From: Tachypleus tridentatus
Taxonomy: Eukaryota > Arthropoda > Merostomata > Xiphosura > Limulidae
NCBI RefSeq assembly: GCF_004210375.1
Contig: NC_134833.1
Coordinates: 21,321,396-21,385,395, forward strand
Reading direction: 5' to 3'
Length of the DNA: 64,000 bases
The position numbers were made by a program, and so were the translations under genes. The notes below the pieces were generated by a model. That model did not search any database, was not told the origin of the DNA, and worked only from the letters and a program-made list of their open reading frames with translations. Below, in pieces: positions 1 to 64,000 of this stretch. Each line of letters opens with the position of its first letter. Position 1 is the first letter of the stretch.

Positions 1-183
1 TATTTGTGAAATAACATGCGAAACTATTATATTTGTGTGTGAAAGCAGAACTTTAGTATTTTTGTCCTCTCTCACATTTAATTATTATTTATGGCCCCCC
101 TCTTTCTTCAGTGAAGTACAAGTGTGATAAGATTGTTTTATGTAATTCTGTTATCTTCAGACTGTGTGTTTCTTGCTTGAGGG

Positions 184-446
184 CCTTGGCATGGCTAGAT
201 GGGTTAAGGCATTTGACTCGTAATCTGAGGGTTGCAGGTTTGAATCCATGTCGCACCAAACATGCTTGCCCTTTCAGCCGTGGGAGTGTTATAATGTAAT
301 GATCAATCCCACTATTTGTTGGTGAAAGAGTAGCCCAAGAGTTGGCAGTGGGTGGTGATGACTGGCTGCCTTCCCTCTAGTCTTACACTGCTAAATTAGG
401 GATAGACAGTGCAGATAGCCCTTATGTAGCTTTGTGCAAAAAGAAA
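184..446 (+). mobile_element. SINE family A, full length
   Basis: tRNA-derived head (A-box-like, CGTAATCTGAGGGTTGCAGG, B-box-like), then the body with AGAGTTGGCAGTGGGTGGTG and CTAGTCTTACACTGCTAAAT, and an AGCTTTGTGC tail. The head resembles tRNA-Thr(CGU). The 62-codon ORF here lies in the repeat. Confidence 0.88.
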
Positions 447-2115
447 CATCTTACTAGAGTTAGACCATAACCTTTATAGAGTTTTAACTGGTTTAATTTG
501 CTGATATCTACATTACAGTTGTGACAGAAGTTGTAGAACTAGCAAAGACAAACCTTTAAAAATGCTCATACACCATTGGGGTATACTGACATTGCAGACA
601 GCACTTTGATTTGTTTGTTTTGCACTTTGTATGTATGAAGAATCTGCCTTAGTCTACAGAAATAATCTTCTGACATTGTGTTGGATGCAACTAGAGCAAA
701 ACAGTATTTTATGAACAGCTTGCCAGGTTATCCATTCAGTATATCAGTAGGATTTAGTCATGCAAACTAAATGGTGTACTTAATTATACACTAATGTGTG
801 GTTCCATCTGCCCATTCATAATATACCCTCCCTCCTCTTTTCATACTTTGTACATTTCATGTTGTAACAAACTGGTTTTTCCTATTTCAGTTTTATTTGG
901 AGGTCAAGAATTCATCAGGATAGTGTTTAGCCTTGGCAATACAATTGTGTTATAACAGTAGAACATACTTTTAAACTTGATGCATTTAGCTACAGCTATG
1001 CAACATTTTAGTGTCCTAGGTGTTCATCCTTTGTGGTTGAAAACGGTGTCATTTTTGGTTGAATAATTCTGATACATCATGTATAACAGTAGTTTATTGT
1101 CAAAGGTTTTCTTGATATCTAGTAAAATGAGAGTAAGTTATAGGAGGGTAAATATAGATTACAATGACATAATTTTGGATATGACAAAAAACTGTAACCG
1201 ATGTAAGGAACGTGAAAAAAATTAGTATTCTCATATGTTAACATATATTTTTAGCATAATTAATTTTGAGAACTAATGTAGTGCATTGCATTTGTTGCAT
1301 TTTTTATTTAAGTGTTAATTTAATTTAAGTAAACAGATTGTTGTATGCTGACTTTACTTTCTAGTCTTTATTTCCAAGTCTTATGCACAGTCTAAAACAG
1401 TCCACATGGGTGGGGGGTGTGGTTGGACTGCAAGACAACTTCAAAAATCATTTCAAAGAGAGATAGTTTGATACATGTGCCTTATTAAAAGCAAAAGTTT
1501 TGGTTTCATTTTGGCCATTATAAATACATTTCTAGTGTTTCCCGGTTAACAAAAAAACAAACAAACTTGCTTTGCAGTTAAAAGAATTAAAAGTCAAATA
1601 TATTGTGGTGTTTTTTATCATACATTTGAAGCTGTAAGCCATAATGGTGTGGAATGATTACTTTCTTTAAAATATGCCTGTGTTAGTGTAGCTCATTGAA
1701 TAAGTATGTCTGATGCTTCCATTTAATTTATTTTGAAACGCTCTTGATGAGAACAAATGCTTTGAATACACGTGTTTCATCATACAAATAGAATAATTTT
1801 CATATTCTGTTGTGAAAGGAAATTTACTAGGCTGTAAAATATGGTTTCTGGTTCACTGTTAGTCCTTTCTCATAAAACATTACAAAATCCTGCCACATTA
1901 TCTGGCCTCCTCACAACACCCTATGCTGGTGTGTGTAGTCCTTTAAATGAGAACAGAATAATCTTAAAATATTATTATTGCTCTTTAGTCAATACTCAGT
2001 AGCAGACACCATGTTTTGATTACTGCAAATATGTGTACGAATTGTTAGTATGTATTTTTCTACATGTTTGTTTGTTATACATTGAACTCCTTGCATTTAA
2101 AATATGAACATGTGG
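447..2115. other. No gene recognised
   Basis: T-rich, low in SINEs compared with the rest of the window. It could be a long 3' UTR or intron of a gene outside the window, but nothing decides this. Confidence 0.3.
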
Positions 2116-2540
2116 TAGGTTAATAAGTACATGTGTGAAACTGGCTAACTTGTAATTATTGTTAGGATCCTTCTGTCAGGTTATTAAGTGCATCTGTGAA
2201 AGTGGCTAACTTTTAATTATTGTTAGGATTCTTACAATCAGATTAATAAGTACATGTGTGAAACTGGCTAACTTGTAATTATTGTTAGGATCCTTCTGTC
2301 AGGTTATTAAGTGCATCTGTGAAAGTGGCTAACTTTTATTGTTGGGATTCTTACAATCAGATTATTAAGTACATGTGTGAAATTGGCTAACTTGTAATTA
2401 TTGTTAGGATCCTTCTGTCAGGTTAAGTGCATGTGTGAAACTGGCTAACTTTTAATTATTGTTGGGATCCTTACAATCAGGTTATTAAGTGCATGTGTGA
2501 AGCTGGCTAACTTGTAAATATTGTTAGGATTCTTACAGTC
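2116..2540. repeat. Minisatellite, about 62 bp, seven copies
   Basis: Unit contains TTAAGTGCATGTGTGAAACT and GGCTAACTTGTAATTATTG. Copies alternate between GGATCCTTCTGTCAG and GGATTCTTACAATCAG, so the older unit may be a 125-bp dimer. Confidence 0.88.
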
Positions 2541-4250
2541 ACTTCTTATAAGATGACTAATGTCAAGATTCCTCAAAAATGTCAATGTTTTTTAATGATA
2601 TACTGTTTGTATTCATAACAAGTGTTCATTAAATTTGATAAAACCAGTGTCTTTATGGGTTTTGTGCTATTTTTGGTAACAGTGTAGAATGTTATTTCAG
2701 ACATAGGATTTATTGTAAAAACTTTATTCATTTGATTGGTATACATATCAGTAAACTATAACCAGGTTACAGCTATTTTTTGACAGAAAATGTCTTAAAA
2801 TAATAGAAATAACAAAAAGAAATTAGTTGCTATTTTCTGGTGGGTAAATCTATTAGCTATTTCAATGTCATTGATTCAAAATGTTGGATTTTAAAAGGTG
2901 CTTAGACAATTTCAAAACAGAATTAAAATTTAAGAAATTTTAACACTTGCCACTGAACTTTGCAGGATCCTGTGAATGTTAAGACAGTAGTTAGAAATGT
3001 GTGTGCTAACAAGTTTTCCTCATGAATATTTGTTTACATTCTATCTGATCTTGAACTAAGTGGTTTTAAGTAAAGTAATTCAATGTTGTATGTGTGTTAG
3101 TCCTTCATACCAGAGCTAGTGTAAATATTCCAATAATAAAAAGCTATAAGGACTTAAGGACTTGTGAGATGCTTTTGGTTTGGGGGTGAGTTTGATTTAT
3201 TATATGCTGTTTTAATTTACATTTCTCAAATGAGAATCATATTACTGATAAAATGTTTCATTTGTCACTGAAATCACCCACTGCTTTATTCAATGAAATA
3301 ACTGGAGCTGTATTCTGTATATTAGTATGTTGATAATCGGTTTAAGAAACAACATTGGAAGCTGTCAACATGTCTAATATGGAAGATATTTTGATATGAA
3401 CAGTGGTAACCGTGCTTCCATTTTGTTCAATGTTTGTTTTTTTTCCCAAGTTTGCAAAGGCTAAAAGTATGTTTCATACCATATGCAGAATTTTGTTCAC
3501 AAATGAATGTTTATGTGAAGGTTTTTGAAACATTTGTTCCAGTAATTTATTGCAGAGAGATACACACATATACCTCCTAGACAAAAGCTAGATGTATGTA
3601 CCTGTGAGATGGCCAGTGCTGTTATATAGAGTATTAAAGATTGCTACTGGTCATGATGCTCCTGGCAAATTTTATCATTGTTTTACTTTTGTTCTAAAAT
3701 AGCTGGTGGTGATCTTTGTCTGTTTCTTATCTGTAGGGTCTTGTTTTTTTAAAATTGACACCTTTGCTATACAGTGGCTCTTTATTAAACTGTATCAGTG
3801 TAATGTACTTACAATGCTGTAACTGGTATAGTGAAGGAACTTTTATTTTCTCTCTGAACCAATTAATTTAATACCAGTTATTTTATTCATTTCCAAATTA
3901 CTATGATAATTTGGTGTAACATTATAACCTTTCTAAAACATCCTGTTTCACAACACAAACTGTTCATTTGGAAAATGCAACCCATCAGCATTATGGTGAC
4001 TTAATAATGGTTGCCAAATAACAACATGCCTGTTTGTTTGTTTTAACCCTTCAGGCTAACAGAGTGTGGCATAATGATTTATGTGTGTTAAGAAGAACGA
4101 TATTAACATTGCCAGTTTTAACAAGAATATATTTTTAGTGTCTTACTAATGTAACTGTTTGTGTAGTATACATTTCAGGAAACTCAAAAAATAAAGTTTC
4201 TGTGACAGTGTAGCCATTGTTCAATTAATGAGACAATAATTTTTCTTTGC
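2541..4250. other. No gene recognised
   Basis: Same character as 447-2115. AAAATAAAGTTTCTGTGACAG near 4188 offers a plus-strand AATAAA followed by TGTGACAGTG, compatible with a poly(A) site, but there is no coding sequence to attach it to. Confidence 0.3.
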
Positions 4251-4373
4251 TCCACCATCTGGCACAGCAGTATGGCTACAGACTTACAATCCTTGAAACC
4301 TGGTTTCAAGACCTGTTGTGGGCAAGAGCACACATATCCCATTGTGTGGCTTTACGGTTAACTTGAAACAACC
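4251..4373 (+). mobile_element. SINE family B
   Basis: tRNA-derived head pattern: TGGCACAGCAGTATG, ACTTACAA, CGGGTTTCGATACCCGTGGTGGGC in best copies, then AGCACA..CCCATTGTGT and AACTACAAACAAAC. Here diverged. Confidence 0.65.
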
Positions 4374-4829
4374 AACCAAATATTCTGTCGTGTATGAACC
4401 CTAAGTCAAATCTTTAAAATTAATGATCTCTCTACACTGGGGTATTGACCCCAATGTTGAAGCTTTAAATTAATGAATTTTAAACACCTTGTCCGATTAT
4501 GATTTTAACATCTTCTAATTGCCTTTAGAAACTACACATTCTATAGCTAGTCAAACCAGTCTGGAGGAAACATCTTGGCTGGTATAGTGTACGATGAACC
4601 TTTCAGAAAGCTTTAGTGATTTCATTGTGAATATATTTTTCTACTTTAACATCTTTATTATTCAGGTGAATGCTGAAATTATACTTGCACATGCAAGGTT
4701 GTGCAAACAGCTTGAGCAAAATTCCAGAGTCAAGTCGTACGTGTTAATTCCAAAATTTTTGCTGCTATTGTATTACAGAACTTACACGTTCAGCAGGGCG
4801 TTCATCTATTAAGTGAAGTGAGCAGAGTT

Positions 4830-4935
4830 TGTTTACACGATGGACTGTCTGTGCTCTGCCCACCACGAGATCTGAAACCCGGTTTCTAGAGGTGGGAGTC
4901 TACACTTACTGCAGTGCCATTTGGAGAGGGGCATT
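4830..4935 (-). mobile_element. SINE family B
   Basis: Complement of the family B pattern (CTGTGCTCTGCCCACCACG, GAAACCCGGTTTCTAG). Confidence 0.65.
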
Positions 4936-4973
4936 CTGTGTAAGAAGCAAGGCTATCGTCCTAGAGAAGCGGT

Positions 4974-5240
4974 TTCGAAACCCTTTTTAGTCTGAGGCTC
5001 CCTTGATGTGAATAAAAAAAAATTTGAGCTCCCCCAACCTATAATTTGTGATTAAAAACAGTGTCATAGTAAAAACAACATCATCTTTATAAGTACCGTA
5101 TCATTTAATTAATTCAACCTAATTTTTATCGACTTATTGTTTGTTTAGAATTGAAATTCAACATTTTTGTTTTCAGCTCATTTTTGGTGCTTCCCCAGAA
5201 AAAGGTTCGCAGCTCCCACTTGGGGAAGCACTATTTTAGA
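4974..5240. mobile_element. hAT-type MITE remnant
   Basis: Left end GCGGTTTCGAAACCCTTTTT then TGAGGCTCCCTTGATG; right end AAAAAGGTTCGCAGCTCCCA and GGGGAAGCACTATTTTAG. The ends are imperfect inverted repeats of the CAGNGGTTC..AACC class. No coding. Confidence 0.55.
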
Positions 5241-5375
5241 CCACGATAGGGTATTTCTATTATTATCCATCCTATTTGATATAGTGAGCCCTGAAAATGG
5301 CTGACAATCAGACTAAACAGAAGTTAATGGTGTTGCATTAAAAAGGTTGGTGGTTGTTAAATGCAACAGGCTATC

Positions 5376-5432
5376 TTTGCTGAGCAACACGGGTATCGGA
5401 ACCCCATTTTTAGCGTTCTAAGCCTGCAAATA
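5376..5432 (-). mobile_element. SINE family B fragment
   Basis: CACGGGTATCGGAACCCCAT and TTTTTAGCGTTCTAAG only. Confidence 0.5.
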
Positions 5433-7456
5433 TACAGACTAAAACTTTTTTATACAAAACATAACCGAATCTTTGATTTTTGTTCTTAAATTTACCAAAA
5501 AATGTAATTGTAGACAATAGTCTCATGTTTTTTATATCCCTTTCATTGATTAAACTGAAGTTACGTCACTGCAAAGAAGTTTACAGCTTTAAACACTTGT
5601 TTCTATTCGCATAAAGTTTCGTGTAGGACGCTTACCAGGCATTCAGATTAACCAATGCAACTGGCTTTCAGTTTCTGTGTTGGACATTTGCCTTTAGGTA
5701 AATGAAAACTCTAAATTTTCCGCAAATTAATTATATATAATTATTCGTGTTTCGAGACAAAATAATCCTTTTTTCTTTAAGGAAAATACCGAGATTTAAT
5801 TTTCAAATTAGTGACTTGTGCCCATACTTATTACTCGTGGTGTCCCATGTTGAATAACGTTTTCGTTTTTTTACAGCACTCAGTGCAAAGAGCAGACAAA
5901 AAGAACACTCGTTTTCTATTGTTAACTACATGGGAAGTTCTAGTCATAATTAGTAAGATTGTTTGGAACGATGAAGATAATTTCTCTTTATGCCTTCCCA
6001 TAGGCTTAGCGGCAAGTTTGCAGGCATACCACGCTAAAATTCGAGCTTCGATACACTTCGTAGTCAGAGTATTGTGTAGCTTTTTGTTTAACAATAACCA
6101 AACCGAAATTTTGCGTATATTTATGTTACTTATAGAGACGCTGATACCAATAATGGACCCATATGAAATTCGATGCAAAAATAATTCAGAAAATTATAGA
6201 GTTAAAGATGATTAATAACCAAGAGATTGGAGATTTGAAAAAAAAACATTTCTTATTTTTGTTCGAATAATTTTTAGAAATTTGGAATAAAAGATTCATT
6301 TTTTAAGCCGCAGTATAGCGAGGTGTAGAATAGCCCTGAGTTTTTTTTTAGTACAAACTTTTAGATTATAACTCTCTCTTCTGACAGATTTGGGATCTAA
6401 TTATAATCTCTGTTAACTCTCTTCTTCTGTTATGGGGTATATTGTTTCTTCAGATTTTTACGTGTTTTTCAAGACATATAAAACGTCTAATGTAACTTGT
6501 AATTTATTCGAAAAGTAAACATTGACACTTAACTAGGTTCAAACCCATGATCTTCTTCTAAGGATCTTTCTAAACTAAGATGCCACCAGCCATTCTCCAT
6601 GTTCCAAAAAGTGTTGTCATACATCTTTAATATGTTTTCTTATATACTTCATGGCTGTTGATTATAACATTATTTGTTTCTTCAAAACAAGCTGATTGGA
6701 GTATCTATTTCAACGTTTTAAACCGAAAACGTTTCATTGCTTCACTTTTAAAATCATTATGAAATACAGTATTGCACAGTTGTATTGTTACTTTTTAAAA
6801 CATTAAATAGGTTTAACAAAGCGAGAGTGTAACGTAACTTGAAAAGATTTGTAATGTTTATCATACACAAATGCCTAAGTCAATGAATAATTGCGAGCTT
6901 GCAGAACTTCTAGGATTTGTTAAAAGTGTTTATTGAGTTAATTCTTTGAAGACAACTTTTCATTGCCATGACCACAAAAATTGTAGAACAATTTAACATA
7001 CATTAACATTTGAAAGAAAATACAGAATCGTGCATTACATACGAACTTCCAAAAACAATCACAAGCCGCAGAAGTTCTCTAGTCTTAGAAGTTAATATAA
7101 AAACGAGTTACCTGATTTAAATTTCGAAAAAGAAAAAAACCAACAACTCCAAATCAGGTATAAAAACGAAGATGCTAATGTATGATTACAATATAAAAAC
7201 AGCACCGGTTAATAAGCGTATTCGTTTTTGAATTTAAAAGCTGTGTTTAAAATGATCGATTATCGTGACCACAAATTAAGCTGTATTATTAAGAAGCGAT
7301 TAAATTACTGGATTTGAGCTGTAAGAAACTTTGACATCGTTACAAAACATATGTAAATGGGTAATTAAATCCATTGTACAAGAAAAGTTTTTCAGAAACA
7401 AACTGCTGATTAATAAATTTATAAGTATTGGGATTAATCGCTGCTTATCACTGCGT
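5433..7456. other. No gene recognised; overlapping unassigned ORFs
   Basis: A 134-codon plus ORF (5811-6215) and a 115-codon minus ORF (5831-6178) overlap. Neither has a domain, signal or splice context I recognise. The rest, downstream of protease 1, shows nothing. Confidence 0.3.
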
Positions 7457-7612
7457 TTAAAATTTGTTTGAATTAATCCAATCTAAGAAGTATGGGATTC
7501 GAGTGTAAACATCTGGAAAACCTCTCTTGGCACAGCCTGAGCCAAATGATGTAAGTCCTGCTAAGTACCATTTATCTCCTCTTTTGCATTGAAAAGGTCC
7601 ACCCGAATCTCC
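7457..7612 (-). CDS. Protease 1 exon 6 (catalytic Ser, stop)
   Basis: The acceptor is tattttccag. It starts at GDSGGP (catalytic Ser231), continues with LTSFGSGC and FPDVYTRI, and ends WINSNKF then TAA at 7459-7457. The residue at position 226 is Asp (PDVY). A clear AATAAA was not found close to the stop. Confidence 0.94.
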   Translation of the reverse strand, partial: GDSGGPFQCKRGDKWYLAGLTSFGSGCAKRGFPDVYTRIPYFLDWINSNKF

Positions 7613-10600
7613 CTGGAAAATATAATAAGAATATTTATATTGTTAAAACACCAGATCGTTATTTATGGTCAATGAAATACATATATCTGTAGTGACATTG
7701 TCCTGCTAAAAACATTGTATACGTCAACAACCATATATTCTTTGGAATGGACCGGCATGGTCAAGTGGGTTAAGGCGTTCGACTCGTGATCTGAGGGTCG
7801 CGGGTTCGATTCGAATCACCGTCGCACCAAACATACTCGCCCTTTTCATCCGTGGAGGCGTTATAATATGACGGTCAATTTCACTATTCGTTGGTAAAAG
7901 AATTGACGGTTGGTGGTGATGACTAGCTGCCTTCTCTCTAGTCTTATACTGTTTAATTAGAGACGGCTAACGCAGATAGCCCTCGTGTAGCTTTGCGCGA
8001 AATTTAAAAACAAAATTACTTGGAAATTAAATAAAATGCTGTTTTTTTTTAGTTTGTTGGTAAACCTTGTTATAAAAAAAATGTCTTTACATAAAAGCAA
8101 AGCTAGGCTTCTGCTATCTAGGGTTACATAAGGCAGTGTTTTGGTGGGAAGAAAACAATTCACTTGTTTTTCAATTTCACGCAAAACTACATAAGGGTTA
8201 CCTACGATAGCCGTCCCTAATTTAGCAGTGTAAGACTAGAGGGAAGGCAGCTAGTAATAATCACCCACCGCCAACTCTTGGGCTACTCTTTTACCAACAA
8301 ATATTGGGATTGATAGCACATTATAACGCCCCTACGGCTGAAAGGGCAAGCATGTTTGGTGCGACGGAGATTCGAATCCGCAGCTCCCAGATTACGAGTT
8401 GATTGCTTTAGCCACCTGACCATACCGGGCCAGCAATTAGCCATTCACACACTAATTTTAATTATAATATATTTGAGGTAATTTTTTTTCTGATTAAAAG
8501 AAACGTTTTTTTTTTTTTACCAGCCTTACTAACTTAACAAAAAATACTCATGAGAACGGCAGTAAAACTTGAGTAACACTCTGACATCTCTAACGAGGAT
8601 TTAAAGCTGAAGTTGAAGAAATTATTTTGTAACGCCTTACGAGATTTGATAAATGTATAAATCATGAGATAGCTGACACCTGTTTTTCTAGTCAGAAGCA
8701 TTTCCGGGCTATTGCATACTGAGCTTTATTATGTCGTATTCGATTGCTATTTAATTAATTGTTAGGTCAAGCATAAAATCAAGTAGTATCTAATTTAGCC
8801 AACTTAATAAGACATTTGGTTTCATTTGCACTGAAGCGTTTTCCTATTTTAGCTGGTTATTGTTTTAAAGGACAGTAAACTTTAACAAAGACCAACTGAA
8901 AATCTCGGTAATACCGGTTTAATATTAAATACAGACGTGTAAGCTACAGTTTATAGTTGGTTGTGTTAATATAAACGCCGCATTTTCAGAGATGAAAGAA
9001 ACATTTACATTTATTTTCTTATAGTTAATTTTTCGTAGAAACTATAAACTGGATAAAAAAATATGATTCAGAGAAAATTTAATGTTAATACTCTAAGATC
9101 AGCAAGGGTTTATAAAATGGTTATCATGATTTCACGGCTCTCGTCTACGTAATTTCTGTAATCTCGACCCAGTGATACAATTTGCAATGTACATTTCAAA
9201 CTAACTTTGTCAGATATTTGCTCAAAACATAAGAACGATCAAAACCACTTGTAAGTTCCTCTTTACTTTTCTTCCATTTATCTTGAAATATAACAGCAAT
9301 ATTCAATTCTGTGTTCCTCGGATGTCTTTACATCTACCTAGATGGTTTAATATAATTTGTGATTTATTTTTAGAGATCGGCCTATTACTCTATGCATGCC
9401 TTAATGAAATGCTGGTGTTAGACTTCTACATTTTTCATGAACATTGTGTATTTTAATCAACGGTACACAATATGCAAGCTATGTTTAAGTGGTGATGAAT
9501 CGAGCTTACCTTCTTGTTTACAGACGATTGTAGCGTTCGAACAAACTCAGTTTTGGGCCAAAAATTACAAAGAATCATTGATAAGATCTCCTTTACTGTC
9601 GCGTTATAACAAACACAGTTTTAGGCCAATAATTACAACGAATCATTGTTGAGATCTCTTTTACTGGGGCGTTATAACAAACATAGTCTTAGGCCAATAA
9701 TTACAACGAATCATTGTTGAGATGTCCTTTACTGTGGCGTTAGAACAAACACAGTTTTAAGCCAATAATTACAAAGAATCATTGTTGAGATCTCCTTTAC
9801 TGTGGCGTTAGAACAAACACAGTTTTAGGCCAATAATTACAACGAATCATTGTTGAGATCTCTTTTACTGTGGCGTTAGAACAAACATAGTCTTAGGCCA
9901 ATAATTACAACGAATCATTGTTGAGATGTCCTTTACTGTGGCGTTAGAACAAACACAGTTTTAAGCCAATAATTACAAAGAATCATTGTTGAGATGTCCT
10001 TTACTGTAACGTTAAAACAAACACAATTTTAGGCCAATAATTACAACGAATCATCTATGAATTTTATTTTACATAAGGAAACCAAATTGACAAACACAAA
10101 CCGAAACAAACGAAATTAGCTATTATTTAGCTTGTGAATATTACTTTTAAAATGTAGCAACATAATCTAGAATGTCTCATTCAAAGACTGCTACCCATTT
10201 AGAAATTATACTTACATGACAAGTCCCCTTTCCGCCTTCCAAGGTGCCTGCACATAAATGCCATTGGTGGATGGGTATATCAAACTTTTCATTGTAGGCA
10301 CTATGGCACACAGAATTATCAAATACCTTTACATTAACTTTTCTAAGAAAGGATGACCCCTTTTTGTCTGAAAACAATAATACAAACAAATGTCAGATGT
10401 GTAACTATTTTTCTCTTCTTCATATCCTACTAAACATAAAATTAAAATGTTTATTTTTCAGTCTAATAAATTAAGTATAATGAATTAGAAAACGAAACCA
10501 GAATTGATCATAATTTATGAAAGAAAATTTAGTTACGGATACTTGGTTTGTTTGTTTGCTGAATTTCGCGCAAAGCTACTCGAGGGCTATCTGCACTAGC

Positions 10601-13600
10601 CGTCCATAATTTATCAGTGTAAGACTAGAGGGAAGGCAGCTAGTCATCACCGCCCACCGCCAACTCTTGGGCTACTCTTTTACCAACGAATAGTGGGATT
10701 GACCGTACCATTATAACGCCCTCACGGATGAGAGGGCGAGCATGTTTGGTGTGACGAGGATTCGAACTCGGTTTCAAACAGATATTTATTTCGACGTATT
10801 TGATTGCTGTTTTATTCATTTTAAGTTTAAGAATAAGCTTGCACTCTCTTTAATTTTGTGGCTCAATTTTTTTTAAATGATTGGAGTTAGCTAAAATTTA
10901 CTTCTTTCCTATTCGTATAACTATTCCTAATTTCCAGAAAATTAATGATGTGATTTGGTTTCGAATTTCGGACAAAGCAACACGTGGGCTATCTGCGCTA
11001 GCCATCCCTAATTAACAGTGAAAGACTAGAGGGAAGGTAGCTAGTTTTAACCACCCACCGCTAACTTTTTAGCTACTCTTTTACCAACGAATTGTGGGGT
11101 TGAGCGTCACATTATAACACTCTCACGACTGAAAGGGTTAGCGTGTTTAGTGAAACGGGATTCGAACCCATGACCCACAGATCGAGCACATTGGCCACCT
11201 GACCTATAATGACGCAAAACGCTTAAAGGGTAAGTTTTTTCTACTTTCTGTGTTATGTATGTATCTTACATAATTTTATGTACGTATCTTGCATAATTTT
11301 ATTCTCAGATCATTAAATTGAAGATAAATATACTGGGAAAGGTAGCTAGAATTAACCATGGTCTATCAATACAATTTCACTCAATACAATTTTTGTAGCT
11401 GCAAAATATTAACTTAAATATACTTTGGTCGTTAAAGAATGTTACTTGTTAGTCATTTAACAAGTTTATTTGAAGGAAAACTTTTACAGCATCTCGCCCC
11501 CAAAATAAAACCAAATTAGATTTCTCAAAACTAGTAAAGTCTACGGTTTGTACCTCCTCTTGCTCAGCAGTAACTCACTGGACCACTTGCCACAGAGAAG
11601 TGCCAGCAATGAAGTAATTGATTTAAAATATTTTTGACAATCATTTAAACCACAGTCCGATCTTGGCTCAGTGGTCAGGCATCGATGGGTCCAGTTTGGA
11701 ACACGATTGTGATGAGCGCGCGACACCATACAATAACAGGCACGTCATAAGTGTGAGAGTTAATCACGTTATCGGGTCTAAAGAGCCTAGTATAACCCTT
11801 TTGATAGCAGGTACTTCTATCTCGCTCTTTGACCTGTTGTATAGGGCGTCTATATTTACCTGTATCTTTGTGCAAGTTTTGAAGCGATATTTTTACAACA
11901 ACTTACCTGGTGTTATAAGACAGGTCTTCATTTACGCCTTGATTGGTGTTAGGACAAATATTTTAAAATCTTATCACACTTTAACTAGTGTCAGGACAAT
12001 CATTTCTTTATGATCGTTTCGCTTTATCTTGTGATAGGACAAAAATGTTTTTAGAGTTTGTCACAACTTAACTGCTGTTAGGTAAAACATTTTTTAAAAT
12101 TTGTCACATCTTAACTGGTACCGAGACAATCATTTCTTTATAACTTGTTCGCCTAAACTGGTGTTAGAAAAACATTTCCTTAGAGCTTGTCATGCCTTAA
12201 CTAGTGTTATGACAAACATTTTTTTAGAGCTTGTGACACCTTGACAGATGGCAAGACATGATTTGTTTAAAGAATGCCACAATGTTTACTTAAATATGTT
12301 TGAACTATTCTAAAGAGAAACCTAAACTAAAATATACGTCTGTAGTTAAACTCAATTTTATCTGGTTAAGCCTCTTTCTCTTTGAAGAATAAATGTGATA
12401 AAAGTGATGTATGTTCCTGAAAAATCAAACAAAAATGTTTAAGTTGTCTAAAAGAAAAAGCCTGGTGGTTATCTGCCTCAACTTTGAAGACCATCGTTGA
12501 TTTATGCAGTTAATAAACATTTTTAAGGGGTATTTATGATGTTGCAACTTGTAAAAATCAAAATATTCTTGTTTTGTATTTTTGTAACTTTGGGCATTTT
12601 TTATACGATGCTAGCGAACCCATGGGTCTATATTTCACACTTACAGGGATTCTGTAATACAGATTTAATCTTCAACTAACATATAACACTTTTTTCACCA
12701 TAATAATGATTACCGCTATAATGTGTATCCAATTTCTTTAACGAAGCTATGAGCGGTAAACAATAGACTTGCTTATCTACTGCTTTAATTTAAATCTTTT
12801 AAATTAATTTATACTAATGATACTGTCAGTAGAACTTACAAAAGTACTTAATATAGTTTTACTTGATTCCAACTACAATTAGAGAAAACAAAAACAAATT
12901 TACGGCGATTGATGACAACACTCTGCAATCAAGAAGGTTGAAATATATATATAAAACTCCATAAACATTTTATTAGTTTCCAAAGTTTGTAGCAGACGAA
13001 ACTAACTCATGAAAGCATAAAGACGATATTGGGATTAAGTAAATCCAGGACCGGATTAAAACAGGGCTATTAGGGCTCTAACCCCAACTAGAGGTGAGAA
13101 ACAAAAGGCTCGTTATGAGTTTTTTAACCTTAAATTTCCGTCAATAGTATAATATGTTCAGTAGAAAAACTTAGCCCCAGGCGTGTTTGACTTTAATTCA
13201 CCCTGAAATAAACTATAGATATTTTTAAAGTGCGCCATTCGATTCTTTTTTTTTTTAATTTCGCACAAAGCTACTCGAGGGCTATCTGCGCTAGCCGTCC
13301 TTAACTTAGCAGTGTAAGACTAGAGGGAAGGCAACTAGCCATCACCACCCACCGCCAACTCTTGGGCTACTCTTTTACCAACGAATAGTGGAATTGACCG
13401 TCACATTATAACGCCCCCACGGCTGAAAGGGCGGGCATGTTTAGTGCGACCGGGATTCGAACCCGCGACCCTCAGATTTCGAGTCGAACGCCTTAACACG
13501 CTTTGCCATGCCGGGCCCACCCATTCGATTCTATAAAGTTTTATTATAAGCCAAGTTCGTCACTTATTTCTACAATGATGTAAAAATAGTCAACGTTCAT

Positions 13601-16600
13601 CGAAACCCACAAAATGACTCTCACTTAGGATGTTAGTCTTAGATTATCAGTTAATACTGTATCGTCCTTGGTCTTACCGAAGTCCACTTTCCCCCAGCCA
13701 GTGGCTACGCAATCCAGATCCTGAAACGTGTCTTCCTTACTGGGCATGCAAACTGGCCGAATGTTTTCGTTGACAATCACTGGCTCCGATAGTCGCATTA
13801 TTGCGATGTCATTGTCATATTTTGAGTACCAAGCATTGTATTGTACCTTGGACACATTGTATGTCTTCTCACTGTCTTCCTTTTTCTTTATGTGATGATC
13901 CCCTAACCGGACTTTCCAGTACTGGGGTTGGGGTAACGTAAAGAGTGGACTAAAAGTACAAGTAATCATAGTTTGTATGTAGATGTAACATAATAAACTC
14001 ATGAACACTGTTACACTTAATGAAAGTTACTTAAAAAGAGGAGTGATCGGAATCTCTGTCCAGAAATTTATTAACACAAGTGAGTAATTTTGTTGATGCA
14101 ATTTTTAGACTTTCCACGAAATGAATTTATAAAAACAAAAATTTATTACATTTAATGAAAGTTATTTAAAAAGAGGAGTGATCGGAAGCTGTGTCCAAAA
14201 ATTTATTAAAACAAGTGAGTAATTTTGTTGATGTAGTTTATAGACTTTCCACGTAATGACTTTAAAAGAAAGGCAACAACAAACAAACACAAACTATAGT
14301 TTTTTTATCTGTACAGTTGTTGAAATCGGTTTATTAAATGTATTTGTATTTTTGGCAAGACTACTGAGGTCATCTGCTGTTGTCCCTAATTTCGAACTAT
14401 TGATCAGAAATGATACAGACGGACAACACCCTCGCCCGTCCTATATCAAGGAGTTGATCTTCAGTGTTATAACGAACTCACAGCTTAAGATGCGGGAAAT
14501 ATACTATGGTACGGTACGGATTTGAACCAATCTTACTACCTTTGAAGTCCAGGGTTTTATCATAGGATTACCCAACGACCGCTTTGGCAATAGATTCTTT
14601 TGATTTGACTGTTTTAGGGCACAGCTACACTGGGCTATATCGCGAGGAATCGAACCTCCGGATTTTAACGTTGTAAGTCTTACCGCTATCCTACAAATGG
14701 ACATTGGTAACAAAACTTGTGACATGTGAATAAACAACAACAAGAAGACAAAAATGAAATAAATAAATAAAATACAACGAACTCAAATTCTAGTTTATTT
14801 TTAGTTTTATGAGTTAGCTCAACTGATAAAACAAATCGCCAATGGCTCACTTCTAAGTTTAAGGAATTATAACCCTAAAACTGGATTCAGAGGCCTCATT
14901 GGGAAATTTTGTGCGTAACAACAAACAAACAGTAAATAATACTACATTAAATGTTTTTCACGTACTTTAAAAGAGGAACAACAACAACAACTGAAATATT
15001 CATCATGAAATTTAGATAATTTGTATCAAACCACAATACTCCAATTTTTATAAGATTGGAAATGATATAAGTGGATTAAGAATAAATAAAACTAAAGTAA
15101 CTGTAATCAGAGAAGTGATTTAGAGGTGAAAATGCTTCTTTAAGAAGAGTGAATGATTTTGATTTTATGATCCTTTTAAATAAATATTCACAAATGTTCA
15201 CTTTTATAATAACAAAAAAAAACAACTAATACTTGTTTCTATAACAAAAAGTCCGCTAGTGGCACAGCAGTATCTCTGCGGACAAACCGGATTTCGATAC
15301 CCGTGGTGGGCGGAGCATAGAGAACCCATTGTATGGGGTTGTGTTTAACTACAAAAATAAAACTATAACAAAAGAAAACTAACAATTATTATATGAACTC
15401 TTTGACAATTGACAATAACATAACATTAAAGACGAAGCTATGCTTATTTCACACGCAGATATCTGAGAGATTTGGTTTGTTTTGGATTTCGCGCAAAGCT
15501 CGATGAGGGTTATCTGCGATAGCCGTCCCTAATTTAGCATTACAGGGAAGGCAGATAGTCATCGCCACCCACCGCCAACTCTTAAACTACTCTTTTACCA
15601 GCGAACAGTGGGATTGACCGCACACATTATAACAGCCCCACGGCTGAAAGGGCGAGCATGTTTGGTGTGACGGGGATTCGAACCCGCGACCCTTGGATTA
15701 CGAGTGGAGTAACTTAACCACCGGGCCATCTGATAGAAGAACAGCCAATATTAAACGTACGCGATATGTTGTTTAAGACTCTTTAATGTATGTAAATTGA
15801 TAGGTAAAATTATATATGGCTTTTCTATACGTTAAAACACTTGTGTTTGTGAGCCTTCGGTCCTCTCATTGGAGCTTCACGGGACAACATTGTACCGAGT
15901 TCAATACGCTGTTGCGCGAAGAAGTCTCCGATCATTCTATACATTCAGTACACAGACTAACAACAGTGTGAAGCTAGCTTGATTGCTAAGGGACATGATA
16001 CATTATCACTACTGAATAAATATGATAAACAGTCTTACTTGCTGATGCAGTGGGCAGCTGTCAGAACCGATTGTTGATCAATCAATACTCCTCCGCACCA
16101 GTGACCCAGAAAACCATACTGAGGATGAGTTAGCAGAATAGAGGCCTAACAAATAGAATATAACGTTTGAAAAATGTTGTGCAGTTAATAATATATACAT
16201 TGGTATAAAAATGCTTTGTTTTGTTCATTAAAACGAGTAAGAAGCGCTTTTTTTTTTCCTTTCAGCTTTTTCTCATACTCGGTGTTGAGGTCTTATAGAT
16301 CTGTGAGGGTCAGGTGCAAATCGCCTCTTCTTCCTCCGTAGTAGACAGTAGGCTTCAGGAGAATATGAATTTGAATGAGGGCCAGAGTATCCTGCACTTA
16401 CCCTGACCCCTTTCAGAGCAATGTCCATGTAGATACTTACATTTATATTCATGCTATTAAATAAATTTTTTCTTTATTAGATATTGCAAATTGCAGCACA
16501 TGGCACACAGTTCTACATGTATTTATCACATCAGATTAGTTTTAACGCTAATAGAAAACATGTACACAAAATACGCTATCAATGCTATCGTTTGGTTTGT

Positions 16601-18962
16601 TTTGAATTTCGCGCAAAGCTACACGAGGACTATCTGCGTTAGCCGTCCCTAATTTAGCAGTCTAAGACTAGAGGGAAGGCAGTTAGTTATCACCACTCAC
16701 CGCCAACTCTTGGGCTACTCTTTTACCAACAAATAATGGGATTGCCTGTCACATTATAACGCCCCCACGGCTGAAAGAGTGAACATGTTTAGTGACGGAA
16801 TTCGAATTCGCAACAGTCAGGTTGTGATTCGAGCTCCCTAACCACCAAGCTGTGCCACAGCCCTTCGGGTTGGAATTAAAAGCATTTTTTCGAGTTGCAA
16901 TTGAATTTTTCGTTTTTTGTTATTTTTTGCCCTGCCAAGTTATACAAGGACTTTATCCAGGGTTTGAACTGATATATAAGAGAAATACTAGTTAGTTAAA
17001 AGCACTCTCCACCCACTTCTGGGCTATTGTGATCGAATAATGGGATTTCGCTGTCACTCTTATAACATGTATACATCCGCAAATTTCTAATTATTAAAAA
17101 ATATTTTATCCCCCGTTTAAGCAGCTAGTTTGCTGGGATTGATGTTTATTATTAAGCGCAAAGCTACACTCTGCTCACCAAGGGTATCGAGACTCAGTTT
17201 CTAGCAGTGTCCGCATATAAGTCCGCATATCAAATATCAAAAGGTTTATTGGAAATGTACTGGAAGACATTGCAGATACATGGTTAACGAGATCTTCTTT
17301 GATTTTAGTGTGTTTGACCCATCTTTCTCGATTAACTTTAACTTTATTAGCTTCAATTTCAATTTAAAATCCTTGTTTATAATTTCCATTATATTTTGCA
17401 CAGAACCAGTGAATATGTAAAGTTTCCTTGGAAAGGTTTCTCTTTTGTAACCGGTCTTCACTCTACAAATGAGGACATTGCTTCGGATTGGTTCGTGGTG
17501 TTACTGCACCTCGTTATCGGATTGGTTCGTGGTGTTACTGCACCTCGTTATTACCTCACACGCTTTACTCTACCACCGCCTTTATTGGCATAGCAGTAAG
17601 TCTACGGATTTACAACGCTAAAATCAGGGGTTCGATTCCCCTTGGTGGACTCAGCAGATAGCCCGATGTGACTTTGTTATAAGAAAACAGATACATCAGA
17701 TTCCTTGCTTCTTTGGATGGTGGACTCAGCAGATAGCCCGATGTGACTTTGTTATAAGAAAACAAACACATCAGATTCCTTGCTTCTTTGGATGGTGGAC
17801 TCAGCAGATAGCCCGATGTGACTTTGTTATAAGAAAACAGATTCCTTGGTTCTTTGGACAACATTGGAAGTTCTCTTTCACGAAATTTTGTTTTACTCAA
17901 CGTCGTTTATTGTTCTTCTTATAAAAATTCATTTCTGAGATAAAAAATGTCAACGATTAATTTAATCCTGCTGAACATGTGGGAATACGCAGTGAATCAT
18001 ACATACAGGTGTTAACTTCATCACTCGTGGCACACCTCCGATTTGATGCGATATCCCAGAGCATTAACATGTATCAATTATTATAATTAAATACGATTAA
18101 CCCCCAGTAAATCACATGAACTGAATGGCTTTATTTTATTTAATAGATATATAAATTTTAAAATGAAAAGAAACAAGTTTATTTTTACTATCTCCATTCT
18201 TCTACTGAACGGAATAGCGCCCCCTCTAGTAACTCAGCGGTACGTTTGAAGGCTTATAACGCTAAAAACCAGGCTTAGGTATCCATGGTGGGCACAGCAC
18301 AGATTTCTCTCTTTGCGCATAACAACAAACGCCCCCCCCCCGCTAGTACAGTGGTAAGTCTAAGGATTTGTACGCTAAAATCAGGGGTTCGATTCCACTC
18401 GGTGAGCTCACCAGATAGCCCGATGTTGCAAAAACATACACAACAAACAAATAAACAAACTGAAGGGAACTAACATTTATAACAAGTGTTCACTTAGATT
18501 AACGTCTTTGATGCGAGTTTCGATACTTGTAATTTTAAGCTCTATTGTATTTCTTTGCTACCTCACTTATTTAAGCGGATTCTTTCTTACAAAGCAAATA
18601 GACAACACCCCTACCTGCCATGGCCATTCTCCTTGCTGTGCTTTCTGGCCACCTACAATACGAAGGGTGAAAGGGTTATCCACATACTTGCTCACTCCAC
18701 ATTCTGGAAAGAGAGAACAGTCAAATTATTACAGCTTTATTAATGTTGACCTAAAGAAGCTTCTGAGATATATTTTTATTTCAAGTGACTTTCTCGTCAT
18801 CAAGGAAAGCTTTCTCGTGTTACCAGAAATCTTAGCTACTTAAATTAAGTATTTGCTTTTCCTACTTTATGGTAACACCAAGACAACTTTAGTCTTACCA
18901 TCAGCAGTAATTACTATCGCAAACGAAATTATGAAAGTCCAATAAAACCAAAAGGTTTCCAT
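7457..18962 (-). CDS. Serine protease 1, secreted S1 family (whole gene, six exons)
   Basis: Spliced from exons 18962-18899, 18703-18615, 16145-16039, 13949-13678, 10367-10216 and 7612-7457 (64+89+107+272+152+156 = 840 nt, 279 residues plus stop). All introns have GT..AG ends and the phases 1,0,2,1,0 join without a frame break. The order is: hydrophobic signal peptide (residues 1 to about 20), a short light chain with Cys23, activation cleavage after Arg36 before IVGG, catalytic His83 (TAAHC), Asp134 (YDNDIAIM) and Ser231 (GDSGGP). The length and motifs fit a simple secreted chymotrypsin-fold protease without clip or CUB domains. Position 189 (residue 225) is Gly and position 226 (residue 262) is Asp, as in crustacean brachyurins, so trypsin-like specificity should not be assumed. 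Introns are full of SINEs and minisatellites. The substrate is unknown; digestion or haemolymph cascades are both possible. No stop or frameshift was seen. Confidence 0.92.
7749..8012 (+). mobile_element. SINE family A, full length
   Basis: Full head and body, in protease 1 intron 5. A second copy in the opposite orientation follows 160 bp later. Confidence 0.88.
8172..8431 (-). mobile_element. SINE family A, full length
   Basis: Inverted relative to the copy at 7749-8012; ends at the head CCGGTATGGTCAGGTGGC on the minus strand. Confidence 0.88.
8432..9527. other. Protease 1 intron 5, unique part
   Basis: AT-rich intron sequence without recognised repeats or coding. Confidence 0.5.
9528..10055. 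repeat. Minisatellite, 68 bp, about eight copies
   Basis: Unit contains GTTAGAACAAACACAGTTTT, AGGCCAATAATTACAACGAA and TCATTGTTGAGATCTCC. Lies in protease 1 intron 5, 160 bp below exon 5. Confidence 0.9.
10216..10367 (-). CDS. Protease 1 exon 5 (substrate-pocket approach)
   Basis: The acceptor is tgttttcag and the donor gtaagt, phase 1 to 0. It codes FLRKVNVKVFDNSVC, HLCAG and GGKGTCH. The residue aligned with chymotrypsin 189 is Gly (residue 225), where trypsins have Asp. Confidence 0.92.
10545..10770 (-). mobile_element. SINE family A, head truncated
   Basis: Body complete; stops within the B-box region (GAGTTCGAATCCTCG on the minus strand). In protease 1 intron 4. Confidence 0.85.
10956..11205 (-). 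mobile_element. SINE family A, diverged
   Basis: Whole-length match with many substitutions; an older copy in protease 1 intron 4. Confidence 0.82.
11905..12255. repeat. Degenerate minisatellite, about 60 bp, six copies
   Basis: Recurring CACCTTAACTGGTGTTAGGA-like and CAAACATTTTTTTAGAGCTT-like blocks in protease 1 intron 4. The 116-codon plus ORF 11663-12013 overlaps it. Confidence 0.7.
12256..13242. other. Protease 1 intron 4, unique part
   Basis: Nothing recognised beyond short A/T runs. Confidence 0.5.
13243..13517 (-). mobile_element. SINE family A, full length
   Basis: Young-looking copy in protease 1 intron 4, about 160 bp from exon 4; head GGGCCCGGCATGGCAAAGCG on the minus strand. 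Confidence 0.88.
13678..13949 (-). CDS. Protease 1 exon 4 (catalytic Asp)
   Basis: The acceptor acttttag (phase 2) keeps the frame; a closer AG before TACTGG would break it. It codes VRLGDHH, then YDNDIAIMRL with catalytic Asp134, then RPVCMP and CVATGWGKVDF. The donor is G|gtaaga, phase 1. Reading on past the donor gives a few intronic codons that stop at 13625. Confidence 0.93.
14020..14262. repeat. Tandem duplication, about 130 bp
   Basis: AATGAAAGTTACTTAAAAAG ... AGACTTTCCACGAAATGA occurs twice; protease 1 intron 3, next to exon 4. Confidence 0.85.
14355..14470. repeat. Dispersed repeat, also at 58445-58545
   Basis: TCATCTGCTGTTGTCCCTAA, then GATCAGA..ATG.AAC. and ATCAAGGAG. The same order occurs at 58445-58545 (TCTACTGTTGTCCCTAATTT, GTTGATCAGA). 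Confidence 0.5.
14612..14702 (-). mobile_element. SINE family C, diverged
   Basis: GCTACACTGGGCTATAT, GGAATCGAACCTCCGGATTT, TAAGTCTTACCGCTATCCTA, the complement of the family C head and tail. Confidence 0.55.
15252..15357 (+). mobile_element. SINE family B
   Basis: CGCTAGTGGCACAGCAGTAT ... GGTGGGCGGAGCATAG; protease 1 intron 3. Confidence 0.72.
15471..15730 (-). mobile_element. SINE family A
   Basis: Short internal deletion after the tail (ATTTAGCATTACAGGGAAGG lacks the usual GTGTAAGACTAG). In protease 1 intron 3. Confidence 0.85.
16039..16145 (-). CDS. Protease 1 exon 3 (catalytic His)
   Basis: The acceptor is ctatttgttag and the donor gtaaga, phase 0 to 2. It codes a segment with HWCGGVLI and VLTAAHCIS, so it carries the catalytic His (residue 83) and both cysteines of the His loop. 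Confidence 0.94.
16591..16862 (-). mobile_element. SINE family A, diverged head
   Basis: Body clear; the tRNA-like head is decayed. In protease 1 intron 2. Confidence 0.83.
17155..17225 (-). mobile_element. SINE family B fragment
   Basis: GCGCAAAGCTACACTCTGCT and GGGTATCGAGACTCAG. Confidence 0.6.
17484..17552. repeat. Direct repeat of 34 bp, two copies
   Basis: CGGATTGGTTCGTGGTGTTA then CTGCACCTCGTTAT, twice in a row. Confidence 0.9.
17578..17690 (+). mobile_element. SINE family C
   Basis: tRNA-like head: GGTAAGTCTACGG near CATAGCAGTAAG, TTACAACGCTAAAATCAGG, GGTTCGATTCCCCTTGGTGG, tail CAGATAGCCCGATGTGACTT. In protease 1 intron 2; the tail is tandemly repeated after it. Confidence 0.75.
17640..17860. 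repeat. Tandem repeat of a SINE C tail, about 77 bp, three copies
   Basis: GGTGGACTCAGCAGATAGCC, CGATGTGACTTTGTTATAAG and CAGATTCCTTGCTTCTTTGG repeat. The 96-codon minus ORF is made by it. Confidence 0.9.
18220..18332 (+). mobile_element. SINE family B
   Basis: CTCTAGTAACTCAGCGGTA ... CATGGTGGGCACAGCACAG; followed at once by a family C copy. Confidence 0.65.
18336..18445 (+). mobile_element. SINE family C
   Basis: CCGCTAGTACAGTGGTAAGT ... GGGTTCGATTCCACTCGGTG; starts after a run of C. Confidence 0.75.
18615..18703 (-). CDS. Protease 1 exon 2 (activation site)
   Basis: The acceptor is ctctctttccag and the donor gtaggg, phase 1 to phase 0. It codes a short light chain with one Cys (residue 23, presumably disulphide-linked to the catalytic chain), then LRIVGGQKAQQGEWPWQ. 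Arg36-Ile37 is the predicted activation cleavage. An unrelated plus-strand ORF (18508-18843) overlaps this exon and is a shadow. Confidence 0.93.
18899..18962 (-). CDS. Protease 1 exon 1 (signal peptide)
   Basis: Starts at the ATG whose A is at 18962 and codes METFWFYWTFIISFAIVITA, a typical hydrophobic secretion signal, then Asp and one base of the next codon. The donor is G|gtaaga, phase 1. The start is favoured because it follows a TATA box by about 60 bp and gives a clean signal peptide. Confidence 0.88.
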
Positions 18963-19015
18963 CGTGTGCTTCTAATTCTGCTTCGTTACACTTTCGTGCA
19001 CACTGGACTTCTGAT

Positions 19016-19027
19016 CCTTATATAAGG
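19016..19027 (-). promoter_or_regulatory. TATA box of protease 1
   Basis: CCTTATATAAGG, a perfect 12-bp palindrome holding TATATAAGG on the minus strand, about 55 bp above the protease 1 ATG. Transcription would start near 18990. The same sequence also fits a CArG box, CC(A/T)6GG. No clean TCAGT initiator is seen at the expected distance. Confidence 0.65.
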
Positions 19028-19547
19028 CGCAATTAACTCCTCCCATTATCCAGGAAACACCTCCAACCAAGTAGCTTTTAGTTGTGGATGTCACCTGCTC
19101 CGTTGTGGAGAGGATGACGTCCTTGGAACTACATTTTTTTTCTGTTTTGATTTAATATTCTTCAGAACACGCCTCGCCTACCTGCATGGCGACTTTTAAC
19201 ATCTTGTTAGTCGCTCAGAATGTTCGTGTTTAAAATCAAATACCGTTAGAAATTCTAATTTGTTCAAACTTGAAGACTAAAGTAATCATTGTAGAACAGT
19301 GTACATATTTAACTGTTATATATATATGAAACACATATTAAATATACGTTAATACAAAATACATGTTTAATTAAAGACATTTAGGATCATCTTCAAATTC
19401 CATCGTCAGCGTTAGAACTAAAAAGTCAGTTCATGATATTCTAAGTTATTCTTATAAAGATATAGAAATACAAATAGCTGAAATTTTCTTATGACTTTGG
19501 TTAAGAAATGCACATAATTCTAAGATCTGTGTGTTTTTTTATAGCAA

Positions 19548-19652
19548 AGCCATATCGGGCTATCTGCTGAATCCACCGAGGGAAATCGAATAGCTGATTT
19601 TAGCGTTGTAAATCCGTAGACTTACCGCTGTACCAGCTGGGAGACATCTGAG
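19548..19652 (-). mobile_element. SINE family C
   Basis: AAAGCCATATCGGGCTATCT ... CTTACCGCTGTACCAGC. Confidence 0.72.
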
Positions 19653-19834
19653 ATGTGTTCATCTGCTTATATGATTCTAAGATGTGACCTTTTGTCTGTA
19701 CATGGTTTTCAGGAAAAATTAATCTTAAAGATACGATAATATTTACCGGTTATGAGATTATTCTAAGAGTGGGTTTTTGGACACTGAAGCAATCTTTTGA
19801 AACTTACGAATTATTAAGAAAATTTAAAGTCATG

Positions 19835-20135
19835 ATTTTGTTTGTTTTGAACTTCGCTCAAAGCTACACCTATCTGTACTAGGTGGATAAGGCACTCGAC
19901 TCGTAATCCGAGGTTGCGGGTTCGAATCCCCGTCACACCAAACATGCTCCCCCTTTCAGCCGTGGGGGCGATATAATGTGATGGTCAATCCCACTATTCA
20001 TTCGTAAAAGAGTAACCCAAGAGTTGGCGGTGAGTGGTGATGACTAGCTACCTTACCTCTAGTCTTATACTGCTAAATTAAGGGACGACTAGCGTAGATA
20101 ACCCTCGAGTAGCTTTGCGCGAAGTTCAAAAACAA
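19835..20135 (+). mobile_element. SINE family A with inverted tail stub
   Basis: A minus-oriented tail stub (19835-19880) joins directly to a plus-oriented copy that lacks its first bases (19881-20135). A fold-back arrangement. Confidence 0.82.
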
Positions 20136-20607
20136 AACAAAATTATTTTCGACCAATAAACAGTTATCTCTGAATATTGAATATGCACAACACAATTTCC
20201 TTACTAGAAAATTCACAAGTAGGATAAACGTAATCTATTTCTGAGAAATTTTTGTGCTCATATTCGAAGGAAAGGAAAAATATGTAACAGGCACCAAGGT
20301 CTTCAGAGCAACGAACCGTTAACCTTGCGCGCAATAGGCGAAAGGACACTGATGGAAATTCCAAGGCCTCCTAATGCGAGCCTCGAAAAAAAAAGTTGAA
20401 AAAAACGCTATATTTTGAAAAATAAAAATTACTATTACAAATAAGTAAGTATTTTGTTTATATGTTTATGTTTCTAGAAATATTAACTTTCGATCTCAGC
20501 TGACAGTGTAATGAGAGCGAAACTAAAAATGAACCTAGCACTCAATATGACTACTTAACCATAATTAAATGAAATAGAAACCCTATTTGTTTATAGGGCT
20601 TATAGGC

Positions 20608-20690
20608 TGTTGATGCACAGGCCTAATCCCTGCCAGCGGAATAACATTAAAAAGTGCATAATACTCATTATTAGAACAATCTCAGTCTGT
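20608..20690. repeat. Direct repeat, first copy
   Basis: GATGCACAGGCCTAATCCCT ... TTAGAACAATCTCAGTCTG; second copy at 20992-21075. Confidence 0.8.
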
Positions 20691-20991
20691 AAGTTTTTAG
20701 GGTTTCTATTTCATTTTTATCAAGACTTCTTGGGCCTACGTGTTTTTAGGACGTCATAAATATAATTGAATATACCTTTTGCACTTTTATACGTAGAAAG
20801 GTTAGAATGCATTGCTTTATCAGTTGTATGCGGTCACTATTGGCGGTATTTTCGGTCGTAATCCCAATAATATCTCTCGAAGTTCGGCCAACTTATGTTT
20901 TTTAGGTTTATCTCAAATACATGCGTTAAACTAACATTGTAAAAATCGCTCTTATGATAAAACTACAAAATAAGATAATTTTCAGTTCTAT

Positions 20992-21075
20992 GCTGTTAAT
21001 GCACAGGCCTAATCACTGCCAGCGGAATAACATTAAAAAATGCATGGTGCTCATTAGTAGAACAATCTCATCCTG
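20992..21075. repeat. Direct repeat, second copy
   Basis: AATGCACAGGCCTAATCACT ... GTAGAACAATCTCATCC, same orientation as the copy at 20608. Confidence 0.8.
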
Positions 21076-21300
21076 GTCGAGACTGTAAGATCAACTTTGA
21101 AATCTGATTTCAAATTTATTTCTCTATTGAACAACCAACTAAAACTGGGCTTAAATCAAGTATGGGCATTTAGATTTTTTTAATCTACTTATTTATGATA
21201 TTTGTATTAACTATTCGAAATAATTTTAAGTTTCGGAATGACCGATAAAAGTGAGAATAAACCAAGGACTGCAGACATTGAAACTTCATAACGTTGTTAA

Positions 21301-21563
21301 TTGTTTGCTTTTGAATTTCGCACAAAGCTACAAGAGGGCTATCTGTGCTAGCCGTCCATAATTTAGCAGTGTAAGACTAGAGGGAAGGCAGCTAGTCATC
21401 ACCACCCACCGCCAACTCTTGGGCTACTCTTTTACCAACGAAAAGTGGGATTGACAGTCACATTATAACGCCCCCACGGCTGGGAGGGCGAGCATGTTTG
21501 GCGCGACTCCGCGACCCTCAGATTACGAGTCGCACGTCTTAACACGCTTGGCCATGCCGGGCC
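21301..21563 (-). mobile_element. SINE family A, full length
   Basis: Nearly consensus, with a short deletion in the B-box region. Confidence 0.87.
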
Positions 21564-22113
21564 AACGTTGTTAATAAACAAGGCGTTGTTTTACAGGATG
21601 TGTTTGAGTGAAGGTTGTTAGGTACGTGTAAACTGTATAGCAAATGTAAAAGATAGATTCGGTCGTCCTTGACATTATGTTTACACAGAAGAGGCTGTGA
21701 AGATGTGGTACTTTTGGTAAAATGTCACATTTCTACCTGAATTCAACCGAAATTAATTAATAATTCAACTTTTAATTAATAGTTTGTTCTTTCGTCGTTC
21801 ATTAGTCTTTTGAAATATTTATTTAATATTCATACATAAATTATAAATTACATAAAATAAACCACTTTAAGTATTATAAATCAATTTTTAGTCCTATTTA
21901 AGAATAGATGTTTCATGATTCAAATTGATCGTTTTGTTGAAAAAGTATATCTTATTTATTTATATTTGTTCAATACTGAAACAGTAGTTAAGGTATTAAA
22001 TGATAGGGGAAATGAACTTTCTTTTCATAATGCATAATTTCAGAAGAAAAAAGCTAAAAATATCCTCAAACAATCCGATGAACAGTTCTATATAAATATT
22101 TGGTGTTAGTCTT

Positions 22114-22392
22114 GGCCCGGCATGGCCAGGCACGTTAAGGCGTGCGACTCGTAATCTGAGGGTCGCGGGTTCGCATCCGCGTCGCGCCAAACATGCTCGC
22201 CCTCCCAGCCGTGGGGGCGTTATAATGTGACGGTCAATCCCACTATTCATTGTTAAAAGAGTAGCCCAAGAGTTGGCGGTGGGTGGTGATGACTAGCTGC
22301 CTTCCCTCTAGTCTTACACTGCTAAATTACGGACGGCTAGCACAGATAGCCCTCGAGTAGCTTTGTGCGAAATTCCAAAAAAAAAACAAAAC
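22114..22392 (+). mobile_element. SINE family A, full length
   Basis: Nearly consensus, with an A-rich end. Minus-strand ORFs at 21996-22250 and 22327-22545 overlap it and are not genes. Confidence 0.88.
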
Positions 22393-22462
22393 AATTGGTG
22401 TTAGTAATGATATATTTAAAGATATATTATTTCCATGATTGTTACTTGGCACACACACGCGC

Positions 22463-22590
22463 ACCCACCTCCAGTGGCATAGCAGCATGTCTGAGGACTT
22501 ATATCGATAAAGTCGAGGTTTCGATATTCGCGGTGGGCAGAGCACATATAGCCCTTCACGTAGATTTGTGCTTAATAATAACAGCTAATA
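22463..22590 (+). mobile_element. SINE family B
   Basis: CCAGTGGCATAGCAGCATG ... GCGGTGGGCAGAGCACATA. Confidence 0.7.
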
Positions 22591-22839
22591 ACAAAGAGAG
22601 TTTTAGTTTGTCAGCCACATGTAGGGGCACTTGATAACTGGTAAGTGTGACCCATTAGTGTAAACATGCTTATAGATTCTTCGTTTTCTTATTTATTTAT
22701 TATTGAATGCCACATCAGAAATAGTTGTATATGTAGTTTTTGAATAATAAAACATGCTTTGTCAAATATGGTTAGTATTTCTAGTATTAGGACATTGAAA
22801 GTTAGTTCTATAATTGAAGTGAAATTTAATAAAATATTA

Positions 22840-24660
22840 TACTGATCAGTATGATAACACCTAGAGCACTCTTGATAGTATTATAACACTTAAAGTACCA
22901 GTAACTATTTGTGATCAGTATTATAACACCTAGAGCACTGTTGATAGCATTTTAACACTTAAAGTACCAGTAACTATTTGTGATCAGTATTATAACACCT
23001 AGAGCACTGTTGATAGCATTATAACACTTAAAGTACAAGGAACTATTTGTGATCAGTATGATAACACCTAGAGCACTGTTGATAGCATTATAACACCTAG
23101 AGCACTGTTGATAGTATTATAACACTTAAAGTACCAGTAACTATTTGTGATGAGTATTATAACACCTAGAGCACTGTTGATAGTATTATAACACCTAGAG
23201 CACTGTTGATAGCATTATAACACCTAGAGCACTGTTGATAGTATTATAACACCTAGAGCACTGTTGATAGTATTATAACACCTAGAGCACTGTTGGTAGC
23301 ATTATAACACCTAGAGCACTGTTGATAGTATTATAACACCTAGAGCACTGTTGATAGCATTATAACACTTGAAGTACCAGTAACTATTTGTGATCAGTAT
23401 GATAACACCTAGAGCATTGTTGATAGTATTATAACACTTAAAGTACAAGGAACTATTTGTGATCAGTATGATAACACCTAGAGCACTGTTGATAGTATTA
23501 TAACACCTAGAGCACTGTTGATAGTATTATAACACCTAGAACACTGTTGATATTTTTTAACACCTAGAGCACTGTTGATTGATAGCATTATAACACTTGA
23601 AGTACCTATTTGTGATCAGTATGATAACACCTAGAGCACTGTTGATAGTATTATAACACTTAAAGTACTAGTAACTATTTGTGATCAGTATGATAACACC
23701 TAGAGCACTGTTGATAGTATTATAACACCTAGAGCACTGTTGATAGTATTATAACACCTAGAGCACTGTTGATAGCATTATAACACCTAGAGCACTGTTG
23801 ATAGTATTATAACACCTAGAGCACTGTTGATAGTATTATAACACCTAGAGCACTGTTGATAGTATTATAACACCTAGAGCACTGTTGATAGTATTATAAC
23901 ACTTAAAGTACTAGTAACTATTTGTGATCAGTATGATAACACCTAGAGCACTGTTAATAGCATTATAACACCTAGAGCATCGTTGATAGTATTATAACAC
24001 CTAGAGCACTGTTGATAGTATTATAACACTTAAAGTACAAGTAACTATTTGTGATCAGTATGATAACACCTAGAGCATTGTTGATAGTATTATAACACTT
24101 AAAGTACAAGGAACTATTTGTGATAGATGATAACATAGAGCACTGTTGATAGTATTATAACACCTAGAACACTGATAGCACTTAAAGTTGATATTTGTGA
24201 TCAGTATGATAACACCTAGAGCACTGTTGATAGTATTATAACAACTACAGTTGATTGTTGATAGAACATTATTTTTTAACACCTAGAGCACTGTTGATAG
24301 TATTATAACAACTACAGCATTGTTGATAGCATTATAACACCTAGAGCACTGTTGATAGTATTATAACAACTACAGCATTGTTGATAGCATTATAACACCT
24401 AGAGCATTGTTGATAGTATTATAACACTTAAAGTACAAGGAACTATTTGTGATCAGTATGATAACACCTAGAGCATTGTTGATAGTATTATAACACCTAG
24501 AGCACTGTTGATAGTATTATACAAGGAACATTTGTGATCAGTAAGATAACACCTACAGCATTGTTGATAGCATTATAACACCTAGAGCACTGTTGATAGC
24601 ATTATAACACTTAAAGTATTAAAAACTACTTGTGATCAGTATGATAACACTTAGAGTACT
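22840..24660. repeat. Two-module tandem array, 29 bp and 40 bp
   Basis: The short module is TATTATAACACCTAGAGCAC + TGTTGATAG; the long module is TATTATAACACTTAAAGTAC + CAGTAACTATTTGTGATCAG. They are mixed irregularly, with runs of up to six short modules. Toward 24120-24540 the array decays. Confidence 0.92.
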
Positions 24661-24701
24661 ATTGTACATTTCTGACCTGTGCGGTAACACTATAAAGTAC
24701 A

Positions 24702-24970
24702 GGCCAGGCTTGGCCAGGTGGATAAGACACTCGACTCGTAATCCGAAGGTCGCGGGTTCGGATCCCCGTCGCACCAAACATGCTCACACTTTCAACCGTG
24801 GGGGCATTATAATGTGACGATCAATTCCACTGTTCGTTGGCAAAACGAGTAGCCCAAGAGTTGGCGGTGAGTGATGATGACTAGTTGCCTTTCCTCTAGT
24901 CTTACACTGGTAAATTAGGGACGGCTTGCGCAGATAGCCGTCGTGTAACTTTGCGCAAAATTCAAACCAA
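24702..24970 (+). mobile_element. SINE family A, full length
   Basis: Follows directly after the two-module tandem array; intact B box GGGTTCGGATCC. Confidence 0.87.
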
Positions 24971-25091
24971 ACCTAAAGTACTTTTAAACTTAATGACCAG
25001 TATGATAATAGTTAAAGCAATACTGAACCTTACTGCCCAATATAATACCATTTACATCAACAATTATTTTTTAGCTCATAGTCCCATCATT

Positions 25092-25265
25092 TCTTGGCCA
25101 ATTTGAGACCTGATAACACTATGTAACACAAATTTTGTTCCTGGATAGTATGTGTTATTTCTTAATTGTTTATGTTGTAAAAGTACAGAAAATGGCCATT
25201 ATTCCCTTCAAACTTTGCTTTTGTGACCTGGATAATGAAATTTAGAAATTAACCTATTTTCTATG
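25092..25265 (+). repeat. Left inverted-repeat arm of the 25-26.6 kb unit
   Basis: It shares with the complement of the right arm the blocks ATGTAACA, TTGTTCCTGGA, GTGTTATTTC and CAAACTTTGCTTTTGTGACC, in the same order with small indels. Confidence 0.65.
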
Positions 25266-25579
25266 TAAAAACGGGCAAATTTGCACATTTTCATTTACAT
25301 AAGGTCTGAATAAAACAACATATGAATACAAATTTATATATATTTATACTAAAGTTATACAAAGTTGAACAAAATTATTTAGAAGTGAATAGTTTTTCGA
25401 GATTTGCGACTAAGACGTAAACCACTTTCACGTATCAGCCCCCAAATATAGTCTCTGCATTCGACTTTGTCAGACCAAGAACTCTGATCAAGTCATTGAG
25501 GTCTCTTTGGTTGGGGTAGTATGGGTTTCTCTCACCAGCTGCACCTCTGAAATTGTAATCTGGATCTTCAAGGTCTATC

Positions 25580-26226
25580 TCATCTTCTGATTTGTTCCTC
25601 TCTTGGGTACAGGGAGCTCAGGGCAGTGTGGCAGTGGGGCGATGGATAATGGAGGTCCAGATACATGATAACAGATGTATTCTTGCCAGCCCGACATTTG
25701 GAAGTGTCCACCATGCAAAAGTAGCAATTGTTTGAGTGGTCAGTGAGTTCATGCCAAATTCTTGGAATAGATAACTTCATGGCTCTCTTTTCCCTCTGTA
25801 CCATCCTGTAAAAGAGCAAAATAAAATTGTTATTATGAAGAATACATTTATTTCATCCACAACTAATGTGTAAGAGGTTCATGCCAAATATTTTTATGTG
25901 ATACTTTTCTATACTATTGGAAATTAAAAAATTAAAAAGATATTTAAATCTTAAAATGTCTAAAATTTATATAATATAAAATTTTACTATTCAAGCAAGC
26001 AAAATTGTTCGTCTTACCTTCTAGAGTATTTTTTGCAGTGCTCACAGGTAAAATAAGGTGCCCAGGGTTTGTTTTGATCCCTGACAGGCATGCTTAAATA
26101 TGCCTTGTAGGGTTCACACATTTTAGCAGATGCTGTTACAGAGTACTTTTTTGCTCTTGTCTTGATAAATTGACCACATACATAGCAGAATTTGTCTGGA
26201 GAATGATTGCAGCTTCTTGATGCCAT
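25580..26226 (-). pseudogene. Cys-rich (CxxC) repeat-family protein, two exons, frame-broken
   Basis: Exon 1 is 26226-26018 and exon 2 begins at 25805, joined AG|gtaaga ... ttacag|G in frame across a 212-bp intron. The first product half has CYVC at residues 14-17, Cys37, PWAPYFTCEHC ending at 64, and after the intron PRIWHELTDHSNNCYFC ending at 100. The paired cysteines suggest zinc binding. The pattern resembles a repeated arthropod family I know only as uncharacterised. The main frame stops at 25580, but the next frame continues with acidic sequence and ERNPYYPNQRDLNDL to about 25440, so a frameshift near 25600 probably split an originally longer protein. The ATG is the first one below the predicted start site. 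Function is unknown. Confidence 0.55.
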
Positions 26227-26276
26227 CTCTGATAAAATCAGATAAGTCTATGTGTTCACTTAGGCAGCTAGAACTA

Positions 26277-26314
26277 AACTGAAGTAGTGAGTGGTAAACC
26301 CCTGTATATATATA
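26277..26314 (-). promoter_or_regulatory. TATA box and initiator of the Cys-rich gene
   Basis: Minus-strand TATATATATA occupies about 26314-26305, and the arthropod-type initiator TCAGTT lies at 26282-26277, putting +1 at 26280, about 30 bp below the TATA. The resulting 5' UTR is 54 nt and contains no upstream ATG before the start at 26226. Confidence 0.7.
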
Positions 26315-26321
26315 TTATTGT

Positions 26322-26421
26322 GGAGAGTTCTAGAAAAGTCTAAAAGGTTCTTGAAATTTTTCATAAGCTCTACAACATTGTAGAAAGTTCTTGAAAATTC
26401 TTGTAAGTTCGAGAAAATTCT
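26322..26421 (-). promoter_or_regulatory. Heat-shock element cluster
   Basis: From 26382 to 26421 eight contiguous 5-bp units alternate with cores GAA, TTC, GAA, TTC, (GTA), TTC, GAA, TTC; only the fifth is imperfect. Shorter runs lie at 26327-26336 (GTTCTAGAAA) and 26347-26356 (GTTCTTGAAA). Alternating nGAAn units are the binding site of trimeric heat-shock factor. The cluster lies 45-140 bp above the initiator of the Cys-rich gene, as in hsp70-type promoters. Confidence 0.8.
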
Positions 26422-26457
26422 CTATCAGCTACTCAGCACTGAATGTACCTGAAATGT

Positions 26458-26655
26458 TCTGGAAAATGGATAAATTTGAAAATTTCATTACCCAGGTCAC
26501 AAAAGCAAAGTTTGAAGAGAAAAATAGGTGTTTTCCATTTACTTTAGGCATAAGCATTTGGGAAATAACACTTTCTCTCCAGGAACAAGAAAAAGTAAAA
26601 AATTTGTTACATAATGTTATAGTTTCAAAATAAGGAGAGAAAACCTTTGCGTTTA
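26458..26655 (-). repeat. Right inverted-repeat arm of the 25-26.6 kb unit
   Basis: Complementary to the left arm in block order. ORFs on both strands here (26391-26633 and 26429-26683) have no recognisable protein features and are probably chance. Confidence 0.65.
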
Positions 26656-26904
26656 ATGTATCTGACCACGCCCAAAATCTCATAGATTAATTTACTCTAA
26701 TCCTGCCTAAAATAATTTCAGTTTCAGGGTAGACTGGCAGAGATCTTGACGAGTATTAAGAAAAAATCGGGTGTACGCGCACCCCAAGTTTGGTGTTATA
26801 AACATGTAGTTAATAAACAAAGAAGAAAACTCTCAGATACTGATTTATTCTAATCCAACCTAAGTGGAATGTCGCGAATATTAAAGATTTACATTAATTG
26901 TTAA

Positions 26905-27640
26905 AGTATTCAAAATATTAAAGATTTCCTCTTGTTTGTAATACATTATTTGTTAAAGTATTCAAAATATTAAAGATTTACTCTTGTTTGTAACATATTA
27001 ATTGTTAAAGTATTCAAAATATTAAAGATTTACTCTTTTGTAATACATTAATTGTTAAAGTATTCAAAATGTTAAATATTTCCTCTTGTTTGTAACATAT
27101 TATTTGTTAAAGTATTCAAAATATTAAATATATCCTCTTGTTTGTAATATATTAATTGTTAAAGTATTCAAAATATTAAAGATTTACTCTTGTTTGTAAC
27201 ACATTAATTGTTAAAGTATTCAAAATATTAAAGATTTCCTCTTGTTTGTAACATATTAATTGTTAAAGTATTCAAAATATTAAATATTTACTCTTGTTTG
27301 TAATACATTAATTGTTAAAGTATTCAAAATATTAAAGATTTCCCCTTGTTTGTAACATATTAATTGTTAAAGTATTCAAAATATTAAAGATTTACTCTTG
27401 TTTGTAACACATTAATTGCTAAAGTATTCAAAATATTAAAGATTTCCTCTTGTTTGTAACATATTAATTGTTAAAGTATTCAAAATATTAAATATTTCCT
27501 CTTGTTTGTGATACATTAATTGTTAAAGTATTCAAAATATTAAAGATTTCCTCTTATTTGTAATACATTAATTGTTAAAGTATTCAAAATGTTAAATATT
27601 TCCTCTTGTTTGTGATACATTAATTGTTAAAATATTCAAA
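26905..27640. repeat. Minisatellite, 52 bp, about 14 copies
   Basis: Unit contains ATTAATTGTTAAAGTATTCA, AAATATTAAAGATTTCCTCT and TGTTTGTAACAT. Starts 250 bp outside the right inverted-repeat arm. Confidence 0.92.
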
Positions 27641-27686
27641 ACACAAAGTGAGATCTATTTCTAGGTCTACAAGAAGCTGTTATTTT

Positions 27687-27797
27687 GAAGTTAAGCACAA
27701 AGCTACACAATGAAGTACCTGTGCTCTGTTCATCACGGGTATCGAAACCCGGATTCTAGCGTTATACGCCCGAAGACATACTGGTGTGCCACAACTA
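27687..27797 (-). mobile_element. SINE family B
   Basis: AGCACAAAGCTACACAATG ... CACGGGTATCGAAACCCGG. Confidence 0.72.
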
Positions 27798-28016
27798 AAT
27801 AAAGATAATTAAAGAACGTTTAGTTGAGAAATCTATGTTATATATCCTTATTTTATGACCTTATGGCCATATATATCAATATACATGGTCGCTCAGACAC
27901 AAAATTATTGAGTGTTTTAGATTTCTTTAAATAATAACAGTGAAAAGTACTTAAGTGAATGTTTTAATAACATGATGATAAAAAACTTAATAACGGATAG
28001 CAACCTTCAACTTTCT

Positions 28017-28136
28017 GTTTGCTTATTACTAAGCACAAAGCTCTACGATGGGCTGTTTGATCTGTGCCTATCACGGGGCTCGAAACCCAATTTTTAGCTT
28101 TATCAGCTCCTAAACTTACCACTTAACCACTTGAAT
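28017..28136 (-). mobile_element. SINE family B
   Basis: AAGCACAAAGCTCTACGATG ... CTCGAAACCCAATTTTTAGC. Confidence 0.68.
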
Positions 28137-28199
28137 AAATGCATATTGTAAATGATTAAAATAAAAAGTATTAGTTTTTCATTTATCGTATATTGTTGT

Positions 28200-28322
28200 T
28201 ATTGTTTTGAGTTTCGCACAAAGTTACACAATGGGCTACTTGTGCTCTGCCCACCACGGGTATCGAAACCTGGTTTTTAGCGTTGGAATTCCGCAGACAT
28301 ACCGCTGAGCCACTGGGGGCTT
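28200..28322 (-). mobile_element. SINE family B
   Basis: GTGCTCTGCCCACCACGGG ... CCGCTGAGCCACTGG, one of the better preserved copies. Confidence 0.75.
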
Positions 28323-28429
28323 ATTATATATATTTATTTCTCTATTGATTTTATTTATAATAATTAATAGAATGTTTAGTTATACCAGCTTTTAAATGTA
28401 TACACTCATTTCTTGTAAAAAAATCTCTT

Positions 28430-29570
28430 TCAAAACATACTTTCAATAAGTGTATTAAGTTATTTGTAATGTAATTTTTCGTTCAAAACACAGTTTTAGT
28501 AAGTGTATTAAGTTATTTGTAATGTAATTTTTCGTTCAAAACACAGTTTCAGTAAGTGTATTAAGTTATTTGTAATGTAATTTTTCGTTCAAAACACAGT
28601 TTCAGTAAGTGTATTAAGTTATTTGTAATGTAATTTTTCGTTCAAAACACAGTTTCAGTAAGTGTAAGTTATTTGTAATGTAATTTTTCGTTCAAAACAC
28701 ATTTCAGTAATGTATTAAGTTATTTTATTTTTCGTTCAAAACACAGTTTCAGTAAGTGTATTAAGTTATTTGTAATGTAATTTTTCGTTCAAAACACAGT
28801 TTCAGTAAGTGTATTAAGTTATTTGTAATGTTATTTTTCGTTCAAAACACATTTTCAATAAGTGTATTAAGTTATTTGTAATGTTATTTTCGTTCAAAAC
28901 ACACTTTCAATAAGTGTATTAAGTTATTTGTAATATTATTTTTTGTTCAAAACACACTTTCAATAAGTGTATTAAGTTATTTGTAACGTTATTTTTCGTT
29001 CAAAACACACTTTCAATAAGTGTATTAAGTTATTTGTAATGTTATTTTTCGTTCAAAACACACTTTCAATAAGTGTATTAAGTTATTTGTAATGTTATTT
29101 TTCGTTCAAAACATATCTTCAGTAGATGTATTAAGTTATTTGTAATGTTATTTTTCGTTCAAAACACACTTTCAATAAGTGTATTAAGTTATTTGTAATG
29201 TTATTTTTCGTTCAAAACATATCTTCAGTAGTTGTATTAAGTTATTTGTAATGTTATTTTTCGTTCAAAACATATCTTCAGTAGTTGTATTAAGTTATTT
29301 GTAATGTTATTTTTCGTTCAAAACATATCTTCAGTAGATGTATTAAGTTATTTGTAATGTTATTTTTCGTTCAAAACATATCTTCAGTAGATGTATTAAG
29401 TTATTTGTAATGTTATTTTTCGTTCAAAACATATCTTCAGTAGATGTATTAAGTTATTTGTAATGTTATTTTTCGTTCAAAACATATCTTCGGTAGTTGT
29501 ATTAAGTTATTTGTAATGTTATTTTTCGTTCAAAACATATCTTCAGTAGATGTATTAAGTTATTTGTAAT
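28430..29570. repeat. Minisatellite, 53 bp, about 21 copies
   Basis: Unit contains TTCGTTCAAAACACAGTTTC and GTATTAAGTTATTTGTAATG. Three blocks of subtypes follow each other: CACAGTTTCAGTAAG, CACACTTTCAATAAG, CATATCTTCAGTAGA. Confidence 0.93.
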
Positions 29571-29604
29571 ACTCAAACTAAACATCCTAGTCAGTTTTTG
29601 TCCC

Positions 29605-29728
29605 CACCCCTAATAGCTCAACAATATGTCTGCAGACTTACAACACTAGAAACCGGGTTTTGATACTCATGGTGGACAGACCACAGAAAGCCCATCGTGT
29701 AAGTTTATACTTAACTTAAAACAAACAA
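29605..29728 (+). mobile_element. SINE family B
   Basis: CTAATAGCTCAACAATATG ... ACTCATGGTGGACAGACC. Confidence 0.68.
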
Positions 29729-29729
29729 G

Positions 29730-30775
29730 TTATTTATAATAGTTCACTACTACTTTTTTCTTTGCAATAATTTTTAACTATAAAACAGGGAGTCGCGTGT
29801 ACAGAAATCAACAGCGGTTTTGATCATGTTAATATCTAGTAAACTAAATCTGCCTTAGAATGATAATCTAGTATTACAGCTTTCGAATAACACATCAGTT
29901 GAACGTTTTGCAAAGAAATATTTCTCGTTTGTCAAGACTCGGTTTAAGTCCATTGGCCTCTTCAAAATAATTTACCCACAGAAGACCTGTTTTCAGTGCC
30001 AAACTATTCAATATGTACTGGGAGAGTGTCAGACTATTACGTTTACCCTAGCCACTGTTACAAGGGCAAGGTTGGAAGAGAAGTCGTTTATATAAAACCT
30101 AATTTGTTTTGAAAGCAGTCACGACGGGGGGTCTTACTGAAGTTTGAGCGACCAGAAACAGAGGTCGTTCACAAATGGTAGAATACAATGAAAAGAGGAC
30201 ATGAAAACTGAGAACCAGATTAAACAACAAGAACAAAACAGTTTATTCTGATTATAACCACTTTCGTTGTCTTAGTTCATGTTCAGTGATTGGCAGATTT
30301 AGATAAGATTATTAATATCTCAACCAATGGCATAAGAAATAACTGAAGAACATTTACTGCTGTTTTTACTAAATACACAGAATGCCATAGATGGCACAAA
30401 CATGTTGAAAGACATTCTTAGGAAGTCCTATTGTCAACACCAAAACAACATCTTGGAAGTTTCGTTACGTTTTTATTAAACAAGATGTCGAATACTAAAT
30501 TTATGCCACGTTTTATGCGATAAATTAGTATATCATATATCATACCATGTTTTATATGAGAATTGATATACCGGATTTTCCCATGACATTTTTTGTGAGA
30601 TCGAATCACGAATTTAGTGTTAAAATAATAGATGTTCATGATGTCTGCTTTTACAAGCAATGAACTTATGATCTAAAGCCACTTATTGAGATGTATCATT
30701 GTTAAAAAGTACAACAATTAAAAACTTTAGTTTGTTTATTTGTCCGTTGTAAGGTGACATTACATTATGTCCACT
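29730..30775. other. No gene recognised
   Basis: Unique AT-rich sequence; the 80-codon ORF 30418-30660 has no recognisable features. Confidence 0.4.
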
Positions 30776-31008
30776 GTTTGTTTGTTTTGAAATTTCGCGC
30801 AAAGCTACACGAGATCTGTCTGCACTAACCGTCCCTAATTTAGCAGTGTAAGACTAGAGGGAGGGCAGATAGTCATCACCACCAACCGTGAACTTTTAGG
30901 CTACTCTGTTACCAACGAATAATGGGATTGATCGTTACGTTATAACGCCCCATGGCTTAAAGGGCTAGCATGTTTGATGTGACGGGGATTCGAACCCGCG
31001 ACCCTGAT
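30776..31008 (-). mobile_element. SINE family A, head truncated
   Basis: Body complete; ends just past the B box. Confidence 0.85.
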
Positions 31009-31989
31009 TAAGTTTCACTGTCTTGCACAAATATTTTAAAAATTTGGTAACGTTTCACTTTTTTGAATGTTACTCGCGATGCTGACTGTTGATAACATTC
31101 TGAGGCTTGAAATGGAAGATTCCGTCCAAAACATATCCCTCCCTCCACACAAACACACATAAGAAGAATTTAAAGAAGGGTATTAACCCTCTGCATGCAG
31201 AGATTGCAGGTTCTATAAATAATAAGGGATTTGATTAGCTCTGAACATTAAAGATTTGTTCAAGTTCAAAGGTTAAAAATGCCTGTGGAGGTTTCATTAT
31301 TTTTCTGATAAATACATATTATCACGTAGCAAACTTGTTTCGCTCGTCTTGTTCGCTCTCCAAATGAAAAGCCGGGTTGAAACTTGTTATAAGGCGTCAT
31401 TAGAACTAGTGTTAGACGATTAAGTGATCCTTAAGTTGTGTTAACTAGTGAAAAGTGGTTTGATTTGTCGTATGTAATAATATGCAACCGACCAAATCCT
31501 AAACAACTAGTGCTTTTATTTTGCTAGAAAAGTATGCATTTCAGTAATGTCGGTAATGACTAGTTTTTGAAACTGATTTACATTCGAGCCATTTTTAGGC
31601 AAGTATACTTGTCCGGAAGATCTCGTGATCAGAGTCTCTGTGTGTAAAACAGTTTGATGGGCATTGCCTTTACACGTTTCAAATTTCTTGTGACAGCAAC
31701 AATCATAACAAACTATTTTTTTTTTTACAGGTTTCTCACCTATTCCAGTTCCAAATATGTTCTTTTAATGTTGGATAAACCTCTTTTATTTTGCCAGAAA
31801 ATATTCAGAATTTTTCTCTTTCACACACAAAGACATGTGGATTGAATGAGTTAAAATTACAGTTTGACAACCACGAAAAAATATTCACGAACGTAATAGA
31901 ATATAAACGTTTATTTATATAAAAAATATCGCGATTTTACTTGAGATTTTGGAGCACAAAATAAATGGAAACAGAAAAGTGAAAAAACC
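31009..31989. other. No gene recognised
   Basis: Unique sequence between a SINE and the 52-bp array; nothing supportable. Confidence 0.4.
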
Positions 31990-32301
31990 CGCGTTTAGCT
32001 TATTAATGATCTGTTTACTTTGATTATAGACTTCTTTCTAGTGCGTTTAGCTTATTAATGATCTGTTTACTTTGATTATAGACTTCTTTCTAGTGCGTTT
32101 AGCTTATTAATGATCTGTTTACTTTGATTATAGACTTCTTTCTAGTGCGTTTAGCTTATTAATGATCTGTTTACTTTGATTATAGACTTCTTTCTAGTGC
32201 GTTTAGCGTATTAATGATCTGTTTACTTTGATTATAGACTTCTTTCTAGTGCGTTTAGCTTATTAATGATCTGTTTACTTTGATTATAGACTTCTTTCTA
32301 G
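31990..32301. repeat. Minisatellite, 52 bp, six near-identical copies
   Basis: Unit contains GTGCGTTTAGCTTATTAATG and ATCTGTTTACTTTGATTATA. Only one substitution was noticed (GCGTA in the fifth copy), so expansion is recent. Confidence 0.95.
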
Positions 32302-32453
32302 TGAAAATATAGTGAAGTGTTCTGTTTGTAAAAAGCTAGTGGCAACTAGTTGCTGTTTAGCAGAGATATCTACACTCTTAACTATTAACACCTTCTGAAT
32401 TATTATTGTAACTTATGACTGTTAACATCAGTGTTAACAGCTCGTAATGTATT

Positions 32454-32673
32454 CGGTTCGGCATGACCAGGTAGTTAGGGCGCTCAACTCGTAATCTGAT
32501 GGTCGAGAGTTCGAATCCGGTTACATCAAGTATGCTAGTCCTTTCAACCGTGGGGGCGTTATAATGTGACGGCAAATCCAATCAATCGCTGGTAAAATAG
32601 TAGCCCAAGAGTTGGGAGTGGGTGGTGATGACAAGCTGAGTCGAGTGCCTTAACCACCTGGCCATGCCGGGTC
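32454..32673 (+). mobile_element. SINE family A fold-back composite
   Basis: Plus-oriented head and body to about 32636, then a minus-oriented head (CCTGGCCATGCCGGGTCAC). The tail halves are missing. Confidence 0.8.
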
Positions 32674-32994
32674 ACATCATTTAGTGCTTCTACCAGAATC
32701 ACTACGTTCTGTAAACACTGAAATATTTCATGCAATATTTTCTGACAGTTATTTACACTTGACTTTATAACGGACAAAACTAAGTTATTATGAATATAAT
32801 GCAATATGTGGAACCTTCTGGTTGCAAAAGATATAAAAATGATCATAATATAACTTGAGTGTATAATACAATTCCATGTAAATTATGAAAACTTGAATTT
32901 GAACAAATATTTATTTATTATGTTCAAAATTATTTGCTTTATTTGCACTGAAATTTCAATTTATTGTTGACAAATAGTGCCTTTAATCTGAACA

Positions 32995-35900
32995 TAGCTT
33001 CAAGTTGAATATCGCGGTATGTATATAACTTGATGTCAGCTTGAAGTCGGATATCGTATTACCTGTATAACTTGAACAAAGTAAGCTTCAAGTAGAACAT
33101 TAAGGATAGCTATATAACTTGAGCTCAGCTTGAAGTCGGATATCGTAGTACCTGTATAACTTGAACAAAGTAAGCTTCAAGTAGAACATTAAGGATAGCT
33201 ATATAACTTGATGTCAGCTTGAAGTCGGATATCGTAGTACCTGTATAACTTGAACAAAGTAAGCTTCAAGTAGAACATCACGGTAGCTATATAACTTGAG
33301 CTGAGCTTGAAGTCGGATATCGTAGTACCTGTATAACTTGAACAAAGTAAGCTTCAAGTAGAACATTAAGGATAGCTATATAACTTGAGCTGAGCTTGAA
33401 GTCGGATATCGTAGTACCTGTATAACTTGAACAAAGTAAGCTTCAAGTAGAACATCACGGTAGCTATGTAACTTGAGCTGAGCTTGAAGTCGGATATCGT
33501 AGTACCTGTATAACTTGAACAAAGTAAGCTTCAAGTAGAACATCACGGTAGCTATATAACTTGATGTCAGCTTGAAGTCGGATATCGTAGTACCTGTATA
33601 ACTTGAACAAAGTAAGCTTCAAGTAGAACATCACGGTAGCTATATAACTTGAGCTGAGCTTGAAGTCGGATATCGTAGTACCTGTATAACTTGAACAAAG
33701 TAAGCTTCAAGTAGAACATTAAGGATAGCTATATAACTTGAGCTGAGCTTGAAGTCGGATATCGTAGTACCTGTATAACTTGAACAAAGTAAGCTTCAAG
33801 TAGAACATCACGGTAGCTATGTAACTTGAGCTGAGCTTGACGTCGGATATCGTAGTACCTGTATAACTTGAACAAAGTAAGCTTCAAGTAGAACATCACG
33901 GTAGCTATATAACTTGATGTCAGCTTGAAGTCGGATATCGTAGTACCTGTATAACTTGAACAAAGTAAGCTTCAAGTAGAACATTAAGGATAGCTATATA
34001 ACTTGATGTCAGCTTGAAGTCGGATATCGTAGTACCTGTATAACTTGAACAAAGTAAGCTTCAAGTAGAACATTAAGGATAGCTATATAACTTGAGCTGA
34101 GCTTGAAGTCGGATATCGTAGTACCTGTATAACTTGAACAAAGTAAGCTTCAAGTAGAACATTAAGGATAGCTATATACCTTGATGTCAGCTTGAAGTCG
34201 GATATCGTAGTACCTGTATAACTTGAACAAAGTAAGCTTCAAGTAGAACATCACGGTAGCTATATAACTTGATGTCAGCTTGAAGTCAGATATCGTAGTA
34301 CCTGTATAACTTGAACAAAGTAAGCTTCAAGTAGAACATCACGGTAGCTATATAACTCGATGTCAGCTTGAAGTCGGATATCGTAGTACCTGTATAACTT
34401 GAACAAAGTAAGCTTCAAGTAGAACATTAAGGATAGCTATATAACTTGAGTTCAGCTTGAAGTCGGATATCGTAGTACCTGTATAACTTGAACAAAGTAA
34501 GCTTCAAGTAGAACATCACGGTAGCTATATAACTTGAGCTGAGCTTGAAGTCGGATATCGTAGTACCTGTATAACTTGAACAAAGTAAGCTTCAAGTAGA
34601 ACATTAAGGATAGCTATATAACTTGATGTCAGCTTGAAGTCGGATATCGTAGTACCTGTATAACTTGAACAAAGTAAGCTTCAAGTAGAACATTAAGGAT
34701 AGCTATATAACTTGAGCTCAGCTTGAAGTCGGATATCGTATTACCCGTATAACTTGAACAAAGTAAGCTTCAAGTTGAACATTAAGGATAGCTATATAAC
34801 TTGATGTCAGCTTGAAGTCGGATATCGTAGTACCTGTATAACTTGAACAAAGTAAGCTTCAAGTAGAACATTAAGGATAGCTATATAACTTGAGCTCAGC
34901 TTGAAGTCGGATATCGTAGTACCTGTATAACTTGAACAAAGTAAGCTTCAAGTAGAACATTAAGGATAGCTATATACCTTGATGTCAGCTTGAAGTCGGA
35001 TATCGTAGTACCTGTATAACTTGAACAAAGTAAGCTTCAAGTAGAACATTAAGGATAGCTATATAACTTGATGTCAGCTTGAAGTCGGATATCGTAGTAC
35101 CTGTATAACTTAAACAAAGTAAGCTGCAAGTAGAACATTAAGGATAGCTATATAACTTGATGTCAGCTTGAAGTCGGATATCGTAGTACCTGTATAACTT
35201 GAACAAAGTAAGCTGCAAGTAGAACATTAAGGATAGCTATATAACTTGAGCTCAGCTTGAAGTCGGATATCGTAGTACCTGTATAACTTGAACAAAGCAA
35301 GCTTCAAGTAAAACATTAAGGATAGCTATATAACTTGATGTCAGCTTGAAGTCGGATATCGTAGTACCTGTATAACTTGAACAAAGCAAGCTTCAAGTAG
35401 AACATTAAGGATAGCTATATAACTTGATGTCAGCTTGAAGTCGGATATCGTAGTACCTGTATAACTTGAACAAAGTAAGCTGCAAGTAGAACATTAAGGA
35501 TAGCTATATAACTTGATGTCAGCTTGAAGTCGGATATCGTAGTACCTGTATAACTTGAACAAAGTAATCTGCAAGTAGAACATTAAGGATAGCTATATAA
35601 CTTGAGCTCAGCTTGAAGTCGGATATCGTAGTACCTGTATAACTTGAACAAAGTAAGCTGCAAGTAGAACATTAAGGATAGCTATATAACTTGATGTCAG
35701 CTTGAAGTCGGATATCGTAGTACCTGTATAACTTGAACAAAGTAAGCTGCAAGTAGAACATTAAGGATAGCTATATAACTTGATGTCAGCTTGAAGTCGG
35801 ATATCGTAGTACCTGTATAACTTGAACAAAGTAAGCTTCAAGTTGAACATTAAGGATAGCTATATAACTTGATGTCAGCTTGAAGTCGGATATCGTAGTA

Positions 35901-36097
35901 CCTGTATAACTTGAACAAAGTAAGCTTCAAGTAGAACATTAAGGATAGCTATATAACTTGATGTCAGCTTGAAGTCGGATATCGTAGTACCTGTATAACT
36001 TGAACAAAGTAAGCTTCAAGTAGAACATTAAGGATAGCTATATAACTTGATGTCAGCTTGAAGTCGGATATCGTAGTACCTGTATAACTTGAACAAA
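32995..36097. repeat. Satellite, 89 bp, about 35 copies
   Basis: Unit contains AACTTGAACAAAGTAAGCTT, CAAGTAGAACATTAAGGATA, GCTATATAACTTGATGTCAG and CTTGAAGTCGGATATCGTAG. Two linked variant sites occur: ATTAAGGAT or ATCACGGT, and TTGATGTCAG or TTGAGCTGAG. CTTGAAG and CTTCAAG make each unit self-complementary. Confidence 0.96.
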
Positions 36098-36222
36098 GTA
36101 GTCCAAGAGTTGGCGGTGGGTGGTGCTGACTAGCTGCCTTCCCTCTAGTCTTACACTGATAAATTATGGACGGCTAGCGCAGATAGCCCTCGAGCAGCTT
36201 TGAGCGAAATTCAAAAATAAAC
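36097..36222 (+). mobile_element. SINE family A, 3' half
   Basis: Begins inside the body at GTCCAAGAGTTGGCGG exactly where the 89-bp satellite stops. Confidence 0.85.
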
Positions 36223-36246
36223 AAACAAACTGAAATAAACATGTAT

Positions 36247-36384
36247 TGTAAAAGAGTAGCCCAACAGTTGGCGGTGGGTGGTGATGACTAGCTGTCTTTC
36301 CTTTAGTCTTACACTGCTAAATTAGGGACGGCTAGCACAGATAGCCCTCGAGTAGCTTTGTGCGAAATTCCAAAACAAACAATA
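36247..36384 (+). mobile_element. SINE family A, 3' half
   Basis: A second 3' half in the same orientation, 25 bp after the first. Confidence 0.85.
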
Positions 36385-37715
36385 GGTTTACATTTTCTTA
36401 AACATTAGGGTGTTACCATTGATTTTATTATAGTACAAGTACAACAGTGTTATTGTTTCTACTGAGTTTTCAAAGTACGATTGTTCGAACAAACGTTAGT
36501 ATTCTTTTGGTGGCTCGAAGGGAATAATTGGAGATGATCTATGAGCGTTTGGTGTTGTACGTTGCTACGTTTATGGTGGCTCGAAATGGACAACAAAAAA
36601 TAAGCTGTTAACGTTGAAGCTTGGTATGTGCAAATATATCTCCAAAACGTGGTCCTGTTTTTAATTAATGTTAAACCGGGTGTTACTTGCTTCATCTTCT
36701 GAGAACTTGAGTTGCACCATGAAACTTCAAAGATTTTGCTCACAGTTGGAATCTGGAATGTAAAAACAAAACTACTGTTCTAAAGAAATAGAAACTCGTT
36801 AAGACATAAACGGAAATAGCTGTTAGCTGCTAAAAAATGGCGCAATATTAAAAAAATGTTGCCGATGCTACATCGAGAACTTAAATTTCCTGATAAGTAC
36901 CATCTCGACGAGGCTTAATTTGGAAAATAAATCCACATTTTTCATTTTTACTGTTTCCATGTTACAAATATTTCTACAAACAAAATTTTCTCGAACTTAA
37001 GTTCTGATCATTGTCTTTTTCATATTTTTTTTTTTTCAAATGGTTACGTCACGTGCGTAACGAGGGATTGGTGAGTTCATTTGGCAGATATTTTTGTCCA
37101 TGAATTCAAAAGCCAAGAGATCTACATCAGTATTTAGGTGTTTAAGTGAGGTACACACTATTGTCCTCAAAAGTTCGAAGAAAATTAGTTGTTAACTCAA
37201 TGCACTTATTAGTCAAGAAACGAAATAAATAATACAGTCTTGAAAGTTTAAATTCCATAAAATTTCTTTTGGTTTTAATAATGAATTTTCCATAATTCAG
37301 CTACGTAGGTTTCGAAAATAGTGTTCATTTTTGTCTATCACGTAAGAGTTTTTTTTATAAATCGGGAAAACACTTTTAGATTAAATTGTGATTTTGTTTA
37401 TCACAATGAACATTTTTTATCATTATGTAAGGTTCTAGAATGATCGATATGACACTCACGTTGCGACTGGTCTAGAGACATCTATAGTCAGTGGTTGAAA
37501 ACATTTTAAACATAACAAAATTTGGCCCGATTTTAATGAAAGTGATTCAGTTCTGCCAAAGTGCATATGACGTTTTGTGAACTCTCTGAACATGATGGAG
37601 AAAAATGAATACCGTTTTAGAATTAAGAATACAGGAATTACTTCAAAACATGTAAAACATTTCAAGAGAATAAAACCATCGCATGTAATAGATACACAGA
37701 TATCACTATTTATTG
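36385..37715. other. No gene recognised
   Basis: The minus ORFs 36459-36743 (94 codons) and 37456-37719 (87 codons) have no motif or splice support. Confidence 0.4.
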
Positions 37716-37787
37716 TCACCCGCTGGGATAGTGGTAAGTCTATGGATTTACAACTCTAAAATTAGGGATTCGATTCCCCTTGGTGGA
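37716..37787 (+). mobile_element. SINE family C head
   Basis: CCCGCTGGGATAGTGGTAAG ... GGGATTCGATTCCCCTTGG; its tail is replaced by a family A copy. Confidence 0.72.
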
Positions 37788-38020
37788 GGCTCGGCATGGC
37801 CAGGTGGTTAAGGCACTCGTCTCGTAATCTGAAGGTCACGGGTTCGAATCCCCGTCGCACCAAACATGCTCGCCCTTTCAGCCGTGGGGTCGTTATAATG
37901 TGACGGTCAATCCCATTATTCGTTGGTAAAAGAGTAGCACAAGAGTTGGCGGTGGGTGGTGATGAGTAGTCTTACACTGTTAAATTAAGGACGGGTGGCG
38001 CAGATAGCCCTCCTGTAGCA
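37788..38020 (+). mobile_element. SINE family A
   Basis: Complete head; body missing a short piece (GATGAGTAGTCTTACACTG). Placed directly after a family C head. Confidence 0.85.
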
Positions 38021-38327
38021 AACAACGCAATCCCCTCGGTGGACACAAATACATCATGATTTATAAGCACATCACACATATTATACATCAACAAAGATAT
38101 AAGAACACATACAATTCATATGCCTACATAAATGTAATAACAATAAACGCATATCAACATTACTAACTAATGAGTTTTTACACCTAGTTGTCATTTGGGC
38201 GCCCTCACTATCGGTGGTGCGTGTGGACAAAAAATATCAAAATGTCCAACACTAGGCACATGAAGTATGCGTCACTAAACTTCTTGGTGTACGTTATAGC
38301 AACACGTTTTAAGTTGATCTAAAGCAG

Positions 38328-38358
38328 GGGTCAGCAGCCTGCGGCTCTCGGGATTTAC
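38328..38358. mobile_element. hAT-type MITE end fragment
   Basis: GCAGGGGTCAGCAGCCTGCG then GCTCTCGGG, typical of one hAT terminal region; nothing matches at the other side. Confidence 0.45.
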
Positions 38359-38383
38359 TCTTACTGTAACCACTATTTAGGAG

Positions 38384-38495
38384 ATAACAGACTAGAGAAA
38401 AGGCATTTATCAAGAGCACTCACCACCAACTTGGGATACTCTTGTCTGATCAAATAGTGGGATTGATCGTTACTCCTATAACGTACCCATGGCAG
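38384..38495 (-). mobile_element. SINE family A, old fragment
   Basis: Degenerate body (CACCACCAACTTGGGATACTC, AAATAGTGGGATTGATCG) without head or tail. Confidence 0.55.
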
Positions 38496-38926
38496 AACAC
38501 AATTCATTTTGTTAATTCATAAGATACTAATACGTAACTGCTACTCATATAGCGAGCCAGCGGATCACGAATCATCGAATTCACAGTTTGGGTTCGCTGG
38601 TCATTAAGTCACGTTCAACCCAAATATTTTAAAAAACTAAGGTAGACACACACACACACAGACATCTATATCTCTCTCCCAGAGATAGATGTATCGTATA
38701 ACAATACCAAAAGCCTAATAATCAAGGAATATTATTGATATTGTAATATAGCACGTTTGAAGTTTCTTCGAGCTAAAATAATCCCTCTTCTAATTAAGTA
38801 TGCGTAATCACTTGTACAGCTTAATTTATACAAAATCAGAAATACCCATATTGTTTCTGATGTTAAAATTATTGAATGCATAACATTAAACTATGGTGTG
38901 GAACTATATATATGTATATTGTTGTT

Positions 38927-39052
38927 GTTGTTGTTTTGAATTAAGCACACAACTACACAATGGACTATCCGTGCTCTGTCCACCATGGGTATCGAAACCC
39001 GGTTTTTAGCGTTGTAAGTTCGCAGACATACCGCTGAGCCACTGGAGGGGGG
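38927..39052 (-). mobile_element. SINE family B
   Basis: Complete copy with a (TTG)n run at its tail end; the 60-codon ORF over it is not a gene. Confidence 0.75.
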
Positions 39053-39265
39053 CATATATGTATATATATTCAATTAAAATACATTCACATGTAAACATAC
39101 CATAATGTCTAGGGACAACAAGGGATCTGTTGGTCCATCTCAGCTGTCTCCTCTAAGCCAAATTAAAACTATTTAATAAAACAAATTAAAGCAAGCCTTA
39201 TCATTCATATATCCGTCAAGCTTTCTTTTAAACTTACTCAAATTTACTACCTCCACAACATCTCA

Positions 39266-39806
39266 AGACAAACCATTCTATGAGGGTTGCTAATTGGTTG
39301 CTGGGAATGTCTATAGTTGGGTTAGGGTCTCAGATATAGAGTTCTAAGGCTATCTTGCAGGCTTCGGCGGTTGGAACTTCTGTAAAGAGGGCTATAACAT
39401 TGAAACTGGCAATTAAGGCTTTATGATTAAGTTGATTAAGATTAGACTTGAAATTAAAATAGTCTTTGATAAATGAGCTGGCTGATGTTACATATTTGGA
39501 GAATGTCCATGCTATGTATTTACCAAGATTGTAATTAAACGATTCATATGTGGACATTATTGGTCGTAGTGGACAATCTGGTTTATGAGGTTTGGGGATG
39601 CCGTATATTTGTGGTGTGCGTGAGTCGGTTTTACGTAGGTAGAAATAAAGTGTTTGTGAAATTGTGTTGGTTTTTTTCATTTTTAGTATTATTTTGTTTA
39701 GTTGTGTTTCGTGCGTCTCTGTTGGATCTGTGTGTATTGATTTAAACTTGTTTTTGTCTGATAGGATGTTCTTCACTTTTTAGATGTATTCATTCGTGTT
39801 CATTAT
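39266..39806 (-). pseudogene. Penelope-like element reverse transcriptase fragment A
   Basis: The minus-strand open stretch 39776-39330 codes YGIPKPHKPDCPLRPIMS, NYNLGKYIA and ALIASFNVIALFTEVP, the order seen in Penelope-like reverse transcriptases (fingers, then motif A). Motif A has Asn where the catalytic Asp is expected. A TGA stops the frame after LELYI, but the same frame continues DPNPTIDIPSNQLATLIE. A further stop lies upstream, before KVKNILSDK. No GIY-YIG domain is present. The copy is dead and truncated. Confidence 0.75.
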
Positions 39807-39925
39807 GACTATATCCGAGACCCTAACCCATCAATAGACATTCCCAGCAACCAATCAGCAACCCTCATAGAATTCACCACGATGAAGACAAACTTCATGT
39901 TCAACAACCAAAACCATTCTACAGG
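39806..39925 (+). pseudogene. Penelope-like element fragment B, opposite orientation
   Basis: The plus strand reads DPNPSIDIPSNQSATLIEF, then TTMKTNFMFNNQ, the segment just after the end of fragment A's long frame. The two copies are arranged head to head, which makes 39278-39336 and 39811-39870 look like a 60-bp inverted repeat. Confidence 0.65.
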
Positions 39926-41048
39926 TCAACCAACCTATTTGAAAAATAAAATTATTTTAGCTGAAGACGGTTTCCACCTAAATCTATATTTGTGTGTCGT
40001 AGTTCTATAATTCTCGCTGTTAAGTATGAAGAATGTTGATGTACCAACACTATGAATTCCTTTTACAATATCAACCACTTCAACTTTATTCCCTTCAACT
40101 AGTTTCCTACTGATTCCTACCTTCGTTTCATAACTATTGAAAGGGAAATCGTTTCGTTTCAATCTTCCATCGTTTTGTTAAATTTCTTCCATATAAAGGA
40201 ATAATAATCCAAAGCCCTCTAGACTGTAATAAATAAGATGGCGGAATACTGGTAGTAATAAACACAGCATATAAAATAATCCTTTCTCTTTATCTTTACT
40301 GACGCCCCTGGTGGCTTCTGACTTAAAGTGCCAGATACCGTGGTTGGCAGAGCACAAATACACTTTTTTTTTTAGCTATGTGATTAATAACAAGCAACAA
40401 TAGCATCTTCACTGGCACCCTAATGACGGTTTACGGTTGTAAAAGTAGTTCCTTTGACTATTTAACCTGTTCCTATATTATGTGTCTCATTCCGCCTCGC
40501 TCGCGAGAGATATCTCTTTATTAAAGGAATGTTTATCTTTTTGTCTTGGATTTCGCGAATTACACGTGTTAGTTCGATATAATAACAAGAGATATAAATG
40601 TCTTCATAAATAAGAATTACAGGCCTTATTATTTTAAAATGTCTGTCGCTATCGTCTTTAAGTTAGTGATTAATTAAGAAACAAAATAAACATTACAATC
40701 AAGCCAACAGCCTCTCTCTCCTTCTCTTCCGTTGAGAACTCAAGGCGATCTAGAAAACAGGTATGAACGTGTCTGATAAACAGTGAGCAGTTGTAGGTAG
40801 CGTTGTGAAACGCAAAATCTGAGAATGAAATTAGGAGAGAAAAGAAAGACAAATTTATGTTTCTAAAGCGTGCGCCATATTTCTATACATATCTGTCTGA
40901 CAACTTGATATTGTGATTACAACTTAAGAAGCATGTTAAGTCCGATTTACTACCTAGTTAATAGATTTAGCGAACAAGCTGTTAACTGATTTCTTAAACT
41001 GAGAGAAACAAAAACAGCATGTGTCAATTGTCTTTGAATTAAAATAGT
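39926..41048. other. No gene recognised
   Basis: May include further decayed Penelope-like sequence at its left edge. A weak SINE B-like fragment (GGTTGGCAGAGCACAAATAC) lies near 40340. Confidence 0.35.
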
Positions 41049-41282
41049 CTAGCGCTAGCTATCCCTAATTTAGCAGTGTAAGACTAGAGGGAAGACAGCT
41101 AGTCATCACCACCCACCGCCAACTGTTGGGCTACTCTTTTACCAACGAATAGTGGGATTGACCGTCATATTATAACGCCCCCACGGCTGAAAGGGCGAGC
41201 ATGTTTGGTGCGACGGAGATTCGAACCCGCGACCTTCAGATTACGAGTCGCACGCCTTAACACGCTTGGCCATGCCGGGCCA
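41049..41282 (-). mobile_element. SINE family A, tail truncated
   Basis: Head and body close to consensus; lacks the last 40 bases of the tail. Confidence 0.87.
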
Positions 41283-41521
41283 AATATAAACCTATAAAGG
41301 AAAAACCATCTTAAACGAAACTTTGAGCAGTCTAGAGTCATCATTAGCTAACCATATTCACGATTTCTTTATCCTGAAATTTAATTACTGTTTTCGGAGT
41401 CAAAGGAATATTCATCTATTTTTTTATAAAATGCAGTTATATTACAACATAACACAAGCCTAATCATTATAAATGTGAATCAGTTACAGTCTGTATTCAC
41501 TTCCGGAAGAAAAAAACAACA

Positions 41522-41727
41522 ACACCAAACATGTTTGTCCTTTCAGATGTGGGGGCGTTAGAATTCACGATCAATTCCACTATTCGTTGGTAAAAGAGTA
41601 GCCCAAGAGCTGGAGGTGGGCGGTGATGCCTAAGTATATTTCCTCTAGTCTTTTACTAGTAAATTAGAGACGGCCAGCGCAGATAGCCCTCGTGTAGCTT
41701 TGCGCGAAATTCAAAACAAACCAAACC
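41522..41727 (+). mobile_element. SINE family A, head truncated
   Basis: Starts at CACCAAACATGTTTGTCC and runs to the tail. Confidence 0.84.
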
Positions 41728-41842
41728 GAAAACATATATATATATCTATATATTTCGCAAAAGAATCAATTTTTGTGACCAGCTAAATAAATATTTGTAT
41801 ATTGTCATAAACTTTATAAGTAACTGACTCTGTTGATTACAG

Positions 41843-42018
41843 CTGTGGCTCACAACCAAGGGTGCTCGCACCCCCAAGGGGTGCGAGATAACATTTCAGT
41901 TTTTTTTGTTTATATTAAGGGTACTATCCTATATATTTAAAAATTACTGTGAGGGGTGCGAAAACATATTAAATGTTTTAGGAGTGCAGGGCATAAAAAA
42001 GTTGGGAACCACTGGATT
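41843..42018. mobile_element. hAT-type MITE
   Basis: Left AGCTGTGGCTCACAACCAAG, right TTGGGAACCACTGGATTA. The GTGCGAGATAAC and GTGCGAAAACAT parts are also related across the element. 176 bp, no coding. Confidence 0.65.
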
Positions 42019-42734
42019 ACAGCGTCGTGTATTTCTTTACCTAAGGCATGCTCCATTTTGATTCAAAGAAAGTGTGTCACAATTAAAAATAAAATTTGCA
42101 TATAAATTTCTATGTTAAGGTATAATCCTTTTATATTTTGATTACCTAACTCAAGGTAAGGTCTAAAACTATATCACGTTCAACATTACTGTGGATCTGC
42201 TGGTACTACTTTTGGTTTTTCGATTTTATGGTTTTATTTTTCTTTTATATCATTTATTTTATCAAATTTAAGCTGTGAAATGACTATTAAATGCGGTCTG
42301 CATTTTAAGCTGTGAGTTTTTATGTTGCGACAATATTTATTTTATAGATATGATAATTAATCTTGATATTCGCTTAAGATTAGTTACATAGACAGAGGGC
42401 GCTACTGGTTCATTCCGTTTTTTCAGTAGTTCAAAATGAAAGTTTAATATCCCGAGCCATGGCAGTGAGTTTTAACTTAGTCATTTATCATATGTATTGC
42501 ATAACATTTCTTTCAAGTTGAAAATACCATTTTTTATGATACAGATAATATAGTTGACCCCGAATTTCCTTCGTTCAGTTCTTCAGTAGGTTAATTTGTT
42601 CCAGATACGAACTGAGAAACAACTGTTAATTTATTACGCTTATAAATTATTATATTTTGTATCACTAGTTACATTTAACAACATTATCACTGTAATAATG
42701 TTGTTAAGAGTAAGTACGAATAATATATAAAAAT

Positions 42735-42957
42735 AAACGACCTTATAACACCAAAGTGTTGCTGTTTTTGCTTAGGCGGCTCGACGTTTCGTTTAACAAC
42801 CTCTCCAGAAACGTTTATAGAAACATAAACCGTACTTCAAAAAACTATCAGTTCCGGTTTGTGTGGTAGTGGACGTTTCTGAAGAAGTTGTAAAACGAAA
42901 CGTCGAATGCCTAATTAAATAAAAACAACACTTTGGTGTTATAAGGTCGTTTATTTT
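42735..42957. mobile_element. Fold-back element, about 88-bp arms
   Basis: AAATAAACGACCTTATAACA ... CGACGTTTCGTTTAACAACC is mirrored by ACGTTTCTGAAGAAGTTGT ... TTATAAGGTCGTTTATTTT, with a spacer near 42835-42860. Each arm in the outward sense reads GTTGT.AAACGAAACGTCGA, hammerhead-like. Confidence 0.75.
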
Positions 42958-43015
42958 GAGTATTGAAATGTCTTCTATACATCAATATGCAATACAGAAA
43001 TTAAATAACACTAGC

Positions 43016-43425
43016 TGGGGTACGCGTACCTTGGACGGAAGTTATGTAAATTTATGAACAATGAAAGGTTATCTTAGGACGTGAAAAGTTGTTACTTTTA
43101 TATACATAATTAAAAAAACAAACCCAAAACGCCCATAAAAACAGCAAAACTCAAAATGTGAAACCGTAAATTTGCATTTATATCTTCATGGATCCAATAA
43201 ATCTTCATGCCAAATTTGGTGAAGATCCATCAACAGGGGCGAACTAGTGGTAAAACAAACCGCAAAAACACTCATAAGAACTGCAAAGCGTAAAATTGAA
43301 AATTTATGTGTCTCGCCATGGACCTAATGAACCTCCATACCAATTTTGGTGAACATCCATCAACACCCTGTAAAATATTTTCATTGACATACAACAGGCA
43401 GTACTAGTATGTTTATATAGATGGC
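43016..43425. repeat. Internally repeated dispersed element
   Basis: Two diverged halves each contain CATAA.AAC.GCAAA.C, then CATGGA.C.AAT.AA.CT and TTTGGTGAAGATCCATCAAC (second: TTTTGGTGAACATCCATCAA). Starts near GGGGTACGCGTACCTTGG. No coding. Confidence 0.55.
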
Positions 43426-43944
43426 ACCAGTGCATTAAATGCGCGTGTGACGTATTCACGACGTCATATCTGTACCTGGTGAAAGGAAGAGAATAAATTT
43501 CTCTGTGACAAGAAACAGAGGCAAAATGGGAAAAACGTGACCCCTATTGCAAGTCTATATGCACATAGGATATATATTTCGCGAAGTTGGAGGTTGCACA
43601 TCGAGTAGTAAAAACGTTTTTCCAGTATAATATAAGCAAGAGTTCCATTATGGTATGATTATCATGAGCCATATAGCGATGTCTAAACTATGGTATGACT
43701 GTGACAGTTCTGCACAGATAAAAATAAAAGTGTTCAGCTATTATTATTTTTTCATCCATAACTAAGTTATGTTCAGTTGTGTTTCGTACGTGTTTATTGA
43801 GGAAAGATTGAGTTTATTTTTATCCTAAACGATGCCTTTTATTTAATCGATATATTCTCTGTTGTTCTTGATTGCAGTTGGGTTGACATTGTCAGCCTGC
43901 GGAATTTTATTGTTCGTGTTTTTCTGCAGTGATTCAGTGGGTTT

Positions 43945-44010
43945 GGATACTCGTGGCGGGTACAGCATACACGACTCATCGTGTAGCTTTGTGCTTAACT
44001 ACAAACAGTT
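43945..44010 (+). mobile_element. SINE family B, 3' part
   Basis: GGATACTCGTGGCGGGTAC ... AGCTTTGTGCTTAACTACAA. Confidence 0.65.
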
Positions 44011-44645
44011 AAACTTTCTTCGTATTATAGAGCACTTGAGCTCGTTGTTTGTGATATTATATTACAGTTATAATTAACACTCTTGTTAAATAATTACTTC
44101 AACAAATACAGTTTTGGGAGAAACCTCGGGAAACCTCATTTAGTTATCGTTAACTATATTAAAAGTGTGGCAGTGAAAGTACAGGAATTCTCATCCAACT
44201 AGAGACTGTCTGAGTTTATGGATCGTGTCGCTATCTTCTGGCTAGAGAAGTGTGTTTTTTGGGTGATAGTGAATTTGGCTTTGCTCAGGATATTTTTGTG
44301 TGACTGAATGACTGGTCAGATCTATTCATAACAATGTTATGTGGCGCTTCATCGTTGTCTTTCACTTTAAGTTGTTCTAGTTTCCTTACCTAATTGATTT
44401 AGTGTTTCTTAATGTGTTATGTATGAGATTCTTTTCTTGATTTAACAACGAATTAGATTGGTTTATAATGGGTTGTATACTGTTGTGATCATCTGATTTG
44501 AGGTAGCAGACTAGTTGGTATTCTAATTTCTGTTATAATTTTTACCAATGGTATAGATTTTAAAATTTAGAATTAACTGTTGTTTTTAGAAGTATTTCGT
44601 TTGACACCAGGTCTCTTCAGGCCAGCCATGATACGATAAGGATGG

Positions 44646-45165
44646 AATTACTGATATCAGACAAAGTATAATCAGTGTTAGTTCAGTTATAGTTTGGAAT
44701 TACTGATATCAGACAAAGTATAATCAGTGTTAGTTCAGTTATAGTTTGGAATTACTGATATCAGACAAAGTACAATCAATGTTAGTTCAGTTATAGGATA
44801 GAATTACTGATATCAGACAAAGTATAATCAGTGTTAGTTCAGTTATAGGATAGAATTACTGATATCAGACAAAGTATAATCAATGTTAGTTCAGTTATAG
44901 GATAGAATTACTGATATCAGACAAAGTATAATCAGTGTTAATTCAGTTATAGGGTAGAATTACTGATATCAGACAAATTATAATCAATGTTAGTTCAGTT
45001 ATAGGATAGAATTACTGATATCAGACAAACTATAATCAGTGTTAGTTCAGTTATAGGATGGAATTACTGATATTAGACAAAGCATAATCAGTGTTAGTTC
45101 AGTTATAGGATGGAATTACTGATATTAGACAAAGCATAATCAGTGTTAGTTCAGTTAAAGGATGG
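44646..45165. repeat. Minisatellite, 52 bp, ten copies
   Basis: Unit contains AATTACTGATATCAGACAAA and GTATAATCAGTGTTAGTTCA; ends directly at the hammerhead-like motif. Confidence 0.93.
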
Positions 45166-45210
45166 ACCGGACGATGACCGAAGAAGGTCGAAACGTTGCT
45201 CGCTCCTCTA
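45166..45210 (+). ncRNA. Hammerhead-like motif, degenerate
   Basis: GGACGATGACCGAAGAAGG continues TCGAAACGTTG. It can form a GACC/GGTC stem with a GAAGAA loop followed by GAAAC, as in hammerhead core elements, but the first core box has G where CTGANGA needs T, and one extra base precedes the stem. Activity is doubtful. Confidence 0.3.
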
Positions 45211-45274
45211 CGTAAAAACTTTTCTCAATCCAAACGAGCCGTTTTTACATAAATATGAAGTATTGTATATTATT

Positions 45275-45410
45275 ATTGTTTTCACGACGTTTCACCTTAC
45301 AACTTTTTAAAGATATTATCCCAATGAACACGTTGTTTTGCTAAGACTACTTCTGAATTTCATAAGATTTGTTCAAAAAACTGTAAGGCGAAACGCCAAG
45401 TAAATGATAA
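45275..45410. mobile_element. Second fold-back element
   Basis: GACGTTTCACCTTACAACTT on the left and CTGTAAGGCGAAACGCC on the right are inverted copies with about 70 bp between them. Confidence 0.6.
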
Positions 45411-45867
45411 TATTCACTCATTGCTAGCTGTTTCTGTTTCGTCTACATGTGTTTATTCTCCAGTGTGTACTAAGCCACCTTAATTTTACTCACAGGCAAT
45501 TATTATAAATAAAGACAGATCATATTGTTAATTCTGGGCTACTTAGTACAGCAACTTATGTTTCAATTTAAGCTTAAATCACAATGATAAATACTAATAA
45601 AAACAGATCTTATATAAATCACTTCTATATAAATTTATTCGTATTTCTTATTTCCTTCCTAAAAGGTCCCAGAATTTCAAGTTCTTATATGTAAGTCAGA
45701 TTGGAACAAATCGACAGGAGTATATCGAATCGAATTGGTTTAAGTCAATCCAACCTGTTTTTTATCCGGATAAATGCGGCCGGTGCAAGTCAGAACCTGT
45801 TTTCAATTAAAATGATTACCACCAACAAAGAGGTGAGGTTACAATACATTTAGTACCACACTGTAGT

Positions 45868-46126
45868 AGCTGAGCATGACCCAAAGGTTAGCGTGCCTGG
45901 AGTGTGAGTCCGATACTTCATGGTTCACACACTGTAGTTGCTAAAACACGTTCCGCAATTTGTGGTCATGGTTTCGCTATAAAAGTGATGATCAAATCTC
46001 CCTATTCTGGCAGGTAAAAGTAGTCCAGTAGTTTGTGGAGGATGCTGTTATTTCTGTAGTTTGTCAGTTCCAAATTAGGGATGGCTATACATTAATATCT
46101 TTGTACAGCTTTGATCGAAAGTTCCT
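45868..46126 (+). mobile_element. Possible fourth tRNA-derived SINE
   Basis: GCTGAGCATGACCCAAAGGT (A-box-like) and CATGGTTCACACAC (B-box-like) precede a body that echoes family A (GGTAAAAGTAGTCCAGTAG, CAAATTAGGGATGGCTA, TTTGTACAGCTTTGATCG). It may be an ancient relative. Confidence 0.5.
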
Positions 46127-46345
46127 AAAGTAACAAAACGTGCAATGTGTATTAGACAAGTGAAAGGGTGACATGAACATAAAGGTTATTAACTTTACCT
46201 TGATCTATTATTACACCTTATGCCCAATATTTTGCCACATTTCCATGAGTGATAACCAAACACTATGGCTGTCATATATGTTACGTATTACAATTTGAAA
46301 TAGACTTAAACTGAGTTAAATAATGATTTAAATGTATGAAAAAAA

Positions 46346-46390
46346 GTTTGTTTTTGAATTTCGCGCAAAGCTACACAAGAGCTATCTATG
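46346..46390 (-). mobile_element. SINE family A tail stub
   Basis: TTGAATTTCGCGCAAAGCT and flank only. Confidence 0.65.
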
Positions 46391-46773
46391 TTTACTGTTG
46401 TTTTTTCACTAACTGCCACACACAATTATTATGTTCCTATATTACTATATTTCATGCCATTCAGGCCACACTAAATGAAACTACTGAGCTTAGATTTGCT
46501 ATTAATCTTTATTCTATAGGAAACTGTCTATTTTTGTATTTTGAATAAAGCTACTCTAGAGCTGTATGTGCTAGCTGTGACAGATCATAGAGGAGACAGC
46601 CATTCGTAGTGACGAGAAACTCACTTGAAGTAAAAATATATCTCAGGACGGCTGGTATTTTGGTAAAAGTGTTAATACCAACCGTCCTGAAATACAGAAG
46701 GCAGCTATTATCGTCATCCGGTTCCACCATCCTCCGTCAATTCTTAGATTACACTTTTACCAACGAATAGAGG

Positions 46774-47048
46774 ATTTGTTTGTTTTGGAATTTCGCACAA
46801 AGTTACACGACGGCTATCTGTGCTAGCCGTCCCTAATTTAGCAGTGTAAGACTAGAAGGAAGGCAGCTAGTCATCATCACCCACCGCCAACCCTTAGGCT
46901 ACTCTTATACCAACGAATAATGGGATTGACCACCACGTTATAATGCCTCCACGGCTGAAAGGGCGAGCATGTTTAGTGGGATGAGGATTCGAACCCGCGA
47001 TCCTCACAGTACGAGTCACGTGCCTTAACCATCTGGCCATGCTGCGCT
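46774..47048 (-). mobile_element. SINE family A, full length
   Basis: Full length with scattered changes; a short extra piece of SINE body (TTTTACCAACGAATAGA) lies just before it. Confidence 0.86.
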
Positions 47049-47085
47049 AGATGTAGGATACTCACGATATTTGCCAACAAGATTG

Positions 47086-47218
47086 ATACACACTTTACTT
47101 TCTTATTTAATATAACTATATTTTAACATACAAACAACGATAGAAGCTATGATACACACTTTACTTTCTTATTTAATATAACTATATTTTAACATACAAA
47201 CAACGACAGAAGCTATTT
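47086..47218. repeat. Tandem duplication, about 66 bp
   Basis: GATACACACTTTACTTTCTT ... ACATACAAACAACGA.AGAAG occurs twice. Confidence 0.88.
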
Positions 47219-47884
47219 TAATGGTTATTACAAATGATGATTTATATACAAAAGTTTTACAAACTTATAGACAATAATGAAACTTCTATCTGGTCTGGAA
47301 CTGAATATTTCATAGGCGGTTCACGATGAGCGAATTCAGTGTGATTTGATACAGGTACAATTCGCTTAACTGGGAACTAGCTAGTTCTGTGTCGAGTTTT
47401 TCACTGATGAACTCACATAAAGTTTTTGTAAAAATACTAATGCATGATGAAAATCTGCTGAAGTTAAACGGCTTATAATGTTCGAAATCTGTAAATGTTC
47501 CTGGTCAAATATCAGAAGTTTCCGATAAATAAGCGTTTATCACAGTTATAGCTTCGGAGGTTTATAGTATACAAGTTTATAGTTTATAATTCTTTAATTT
47601 TCACTACTAGAACCGGAGATGTCCGGTGCTGCGAACCTACATATTATTACAAGGTAGCTGCTCCAGTAGAGACTCGAAGTTATACAGTCTCTCAGAATCA
47701 TTATCAACTACGTTCTGCAAAGCGACATTAATATTTCAAATTGCCCGTATGATGAGAGATTTCAATATTTACATAATAAAAAAAACATTGCAGAGGTTAC
47801 TATGCAAACTTACAGATTAAAATCGTCTCTCATCACATAAAAGCAGTAATTGCATTGTTGAAAATAACACAGAGCAATTCCCGA

Positions 47885-48163
47885 GGCCCAGCATGAACAG
47901 GTAGTTAGGGTGCTCGACTTGTAATCTGAGGGTCGCGGGTTCGAATCCTCGTCGCACCAAACATGCTCGCCCTTTCAGCCGTGGGGGCGTTATAATGTTA
48001 CTGTCAATCCCACTATTCGTTCGTAAAAGAGTAACCGAAGAGTTGGTGGTGGGTGGTGATGACTAGCCGCCTTCCCTTTAGTCTTACCCTGCAAAATTAG
48101 GGACGGCTAGCGTAGATAGTCCTCGTGTAGTTTTGCGCGAAGTTGAAAACCAAATAAACAAAC
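47885..48163 (+). mobile_element. SINE family A, full length
   Basis: Full length; followed at 48166 by a family C tail fragment. Confidence 0.87.
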
Positions 48164-48165
48164 CC

Positions 48166-48215
48166 TTCGGTATACACAGCAGATGTGGCTTTAGTTAAAG
48201 AAAAATACACACACG
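48166..48215 (+). mobile_element. SINE family C tail
   Basis: CCCTTCGGTATACACAGCAG and TGTGGCTTTAGTTAAAG. Confidence 0.5.
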
Positions 48216-49404
48216 CAGAGGTCGTAACTATTTCCGAGTGTTTCAACTGTATTTACAAATAGTAAATATTACACAATTAACGAAGTGAACTTTACAACAA
48301 AGCTTACAATTCAAATTCCCCCTTTAAAACTTTAGACGAGTAAAACCTCTTTCACGGGTATTTGAATTATATATATTTTAATCAAATTTAGCTACGCCAT
48401 TTTTATTTCACTTATTAGTTTTTCAAAACAGCTGAGAAGGTTTATATTAAATCAGAAATAATATTCTCTTGACCATTTGATAAAAATAAAATCGTTGGTT
48501 GGTTCACAACAGTTTCAGGTGGTTCATTATATAATGGCTCAATTCGTTCAGATACATTACTTAACTTTGTACGTATCAAACTTAACTATAAACCCTTGCT
48601 GGTTTTTAATGTATATTTTTTTCAGTGAGCTGAAATCATTCACGTCGGTTTATACCGCGTAAAATGTCCTCAAAAATTCGTTCATTTGTAATATCCTTTA
48701 TTGTACGTGTTGATACAGTGGTCACCTCACCAATCTGTTTTTTTTTTTTTTTTAACCTGATTCTTTCAGGGGTATAATCTTTATGGTTATTTAGGGGCTT
48801 GTTTACCATATTCTATCTCTATACTTACTTGAGCAAAAATCTCCTAACAAACAATAACAAAGTTCGTAGTTTCAAAATATTACTGTTTTTAAGGGCGCAG
48901 TGATCTTTACGTATCGTTTTATCATAACAAAGAAAACTACATATATTGTGAAAAAAATATTATGTATCATGCAGTTATTAAAATAAATGTTCATTATGTT
49001 AGACAAATGTATAACCATTTTTACCCATTCTTTATTGTCATTAGTTTAGACAGTTTATTAACATATTGAGTTTACTCAAACTCATGACATGAATTTATCT
49101 GAATACCAATCAATCTGTGTTATAATGCGCATAATCCGTAACTCTATTACCTGTCTGTTTGTTATAGAATTACCTTCATTACTGGTGCACTTTTCAAAAT
49201 GTTCATGTTTACAAACTGTCTTAAGTTTTATTATTAGGGGACGGAGGGGAAGACGGGTAAATGTCCACCTGTTCTATTACCCAACAGAGGGCCAGCAAAA
49301 ATGTATAGAATATATAAAATCAATACTCAACGTTTAAGCAAAAATTAATCACACACTCAGTAATTATGCTTGTACGCCACTTTGGTGTTGTGATAGGTAT
49401 GTTT

Positions 49405-49512
49405 TATCTTATAGCAAAACCACATTGGGCTATCTACTGAGGCAACAGAGGTGAATTGAACCGCTGATTTTAGCGTCGTAAATCCGTAGACATACCGCTG
49501 TACTGGCGTGGA
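49405..49512 (-). mobile_element. SINE family C
   Basis: AAACCACATTGGGCTATC ... GTAGACATACCGCTGTACTG. Confidence 0.7.
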
Positions 49513-49784
49513 GCGTTATAAGATTCACAAATCAACATAATTCTTACTTACTACGCAAGATGGCGCCACTAACTATACCATTCATTTTATTTTTATTTAT
49601 ATTTATTCTTGGTCATTAATTGATTTATAGAAAATAAAAGTCACCCGATTCTTGTTGATTGAGGAGATGAAAATTTTGATTTTTGGAAAATAACGATTTA
49701 TGGGTTATGGATACTTCTATTTGAGATGGGGCTGGAAGATATTAATATCAGTGACAATCAAGTATCAATCTGCAATTCAACTGG

Positions 49785-49912
49785 TCTCCCAGTGGCACCG
49801 CGGTATCTTTATGAACTTACAACGCTTGAAACGGGGTTTCGATACCAGTAGTGGGCAGAACACACATTACCCATTGTGTAGCTTTTGTGCTTAATTCCAA
49901 ACAAACAAACAA
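49785..49912 (+). mobile_element. SINE family B
   Basis: CTCCCAGTGGCACCGCGGTA ... TGTAGCTTTTGTGCTTAATT. Confidence 0.75.
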
Positions 49913-50224
49913 TGCAACAAATGAAGTCTTAAAATTGATTCCGTTTTCTCCATTTTTAGATAAAGAAGAAAATCCAAAAGGGATCCCGCGGCCCAGGTCC
50001 AGCGTGATCCAGGTAGAAGTCAAGCGTTAATAACTTCGCATTATATAATACCAAAATAATGTCTCACACGACATCGTAGTGTATTCAAAGCACGGGCCAA
50101 TCCCGTTTTCGTTGTTTGTACTGTTCACTGTTCTAGGGTCTTCATTCAAGCCGACTGTCATTCTGAATTTCAGTTTACTTTATTATTTTATGTACAAATT
50201 ATTGAAATAACTACCTAAACTATT

Positions 50225-52005
50225 TGTTGTTATTTTTATATGTAAGACAGTATGTACGATAGCTCCACTTTAATCAGTTGTTATTCTTATATGTAAGAGA
50301 GTATGTACAATAGCTTCACTCTAATCTGTTGCTATTCTTATATGTAAGATAGTATGTACAATAGCTTCACTCTAATCTGTTGTTACTCTTGTATGTAAGA
50401 CAGTATGTACAATAGCTTCACTCTAATCTGTTGCTATTCTTATGTGTAAGACAGTATGTACAATAGCTTCACTCTAATCTGTTGTTATTCTTATGTGTAA
50501 GACAGTATGTACAATAGCTTCACTCTAATCTGTTGTTATTCTTATGTGTAAGATAGTATGTACAATAGCTTCACTTTAATCTGTTGTTACTCTTATATGT
50601 AAGACAGTATGTACAATAGCTTCACTCTAATCTGTTGCTATTCTTATGTGTAAGACAGTATGTACAATAGCTTCACTCTAATCTGTTGTTATTCTTATGT
50701 GTAAGACAGTATGTACAATAGCTTCACTCTAATCTGTTGCTATTCTTATGTGTAAGACAGTATGTACAATAGCTTCACTCTAATTTGTTGTTATTCTTAT
50801 GTGTAAGACAGTATGTACAATAGCTTCACTCTAATCTGTTGGTATTCTTATATGTAAGACAGTATGTACAATAGCTTCACTCTAATTTGTTGCTATTCTT
50901 ATGTGTAAGACAGTACGTACAATAGCTTCACTCTAATCTGTTGTTATTCTTATGTGTAAGACAGTATGTACAATAGCTTCACTCTAATTTGTTATTCTAT
51001 TGTGTAAGACAGTATGTACAATAGCTTTACTCTAATTTGTTGTTATTCTTATGTGTAAGACAGTATGTACAATAGCTTCACTCTAATCTGTTGTTATTCT
51101 TATATGTAAGACAGTATGTACAATAGCTTCACTCTAATTTGTTGTTACTCTTATGTGTAAGACAGTATGCACAATAGCTTCACTCTAATCTGTTGTTATT
51201 CTTATGTGTAAGACAATATGTACAATAGCTTCACTCTAATCTGTTGTTATTCTCATGTGTAAGACAGTATGTACAATAGCTTCACTCTAATTTGTTGTTA
51301 TTCTCATGTGTAAGACAGTATGTACAACAGCTTCACTCTAATTTGTTGTTATTCTTATGTGTAAGACAGTATGTACAACAGCTTCACTCTAATTTGTTGT
51401 TATTCTTATGTGTAAGACAGTATGTACAATAGCTTCACTCCAATTTGTTGTTGTTCTTATGTGTAAGACAGTATGTACAATAGCTTCACTCTAATCTGTT
51501 GTTATTCTTATGTGTAAGACAGTATGTACAATAGCTTCACTCTAATCTGTTGTTATTCTTATGTGTAAGACAGTATGTACAATAGCTTTACTCTAATCTG
51601 TTGTTATTCTTATATGTAAAACAGTATGTACAATAGCTTCACTCTAATTTGTTGTTATTCTTATGTGTAAGACAGTATGTACAATAGCTTTACTCTAATT
51701 TGTTGTTATTCTTATGTGTAAGACAGTATGTACAATAGCTTCACTCTAATTTGTTGTTATTCTTATGTGTAAGACAGTATGTACAATAGCTTCACTCTAA
51801 TTTGTTATTCTATTGTGTAAGACAGTATGTACAATAGCTTCACTCTAATTTGTTATTCTATTGTGTAAGACAGTATGTACAATAGCTTCACTCTAATTTG
51901 TTGTTATTCTTATGTGTAAGACAATATGTACAACAGCTTTACTCTAATTTGTTGTTATTCTTATGTGTAAGACAGTATGTACAATAGCTTCACTCTAATC
52001 TGTAT
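50225..52005. repeat. Minisatellite, 51 bp, about 35 copies
   Basis: Unit contains TAATCTGTTGTTATTCTTAT, GTGTAAGACAGTATGTACAA and TAGCTTCACTC. A few copies share a 3-bp deletion (GTTATTCTATTG). Confidence 0.95.
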
Positions 52006-53325
52006 ATCTTTATTAGTATATTTTTTCAGCAAATTCTGCTTGTTTTAATGTTAGTTTAAACAGTCATAAACTACGCCCTCTAAAGGTTGATTTATAATAA
52101 GAATTTATTTTGAGTTATACATCTTTAACAGTATTGTACTCTTTGGTTGCAGTTATCAATACTTGCTTTAGTTAACTTCAAAATATTTTATTCAACTCAA
52201 GCTTATGACTAATTATTTTAAGGATATTTTTCTATCAGAATTTCCTTTTAAATTCTTAACTTCTCGGCTTACTAGGACTCAGTTTGAGTGAGATTTATTT
52301 TCTTTTACTCTAAGAAAAATAAAGAGGTATGACTGAGGTATGATTCCATCAAGTGAACCAATTACTGCTGACAAAATTCATATTCTTAAAGTACAAACGC
52401 CTAAAACAACAGGGCTGAAGGGACACGTTCCCCCCATGTTCAGTTATTATACATAAAATATTCTTAACAACTATGTTAGTTAGACTTAGCTTTTTGTACG
52501 AACTGGTGGAGATATTCAATTTGTACATTATCAAACATCCAAGCTCGCCTCAAGAGATTTGGAATGTAAATGTGTAGGTTTTCAGATGAAAAGTTATACT
52601 GTTTTATTATTAGAAGGAACACACTGGTATATTATTTCTGTATATTTCTATGACAATGTAATAATGTCAGGTTTCTATGACAATGTAACAATGTCACGTT
52701 TCTATGACAATGTAACAATGTCAGGTATTAACAGTTGAAATAACATCAATGTTAGTAACGCATCTAATCATTAAGTTTAATTATAATAATTTTACATAAC
52801 TTTCCAAGGTGAAATCCGCAGATAGTATAAAATTAAACACATTTTCAATAAGACACTTTCCATGCTGAGAAAATAGTTTCTAGGAAAACCAATATAAGAC
52901 ACGCTGGCTCCTGATATTGACCGAGAGTGTTTATGGCGGGAATCATTCGACCAAAAATTCGTAAACGATAAAGATTTAATCTTTGTTTTAAGTCTTCGCT
53001 AGCAATGATCAAAACTTGCTGTTTCTGAACAAAACGATACAAGTTTACCGTTTCGAAACAAGATAACAGCTTTCAGTTCTGATCACCTGCTATAGCAATA
53101 CTGACGGAATATTCCATATTTTGAATGTTGTAACATCAAATTAGAAACGAACATGATCGGGTCAAACTCTTTGTGGCCGTGATAACTCCCTATCAACAAA
53201 GTGGTCGTTTATTTATGCTCAGAAGGTTTTCTGAGCATTTTCAGGACAAAGAAGTAAAGTTATCTTTGATTACTTTTTATCCGTGAGATGGCGTATTAAT
53301 CAGATTAAAGCTACCTCATCTTGGG
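52006..53325. other. Region downstream of protease 2
   Basis: Unique AT-rich sequence and one short tandem repeat; no gene recognised and no clear poly(A) signal next to the stop at 53326. Confidence 0.4.
52646..52727. repeat. Short tandem repeat, about 28 bp, three copies
   Basis: TTTCTATGACAATGTAACAA + TGTCAGG, three times. Confidence 0.88.
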
Positions 53326-53481
53326 CTATCGAATATTGACAGTTATCCAGTCCACAGTAGAAGAAACACGGTGATAAATTCCCGGTTGACGTGACTCTGC
53401 GCAACCAAATCCCGCAGAAATAATCCCAGCCAGTGTCCACTGATTGTTGAGGTACATGACGAAGGGACCACCGGAGTCACC
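53326..53481 (-). CDS. Protease 2 catalytic-Ser exon and stop
   Basis: The acceptor is ttctctatag, phase 0. It begins [15 protein letters not shown], continues [20 protein letters not shown] and ends WITVNIR then TAG. Length is 156 nt, the same as the last exon of protease 1. Confidence 0.92.
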
Positions 53482-56400
53482 CTATAGAGAACCAGAAAAA
53501 TTAATTGGTGATTTAAATTATTTTGTAACTTCTTCATTTCAAAAAAAATGTTTCTGGTTATATAGCTTCTAGTAAAGTATTCGCCACAATAATATTTGTT
53601 TTAGAATTTCGCGAAAAGCTCCACGAGATCTATTTTCGATAGTCGTCCATAATTTAGCAGTGTAAGACTAAAGGAAAGGCAGCTAGTCATTACTACCCAC
53701 CGCCAACTCTTGGGCTACTCTTTTACCAACGAATGGTGGGATTGATGGTATATTATAACGTCCCCACGGCTGAAAGGGAGAGCAAGTTTGGTGTGACGGG
53801 GATTCGGACCTGCGACCCTCAGATTACGAGTCGAGCGCCCCTAACCACCTGGCCATCCCAGGCCTCGCCAAAAGAAGATTTACAATAGTTCACATTAGTG
53901 AACTAGCTGGGATATTAGTGAAGCCATAACTCAACCAACAATTTAAATCCAATCAAGCTTAGGGTATTGATACACTATTTCTCAACCAATAATTTAGATC
54001 CAATCAAGCTTAGGGTATTGATTACATTATTACTCAACCAATAATTTAGATCCAATCAAGCTTAGGGTATTGATTACACTATTACTCAACCAATAATTCA
54101 GATCCAATCAAGCTTAGAGTATTGATTACATTATTACTCAACCAATAATTTAGATCTAATCAAGCTTAGGGTATTGATTACACTATTACTCAACCAATAA
54201 TTTAGATCCAATCAAGCTTAAGGTATTGATTACACTATTACTCAACCAATAATTTAGATCCAATCAAGCTTAGGGTATTGATTACACTATTACTCAACCA
54301 ATAATTCAGATCCAATCAAGCTTAAGGTATTGATTACACTATTACTCAACCAATAATTCAGATCCAATCAAGTTTAGGGTATTGATTACACTATTACTCA
54401 AACAATAATTTAGATCCAATCAAGTTTAGGTTATTGATTACACTATTACTCAACCAATAATTTAGATCCAATCAAGCTTAAGGTACTGATTACACTATTA
54501 CTCAACCAATAATTCAGATCCAATCAAGCTTAGGGTATTGATTACACTATTACTCAACCAATAAATCAGATCCAATCAAACTTAGGGTATTGATTACACT
54601 ATTACTCAACAAATAATTTAGATCCAACCAAAATTTACGTTTTCCTGTTGGTCTGATTTTGATGAAACATATATATTCGTAAATCTTTGCTGATTATTAT
54701 TTGGAAAATAACATACGCTATACAGATAGTAGTAATATCATATTTATCAGCATATACATATGTGCTAGCAACTAATACTGTAGCAGAAACACCGCTCTAC
54801 AGGCGATTTTTTGTACTAATAATTACTAGTCATAGCATTCACATCTCATTCAAAATTTGAAAAAAAATGAACACGTACAGTCATGGTGAAAGCCATGTTC
54901 TTGTTGTGAGGAGTGATTTTTATTGAAAACTGTGTTCTGTGATAAAAAATAGTGTTGCACGTACCATCGTTACTTTTTAATTGTTTGAATCTTAAATACC
55001 CAAATTGTGAAATTTTGTTTGATGACACAGGAGTTTTGGTTACATACATAGATATTGACATACACTATACTCCCATTACAGCAAGATTATGTCTAGTAAT
55101 ATAGAATACTGACAACATAGAGAGTTGAATACACTATATTAAAGCGGTCTGGAATATGTAATTATAAAGTACGTAATAACCTTAGTTGATATGAAGTCTT
55201 AGTGGAACGAAGTGTATCAGAACTACGTTTACACTGTTTAGGTTTGATTAGGGGGTGTGATGTGACCGAAAATTACTTGCTTTTGTAAAGGGTATATAAC
55301 ATACCCTCCCCAATGTTAAACATTCATACACTTAGATCATAAAGGTTGTTCAGTTTCTGTAGTGCCACCTAGTAACATACAATAACCTCCTTACCTTGAC
55401 TATAGCATGTTGAACAGCTTATACGTGCTATGAGGTTAAATTCTGTACAAATATTGAAACAGATTTATTTGCTTTCCTTGCATTTCCCATGAAACTACTA
55501 GTAGCCAATCTATCGCTAATCATCCCTAATCTTTAACTGACAGATTACAGAGAAGGCAGCTAGTCATCAAACTAGTATTATTGATTGGTGAATTGTTACA
55601 GTGAAAGAAACTAGTATTATTGATTAGTGAATTGTTACAGTGAAAGAAACTAGTATTACTGATTCGTGAATTGTTACAGTGAAAGAAACTAGTATTATTG
55701 ATTAGTGAATTGTTACAGTGAAAGAAACTAGTATTACTGATTCGTGAATTGTTACAGTGAAAGAAACTAGTATTATTGATTAGTGAATTGTTACAGTGAA
55801 AGAAACTAGTATTACTGATTCGTGAATTGTTACAGTGAAAGAAACTAGTATTATTGATTAGTGAATTGTTACAGTGAAAGAAACTAGTATTATTGATTGG
55901 TGAATTGTTACAGTGAAAGAAACTAGTATTATTGATTAGTGAATTGTTACAGTGAAAGAAACTAGTATTACTGATTAGTGAATTGTTACAGTGAAAGAAA
56001 CTAGTATTACTGATTCGTGAATTGTTACAGTGAAAGAAACTAGTATTATTGATTAGTGAATTGTTACAGTGAAAGAAACTAGTATTGTTGAACAGAGAAC
56101 TGTTACAGTGAAAGAAACTACTATTGTTGAACAGAGAACCAACAAATAGTGGGATTGCCCGTTACTTATAACGACCCCACGACTGAAAAGGCGAACATGT
56201 TTGATGTGATGGGGATTTAAGCCTGTGACCCTCAGATTACGAGTCGAGCATCTTAACCACTTGGTCATGCTGAAGTTACTTATGGGGGAATACACATCTA
56301 AAACGTGAAGCACGTTTTCCCACATCTCTGTTATTTGTTTAGTACAATCTTAGTAGAGAAAGATATAAACCTATGTCCTGTGATTTGAATCTCTAACTCA

Positions 56401-59400
56401 CCACACATGCGTCTTTCAAGCCTTGTTCGTAACCCGCACACATCATTTCTGAATATATCCGGATGTTGATCCCCCGACTACGGTGCCATAATTCGCAGTC
56501 TTTGTTCTGAATCACGGGAACCTCCACTTTATGAAGAACTTGGGTGCCATATCTATTACCTAATTGATAACATTAAGATAATAAACTCAATATAGTTTTT
56601 TCTTCTTCTGCTAAGAGACAAAATTATGTATAACTAGAAGTTAAACGAACCTTTCCATTTTAATATTATTCATATATTAATAAAACAACTTATTTTCACT
56701 CGTGTGAATAGTTGTACATTTAAAAAGAACGCAAAAACAGAAAATATCAATTTTTTAGAAGTGATAAAAAATTGTGACAGTTTCACTATGACAAAATTAT
56801 GGCAAAGAAGCTGGACTTAGTTTCGAATGGGTACCCCATAATGTTTGATGCTGAACATTGTTCAAGAATTATAGTAACAATTTACTTATCTAAGCACCTT
56901 GTCCTTGGTCAGTTCCGTAGCCTGTAGCCGCACAGGTTAGGAACCCTAACCCTCTCACTGTAATTTACTCTAGCAGTGTGGCGATGTGTAAGTACAGACA
57001 ATATCTAATATGGTGGTTGTAGGATACAGTTTTAACAGTCAATTAGATGTCCGGAGAGTTTATAAAAAATGTTCACGTGTACTCTGTGCGCTAATACAGT
57101 AACATGCTCACACAGTGAAATGTCATCTTTGTACGGAATGGACGTCAGTAATGTATGCGTGGCTTCATTAGGTTCGCTTTGTTTTGAATTTCGCGCCAAG
57201 TTACACAAGGGATACCGGCGCTATTCGTCCCTCATTTAGTAACTCATTATTAAAAATAACTTGTACGTTATTAATACGAAGTTCCTGTTCCTTACTTAAG
57301 GCGGAGTCAGTCTTTCCCCAACCTGTAATGATCCCACTCATGCCTTCAAAGCTCATATTAAAAGGCGGTAAGCAGATGGGCAGAACGTGATCCTGAAAAT
57401 AAACCGGACGATCCAGGCGTAGTAAGGCCACGTCATAGCGGTCAGGGTTTGATGCAGAGAAACGAAAGCGAGGCTGTATCCTGATTTGACGAACACTGAA
57501 GTACTGGGGAGGCAGGCTTTGATAGCGCTGATCTTGGATGTCGTACACGCCCAGAACCACTGTGATGTCGTGAAGTCTTGCTCTACAAAAATCGTTCGAA
57601 CGAGTTCATTACCTTGTGCTATTTTTATCTTTATCCACAAATCTGGTATTAGTACTGGATTTTAAGTAGAACACTCAGAATTCTGAAACGTATATCACGT
57701 GCATTATAACTAAATATATATGCTTGTATTCAATAGATATTGTTCACTATGTAGCGTTAAGATGTTATATGTTTCAGAATTAAACGAGAGGTTAAAAGGT
57801 TCCTGAATTTCATTCACAATACACAACGATTCAAGCACAATTGAAGGTAAAATAACGTCTAAAATAATTTTTATTCTAAAGCTATTGCATTGTTTTCATT
57901 GTTCTAGAATAATGTTTTCCTACTTCTGTACAATATACATTAAATACATTTGTACCTAGAAAATGAAACACAAATCATTTGAAATTAAAACACAAAATAG
58001 GTTTTTTTGCTTGTTGTTTCCAGCACAAAAATCCGGAGCTCGAGTCCCTGGGGTGGACAGAGCTCAGATAGTGCTTATTATGTAGCTTTGAGCTAAAACA
58101 TACAAAAGCAGCAAAGAAACGCAAAATTACATAATGAGTTATGTGTGCTCTGACATCTACGGGAATCAAAACCTAATTTTTAGCATTCTAAACCTACGAC
58201 TTACTGCAGAGTCATCGATAGGACGACAAAAGTAGTAGTTATTATACTATGTACATAAAAAAAGTTATTTTTCATCTTTAATAAAATTAGGATCATTATT
58301 CGTTTTTACAGAAAAGTCACAAAAGGATAGCAGGTGCGTTCACCGCGTGGAAGCGAACCTAGGATTTTAGAGTTGAAAGTACGTAAACTTACCATTACCC
58401 CATCAGTGATATGATTATTGATTATACTAAAGTTTCTAAGTTTATCTACTGTTGTCCCTAATTTTGATCCGTTGATCAGAGAAAATGCAACTGATCAGTA
58501 GAACCCGTCATCAACAAGATCGAGGGCTACTCTTTGACCACTTTCTTATCCAAACTAATCGTCTTAAAGACGACATAAGTTATTGTTAAATAGATTTTAT
58601 CTCAAAGGACTTAAATCAGTTTAACTAGGTTTTTCCTTTTTATCTTAAAAACGACCTAACTTAGTTTTGATTAACTAATTTGTCACATCGGAAAATCCCC
58701 CCGCTAGTGCAGTGGTAGTGTTCGATTCCACTCGGTGGGCTTAGCAAATAGCCCGATGTGACTTTGCTATAAGAAAAATACACACACGCATCGTAAAACG
58801 ATTTTAATAAAACTTACTTGTAAACGCAATGTGCTGCTGTTACTACAAACTCTTTGCTGACAAGAGCGCCCCCACACTGCTGTCTGATAATTTTTATATG
58901 AGCCTAAAAAACAAGAAACATATTCTGATGAAACTTAATAAATCGGATGAACAACTACCAAGTGGTATACACACAAACACTTCATCATATTAGACAGAAG
59001 AAAAACATTAAGAAATAACTTGAGGATGTAATACTTAGTTAAAGACATGTTTTTCATATTTCTGCTCAAAAACATGAAAAAAACTGTCTTATAATAACCA
59101 CTTGTGCTTTGTGATGGCCCGGCATGGCCAAGCGTGTTAAGGCGTGCGACTCGTAATCTGAGGGTCGCGGGTTCGCATCCCCATCGCGCCAAACATGCTT
59201 GCCCTTTCAGCCGTGGGGGCGTTATAATGTGACGGTCAATCCCACTATTCGTTGGTAAAAGAGTAGCCCAAGAGTTGGCGGTGGATGGTGATGACTAGCT
59301 GCCTTCCCTCTAGTCTTACACTGCAAAATTAGGGACGGCTAGCACAGATAGCCCTCGAGTAGCTTTGTGCGAAATTCAAAACAATAAAAACAATAAACGC

Positions 59401-62126
59401 TTTGTGACTTATGTCATGGGAATTAACGGTAATAAGTAAAGGCTTCAAAACAGAAGAACAAGGTTTAGTGCAAACAAAACTAAACGTAATACTAGAGGAA
59501 TAAAAATGAGAAATGTTGTCTTCTGTTATTCCTCGACAAGCTTAGCTGAAGACACATTGAAACTTTAGGACTCCTTGATTGGGTTAACTAACAGCAGATT
59601 TATAAAAGAAAACTACAACAGCGACATTATAAGTCAATTAAATGAAAATAGGTTGAAAAATATGACGACAGGTCGTTAGCGCCTAGTATAGATTATACAA
59701 GTGTTGGTTACTTAAGTACATGAAGAAAACAATTCACTGAAACCATAGAAGCTTGTTTGATTTGATTTTGAATTTCGCGCAAAGCTACTCGAGGGCTATC
59801 TACGCTCGCCGTCCCTAATTTTTCGGTGTAAGACTAGAGGGAAGGCAGCTAGTCATCACCACCAACCGCCAACTCTTGGGCTACTCTTTTACCAACGAAT
59901 AGTGGGATTGACCGTAACTTTATAACGCCCCCACGGCTGAAAAGGAGAGCATATTTGGCGCGAAGGGGATGCAAACTCACGACTCTCAAATTACGAGTCA
60001 CACGACTTTAACCTACCTGGCCATGCCGGGCCGAAACCAAAGAAGACATTAATGCTAGAAAACAGTAAAATTCTTGATAGAAAGAAATAATTTGTGCAGG
60101 TAATAAACTTATGTGGAATTGTGGGATTTAGTCCTGTACATTCTTTTAAAATAAAACCTTTTTTTATTTAGCGTTTCGTAAATTCATTTCGAAATTGTAC
60201 GGGTTGTTATATAGAATAATTAATTTCGAAGGCGAGGCGACAAGTTTCATGTTTATTTATCAGTAAAGTCTCAATATGGAATGAAATGAGATGTTTCTCT
60301 TTAAAATGAATTAATAAAGAAGTAGGTAAATTGAATGGAACCTAATTTTAATCATGTAGTGAAAGTAAACACGTGAAAAGGGAAAAGAAATCTAAATAGC
60401 AGTTACAAACAAAGTCGTTTGATAACAAATATTTCTACGAAGAAATAGGAAAATTCCAATAAAAAATACTTAGAAATGGATAAAACTAGTCACTTCAGCA
60501 CCAATAATAACCTGAAACAACAACAATCTACAAGTGCTTTAGTTGGGATGTCTATTTTTACAGAAGACCTGATGTCCAAATACAATTTCAAATGTATCTG
60601 GACATACACTATTTATAGGTGAACGTACTTACAATTCTGTGATCTACCGAAATATACATCTTATTGATACGACCCTGTATTTTCCTCAATAGGAAACACT
60701 TTCCATTTCACTTCCTAGTTGATACAGATTAATGGTTATTAAATTATTATATCTTTACCATTGTATTTTTCTCCATAGGAAACACTTTCCTTTTCACTTC
60801 CTAGTTGATACAAATTAATGGTTATTAGATTATTATATCTTTACCATTGTATTTTTCTCCATAGGAAACACTTTCCATTTCACTTCCTAGTTGATACAGA
60901 TTAATGATTATTAAATTATTATATCTTTACCATTGTCTTTTTCTCCATAGGAAACACTTTCCTTTTCACTTCCTAGTTGATACAAACTAATGGTTATTAG
61001 ATTATTATATCTTTGCCATTGTATTTTTCTCCATAGGAAACACTTTCCATTTCACTTCCTAGTTGATACAAACTAATGGTTATTAGATTATTATATCTTT
61101 GCCATTGTATTTTTCTCCATAGGAAACACTTTCCATTTCACTTCCTAGTTGATACAGATTAATGATTATTAAATTATTATATCTTTACCATTGTCTTTTT
61201 CTCCATAGGAAACACTTTCCTTTTCACTTCCTAGTTGATACAAACTAATGGTTATTATATTATTATATCTTTGCCATTGTATTTTTCTCCATAGGAAACA
61301 CTTTCCATTTCACTTCCTAGTTGATACAGATTAATGATTATTAAATTATTATATCTTTACCATTGTCTTTTTCTCCATAGGAAACACTTTCCTTTTCACT
61401 TCCTAGTTGATACAAACTAATGGTTATTAGATTATTATATCTTTGCCATTGTATTTTTCTCCATAGGAAACACTTTCCATTTCACTTCCTAGTTGATACA
61501 AACTAATGGTTATTAGATTATTATATCTTTGCCATTGTATTTTTCTCCATAGGAAACACTTTCCATTTCACTTCCTAGTTGATACAGATTAATGATTATT
61601 AAATTATTATATCTTTACCATTGTTTTTTTCTCCATAGGAAACACTTTCCTTTTCACTTCCTAGTTGATACAAACTAATGGTTATTATATTATTATATCT
61701 TTGCCATTGTATTTTTCTCCATAGAAAACACTTTCCATTTCACTTCCTAGTTGATACAGATTAATGATTATTAAATTATTATATCTTTACCATTGTCTTT
61801 TTCTCAATAGGAAACATCTTCCATTAGATGAGTCCATTCCTTATGATATGATTGACGATGCGTGTCATGTTGTTTTTCTGACCTGTCTGGACATACGCTC
61901 TGCATAGGTGAACATGCCCACAAACCTGGCAAACATATTTTTCTGAGAAAAAAAAACAACACACACACGCATAATATTCTTATGTTTAATTTTACGACCA
62001 ACTACAGTAATATATGATCTAAAAATATATATTCCTCATTACTCACTTGCCATGGAAATTCGCCATATAAGGCTTCTTGACCTCCAATGATACGGTTCTG
62101 AGGTTTTGCTGTTGGTCGTCCACAAG
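53326..62126 (-). CDS. Serine protease 2, trypsin-like (five exons found, first exon uncertain)
   Basis: Exons are 62126-62047, 58903-58818, 57582-57296, 56559-56402 and 53481-53326, with GT..AG ends and phases 0,2,1,0 that match protease 1; the upstream join is phase 1. The order is: [17 protein letters not shown] activation site, [16 protein letters not shown] with the catalytic Asp, [29 protein letters not shown] and a final stop. Position 189 is Asp (LKDAC) and position 226 is Gly (QPGIY), so cleavage after Arg/Lys is expected. The last exon is 156 nt in both genes. The signal-peptide exon is not secure and may lie near 63142-63190 or outside the window. A SINE fragment and a protease-like readthrough sit just after the exon 4 donor, so an inactive or alternatively spliced state is possible. 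Confidence 0.85.
53596..53864 (-). mobile_element. SINE family A, full length
   Basis: Inside protease 2's last intron, about 115 bp above the Ser exon. Confidence 0.87.
53930..54630. repeat. Minisatellite, 52 bp, about 13 copies
   Basis: Unit contains ACTCAACCAATAATTTAGAT and CCAATCAAGCTTAGGGTATT; protease 2's last intron. Confidence 0.94.
54640..55489. other. Protease 2 last intron, unique part
   Basis: The 71-codon minus ORF 54846-55061 has no support as an exon. Confidence 0.4.
55490..55570 (-). mobile_element. SINE family A, old fragment
   Basis: Degenerate tail half (AATCATCCCTAATCTTTAAC, GAGAAGGCAGCTAGTCATCA) at the edge of the 39-bp array. Confidence 0.55.
55568..56130. repeat. Minisatellite, 39 bp, about 14 copies
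   Basis: Unit GAAACTAGTATTATTGATTA + GTGAATTGTTACAGTGAAA; ends against a SINE A half, 270 bp from protease 2 exon 5. Confidence 0.94.
56138..56272 (-). mobile_element. SINE family A, head half
   Basis: Starts at ACCAACAAATAGTGGGATTG directly after the 39-bp array and runs to the head. Confidence 0.8.
56402..56559 (-). CDS. Protease 2 exon with Asp189
   Basis: The acceptor is atcaattag (phase 1) and the donor GTG|gtgagt (phase 0). It codes [16 protein letters not shown], then [17 protein letters not shown]. The Asp before Ala-Cys is the specificity residue 189; Val stands where Gln192 is usual. It is too short and too interrupted outside the splice sites to show as a long ORF. Confidence 0.86.
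56898..57010 (-). pseudogene. Decayed second copy of a protease Asp exon
   Basis: On the minus strand this reads LHIATLLE, then, after a stop/frame slip, [13 protein letters not shown], ending at a possible donor G|gtgctt in phase 1. This matches the DIALL...CVATGWG layout of S1 Asp exons, with His in place of the catalytic Asp and missing sequence between the two blocks. It lies between protease 2 exons 4 and 5. Confidence 0.5.
57177..57243 (-). mobile_element. SINE family A tail fragment in protease 2 intron 4
   Basis: TTTTGAATTTCGCGCCAAG to CGTCCCTCATTTAGTAA. It begins exactly where protease-like coding sequence downstream of the exon 4 donor ends. Confidence 0.75.
57296..57582 (-). CDS. 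Protease 2 catalytic-Asp exon
   Basis: The acceptor is cgatttttgtag, phase 2. It codes [23 protein letters not shown] with the catalytic Asp, LPICLPP and [12 protein letters not shown]. The donor A|gtaagg is phase 1, the same place and phase as in protease 1. The open frame continues beyond the donor to 57201 with protease-like residues before it runs into a SINE fragment. Confidence 0.88.
58005..58105 (+). mobile_element. SINE family B, old
   Basis: CTGGGGTGGACAGAGCTCAG and TATGTAGCTTTGAGC; followed by an inverted copy. Confidence 0.5.
58110..58215 (-). mobile_element. SINE family B
   Basis: TTATGTGTGCTCTGACATC ... ACTGCAGAGTCATC. Confidence 0.55.
58325..58410 (-). mobile_element. SINE family C, old
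   Basis: GGAAGCGAACCTAGGATTTT and TAAACTTACCATTACCCCA. Confidence 0.5.
58445..58545. repeat. Dispersed repeat, copy of 14355-14470
   Basis: Shares CTGTTGTCCCTAATTT and GATCAGA with the other copy. Confidence 0.5.
58697..58790 (+). mobile_element. SINE family C with head deletion
   Basis: CCCCGCTAGTGCAGTGGTA joins directly to GTTCGATTCCACTCGGTGG, skipping the anticodon-like region. Confidence 0.7.
58818..58903 (-). CDS. Protease 2 catalytic-His exon
   Basis: The acceptor is tgttttttag and the donor gtaagt, phase 0 to 2. It codes [19 protein letters not shown], with the catalytic His. At 86 nt it is shorter than the protease 1 counterpart (107 nt) because the loop before CGG is shorter. Confidence 0.9.
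59115..59383 (+). mobile_element. SINE family A, full length
   Basis: Nearly consensus; the 85-codon minus-strand ORF across its head is not a gene. In protease 2's second intron. Confidence 0.88.
59764..60032 (-). mobile_element. SINE family A, full length
   Basis: Opposite orientation to the copy at 59115, 380 bp away, in the same intron. Confidence 0.86.
60690..61815. repeat. Minisatellite, 86 bp, about 13 copies, two alternating subtypes
   Basis: Unit contains AGGAAACACTTTCCATTTCA, CTTCCTAGTTGATACA and TTATTATATCTTTACCATTG. Subtype 1 has CAGATTAATGATTATTAAAT, subtype 2 CAAACTAATGGTTATTAGAT; they partly alternate. In the protease 2 intron above the His exon. Confidence 0.94.
62047..62126 (-). 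CDS. Protease 2 activation-site exon
   Basis: The acceptor is aaactttgcag and the donor gtgagt. It enters in phase 1 (one base needed from upstream) and leaves in phase 0. It codes CGRPTAKPQ then [17 protein letters not shown]. Cleavage is predicted after the Arg before IIGG; the Cys near the start would tether the light chain. Confidence 0.88.
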
Positions 62127-63141
62127 CTGCAAAGTTTACGATTAAAATGAGTTGTAGCTATTATCGCTAAGCTGTCTACATTTATAATTTTAATTACCAA
62201 AAACTTATTTGAGAACAATAAATACTTACATAAAAATACTTATTGCTGATAACTTGAAAACAAAAGTGTCTTTTTTTTCCAGCAAGCCTGAAAATCCAAA
62301 AGAACGAATAAACTGATAAACTGACTATTTCTCAATGCGGATGAGTTTTTTTGGTTTTTTTGAAGGGGTGGATGGGAGTTGAACTAACTCTGCCATCACA
62401 CTTTATTATAGTGTGTCCACTTAGTTTTGGTACGTACTGTTTCTTTCTGTTAATAGCCAAATTAAAAATATAAAAAAATTGAGAAACGAGACATCTTTCT
62501 AATTTCTGTCCAGAAACGCAACGTCATTGGTGCGTTATGTTTGTCAAAATTAATGTAACGTTTTATATTGGCTAAGCCAATTGTAAAGAAAGTCCTGATC
62601 ATGTACCGCATTTCGGCATTTAAAAAGCAACAACATAAAAATCACGATCAAGAAGCAAGTGATGAATGTTTTACGTAGCTTTACCCCAAACAACCAGTTA
62701 TAGCGAAGTATTTATGACTGTTTAAGATCTTGTGCAATACCCCGAAATCCAGATAACAAAATATAACCACAACCAATAAAAGTTCTGAATTACGATCCCC
62801 ACCCGTCATAGTGTCATAAGATAGTATTATCCAACATAATACTTAGACATATCCAGGGTTAATACGATAAAAGAAATTGGTAAACGTTTCTACACAGCTT
62901 GTTATAACAAAGCTATTTTTAATGTCACAATACACCGCCAGATAGAGCTAAAATAGATTTACTAGTTTGTTCATAAGTCAGTGCGATTATGAGTCTATAA
63001 TACGTAAACATTTACGTCTTATGCTAACAGCAATTAATATCAGAATATCTAATTCGTAGAAGAAAAAAAAATCTCACATTTAAACTTATGTTGATGTCAC
63101 AAAGTAATATTGTTTTTTTTTTATTTAGTAATATAACTTAC
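62127..63141. other. Upstream of the protease 2 activation exon
   Basis: AT-rich; no convincing exon apart from the candidate at 63142-63190. Confidence 0.35.
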
Positions 63142-63190
63142 TATAAGGAAAACAAGAAATTTTAAACACGTGTAACAATGTTGTAGTCAT
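63142..63190 (-). CDS. Candidate first exon of protease 2
   Basis: ATG at 63190, 16 codons (MTTTLLHVFKISCFPY) and a phase 1 donor A|gtaagt that would join the activation exon in frame. It is only weakly signal-peptide-like (Lys in the hydrophobic stretch). The nearby TATA-like CATATAAGG is too close to the ATG. Treat it as a guess. Confidence 0.22.
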
Positions 63191-63349
63191 AAAAGTATTA
63201 GCCTTATATGTTTGATCCAACAGACTTTGGGCATTATTAGGTGTAATACATTAACAATATCATGTATTGTTTGAGTGTTTCTCTCGATATAACAAATTAT
63301 ATCAGCACCAATTGTTCTTCATAACACGTGTGGAATATAAGCGTTATCA

Positions 63350-63530
63350 CCCCATATAAGGCTTCGTATGGAACTACCATCAACAATAAAGCTTACTTAC
63401 CAGGGAAATTTACCATATAAGGCTTCATGAACTTACCAACAGTGCGTAATAGATGTAGCCCAGTATATACGAGGGCGGTTCAAAAAATATGGGAAATTTA
63501 CCATATAAGGATTCATGAACTTACCAACAG
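63350..63530 (-). pseudogene. Three partial copies of the protease activation exon
   Basis: The minus-strand motif GAAGCCTTATATGG from the protease 2 activation exon recurs near 63350-63371, 63400-63430 and, with one change, 63491-63520. The middle copy matches over about 27 bases (EALYG-FPW) but lacks the IIGG frame and ends in a stop. These are likely relics of a duplicated protease exon, later duplicated again as an 88-bp unit. Confidence 0.5.
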
Positions 63531-63578
63531 TGCGTAATAGATGTAGCCCAGTATATACGAGGGCTGTTCAAAAAATAC
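63403..63578. repeat. Tandem 88-bp duplication ending in a mariner tip
   Basis: 63403-63490 and 63491-63578 are near-identical. Each unit starts GGGAAATTTACCATATAAGG (a protease exon relic) and ends in the mariner tip CGAGGGC[G/T]GTTCAAAAAATA. Confidence 0.8.
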
Positions 63579-64000
63579 GCGGACTGACGTCATAAAACAG
63601 AATGTACTTTATTTAGAAGTTACAGGTCTGGTACCCCTTCAAAGTACTCTCCTCCCCAACAAACACACTTATCCCAACGGTGTTTCCACTTGTTGAAACA
63701 GTCCGGGTACGCTTCTTTTGTAATGTCCTCCAGCTCCTTCGTCGCATTTGCCTTACTCTCGGGAATCGTCTCAAATCTTCTTCCTTTTAAGGGTCTTTTG
63801 AGCTTGGGAACAAGAAAAATCGCAAGGAGCAAGGTCAGATGAGTAGGGGTGGGGTGGGGAAGAACAATGATCGAGTGTTTGGCCAAAAACTCACGTGTTC
63901 TGAGGCACAAATTTCGCAGCAACGCGGTGCATCTTCAATTTTTCGGTCAAAATCTCGTAAAAAGATCCAACTGATATCCCACACTCTTCAGCAAGCTCCC
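63557..64000 (-). mobile_element. Mariner-family transposon, internally deleted, runs off the window
   Basis: The outer inverted repeat begins CGAGGGCTGTTCAAAAAATA next to TA at about 63557. On the minus strand the right edge codes LAEECGISVGSFYEILTEKL and HRVAAKFVP, the DNA-binding part of mariner transposases. It then jumps directly to the C-terminal REFLAKHSIIVLPHP, PKLKRPLKGRRFE and GGEYFEG. The catalytic core between is missing, and a one-base slip lies in the T-run near 63811. It cannot make active transposase. Confidence 0.85.
63620..63922 (-). pseudogene. Mariner transposase remnant (C-terminal part)
   Basis: The open stretch ends GGEYFEGVPDL then stop, about 60 bp from the terminal repeat. 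It includes LKGRRFETIPESKANATKEL and WKHRWDKCV, characteristic of mariner C-termini. It lacks the D,D34D active-site region because of the internal deletion. Confidence 0.85.

Follow-up and report, generated by a model that had tools for sequence, protein, structure and literature searches.

The window, i.e., the whole stretch of 64,000 nucleotides of Tachypleus tridentatus DNA analyzed here, harbors a decayed copy of a DNA transposon of about 1.5 kb with long terminal inverted repeats, to which we refer as Fam1. The promoter that is the subject of this study belongs to this copy, and the features of both are collected in Table 1. Alignments with 39 other copies mostly stop at 26616-26627 on the right and mostly begin at 25111-25120 on the left, where that end is present. 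The two arms pair at 83-84% in three pieces, which are 74, 40 and 24 nt long. Together with the high copy number, these terminal inverted repeats are as expected of a cut-and-paste transposon, and they speak against a Helitron, an element defined by a Rep-helicase and the lack of terminal inverted repeats. For the target-site duplication, the best fits in 23 Fam1 copies are 2-3 bp long and of AT/TWA type, inseparable from the inverted repeat itself.

Table 1. Features of the Fam1 copy and its promoter (window coordinates).
Feature	Position	Strand	Evidence
Fam1 DNA transposon copy, short form	25113..26620	-	39-copy alignments; inverted-repeat arms
Left terminal inverted repeat	25113..25261	+	pieces 25113-25136, 25135-25174 and 25188-25261, 83-84% complementary to the right arm
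Right terminal inverted repeat	26462..26620	-	inverted-repeat arms
Probable second coding block, disrupted in the window copy	25580..25819	-	ORF list; comparison with longer copies
Cys-rich exon 1 (MASRSC...) with a splice-donor-like GTAAG directly behind it	26018..26226	-	ORF list; putative splice site read from the sequence
54-nt leader without ATG	26227..26280	-	copy comparison
Initiator-like TCAGTT, A+1 at 26280 (putative start)	26277..26282	-	sequence
TATA box	26305..26314	-	sequence
Footprint of the 100-bp, 20-unit majority array, of which the window keeps 7/8 and 4/6 perfect units	26322..26421	-	column majority of 40 copies
Run of 8 alternating heat-shock element units, 7 of them perfect	26382..26421	-	sequence and shuffles

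In the longer Fam1 copies, the coding sequence runs on from the second block. Ten of the 39 other copies contain an extra 0.9-1.0 kb, approximately, at about window position 25455, and the window copy is without this roughly 1-kb stretch of coding sequence. Two further copies, L045 and L047, align as the same short form as the window copy, which may therefore represent a non-autonomous subfamily. In all seven longer copies that were read, the coding sequence is interrupted. The long copies contain sequence that, judged by eye, is DDE-looking, and the Fam1 protein is probably a transposase. The pieces of the Fam1 protein searched against Pfam, among them a set of five, gave no match near a cut-off, the one piece searched against PDB gave no match, and the fold prediction was unusable (pLDDT 36.9). 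The search of viral contigs revealed no confirmed relatives of exon 1. Beside one Fam1 copy (L035:3937-4155), we observed a distant relative of the Fam1 protein with 38% identity over 73 aa and one internal stop, so the genome holds more than one family of Fam1-type proteins.

Upstream of exon 1, the first-pass annotation had described a heat-shock-type promoter, and each of its parts was found in place. Read on the minus strand, which is the gene strand, the sequence from 26421 to 26382 is AGAAT TTTCT CGAAC TTACA AGAAT TTTCA AGAAC TTTCT, i.e., the announced eight contiguous 5-bp units with seven perfect ones. A second run of six units, four of them perfect, is located at 26327-26356. The TATA box, claimed to lie about 30 bp above TCAGTT, is TATATATATA, 34 bp above the A of this initiator-like motif, and the leader down to the ATG at 26226 indeed reads without an upstream ATG. 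The order on the gene strand is thus array, TATA, initiator-like motif, and start codon, as in a heat-shock promoter, where the array is located shortly upstream of the TATA box and initiator of the gene. The claim that such a run is unlikely by chance was borne out as well: When the 130-bp region was shuffled 20,000 times with its dinucleotides preserved, not one version contained seven perfect units in a single phased run, the maximum being four. Along this line, the 12 best phased runs listed for the window include none outside the Fam1 element with more than two perfect units.

The window contains other repeats as well. A short interspersed repeat of about 270 bp (24700-24972) has matches of approximately 71-89% in the flanks of many Fam1 loci. 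There are also many tandem arrays, whose units measure 39-89 bp, at 28317-29663, 32929-36156, 50074-51936, 53815-54790, 55452-56231, and 60590-61921, and a further one, with a 52-bp unit, at 26779-27745 close beside the transposon. ARAGORN reported no tRNA gene in the 64-kb window.

The first-pass annotation had proposed a comparison with the promoters of other copies. For this purpose, the genome (2.17 Gb in 205 contigs) was searched with the window element as a DNA query that included the promoter. Of 3,165 candidates, the best 40 were scored, and the 39 besides the window copy were compared with it, so that copies were chosen by similarity to the window. The same genome gave 19 matches to the protein family Coagulin (best E 1.5e-25), which is not known outside horseshoe crabs, and 14 prokaryote control genomes gave none; the animal is thus most likely a horseshoe crab by this marker, too. 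Four pairs are, by eye, likely segmental duplicates (L010/L015, L017/L029, L019/L020, and L036/L042), and hence about 35 of the copies are independent. The array recurs in each of the 39 other copies, whose best phased run holds 4-16 perfect units, so that the refuting outcome named by the first-pass annotation, copies devoid of the run, did not arise in this sample. The column majority of the 40 copies is an unbroken array of 100 bp. Its 20 alternating units share a single phase, and 16 of them are perfect; the four imperfect ones have one mismatch each and are all TTC-type. This majority array ends 7 bp above the TATA box, and none of 20,000 shuffles matched it. The window copy, with its two remnant runs, belongs to the more decayed ones. 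A count of eight units is thus correct for the window copy and an undercount for the family. Median divergence from the majority is 4.8%, and that of the window copy is 6.1%.

The downstream parts of the promoter are likewise shared between copies. The initiator TCAGTTTAG is exact in 28 of the 40 Fam1 copies. The distance between TATA box and initiator is 32-34 in 19 of the 27 copies in which both were found, and 21-38 in the other eight. All 18 copies with an exact initiator and an exact start have a leader of 54 nt. More diverged copies (L048, L052, L055, L065, and L066, 70-83% to the window copy), all picked for having an array, carry it at the same place. Among those fetched for strong arrays, its length is 10 units in L048, 12 in L055, and about 26 in L052; length thus changes in steps of even unit numbers, and the alternation is kept. 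L066, at 70% to the window, has two runs with seven of eight and one with four of four perfect units, with a 49-bp step that breaks the phase; its array is again located above a TATA box and a start codon.

At the genome level, the count of heat-shock element runs proposed by the first-pass annotation revealed a strong excess. Perfect four-unit arrays occur 4,059 times, compared with 223 for the same pattern read backwards, and six-unit arrays 218 times, compared with none. A 16-base signature of the Fam1 array, GAATTTTCNNGAACTTTC, has 2,483 sites (1,240 + 1,243; controls 3 and 0). Set against the 4,059 four-unit arrays, this number indicates that most strong arrays bear the Fam1 signature, a comparison made by signature counts. 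The Fam1 start-codon context has 2,653 sites with at most two mismatches, and its reversed control none.

From these start sites, a sample was drawn without regard to the array. It consists of the 31 exact Fam1 start sites among the matches listed, all of which lie within the first 77.85 Mb of contig C1. The exact signature is located 87-201 bp upstream on the same strand in 19 of the 31, with no occurrence on the opposite strand and none downstream, and the chance of finding it beside a start is about 0.00017 per site. The other 12 start sites are without the exact signature, which decay could explain. In the first 28.45 Mb of C1, nine of 14 starts have a generic four-unit array beside them among the 50 array sites listed, and the remaining five have none nearby among these sites. 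Conversely, most of the 100 signature sites listed have no exact Fam1 start adjoining. Both samples favor well-kept copies, since the 40 aligned copies had to resemble the window and the 31 starts had to match exactly.

Arrays of the Fam1 type with the same or similar sequences form clusters at C2:8.667-8.741 Mb, C2:55.65-55.74 Mb, and C1:13.1-14.6 Mb, one piece of each of which was read. These clusters are possibly local duplications that carry the transposon. The two clusters on C2 (8.67 and 55.66 Mb) had been considered as HSP70/HSP20 gene clusters; such genes were found elsewhere, and the pieces fetched at both are Fam1. The signature sites at C1:13.1-14.6 Mb, which lack an exact Fam1 start in their vicinity, had been considered as non-Fam1, and the one place tested turned out to be Fam1 as well, in a diverged copy at 70% to the window copy with a doubled array, a TATA box and an altered start context. 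A third repeat family, suggested by two identical four-unit sequences (GAACGTTCTTGAAATTTC), was discarded on finding three genome sites.

These data bear on a neutral origin of the array, as a minisatellite in which an A+T-rich unit of 20 bp was expanded by slippage and resembles heat-shock elements in look. The majority array does consist of five 20-bp repeats, it is rich in A+T, the number of its units differs from copy to copy (10, 12, 20, or about 26), and in one diverged copy it is doubled at the phase-breaking 49-bp step. The backwards pattern, however, has equal composition and yields the low control counts given above for both four and six units. Furthermore, the repeats within the majority array differ less at the GAA/TTC cores than at the n positions: With a period of 10, at 4/60 core compared with 13/40 n positions (p 0.001), and with a period of 20, at 4/60 compared with 8/40 (p 0.06). 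We take this difference as a small-sample hint of selection on the cores in the active Fam1 ancestor, for which the majority array stands. The regularity of the array as such partly reflects duplication, given its tandem structure with a 20-bp repeat. Slippage would explain the tandem form, yet neither the heat-shock element register, nor the place above the TATA box, nor the recurrence in the piggyBac family described below. As the accessible part of a study on Brassicaceae reports that the heat-responsive element of ONSEN arose by duplication of a proto-element (PMC5059998), a tandem structure is no argument against function. We consider the minisatellite explanation very unlikely.

Selection is a different matter for the present Fam1 copies. 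Between copies, core positions have changed at 126 of 2,335 and n positions at 64 of 1,555 (p 0.08), so that cores change slightly more. They are not better conserved than the n positions, and hence no selection is seen on the copies that exist today.

A second family was found among the longest arrays. Fifteen six-unit loci were fetched, three of which are Fam1, 11 belong to one other repeat, and one (L054) to neither family. In the last case, a perfect six-unit array at L054:1501-1528 is followed by several degenerate TTC/GAA dyads, with TATAA about 38 bp away. The copies of the second repeat are mostly 95-98% alike, which indicates that the family is young. The one copy tested, L049, encodes a piggyBac transposase (DDE_Tnp_1_7, PF13843, E 5.6e-59, 200.6 bits against a cut-off of 22.4), which speaks against a Helitron for the second family, too. 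In eight of the 11 copies TTAA precedes CACTCC at the 5' end, and in the other three that end is outside the stretch viewed. With its DDE_Tnp_1_7 transposase and TTAA at the visible 5' ends, the family resembles known piggyBac elements; it differs from them by its heat-shock element promoter. The reading frame is open over all 480 codons fetched in one of six copies, and the others stop earlier.

The promoter array of these piggyBac elements has eight of nine perfect units in eight of the 11 copies and seven of eight in the other three; in L049 seven perfect units follow one another directly. The distance from the end of the last perfect unit down to TATATATA is 13 bp, or 8 bp if the final unit with one mismatch is counted. 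In the six of 11 copies in which the pattern matched, the ATG follows 41 bp after the first base of CCTATATA. The order of parts, i.e., array, TATA, and start codon, is therefore the same as in Fam1. At least three contiguous alternating nGAAn units, by which a heat-shock element is recognized, are present in the window copy, in the Fam1 majority and in L049. The piggyBac array motif has 112 forward and 113 reverse matches in the genome (control 0), which correspond to about 113 places and hence to about half of the 218 six-unit arrays. In the search with the Fam1 element, the sole stretch in common with piggyBac is 47-52 bp long at 78-79% and lies within the array, in five copies. As the shared stretch is confined to the array, the latter may have passed from one family to the other.

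The host provides a reference for this layout. An hsp70 gene with an open frame of 639 codons is located at C8:132865747 (L063). Its promoter, the one hsp70 promoter read, contains GTTCG AGAAA CTTCG AGAAA, with all four units perfect, at a distance of 12 bp above TATAAATA; another run, of three units, is set apart from it further upstream. As in the transposons, a GAA/TTC array is followed shortly downstream by a TATA box; in contrast to them, the gene is a host gene and its array beside the TATA box, with four perfect units, is shorter. Two clusters of tandem hsp70 genes, with a spacing of about 8.8 kb from gene to gene, were seen at C8:132.81-132.87 Mb and 133.77-133.79 Mb. The genome also encodes a gene with the DNA-binding domain of heat-shock factor, HSF (E 6e-22).

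Subterminal repeats that are bound by the transposase are known in other DNA transposons, and the Fam1 array, which is repetitive and adjoins the terminal inverted repeat, might serve its own transposase in this way during transposition, resembling heat-shock elements by chance. Such a role predicts arrays at both ends. The opposite Fam1 end, however, has no run of at least three perfect units in any of the 33 copies, out of 39, where that end was found. The motif, moreover, follows the heat-shock element pattern in register directly above the TATA box, an unrelated piggyBac has an array as well, and the host hsp70 gene has the same layout. Thus, we regard transposase binding as very unlikely.

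In our view, the array is very probably the heat-shock promoter of the cut-and-paste transposon's own gene, which probably encodes its transposase, and we read the piggyBac array likewise as a probable heat-inducible promoter of that element's gene. To this extent, the reading of the first-pass annotation is supported as far as sequence can carry it. We infer that HSF would bind the Fam1 array, that the gene would be induced by heat, and that transcription would start at the initiator-like motif below it. The contiguous alternating GAA/TTC units would serve as docking sites for HSF trimers upon heat, several of which could sit side by side on an array of 20 units. Bound HSF would then drive transcription from the downstream TATA box and initiator into the transposon gene, so that proteotoxic stress would bring about bursts of transposase.

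As for the Fam1 copy in the window, it is a relic. The first-pass annotation had suggested that the gene "is, or was" stress-inducible. The past tense fits, since about 1 kb of coding sequence is missing, the array is decayed and the cores are no more conserved than the spacers; for the same reasons the present tense does not hold for this copy. Heat control looks like a past state for Fam1 as a whole, too, given the divergence of its copies, the cores that change as fast as the n positions, and the interruption of all seven longer copies.

A broader reading is plausible and offered tentatively, namely that two unrelated cut-and-paste families of one horseshoe crab lineage, perhaps independently, came under host heat-shock control, that their transposition was licensed by heat, and that most of the strong HSF sites in this genome stem from the two together and outnumber those of the host. 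It might also be asked whether the arrays are mainly regulatory elements of the host, whose spread rewired nearby host genes, the control of the transposon being secondary. Thousands of dispersed arrays would offer the material, and Helitron-borne heat-shock elements act in this manner in Caenorhabditis, according to the part of the study available (PMC6927752). Here, however, the arrays are located at the element's own promoter, and their cores decay as fast as the spacers. Host rewiring as their main role is therefore most improbable to us, and we retain the promoter of the transposon's own gene as the preferred explanation.

Heat-induced transposition is an old idea for which, to our knowledge, few clear cases exist in animals. 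DIRS-1 of Dictyostelium has heat-shock promoter activity. The closest parallel is Helitron1_CE of C. elegans, whose transposase gene F33H12.6 is up-regulated by heat and has 14 heat-shock elements in its promoter (Garrigues et al. 2019, PMC6927752). In the available text of that study, Helitrons hold almost two-thirds of the heat-shock elements of the C. elegans genome, and no high-density clusters are described outside Helitrons, nor in the other scanned bilaterians with annotated Helitrons. Fam1 shares with Helitron1_CE that a DNA transposon has many heat-shock elements in the promoter of its, in our case probable, transposase gene. The two cases differ in that Helitron1_CE is a rolling-circle element, whereas we find an element with terminal inverted repeats and a piggyBac; in that heat induction was demonstrated there and is predicted here; and in that dense clusters exist here outside Helitrons.

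In plants, Brassicaceae COPIA elements have recurrently gained heat-responsive elements in several families, as stated in the accessible part of PMC5059998. ONSEN/COPIA78 and related COPIA elements resemble Fam1 in their clustered nGAAn motifs within the element's promoter. In contrast, they are LTR retrotransposons of plants with three to six motifs (PMC5059998), while Fam1 is an animal DNA transposon whose majority array reaches 16 perfect units. Excerpts of a Cryptococcus study mention putative heat-shock elements in the LTRs of TCN3 and TCN12, and those of a Nematostella preprint cite the Helitron case. The main text of the horseshoe crab genome papers examined contains neither "heat shock" nor "piggyBac", and among open-access titles and abstracts we found no piggyBac, nor any further cut-and-paste transposon, with a heat-shock element array promoter. 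That the own gene of a transposon can be under heat-shock control was known already; new would be its occurrence in two families of DNA transposons that share a genome and are unrelated to each other.

Our findings constitute a sequence-level case of probable heat-controlled transposition for two families of DNA transposons that are unrelated to each other, one of which is young. They run against the impression, given by the available part of the survey in PMC6927752, that dense clusters of heat-shock elements exist only in Helitrons. Two questions become testable, namely whether transposons repeatedly adopt the heat-shock switch of their host, and whether the thousands of HSF sites seeded in this manner may have altered the heat response of the host.
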